DNA of 10,530 nt from contig JAFZQQ010000104.1 of NCBI GenBank assembly GCA_017620315.1, forward strand, positions 1 through 10,530. Reading direction: 5' to 3'. Shown in pieces: positions 1 through 10,530 of this stretch; positions within the stretch are counted from its first letter, which is position 1, and every line of letters starts with the position of its first letter. Source of the stretch: Oscillospiraceae bacterium (lineage in GTDB: Bacteria > Bacillota > Clostridia > Oscillospirales > Oscillospiraceae). The notes below the pieces were generated by a model. The model searched no databases, was not told the origin of the DNA, and was given only the letters and a program-made list of their open reading frames with translations. Both the position numbers and the translations under genes were made by a program.

Positions 1-223
1 ACTCCACCGCGAAGCCAGCCTCTCTGCCGACGTCGCGCAGCTTGCAGTAGTTGTTGCCGTTGATGCTGTACGCCTCGATCTGCACGGGCCTGCCGTCGAC
101 GACGATCTTCTGGCTCGACTGCTGCGCTGTGAGCGCCGCTCCTGCGACCGGGGCTACGATGGACGCGCCGAGGATGATGCCGCTCGCGACGAGCGCGATT
201 TCTTTTTTCTCTCTGCATTTCAT
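1..223 (-). CDS. Secreted stalk-domain (copper amine oxidase N-terminal-like) protein, 5' part only
   Basis: The reading frame starts with ATG at 223 (minus strand) and is open to the window edge, giving the first 74 residues. An AGGAGGG ribosome binding site lies 7 bases upstream (231-237). The N-terminus (residues 1-30) is a signal peptide: Lys/Arg/Glu-rich start, a hydrophobic stretch rich in Ala, Ile and Val, then small residues around Ala27-Ala30. After it come VDGRPVQIEAY and INGNNYCKLRDVG, which match the stalk repeat (PF07833-like) seen in many secreted clostridial proteins. Such domains usually sit on surface or secreted proteins of varied function, so the real role depends on the missing C-terminal part. 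The gene follows the ribbon-helix-helix gene on the same strand across a 98-base gap holding a palindrome. The coding frame and secretion signal are confident; the function is unknown. Confidence 0.85.
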   Translation of the reverse strand, partial: MKCREKKEIALVASGIILGASIVAPVAGAALTAQQSSQKIVVDGRPVQIEAYSINGNNYCKLRDVGREAGFAVE

Positions 224-240
224 GGGCTTGCCCTCCTTCA

Positions 241-258
241 TGTTTGGTAAACCAAACA
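241..258. promoter_or_regulatory. Palindromic operator-like site upstream of the secreted-protein gene
   Basis: TGTTTGGT-AA-ACCAAACA is an inverted repeat with perfect 8-base arms and a 2-base centre. It ends only a few bases before the ribosome binding site of the minus-strand gene starting at 223, so a bound protein would block transcription or initiation there. TGGT/ACCA arms are typical of GntR-family operators, but that assignment is only a resemblance. Two weaker inverted repeats (264-275 and 282-295) sit just beyond it. No convincing -35/-10 pair is visible in this gap. Confidence 0.5.
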
Positions 259-321
259 ATACCGAGAGCACTCTCACAAGTCGAGAACAATCTCGTTGAC
301 CAAAGGGAGAAATACCGCGCG

Positions 322-729
322 TCAGATTTGACGCTGGATGTCGAGCGCGTTGTCGAAACTGATCTGCCCGTAGGTCTCCTTGACCTCCTGCACCGCGAAC
401 TTCCGCAGCTCGTTCCGGTCGGTGACGTCGTCATTGAAGTGGGCGGCGACGGTGTGGCAGACCATGTTCAGCTCGACGCACCACTTGAACAGCAGCGAGC
501 GCATCCGGTTATTGTTGTTGTCGAGGATGCCCTTGATCATGTTGGAGAGCACCTCGCAGAGATACGACGAGGCGTCGCTTGCTTCGAGATAGCCGATGTA
601 GAATACCAGAGCATTCTCCACGAACTCGCTGCGGCTCCGGCAGTTGTTGAGCGGCATCCAGGTATCGATTTTTTGCAGGGTTTCCGGCCTGAGCCACATG
701 GTCGAGCCCTTCTTGTTCTTTTCGTTCAT
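322..729 (-). CDS. Ribbon-helix-helix (CopG-like) DNA-binding protein
   Basis: This 135-residue protein starts at ATG 729, with an AAAGGAC ribosome binding site six bases upstream. Residues 8-45 fit a ribbon-helix-helix fold: a strand GSTMWLRPETLQKIDTW leading into helix A, then SRSEFVENALVFYIGYL as helix B. The segment after residue 60 is longer than in a minimal CopG protein and predicted helical; it may mediate oligomerisation or partner binding, but I recognise no family for it. Such proteins occur on plasmids and conjugative elements as copy-number or transfer regulators, and in antitoxins; no toxin gene is adjacent. It lies downstream of two HTH genes on the same strand but is separated from them by 254 bases with hairpins, so it probably has its own transcription start. 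The DNA-binding fold is fairly secure; the target is unknown. Confidence 0.7.
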   Translation of the reverse strand: MNEKNKKGSTMWLRPETLQKIDTWMPLNNCRSRSEFVENALVFYIGYLEASDASSYLCEVLSNMIKGILDNNNNRMRSLLFKWCVELNMVCHTVAAHFNDDVTDRNELRKFAVQEVKETYGQISFDNALDIQRQI

Positions 730-771
730 AGTTGTCCTTTCTTTTACTTCCGCACAGCTTTTCAGCCGCTC

Positions 772-796
772 AAACGCCCAAAACGCGGGCGTTTTT
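772..796 (+). terminator. Hairpin with T-tract
   Basis: AAACGCCC (772-779) pairs perfectly with GGGCGTTT (787-794) around a 7-base loop and is followed by a TTTTT run, the form of an intrinsic terminator reading rightward. No plus-strand gene is evident to its left, so it may instead act as a leader hairpin for the minus-strand gene starting at 729, or insulate it from rightward transcription. Confidence 0.4.
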
Positions 797-866
797 CCTC
801 TCTGCGGTTCGGAAGCGGTGCGGAAAATCGGTAGTTTCTCAAATTACGGTGCGGAGCCTTTCTGGG

Positions 867-890
867 AAAAGACCCGCATTGCGGGGCTTT
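867..890 (-). terminator. Probable intrinsic terminator of the HTH gene pair
   Basis: Read on the minus strand, AAAG-C-CCCGC pairs with GCGGG-T-CTTT around a 3-base AAT loop with a single mismatch, and ends in a short T run. It lies about 95 bases past the stop codon of the minus-strand HTH gene (984), the correct place to end that transcript. Confidence 0.45.
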
Positions 891-896
891 GTGGGC

Positions 897-926
897 GAGC
901 CGCGCCGCGAACCGGTGCGGCTCTTT
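897..926. terminator. GC-rich hairpin, possible second terminator
   Basis: GAGCCGC (897-903) pairs with GCGGCTC (917-923) around a 13-base loop, followed on the plus strand by TTT. The orientation is ambiguous: leftward transcription from the HTH genes meets it first, but the T run is on the rightward side. It may be a structural hairpin rather than a terminator. Confidence 0.35.
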
Positions 927-983
927 ATCTTGTGCTTATTTCGCATCTCCTCCAAGGCGGGGTTCCGCGAGTCAAAACGCGTC

Positions 984-1472
984 CTACGGCGGCAGTTCCT
1001 CCGGCTCGTGCGCCGTGTGCGCCGCGACGTATTCCTCGTGCGGGATCTGTCTGCGCGTATGCTTTGCCGTCTCCGCGTCGTCGCGCTTCACCTGTCCGCG
1101 CGCGTCATAGTTCGTGAGCTGGCGCTCGTGGAAGAGGTTGACCGCGCTCTGGATCGGCAGGATCGTATAGCGCAGGTTGCCGTTCCACTTGAGACCGTCC
1201 GCCGTGGTGACGGACGTCGCCTCGATGCTGACGAGCCCTGCCTCGCACAGCTCCGCGACGTACTTGGCGACCGTGCGCTTGCTGCACCCGAACGTCTCCG
1301 CGATGTTCGCGTAGCTCGGCCAGCACTGATGCGTTTCGGGATCGGCGAGCCGGCGCAGGTACGAGTAGATGGCGAGCGCGGTCGCGCTGAGCTTGAGCTG
1401 ATAGACCTCGTTTGGCAGGATCGTGCAGTTGCTCACGCGAGGCTGCGCGGTGAACGAACTCGCGTTCTTCAC
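984..1472 (-). CDS. Winged helix-turn-helix protein (HTH_36-like)
   Basis: I place the start at GTG 1472, which overlaps the TGA of the upstream gene as GTGA and has a GGGAGG ribosome binding site six bases before it; a longer reading to ATG 1502 lacks such a site. The product is 162 residues. Residues about 15-90 read LSATALAIYSYLRRLAD...CWPSYANIAETFGCSKRTVAKYVAELCEAGLVS, a classical winged HTH in which the stretch after 'SYANIAE' is the turn and 'SKRTVAKYVAEL' the recognition helix. Domains of this type occur in plasmid and phage replication proteins and as small regulators. The C-terminal third is charged and probably disordered. The GTGA overlap with the excisionase-like gene implies coupled translation, so the two proteins probably act together, perhaps controlling a mobile element. 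The HTH is confident; the role is not. Confidence 0.75.
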   Translation of the reverse strand: MKNASSFTAQPRVSNCTILPNEVYQLKLSATALAIYSYLRRLADPETHQCWPSYANIAETFGCSKRTVAKYVAELCEAGLVSIEATSVTTADGLKWNGNLRYTILPIQSAVNLFHERQLTNYDARGQVKRDDAETAKHTRRQIPHEEYVAAHTAHEPEELPP

Positions 1473-1678
1473 AGTGCGCCTCCCGTGCTGCGCTCGACCC
1501 ACGCGATGAACTTCTCCTTCGGGACGACGACGCGGCTGCCGACCTTGAGCGCGGGGAAGTCCGGCTCGCGCATCAGCTCGTAGCCGCTCGACGGAGACAC
1601 GCCGAGCACGTCCGCCACCATCCTCGCGTTGAGGAAGAGCGGCAGCTCGTCATAGCTTTGGTACTGGGATCGTTTCAT
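1469..1678 (-). CDS. Excisionase-family helix-turn-helix protein
   Basis: This 69-residue protein starts at ATG 1678 with a GAGGAGG ribosome binding site four bases upstream. Residues 14-60 read FLNARMVADVLGVSPSSGYELMR followed by FPALKVGSRVVVPKEKFIAWVE, the MerR-like HTH_17 fold of Xis/excisionase-type proteins: an HTH, then a beta wing carrying the GSR motif and the 'K-F-WV' helix. Family members either direct excision by tyrosine recombinases or are simple regulators. No recombinase gene is in the window, so an excision role is unproven. It is the first gene of a minus-strand pair, overlaps the next gene by four bases (GTGA), and is preceded by a promoter-like sequence at 1754-1782. It is divergent from the zinc-knuckle gene at 1840. 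Confidence 0.8.
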   Translation of the reverse strand: MKRSQYQSYDELPLFLNARMVADVLGVSPSSGYELMREPDFPALKVGSRVVVPKEKFIAWVERSTGGAL

Positions 1679-1753
1679 GTTTCCTCCTCGTTGGCAGCGC
1701 GATAGGCCTCTCGCACTTGCCGCTTGATTTTTGCTTCCGAATCGGATAGCATG

Positions 1754-1782
1754 ACTGTAGCAGGCACGAGTCCCGCTTGCAA
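1754..1782 (-). promoter_or_regulatory. Promoter-like sequence for the HTH gene pair
   Basis: On the minus strand TTGCAA (1777-1782) and TACAGT (1754-1759) are separated by 17 bases, each matching the sigma-70 consensus at four of six positions. A start near 1747 would give a leader of about 70 bases before the ATG at 1678. The 161-base gap between the divergent genes (1679-1839) must hold both promoters; I see no clear one for the plus-strand gene. Confidence 0.4.
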
Positions 1783-1839
1783 TAGTTTGGAGCGGTCTTG
1801 GGAAAACCCCAAAACTCTATCGGTAACACAGGAGGGCGC

Positions 1840-2886
1840 ATGGATCAGTTTGACGCATTCTCTGTTTTCTTCTGGGATAACGACGTACACATCGGCGGAC
1901 GCACCTACCCCTTGGGGCAGACGACCGTGGACGTATTGAACCTCTCGACCGAGGAGTTCGACCGGCTCTTTGACCGCACCCAAGCCTTCGGCCGCACGTT
2001 CGACAGGATGCTTGAACGACGAGACGCGCGCATGGCGGATGACGTGCAGGCGAAGTTCAACGCCGCGCTCGACGTGATCTCCACGCTGCCGCCGTATCGG
2101 GATTTGGAACTGGATGTCGCGGCACGGACGGTGTTCCTCACCTTGCGCGATATGCCGGAGGAGTGGAACGAGGCGATGCGCCCCGGCACAGAGGGCAATC
2201 AGATGATCCAGGAGTTCGGCGCCAAGGTCGTCGCCCTGCCCGAGCGCATGAACAACTTTCGCGGGCAGGTGACGCTGATGCTGGAATTCTTTTTTGAGGA
2301 CTTGACGCGGCGCGGCAGTTCGGAGTACGGTCGTGCGTTCGACGACTACTGGCGCGCGATGGTCACGGATGGCGCGAAGCTCTATCCGCATCAGCAGTTT
2401 GAGCAGAGCTTCTCCGCGGAATTCTCGTTCGTGCCGATGCGCCATCCGGACAAGCCGGACGAATACCTTGTGGCGGAGCAGGCGAAGTTCGCGGAACTGC
2501 ACTTCTTCCTCTACACGGATTTCTACCGCGCGCTCGCGCACGGCAACGCGCCGCGCCGCTGTCACAACTGCGGGAGGTACTTTCTGCTCACACGCGGGTA
2601 CAACACCTGCTACTGCAACAACGTCGCGCCGGGCGAGACGACGCGCACCTGCCGCAAGGTTGGCGCGCACACGAAGGAGCGGCGGGAACGCGAGGGTGCG
2701 TCGCCGGTGCAGCAGGCGTACCAGCGCGCGTATGGGCGCCTGAAGATGCAGTACAGCCGCCGCAAGAGGGACGCTGCGGAGTACAACCATCTGGTGTCGC
2801 AGGCGCAGGATATCCGCGACGCCTACGCGCGCGGCGAACTCGGCGAGGAGGATGCCATCGCGCGGCTGAAGGCAATCGGAGGATAA
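1840..2886 (+). CDS. Zinc-knuckle protein resembling DUF6076
   Basis: ATG 1840 is preceded by AGGAGGG three bases upstream, so I use it instead of the in-frame ATG at 1798. The product is 348 residues. The C-terminal part holds a Cys/His cluster: C241-x2-C244 in CHNCGRYFLLT, C257 and C259 in YNTCYCNN, C271 in TCRKVGAH and H277. It is followed by a basic helical tail (about 280-348). This arrangement matches my memory of DUF6076 proteins of clostridia, which have no assigned function; the cluster resembles a zinc-binding treble clef or ribbon. The N-terminal 220 residues are mostly acidic and helical with no motif I can name. The gene is an isolated unit: divergent from the HTH genes and closed by a strong terminator before the hsd promoter. 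Coding status is very secure; family assignment is moderate; function unknown. Confidence 0.85.
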   Translation: MDQFDAFSVFFWDNDVHIGGRTYPLGQTTVDVLNLSTEEFDRLFDRTQAFGRTFDRMLERRDARMADDVQAKFNAALDVISTLPPYRDLELDVAARTVFLTLRDMPEEWNEAMRPGTEGNQMIQEFGAKVVALPERMNNFRGQVTLMLEFFFEDLTRRGSSEYGRAFDDYWRAMVTDGAKLYPHQQFEQSFSAEFSFVPMRHPDKPDEYLVAEQAKFAELHFFLYTDFYRALAHGNAPRRCHNCGRYFLLTRGYNTCYCNNVAPGETTRTCRKVGAHTKERREREGASPVQQAYQRAYGRLKMQYSRRKRDAAEYNHLVSQAQDIRDAYARGELGEEDAIARLKAIGG

Positions 2887-2888
2887 GG

Positions 2889-2936
2889 AAACCCCGCGGG
2901 ATCGGAGCGCGCTGGCGCCCGATCCCGCGGGGTTGT
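2889..2936 (+). terminator. Strong intrinsic terminator after the zinc-knuckle gene
   Basis: AACCCCGCGGGATCG (2890-2904) pairs perfectly over 15 bases with CGATCCCGCGGGGTT (2920-2934), starting four bases after the TAA stop codon. The T tail is broken (TTGTGTTT). It isolates the upstream gene from the restriction-modification operon. Confidence 0.85.
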
Positions 2937-2989
2937 GTTTAGTTACAGCGGTGAAATATTTGCGTCAAAAAGATTTGCCGTCTGAAGTG

Positions 2990-3018
2990 TTGCACATGAC
3001 ACGATTGTGTTGTAATAT
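2990..3018 (+). promoter_or_regulatory. Probable promoter of the hsd operon
   Basis: TTGCAC (2990-2995) and TAATAT (3013-3018) are 17 bases apart in a locally AT-rich stretch between the terminator and hsdR. A start near 3025 gives a leader of about 34 bases carrying the GGAGGT ribosome binding site at 3046-3051. No other promoter is evident before hsdM, so the operon is probably one transcript of more than 7.5 kb. Confidence 0.55.
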
Positions 3019-3058
3019 ATTTTTGGAAAAATATAGAAAAATGTCGGAGGTGCGGCAC

Positions 3059-5803
3059 ATGACGCCAGAGGCGAAAGCGCGGCAGGCCATTGACAAGCGG
3101 CTGGAACAGTCCGGCTGGATCATACAGGATATGCGCCAGGTCAACCCGATGGCGGCGCTCGGTGTCGCGGTGCGGGAATATCCCACCAGCACCGGGCCCG
3201 TGGACTATGCGCTGTTTGTGGACGGGAAGCCGGTCGGCGTGGTTGAGGCCAAGCGCGACGACGAGGGCGAGAACATCACCGTGGTCGAAACGCAGTCCGG
3301 GCGCTATGCAGGCAGTACCTTTAAGTACGTCAATGTCGATTACCGCATCCGCTTTGCTTATGAGGCGACGGGGAAGATGACGCGCTTCACCGACTATGAT
3401 GATATTAAGTATCGTTCGCGCGGCGTGTTTTCTTTCCACCGCCCGGAGACGCTTCAAGCACTGTTGGCGCAAACGGACACCGTCCGCAATAACCTGAAGC
3501 ATATGCCGACTCCGGATACAACAGGTTTCCGTGACTGCCAGATTGCGGCGATCCACGAGCTCGACATCTCATTTGCCGACAACAGGCCGCGGGCTCTTGT
3601 ACAGATGGCGACCGGTGCGGGTAAGACATTTACCGCCATTACTGCCGTCTATCGTTTGCTCAAATTCGGTAAAATGAAGCGTATACTGTTTCTCGTTGAT
3701 ACGAAGAACCTCGGCGAACAGGCGGAGGATGAATTCAGAAAGTATCGTCCAAACGACGATGCGCGAACCTTCCCGGAGCTTTATCCGATTTACCGTCTGA
3801 AATCAGCAAAGATGCCCAAGGATACCCTTGTCTATATCAGTACCATTCAGCGGATGTACTCTATCCTTAAAGGTGAGGAGTTGGACGAATCTGCGGAGGA
3901 GGAATCTTTCTTTGAAAAAGTCTCTGCGGACAGGCAGCCTGTTCGGGAGGTTGTCTATAACGCGAAGATCCCGCCGGAGTTCTTCGACTGCATCATCGTG
4001 GACGAGTGTCACCGCTCCATCTACAATGTCTGGAGTCAGGTGCTTGAATACTTCGACGCATTTCTCATTGGGCTGACAGCTACGCCGGATGCCCGCACGA
4101 TTGCTTTCTTTCAGCAAAACATGGTCAGCGAATATTCCCGCGAACAGGCGATCATCGATGGCGTGAACGTCGGTGAGGATATCTTTATCATCGAAACCGC
4201 TGTTGGCAAGAGCGGTGGGCATATTATGAAACAGCTGATTGAGAAACGCAACCGCTTGACACGAGAGAAACGCTGGAAGCAGATGGATGAGGATGTGGAC
4301 TATGCCGCAACGCAGCTTGACAGAGACGTGGTGAATCCGAGCCAGATTCGCACGGTCATCCAATGCTTCAAGGACAACTTGTCGCAGCTGTTCCCGCGCC
4401 GTGTGGAAGTCCCCAAAACGCTGATTTTCGCCAAAACTGACAGTCACGCGGACGATATCATTCAGGTCGTGCGCGACGTGTTCGGTGAGGGAAATGAGTT
4501 TTGTCGGAAAATCACCTATCAGGTGGACAATCCCAGAGATTTGATTCGTGAATTTGCAAACGACTATAATCCGCGCATTGCCGTCACGGTGGACATGATC
4601 GCCACCGGCACGGACGTCAAACCCATCGAGTGTCTGATCTTCATGCGCGACGTGCGCAGCCGCAACTATTTCGAGCAGATGAAAGGCCGCGGCACAAGAG
4701 TGCTCGGAAAGGATGATCTGCAAAAGGTTACGCCGTCGGCGACCGAGAACAAAGACCACTTCGTTATCATTGATGCCGTGGGTGTGACGCGCTCGAAGAA
4801 AACCAGCACACGCTCATTGGAGCGTAAACCCTCCGTCAGCATGAAGGAGCTGATGCTCAACGTGGCGATGGGCGCGAAGGATGAGGACACACTGACCTCA
4901 CTCGCCAATCGCGTCATCCGCCTCAACAGTCAGATGACGCCGCGGGAGCGCACGGAGTTTGCGGAGATCGTCGGCGCGAGCGCCGGGGTAGTAGCGCAGA
5001 GCCTCCTGGATGCCTTTGACGAGGATGTGATTGCCGCGCGGGCGGGCGTTACACTAACCGACGACCACGAACCGATGCCAGAGGAGCGCGAACGCATGGA
5101 CGCCGCGCAGAAGGAACTGATTCAAACCGCGGTGCAGCCGTTCTTCCGCCCCGAGGTGCGCGAGTATATCGAAAACGTGCGCCGCAGTCACGAGCAGATC
5201 ATCGACAGCGTGAACCTTGACACGGTGACGTATGCGGGCTTTGATGCCGACAAGCAGGCGAATGCTGAGCGCGCCATACAGGCGTTCCATACGTTTATCG
5301 AGGAGAATCGGGACGAGATCATCGCCCTGCGGCTCATTTATGACCAGAGGTATAAGGATCGTCCCATGGTGATCGAGCAGCTGCAAAAGCTGTACGAAAA
5401 GCTCAAGGCCAAGGGCGTGACCTACGAGCGGCTGTGGGACTGCTATGCCATCAAACGCCCGGAGAAGGTTCGCGGGACGGCGGCGCAGCTTGCTGACCTC
5501 GTTTCGCTTGTGCGCTTCGAGATGGGATTTACCGACGACCTCTCGCCGTTTGCGGAGCGCGTGAATTACAACTTCATGCAGTGGACGCTGCGCCGCAACG
5601 CGGGCGCGGTACACTTCACGGACGAGCAGATGGACTGGCTGCGGCTCATCAAGGATCATATTGCATCGTCACTGAGCATCGAGCCGGGCGACCTCGACCT
5701 GAACCCCTTCGACCACAAGGGCGGCCTTGGGCGGTTTTATGAGGTATTTGGTGAGCGGTATGAGGAGATTTTAAAGGAAATGAACGCGGAGCTGGTAGCG
5801 TGA
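3059..5803 (+). CDS. hsdR: Type I restriction endonuclease subunit R
   Basis: HsdR is the ATP-dependent translocase and nuclease of a type I complex; it pumps DNA past the bound HsdM/HsdS core and cuts unmodified DNA. The 914-residue protein shows, in order, the N-terminal PD-(D/E)XK nuclease (D49 in VDYALF, E63-x-K65 in VVEAKR), helicase motif I MATGAGKT (183-190), motif II DECH (315-318), motif III LTATP (339-343), motif V ATGTD (515-519) and motif VI QMKGRGTR (540-547). The C-terminus resembles the EcoEI_R C-terminal domain that docks to the methyltransferase, ending in FYEVFGERYEEILKEMNAEL. All catalytic motifs are intact, so it should be active. I use ATG 3059 because GGAGGT lies seven bases before it; the frame stays open upstream to 2933, but the promoter overlaps that stretch. 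A degraded copy of its 3' end appears at 6327-6356. Confidence 0.97.
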   Translation: MTPEAKARQAIDKRLEQSGWIIQDMRQVNPMAALGVAVREYPTSTGPVDYALFVDGKPVGVVEAKRDDEGENITVVETQSGRYAGSTFKYVNVDYRIRFAYEATGKMTRFTDYDDIKYRSRGVFSFHRPETLQALLAQTDTVRNNLKHMPTPDTTGFRDCQIAAIHELDISFADNRPRALVQMATGAGKTFTAITAVYRLLKFGKMKRILFLVDTKNLGEQAEDEFRKYRPNDDARTFPELYPIYRLKSAKMPKDTLVYISTIQRMYSILKGEELDESAEEESFFEKVSADRQPVREVVYNAKIPPEFFDCIIVDECHRSIYNVWSQVLEYFDAFLIGLTATPDARTIAFFQQNMVSEYSREQAIIDGVNVGEDIFIIETAVGKSGGHIMKQLIEKRNRLTREKRWKQMDEDVDYAATQLDRDVVNPSQIRTVIQCFKDNLSQLFPRRVEVPKTLIFAKTDSHADDIIQVVRDVFGEGNEFCRKITYQVDNPRDLIREFANDYNPRIAVTVDMIATGTDVKPIECLIFMRDVRSRNYFEQMKGRGTRVLGKDDLQKVTPSATENKDHFVIIDAVGVTRSKKTSTRSLERKPSVSMKELMLNVAMGAKDEDTLTSLANRVIRLNSQMTPRERTEFAEIVGASAGVVAQSLLDAFDEDVIAARAGVTLTDDHEPMPEERERMDAAQKELIQTAVQPFFRPEVREYIENVRRSHEQIIDSVNLDTVTYAGFDADKQANAERAIQAFHTFIEENRDEIIALRLIYDQRYKDRPMVIEQLQKLYEKLKAKGVTYERLWDCYAIKRPEKVRGTAAQLADLVSLVRFEMGFTDDLSPFAERVNYNFMQWTLRRNAGAVHFTDEQMDWLRLIKDHIASSLSIEPGDLDLNPFDHKGGLGRFYEVFGERYEEILKEMNAELVA

Positions 5804-5814
5804 GGAGAGAGAAA

Positions 5815-6324
5815 ATGAAAAAGCAGCAAAGCAGCACCTTAACGAAGATATGGTATCATGCGCTAACAATTACGCTTCTGATTGTCTCTTATCTGCTGAA
5901 GAAGCCTGTGATTTTCGTGGTTTCTGACAGAATTGGTGCAACGATTGCAGCTGTATTTACTTTCGCGGCTCATATTATGCTACTAAAAACTGCACAGAAT
6001 ATTGAAGGGGGAGGAATCAAAGGGCCTATATGGATTGGGTGTGGGGCAATTATGCTTTATCAATTGCTCTTGTTCTACCCCAAAGAGAAGATTTGGCATC
6101 AGGTATCGATTCTGCTATTAGTTTTCTGCTATATTTTTATGGCTGTATATGGAACAATTGAACTGCTTGTCTCCTTAAAGAAAAAACTTGAGGAGATGAA
6201 GAAAATAGAAAATAAAAAAGATAAAGGTGTTGAAAGCATTGAAAGCTTAATTGCGATTGTTACAGCACTTGTTGCAATTGGGCTAACCTGTGTTGGACTT
6301 TTACAAAATAGCAATGGAGTATAA
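5815..6324 (+). CDS. Five-helix membrane protein embedded between hsdR and hsdS
   Basis: ATG 5815 has an AGGAGA ribosome binding site six bases upstream, and only 11 bases separate it from the hsdR stop codon, so it is in the operon. The 169-residue product has five hydrophobic segments (about 16-28, 40-57, 71-88, 97-120 and 144-163). A highly charged, probably coiled-coil loop KKKLEEMKKIENKKDKG (122-138) lies before the last one. The N-terminus is short and basic. No catalytic motif and no family I recognise. It is AT-richer than hsdR, with the A/T-ending codons shared by the other extra genes in this operon. A relic of the hsdR 3' end lies between it and hsdS, suggesting later insertion. 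Possible roles are a membrane anchor or effector linked to restriction; this is inference only. Confidence 0.85.
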   Translation: MKKQQSSTLTKIWYHALTITLLIVSYLLKKPVIFVVSDRIGATIAAVFTFAAHIMLLKTAQNIEGGGIKGPIWIGCGAIMLYQLLLFYPKEKIWHQVSILLLVFCYIFMAVYGTIELLVSLKKKLEEMKKIENKKDKGVESIESLIAIVTALVAIGLTCVGLLQNSNGV

Positions 6325-6326
6325 TG

Positions 6327-6356
6327 CGGAAAATGGTTGTAAAGTTGGTGGCGTGA
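6327..6356 (+). pseudogene. Degraded copy of the hsdR 3' end
   Basis: Aligned without gaps to the last 30 bases of hsdR (5774-5803), 20 of 30 positions agree, including 13 of the last 15. Translated, it reads RKMVVKLVA-stop against KEMNAELVA-stop. Most differences are transitions. It abuts hsdS (one base between its TGA and ATG 6358). The simplest reading is that hsdR once ended here and a second copy of its tail was created when the membrane-protein gene came in. Confidence 0.6.
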
Positions 6357-6357
6357 G

Positions 6358-7485
6358 ATGGCTGAATGGAAAGAATATAGATTGGAGCAGCTACTGTCCT
6401 ATGAGCAGCCAACGTCATACATAGTTGAATCTACCGACTATGATGACAAGTACAAAACGCCTGTTTTGACTGCGGGAAAGTCTTTCATTTTGGGCTATAC
6501 GGACGAGCAAGAGGGGATCTACAATACCCTGCCAGTAATTATATTTGATGATTTTACAACTGCGAGCCAGTATGTTAATTTTCCGTTCAAGGTCAAATCG
6601 TCTGCAATGAAAATACTGACGGCGAACACAGAGCTGGTTTTGCCAAGGTTCATCTATTACCGAATGCAAATTATCGAGTTTGACCACAGCACACACAAAC
6701 GGTATTGGATTCAGCAGTATTCCAAAATAAAAGTCAGTATCCCGCCTCTCCCCGAGCAGCAGCGTATCGTTTCCCGCATCGAAGAATTGTTCTCGCAGTT
6801 GGACAGCGGCATAGAAACACTGCGCAAGGCCAAGCAGCAGTTGGCGGTGTACCGTCAGGCTGTGCTGAAAGAAGCGTTTGGCAATTTGCGGGAAAAACGC
6901 CCAATCCGTGAAATGTCATCTACTGTAACAAGCGGCTCGAGGGGATGGGCACAGTATTATGCTGACAGTGGTGCCAGATTTATTCGTATTACAGATTTGA
7001 CAAGAGATCGAATCCGGCTGAAAAATGACAGCATCCAATATGTTGCTTTGCCTGATAATGTTGAGGGGAAACGAAGCCGATTATTGGCAGATGATGTATT
7101 GATTTCAATTACCGCAGACTTAGGTAGCATTGCGCTTGTGCCAAAGGACATACCAGAGGCATATATAAATCAGCATATTGCCATGGTACGGTTTCAAAAT
7201 CCAAATCAAGGTGAATTTATGGCATGGTATTTGAAAAGCGAGCACGGGCAAAAGGATTTACTTAAGAATAAACGCGGTGGTGGTAAGCTTGGGCTTGGAC
7301 TTGACGACATTCGAGATACGCTCGTTCCTGTTGTGGACGATAAAACCGCCCAAAGTATTGTCGCACGAATAGATAGCCGATTATCAGTTTGCGATAATAT
7401 CGAGCTGACCGTCGATGCCGCTTTGCAGCAAGCTGAGGCGCTACGGCAGAGCATTTTGAAGCAAGCTTTTGAGAGGGGATTATAA
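6358..7485 (+). CDS. hsdS: Type I restriction-modification specificity subunit S
   Basis: HsdS reads the bipartite target sequence and scaffolds the HsdM2HsdS and HsdR complexes. This 375-residue protein has two target-recognition domains. TRD1 (about 1-125) contains VLTAGKSFILGYT and VIIFDDFTT. The central conserved spacer (128-178) reads IPPLPEQQRIVSRIEELF and ends VLKEAFG. TRD2 (about 180-315) contains SGSRGWAQYYADSGARFIR and ADLGSI. The C-terminal repeat (about 320-375) ends LRQSILKQAFERGL. Both helices are present, so it is full length and not a half-S protein. The ribosome binding site is weak (GGTGG, about seven bases upstream). TRD2 is clearly more AT-rich than the central spacer, as expected if TRDs are exchanged horizontally. 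The recognised sequence cannot be read from the protein. A relic of its 3' end occurs at 8950-9003. Confidence 0.96.
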   Translation: MAEWKEYRLEQLLSYEQPTSYIVESTDYDDKYKTPVLTAGKSFILGYTDEQEGIYNTLPVIIFDDFTTASQYVNFPFKVKSSAMKILTANTELVLPRFIYYRMQIIEFDHSTHKRYWIQQYSKIKVSIPPLPEQQRIVSRIEELFSQLDSGIETLRKAKQQLAVYRQAVLKEAFGNLREKRPIREMSSTVTSGSRGWAQYYADSGARFIRITDLTRDRIRLKNDSIQYVALPDNVEGKRSRLLADDVLISITADLGSIALVPKDIPEAYINQHIAMVRFQNPNQGEFMAWYLKSEHGQKDLLKNKRGGGKLGLGLDDIRDTLVPVVDDKTAQSIVARIDSRLSVCDNIELTVDAALQQAEALRQSILKQAFERGL

Positions 7486-7486
7486 A

Positions 7487-8134
7487 ATGGAGTTGTATAA
7501 AAATACTGAGGAAGCATTTGTCAATTACCTCAAACGGCATGGTTATCCGGATGAGAGTATATCGCTTGAATGGGGAACTACACAATGTGCAATTGACATC
7601 GCTGTTTTGGCAAGTGATTTGATTACGCCGGTTGCTGTTTATGAGATCAAAGGGCGAAAAACTCCGGAAATAATTCGAAAAGGAATAGACCAATTAAAGC
7701 GCGCTGTAAAGTTTTTCGATATAACTGTTTCCTGCAATTTGGTTTTTGGCTCAGATAACGCCACTGGCTTTGAAGTTATAGATGTGACAAAAAACGTTTA
7801 TAACGATGAACCGATCAACATATCAGAAATCATGGAATCGCACCCATTAAAAAAGCCTATATCCTATGGAATAATGCAAGCTGGAGCTACCAGCAAGGCA
7901 ATTTCCAAAAGAATAAAAAATAAGCAAGAAAAGATAGACCGTATAAAGTGGCTTTGTTGGTTGCTGTTTCCACTTCTTGCAATCGTTCTTTTATTGTTAG
8001 ATGCCTTTGGTAAATACCAGATAACCGCTCTGAGATTAGCTGTGATTGGAGCGACTGTAGTCATTATTCTGATACCGTTTTTTAGTGAAATTACTCTAAA
8101 AGATGTTACATTTAAGCGAAAGAGCGGAAACTGA
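7487..8134 (+). CDS. Membrane-anchored PD-(D/E)XK nuclease-like protein
   Basis: ATG 7487 follows the hsdS stop codon by one base; the GAGGGG ribosome binding site lies inside the end of hsdS. The 215-residue product has an N-terminal PD-(D/E)XK pattern: E9 in the first helix, D37 in CAIDIAVL, and E53-x-K55 in VYEIKGRK, then a helix IRKGIDQLKRAVKFF and a strand CNLVFG. This resembles the N-terminal nuclease domain of type I R subunits (HSDR_N_2-like). A basic linker (137-154) leads to two hydrophobic helices (155-173 and 182-199) with a short cytoplasmic tail KRKSGN. By the positive-inside rule the nuclease domain should face the cytoplasm. It is AT-rich relative to hsdR and hsdM. All three core nuclease residues are present, so activity is plausible, but cleavage has not been shown; it could also be a binding module. 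Confidence 0.8.
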   Translation: MELYKNTEEAFVNYLKRHGYPDESISLEWGTTQCAIDIAVLASDLITPVAVYEIKGRKTPEIIRKGIDQLKRAVKFFDITVSCNLVFGSDNATGFEVIDVTKNVYNDEPINISEIMESHPLKKPISYGIMQAGATSKAISKRIKNKQEKIDRIKWLCWLLFPLLAIVLLLLDAFGKYQITALRLAVIGATVVIILIPFFSEITLKDVTFKRKSGN

Positions 8135-8137
8135 TAC

Positions 8138-8209
8138 ACACCCGGCCAATTTCCCACCGTCATCCCCAAGGCCAGGGGCATATGAGGCTCGCTACTGGAT
8201 GGCAGCGTG
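8138..8209 (+). pseudogene. Degraded copy of the hsdM 5' end (copy 1)
   Basis: Bases 8144-8209 align without gaps to 9649-9714 of hsdM with 47 of 66 identical, and 15 of the 19 differences are transitions. In the hsdM frame it reads GQFPTVIPKARGI-stop-GSLLDGSV against DQSSSIISKVWGM-C-GPLRDDGV. The position of the hsdM start codon is ACA here (8138-8140), and TGC has become a TGA stop. It lies directly after the membrane-anchored nuclease gene, just as hsdM itself follows the last cargo gene. Confidence 0.75.
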
Positions 8210-8232
8210 AGGGGTATAATCGAGGTGACACA

Positions 8233-8838
8233 ATGGAATGTGATGCAAATCCTTATCGTGATCTGCCTATATCGATTAGTCCGGTAGAATTTGAAAAATT
8301 CTGTATGGAAACATTAAAAGCCTATGCAGCGGAGGAATCCTTACAGAATTTCGTGATTAAACACAATCAAAAAGTAGAAACTTACGATAGTACATATCAA
8401 ATTGATGTTTTAGCAGAATATACTGCATTGGGTTGCAAAAACATCGTTGTTATTGAATGCAAAAAGTATTCTCGAAACGTTGAACGGGCTGTTGTGGCTG
8501 AATTGTACTCTAAACTACAAAGCATGGGGGCTCAAAAAGGAATTCTTATTTCGACAAGTGGGTTTCAGTCTGATGCTGTGAAATTCGCAAAACAGCACGG
8601 GATAGCTTTGTGGCAGGTATGTGACCGTTCTATCAAGCATTATAGTGCTGCAGCAAGCAGAGAAATACCCCCACATATCCTTTTTCAACTCAAAATGGAG
8701 GAGTTCTTGCCAAAGTTCATTATGATGGAATGGGATTGTAATGCGGACTACCCCTACAATGAGTTGTATCCAACATCGGAAATGTATAGTAATGCAAGAT
8801 CTCAGGCTCGTGAGGCTTTGGCTAAAGAACGCAGGTAA
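8233..8838 (+). CDS. Mrr-like restriction endonuclease-fold protein
   Basis: I take ATG 8233, preceded by GAGGTG five bases upstream; an in-frame ATG at 8182 lies inside the hsdM relic and has no ribosome binding site. The 201-residue protein carries an Mrr_cat-type PD-(D/E)XK core: E21 in the first helix (EFEKFCMETLKAY), D58 in YQIDVLAEY, E75-x-K77 in VVIECKKYS. These are followed by the family-typical VAELYSKLQSMGAQKGILISTSGF, then QSDAVKFAKQHGIALW. Mrr proteins are type IV enzymes that cut modified DNA; others in this fold have no modification dependence. There is no membrane helix and no extra specificity domain except a C-terminal tail of about 60 residues of unknown fold. All core residues are intact. 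It lies inside the hsd operon between two hsdM relics and is AT-rich, which suggests cargo acquired separately from the hsd genes. Confidence 0.87.
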   Translation: MECDANPYRDLPISISPVEFEKFCMETLKAYAAEESLQNFVIKHNQKVETYDSTYQIDVLAEYTALGCKNIVVIECKKYSRNVERAVVAELYSKLQSMGAQKGILISTSGFQSDAVKFAKQHGIALWQVCDRSIKHYSAAASREIPPHILFQLKMEEFLPKFIMMEWDCNADYPYNELYPTSEMYSNARSQAREALAKERR

Positions 8839-8846
8839 TTTAAATC

Positions 8847-8927
8847 AAAGAGAACACCGAAGCCTGACAATGCCCCACCATCATTTCCAAGGCTCGAGGT
8901 ATGTACGACTCGTTGAGGAACGACAGC
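8847..8927 (+). pseudogene. Degraded copy of the hsdM leader and 5' end (copy 2)
   Basis: Bases 8871-8927 match 9655-9711 of hsdM at 43 of 57 positions, and the similarity continues upstream through the leader: 8847-8868 aligns with 9630-9651, including an AAAGAGA counterpart of the hsdM ribosome binding site. The start codon is AAG instead of ATG (8860-8862) and one base is missing soon after it. In the hsdM frame it reads TIISKARGMYDSLRNDS against SIISKVWGMCGPLRDDG. It begins 8 bases after the stop codon of the Mrr-like gene. Confidence 0.8.
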
Positions 8928-8949
8928 ACCTTTGCTATTGGCGGTATAA

Positions 8950-9003
8950 GTGAAGATTCTGCGGCAGAGCATTTTAGAGCAAGCGTTTGAGGGGGAATTG
9001 TGA
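8950..9003 (+). pseudogene. Degraded copy of the hsdS 3' end
   Basis: Translated, this stretch reads KILRQSILEQAFEGEL-stop against EALRQSILKQAFERGL-stop at the true hsdS terminus, with 14 consecutive identical bases (8962-8975 against 7444-7457). A TAA lies in frame directly before it (8947-8949). It sits about 20 bases after the second hsdM relic, so the order here is hsdM start then hsdS end, as expected if a tandem unit lost its middle. Its TGA stop overlaps the GTG start of the next gene, and its GAGGGGG supplies that gene's ribosome binding site. Confidence 0.85.
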
Positions 9004-9650
9004 AAGTGCCAACGATAACAGACTGGCTGATGGTTGGAATTACCGCCGTGTATGTAGTTGCAACCATTATGATTTGCTGGGCAAATATCAACTCTGCCAA
9101 AGCAACACGGGAGCAGATTGCAGAATCAAAAAAACAGTTCGAGGAAACGAAGCGGATAAGCGTTTTACCAGAGTTGTGGATAGAGGCAGAGCAAGAAAAT
9201 GATACAATGTTAATACCCGATATTACGCTGATGCTTTGTAATCCCCCAAAAGTCAACGATTATACCTACTATACAATGTTTGCGCTTGAGTTAAATAATA
9301 TTGGCTCCGGTTCGGCCAAAGAAATAGCATACTCGTGGAAACATGACGAAGAGGTATACGGGAAAGGTAGTTTTCCTCGCCCTATTGTATTTCCAAAAGA
9401 AAGCTGTACGATAGTTGCTGAGGTCTGCATTGCACCGGAGGATATTGGCGATGAAGACTCTGTGCAGAGTAGAACGCTAAGCTTAACTTATAAGGACTTG
9501 CTCAACAACACTTACGAGCAAGAAGTAGAGTTATCTTTTTACGTTTATGGTGAAAAAACTTATAGCGAGGGAAATGCCCTACGCATTGCAAAATGCGTAA
9601 CATATCCCGCTGAATTAAAGACTAATATCAAGGAGACCATCAATGTCTGA
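9000..9650 (+). CDS. Single-pass membrane protein with coiled coil and beta-rich domain
   Basis: The start is GTG 9000, with GAGGGGG four bases upstream; both lie within the hsdS relic and give a GTGA overlap. The 216-residue product has one N-terminal membrane helix (about 8-29, WLMVGITAVYVVATIMICWA), a charged helix likely to be a coiled coil (30-52, KATREQIAESKKQFEETKR), and a C-terminal region rich in predicted strands (about 55-200, with ALELNNIGSGSAKEIAYSW and LSLTYKDLLNNTYEQEVELSFYV). That region could be an immunoglobulin-like sandwich. No catalytic motif is visible and I do not recognise the family. Topology is unclear from charge alone. The end overlaps the hsdM start by eight bases and encloses the hsdM ribosome binding site, so the two are translated together. 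A role as membrane sensor or anchor for the hsd complex is a guess. Confidence 0.85.
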   Translation: MKVPTITDWLMVGITAVYVVATIMICWANINSAKATREQIAESKKQFEETKRISVLPELWIEAEQENDTMLIPDITLMLCNPPKVNDYTYYTMFALELNNIGSGSAKEIAYSWKHDEEVYGKGSFPRPIVFPKESCTIVAEVCIAPEDIGDEDSVQSRTLSLTYKDLLNNTYEQEVELSFYVYGEKTYSEGNALRIAKCVTYPAELKTNIKETINV

Positions 9651-10530
9651 CCAATCTTCCTCCATCATCTCCAAGGTTTGGGGTATGTGCGGCCCGTTGC
9701 GGGACGACGGCGTGTCCTACGGCGACTATTTGGAGCAGCTTACTTACCTGATCTTCCTCAAAATGTCCGACGAGTACGCCAAGCCGCCTTACAAGCGCGA
9801 AACCGGCATCCCTGCCGGTTACACATGGTCGGATATGAACACGCTGACCGGCGCGGAGCTGGAAACAAAATACAAGGCGATCCTCGAAAAACTCGGCGAG
9901 CAGGGCGGCATCCTCGGGCAGATTTTCCAGGGCGCAATCAACAAGGTCAGCAACGCCGCGATCCTTTACCGCATCGTGCAGATGATCGACAAGGAAAAAT
10001 GGGTATCCATGTCCTCCGACGTCAAGGGCGAGATCTACGAGGGCCTGCTGCAAAAGAACGCGGAGGACGTCAAAAGCGGCGCGGGACAGTATTTCACGCC
10101 GCGCCCGCTGATCCGCGCGATGGTCAAGTGTCTGCGCCCTGAGCCGATGAAGACCATCGCCGATCCCTGCTGCGGCAGCGGCGGCTTTTTCCTCGCGGCG
10201 CAGGAGTTCCTTGCCGATCCCGCGAACTATACGCTCGATCGTGAGAAGAAGGAGTTCCTCAAAAACGAGACCTTCTACGGAAACGAGCTGGTGTCGACCA
10301 CATTCAAGCTGGCGCTGATGAACCTATACCTGCATAACATCGGCGACATCTACGGCAACGTGCCGATCAAGCGCGGCGACTCGCTGCTGACCGATCCGGG
10401 CTGGCGCGCCGATTATGTGATGACCAATCCACCGTTCGGCAAGAAGTCCTCTCTGACCTTCACCAACGAGGAGGGCGAGCAGGAGGAAGAGAATTTGGTC
10501 TACAACCGGCAGGATTTCTGGACGACCAGC
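9643..10530 (+). CDS. hsdM: Type I restriction-modification methyltransferase subunit M (5' part)
   Basis: HsdM transfers a methyl group from S-adenosylmethionine to adenine N6 at the site chosen by HsdS and protects host DNA. ATG 9643 has AAGGAG seven bases upstream. The first 296 residues are present and the frame is open at the window end; full HsdM proteins are about 480-520 residues. Residues 1-135 form the helical HsdM_N domain (SYGDYLEQLTYLIFLKM). The methylase domain follows, with GAGQYFTPRPLI, the SAM-binding motif I DPCCGSGGFF (174-183) and the catalytic motif IV NPPFG (262-266), typical of N6-adenine enzymes. The gene is GC-rich like hsdR and contrasts with the AT-rich cargo just before it. 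It is the third core gene of the operon, after hsdR and hsdS. Confidence 0.97.
   Translation, partial: MSDQSSSIISKVWGMCGPLRDDGVSYGDYLEQLTYLIFLKMSDEYAKPPYKRETGIPAGYTWSDMNTLTGAELETKYKAILEKLGEQGGILGQIFQGAINKVSNAAILYRIVQMIDKEKWVSMSSDVKGEIYEGLLQKNAEDVKSGAGQYFTPRPLIRAMVKCLRPEPMKTIADPCCGSGGFFLAAQEFLADPANYTLDREKKEFLKNETFYGNELVSTTFKLALMNLYLHNIGDIYGNVPIKRGDSLLTDPGWRADYVMTNPPFGKKSSLTFTNEEGEQEEENLVYNRQDFWTTS

Follow-up and report, generated by a model that had tools for sequence, protein, structure and literature searches.

How defence genes enter operons, and why several of them sit together, has so far been mostly guesswork, and the question is raised by a type I restriction-modification locus from an Oscillospiraceae bacterium (GenBank assembly GCA_017620315.1, contig JAFZQQ010000104.1). 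In the stretch of 10,530 nucleotides that was analysed, hereafter the window, adjacent hsdR, hsdS and hsdM genes with the domains of their families were recognized by Pfam and PADLOC (Table 1), in an R-S-M order also found in relatives. The hsdS/hsdM junction contains three additional genes, cargos A, B and C, and the hsdR/hsdS junction contains a small gene (F43) with no relative among the 139 ORFs of the panel of related loci. The ORF listed for hsdR begins at 2933, but the ATG at 3059, placed by eye from P0003, is the likelier start.

Table 1. Genes and gene relics of the type I locus in the window.
Feature	Position	Strand	Basis or remark
hsdR	3059..5803	+	Pfam EcoEI_R_C, ResIII, HSDR_N
Small gene F43, hsdR/hsdS junction	5800..6324	+	hydrophobic by eye
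hsdS	6358..7485	+	Pfam Methylase_S
hsdS 3′ end, intact counterpart of the hsdS relic	7441..7487	+	83% to 8959-9005
Cargo A (family F7)	7487..8134	+	PD-(D/E)XK-like pattern; C-terminal part hydrophobic (by eye)
Relic 1, hsdM start (hsdM nt about +1 to +72)	8138..8209	+	alignment, shuffles, profile
Cargo B (family F4), Mrr_cat nuclease family	8233..8838	+	Pfam
Relic 2, hsdM start plus stretch just upstream (hsdM to about +70)	8841..8928	+	alignment, shuffles, profile
hsdS-end relic, running into cargo C start	8956..9005	+	alignment, profile
Cargo C (family F0)	9000..9650	+	N-terminal segment conserved, rest variable
hsdM, truncated at contig end, overlapping cargo C end	9643..10530	+	Pfam N6_Mtase, HsdM_N

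The initial annotation had described three units of cargo plus hsdM start in this junction; the third is hsdM itself, which leaves two informative relics, and both proved to be real. Relic 1 was aligned without gaps (8146-8209 against 9651-9714, 46/64 letters identical) with a score of 28, and relic 2 with two one-base gaps (8841-8928 against 9623-9711, 67/87 identical) with a score of 42, while the maxima among 2000 dinucleotide shuffles were 16.5 and 19, so that chance similarity as their source was ruled out (0/2000 in either case). Moreover, when the hsdM start was scanned against the window up to hsdM, the best 12 places listed all overlapped these two relics, and a profile of hsdM starts recovered them with E-values of 0.0022 and 0.00014. 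By eye, the ATG is missing from both relics, and the hsdM frame of relic 1 is interrupted by a stop. Both differ from hsdM at the same nine positions, with the same letter at six, numbers too small to separate common descent of these relics from transition bias.

The initial annotation had missed a relic of another kind, an hsdS end placed between relic 2 and cargo C (8959-9005 against 7441-7487, 39/47 identical), which the profile search also detected (8956-9001, E 3e-7). The order in this second gap is therefore cargo B, hsdM start, hsdS end, cargo C, hsdM, which is the scar expected from stacking one hsdS-cargo-hsdM allele onto another. The hsdS end was undetectable in the first gap, where 692/2000 shuffles scored equally well.

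As to the cargo, B matched Mrr_cat in Pfam (2.5e-17) and, weakly, PDC-S02 and mREase_IV in PADLOC, which returned no defence-model match for A or C. Cargo A had no Pfam match; its residues E28, D37, E53 and K55, invariant in 22/22 aligned sequences, form what we take to be a PD-(D/E)XK-like pattern. Sequence searches against solved structures were uninformative for cargo A and family F3, and the best match for cargo C (an aminopeptidase N, E 0.0098) was taken as chance; none of 10 proteins tested against NCBIfam rose above its cut-offs. In the panel, family F11 matched PDC-S31 and 8 of 10 cargos had no defence-model match. The Mrr and PDDEXK-like cargos, together with the gene overlaps, suggest that the cargo genes probably serve in accessory defence and are co-expressed with the rest of the operon. 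The 139 ORFs of both junctions (at least 60 aa, spurious ones included) fell into 54 families, the largest being F0, that of cargo C, with 18 ORFs. In other loci, homologues of A, of B and of C are each found as the sole cargo of the hsdS/hsdM junction: for example, the family of A in L116 (it adjoins hsdM in L061 and L069) and that of B in L033, L081 and L113.

Related loci were collected (80 of 269 relatives counted were retained), L090-L092 being dropped for a partial or distant hsdM and short loci being replaced in a second panel by longer fetched sequence; 96 loci were kept, 7 of them without a usable hsdS, so that junctions were counted in 89, the window included. In 20 of these hsdS and hsdM abut, with a spacing of -8 to +2 nt, and in the other 69 the junction is loaded with an insert. 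The extra genes differ between related loci, as in the variable junction cargo of the mlo/rlo type. The adjacency predicted for cargo-free loci was thus observed, and, since the cargo families differ between loci, the view of this junction as a repeatedly used docking site was supported.

Scars are rare in these loci. After exclusion of 13 duplicates and of L068, which lacks an hsdM start, a search of both strands of the 96 loci with the hsdM-start profile gave three matches (E < 0.05) farther than 150 nt from the start of the locus's own hsdM (relics within 150 nt of an intact hsdS end or hsdM start escape this search). They corresponded to relics 1 and 2 of the window and to one in L011, whose two cargos, both of the same family, enclose a better-preserved version of the same double scar of hsdM start and then hsdS end (57/62 letters matching the hsdM of that locus, 77% identity to its hsdS end). 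In L062 an hsdS-end relic separates two cargos, at a joint without an hsdM start, and in the hsdR/hsdS junction of L007 an hsdR-end relic lies between two genes; an hsdS-start relic preceding it was not convincing. At this sensitivity, 66 of the 69 loaded junctions are free of relics. Weak scores in two loci were not counted: L022 for an hsdS-like score reached in 4/300 shuffles, and L064 for hsdM-like (6/300) and hsdS-like (12/300) scores at separate joints. An hsdM or hsdS relic was found at 4 of 21 inter-cargo joints, with an hsdM start at three of them, so that the proposed rule of an hsdM start at the end of every cargo is not supported; nor is the relic always hsdM alone, two of the four joints carrying an hsdS end after it. 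Given these 4/21 joints, and the absence of a relic from the two-cargo plasmid locus L142, stacking lacks direct evidence at most multi-cargo junctions.

The exchange of hsdS and cargo between alleles was revealed by L028, L034 and L040, which share 97-98% identity over the last 900 bases of hsdR and 98% over the first 888 of hsdM; their hsdS genes are only 54-56% identical and their cargos belong to F6, F29 and F3, respectively, which indicates that hsdS and cargo were exchanged together. On the hsdM tree, F3, F4, F5, F6 and F7 required 7, 7, 6, 6 and 4 changes for 7, 7, 6, 6 and 4 loci, being as scattered as shuffled labels, and F0 required 15 for 18 loci (65/300 shuffles as low). The hsdM-adjacent cargo as a whole needed 56 changes, against 59-68 in shuffles, and the empty or loaded state 11, against 14-20, so that cargo and hsdM are in part inherited together. 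The resident hsdM was the nearest of 96 for each of the three hsdM relics (relic 1 tied with L006, at 69%), whereas the hsdS relic of the window is 77% identical to the resident hsdS (rank 13 of 89) and 85% to two others, as expected for a resident hsdM start followed by an incoming hsdS end. For L011 and L062, the best hsdS match exceeds the resident hsdS (rank 4 and rank 6 of 89, respectively) by no more than one percentage point, so an incoming hsdS end is not demonstrated in these two loci, which slightly lowers the probability of the allelic explanation given below.

Taken together, the relics are probably scars left when alleles of a single type I locus recombined, an explanation that the initial annotation had offered for alleles with different cargo and that accounts for the data. 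In such a process, hsdR and hsdM form the conserved frame between which hsdS and its adjacent cargo are exchanged, as L028, L034 and L040 show, and the cargo would usually be replaced without leaving a trace. Occasionally, an incoming piece made of an hsdS end, cargo and hsdM would be added beside the resident cargo, pairing in hsdM on one side and, on the other, being joined non-homologously inside the resident hsdM start or immediately ahead of it. The product would read hsdS, cargo 1 and a stranded hsdM start, then the incoming hsdS end, cargo 2 and hsdM. Two such events would yield the window, with A present first, then B and then C added on the hsdM side, an order for which the identity difference between the two relics is small. 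Homology-facilitated illegitimate recombination combines one homologous anchor with one non-homologous joint and would give such a scar. Short microhomology would be expected at the non-homologous joint; the joints here are decayed, and 9-mers common to hsdM starts and hsdS ends showed no concentration at the hsdM relic ends. We infer this joining mechanism, and recombination between alleles explains the data best; a before-and-after pair of strains for the accretion was not found among the loci collected.

A tandem duplication of the whole hsdS-cargo-hsdM block, through unequal crossing-over or the integration of another copy, with later deletion of the internal hsdM and hsdS down to their start and end, would yield the same order of hsdM start and hsdS end. 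It would suit L011, where both cargos belong to one family, and the hsdS relics of L011 and L062, for which the resident hsdS is almost the best match of all. Two copies per cell are possible, since the locus family is also present on a plasmid typed as conjugative and one of nine genomes searched (G1129) carries a second, broken hsdM. Nevertheless, the matches listed by tblastn in the first panel included no further long hsdM upstream of hsdM, and self-duplication alone cannot make the window, whose cargos belong to three different families and whose hsdS relic clearly resembles other loci more than the resident hsdS; this origin is therefore unlikely.

The three hsdM relics end at +61, about +70 and +72, within 12 nt of each other, a clustering that plain illegitimate joining does not predict and that would fit a dedicated cassette mechanism inserting cargo site-specifically at the hsdM start and bringing a replacement hsdM 5′ end. 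Despite this, constant insertion borders, as in site-specific cassettes or integron-like systems, were not observed: the hsdS-end relics are unequal in length (about 47-50, 73 and 104 nt), the L062 joint at a cargo end is the one devoid of an hsdM start, and the great number of loaded junctions without a detected relic also makes such a mechanism very improbable. It is also improbable that hsdS-cargo units of this type I family act as a semi-mobile module joining preferentially near +61 to +72 of hsdM, accessory defence genes accumulating in a single operon by an undescribed, repeatable end-joining. Each hsdM-like stretch does lie upstream of a cargo start, as a conserved leader serving the cargo genes would; however, the shuffle results, the lost ATGs, the stop in relic 1 and the occurrence of another such copy in only L011 of the 96 loci leave a leader, or mere chance, scarcely credible. 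Recombination between alleles thus remains the preferred reading.

The type I locus as a docking site had been proposed as a new kind of hotspot, but cargo within such loci has already been published. In Campylobacter jejuni, rlo genes occupy the hsdR/hsdS junction and mlo genes the hsdS/hsdM junction (PMC5183652, citing Miller et al. 2005), both of which, within an hsdR-hsdS-hsdM locus, also contain extra genes in the window, although in another bacterial group, and the portion of PMC5183652 available mentions no hsdM-start or hsdS-end scars. Similarly, DarTG2 is embedded between hsdS and hsdR at a site termed a potential recombination hotspot (PMC12255303), TgvAB lies inside a Vibrio cholerae type I locus (PMC11411939) and prrC is a defence gene embedded in a type I locus (PMC12707154); like the cargo of the window, these are other defence genes within a type I operon, and the excerpts of these sources describe one- or two-gene systems without successive-insertion scars. 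No report of such scars was found in the literature searched.

Where a scar retains one hsd gene's start together with the next one's end, the events behind it can be read, and the rate of swapping versus stacking becomes testable. Loci with nearly the same frame and different contents indicate that DNA specificity changes together with cargo; each hsd allele would then be a package of target specificity and accessory gene. The locus family was recovered by whole-genome searches (own genome included, cut-offs differing between searches) in 10/200 and 16/400 cases at the family level, 7/394 at the order level and 7/391 at the class level, and three loci were found in viral_contigs.

Both hsdM-start relics proposed in the initial annotation, decayed pieces of the hsdM 5′ end stranded between other genes, were present and lay far above chance in dinucleotide-preserving shuffles (2000 each), where relic 1 aligned with a score of 28 (highest shuffle 16.5) and relic 2 with a score of 42 (highest shuffle 19). 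A third relic, missing from that annotation, matched the sequence surrounding the hsdS stop, with 39 of 47 letters identical. As this hsdS-end relic comes after relic 2 and continues into the start of cargo C, the gap between cargos B and C reads as an hsdM start followed by an hsdS end. The gap between cargos A and B held an hsdM start only, and an hsdS end scored no higher there than in shuffles. The hsdM letters kept differed little between relic 1 (47/70) and relic 2 (52/69). At nine positions both relics depart from hsdM, with the same letter at six, three of which fall in columns nearly fixed across the related loci; the two relics may descend from one common decayed ancestor.

Features of the window, with cargo families and Pfam assignments
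Feature	Position	Strand	Assignment
Left-flank genes (HTH_36, DUF6076, two small genes)	322-2886		HTH_36, DUF6076 (Pfam); left of hsdR
hsdR		+	
Small junction gene		+	
hsdS	6358-7485	+	
Cargo A	7487-8134	+	F7
Relic 1	8138-8209		hsdM start
Cargo B	8233-8838	+	F4; Mrr_cat (Pfam)
Relic 2	8841-8928		hsdM start
Third relic	8959-9005		hsdS end
Cargo C	9000-9650	+	F0
hsdM start	9643-10530	+	

The panel of related hsdR-hsdS-hsdM loci was built from the best 80 of 269 relatives in a genome contig search, taken as named loci, together with additional loci from whole-genome searches and three loci found in viral contigs. Removal of 13 duplicates and of a single locus lacking an hsdM start left 96 loci including the window, 89 with a measurable hsdS. 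Among these 89, hsdS and hsdM abutted in 20 (-8 to +2 nt); in the other 69, inserted sequence 138-4901 nt long lay between them. The hsdR/hsdS junction was loaded as well, with a gap above 150 nt in 33 of 79 measured loci, hsdS starts being approximate. Relics were found at 4 of the 21 inter-cargo joints provided by 17 multi-cargo loci (ORFs of at least 100 aa), namely two in the window and one each in loci L011 and L062. The clearest case was L011, whose first cargo is followed by a 62-base hsdM start identical at 57 positions to the hsdM of that locus, then by an hsdS end about 104 bases long, the second cargo and hsdM. L062 presented a cargo B relative, 73 bases of hsdS end and another cargo. 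The two L011 cargos (L011:5143-6999) belong to one family (F3), and the second had no match in Pfam, PADLOC, NCBIfam or PDB. An hsdM-start profile run on both strands of the 96 loci (E < 0.05) returned no extra matches beyond the window and L011 relics. At the second docking site, a scar of the same type was observed in L007, where two hsdR/hsdS-junction genes flank a relic of the hsdR end some 270 bases long (L007:4184-4454).

Each of the three hsdM relics was nearest to the hsdM of its own locus among the 96, relic 1 being tied with L006. The hsdS relics of the window, L011 and L062 ranked their own hsdS 13th, 4th and 6th of 89; the gap was clear in the window only (77% to its own hsdS vs 85% to the best), the own hsdS of L011 and L062 lying one percentage point from the best match. 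For the window, these matches are consistent with an hsdM start left behind by the resident allele and fused to an hsdS end that came in from another; for L011 and L062 the same reading is less sure. The pieces compared are short throughout. The incoming piece would be anchored by homology in hsdM, with a non-homologous left joint, and acquisition may have followed the order A-B-C, for which the difference between relics 1 and 2 is small. The hsdM relics end at +61, about +70 and +72, which this mechanism does not account for.

Joint replacement of hsdS and cargo was seen in L028, L034 and L040, in which hsdM is 97.9-98.3% identical over its first 888 bases and hsdR 96.7-98.4% over its last 900, whereas their hsdS genes are only 53.9-56.3% identical, with likeness restricted to about the last 90-120 bases, and their cargos are F6, F29 and F3, respectively; hsdS and cargo were thus replaced together between kept hsdR and hsdM. 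On a quick hsdM tree (96 rows, 300 label shuffles), the cargo next to hsdM required 56 changes (28 states, 89 rows) vs 59-68 in shuffles, and empty versus loaded junctions 11 vs 14-20, indicating some inheritance of cargo. Several individual families were scattered: F3, F4, F5, F6 and F7 required 7, 7, 6, 6 and 4 changes for 7, 7, 6, 6 and 4 loci, counts that most shuffles did not exceed. F0 required 15 for 18 loci, and 65 of 300 shuffles gave a value as low.

The two junctions contained 139 ORFs with a length of 60 aa or more, of which some are likely to be spurious; these formed 54 families, 23 of them multi-member (16 confined to the hsdS/hsdM junction, 5 to the hsdR/hsdS junction, 2 in both). 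Each window cargo family also occurred as the sole cargo ORF between hsdS and hsdM: F7 in L116, F4 in L033, L081 and L113, and F0 in eleven loci (e.g., L065, L030 and L016). Of 20 panel proteins drawn from the two junctions, 10 had no Pfam match at E 0.01; the remainder matched DUF6414, DUF2971 (three), DUF4062, DUF4238, DUF5677 and RhuM, with HEPN_Cthe2314 and 7tm_7 below the cut-off. E28, D37, E53 and K55 were kept in all 22 aligned cargo A relatives. The cargo genes would presumably act in defence. The F0 family is itself a mosaic, since the first 52 residues or so (window 9000-9155) are alike (median 62% identity to cargo C, range 16-78, 17 members) and the widely differing remainder is 15-28% identical, as if the 3′ part of these genes were exchangeable. 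By eye, the 309-aa protein P0003, from an assembly whose longest contig is 267 kb, resembles a fusion of approximately the first 165 HsdR residues (PF04313) with the latter portion of a cargo C homologue and seems to have arisen by deletion. Cargo loss or decay occurs too, as L075 carries a shortened, broken F0 gene that is intact in L067, and the 138-nt insert of L078 resembles, by eye, the truncated start of a cargo A relative.

Genes embedded in type I loci are already described in PMC5183652, PMC12255303, PMC11411939 and PMC12707154. Staphylococcus aureus lineages are reported to share hsdS variants with changed flanking genes (PMC12829572). No report of hsdM-start/hsdS-end scars was found in the literature searched, whose coverage excludes most subscription journals.

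A plasmid locus outside the panel (L142) held two cargos and no relic, and a second, broken hsdM occurred in one of nine genomes searched. The same locus family is carried by pMM59_01, a Pusillibacter faecalis plasmid classified as conjugative. The two small left-flank genes of the window are provisionally named MobC and Xis. Relatives of the left-flank genes, perhaps a mobile backbone, lie beside other loci ('MobC' 5, 'HTH36' 7, 'Xis' 5 and 'DUF6076' 4 of 97 records, window included).
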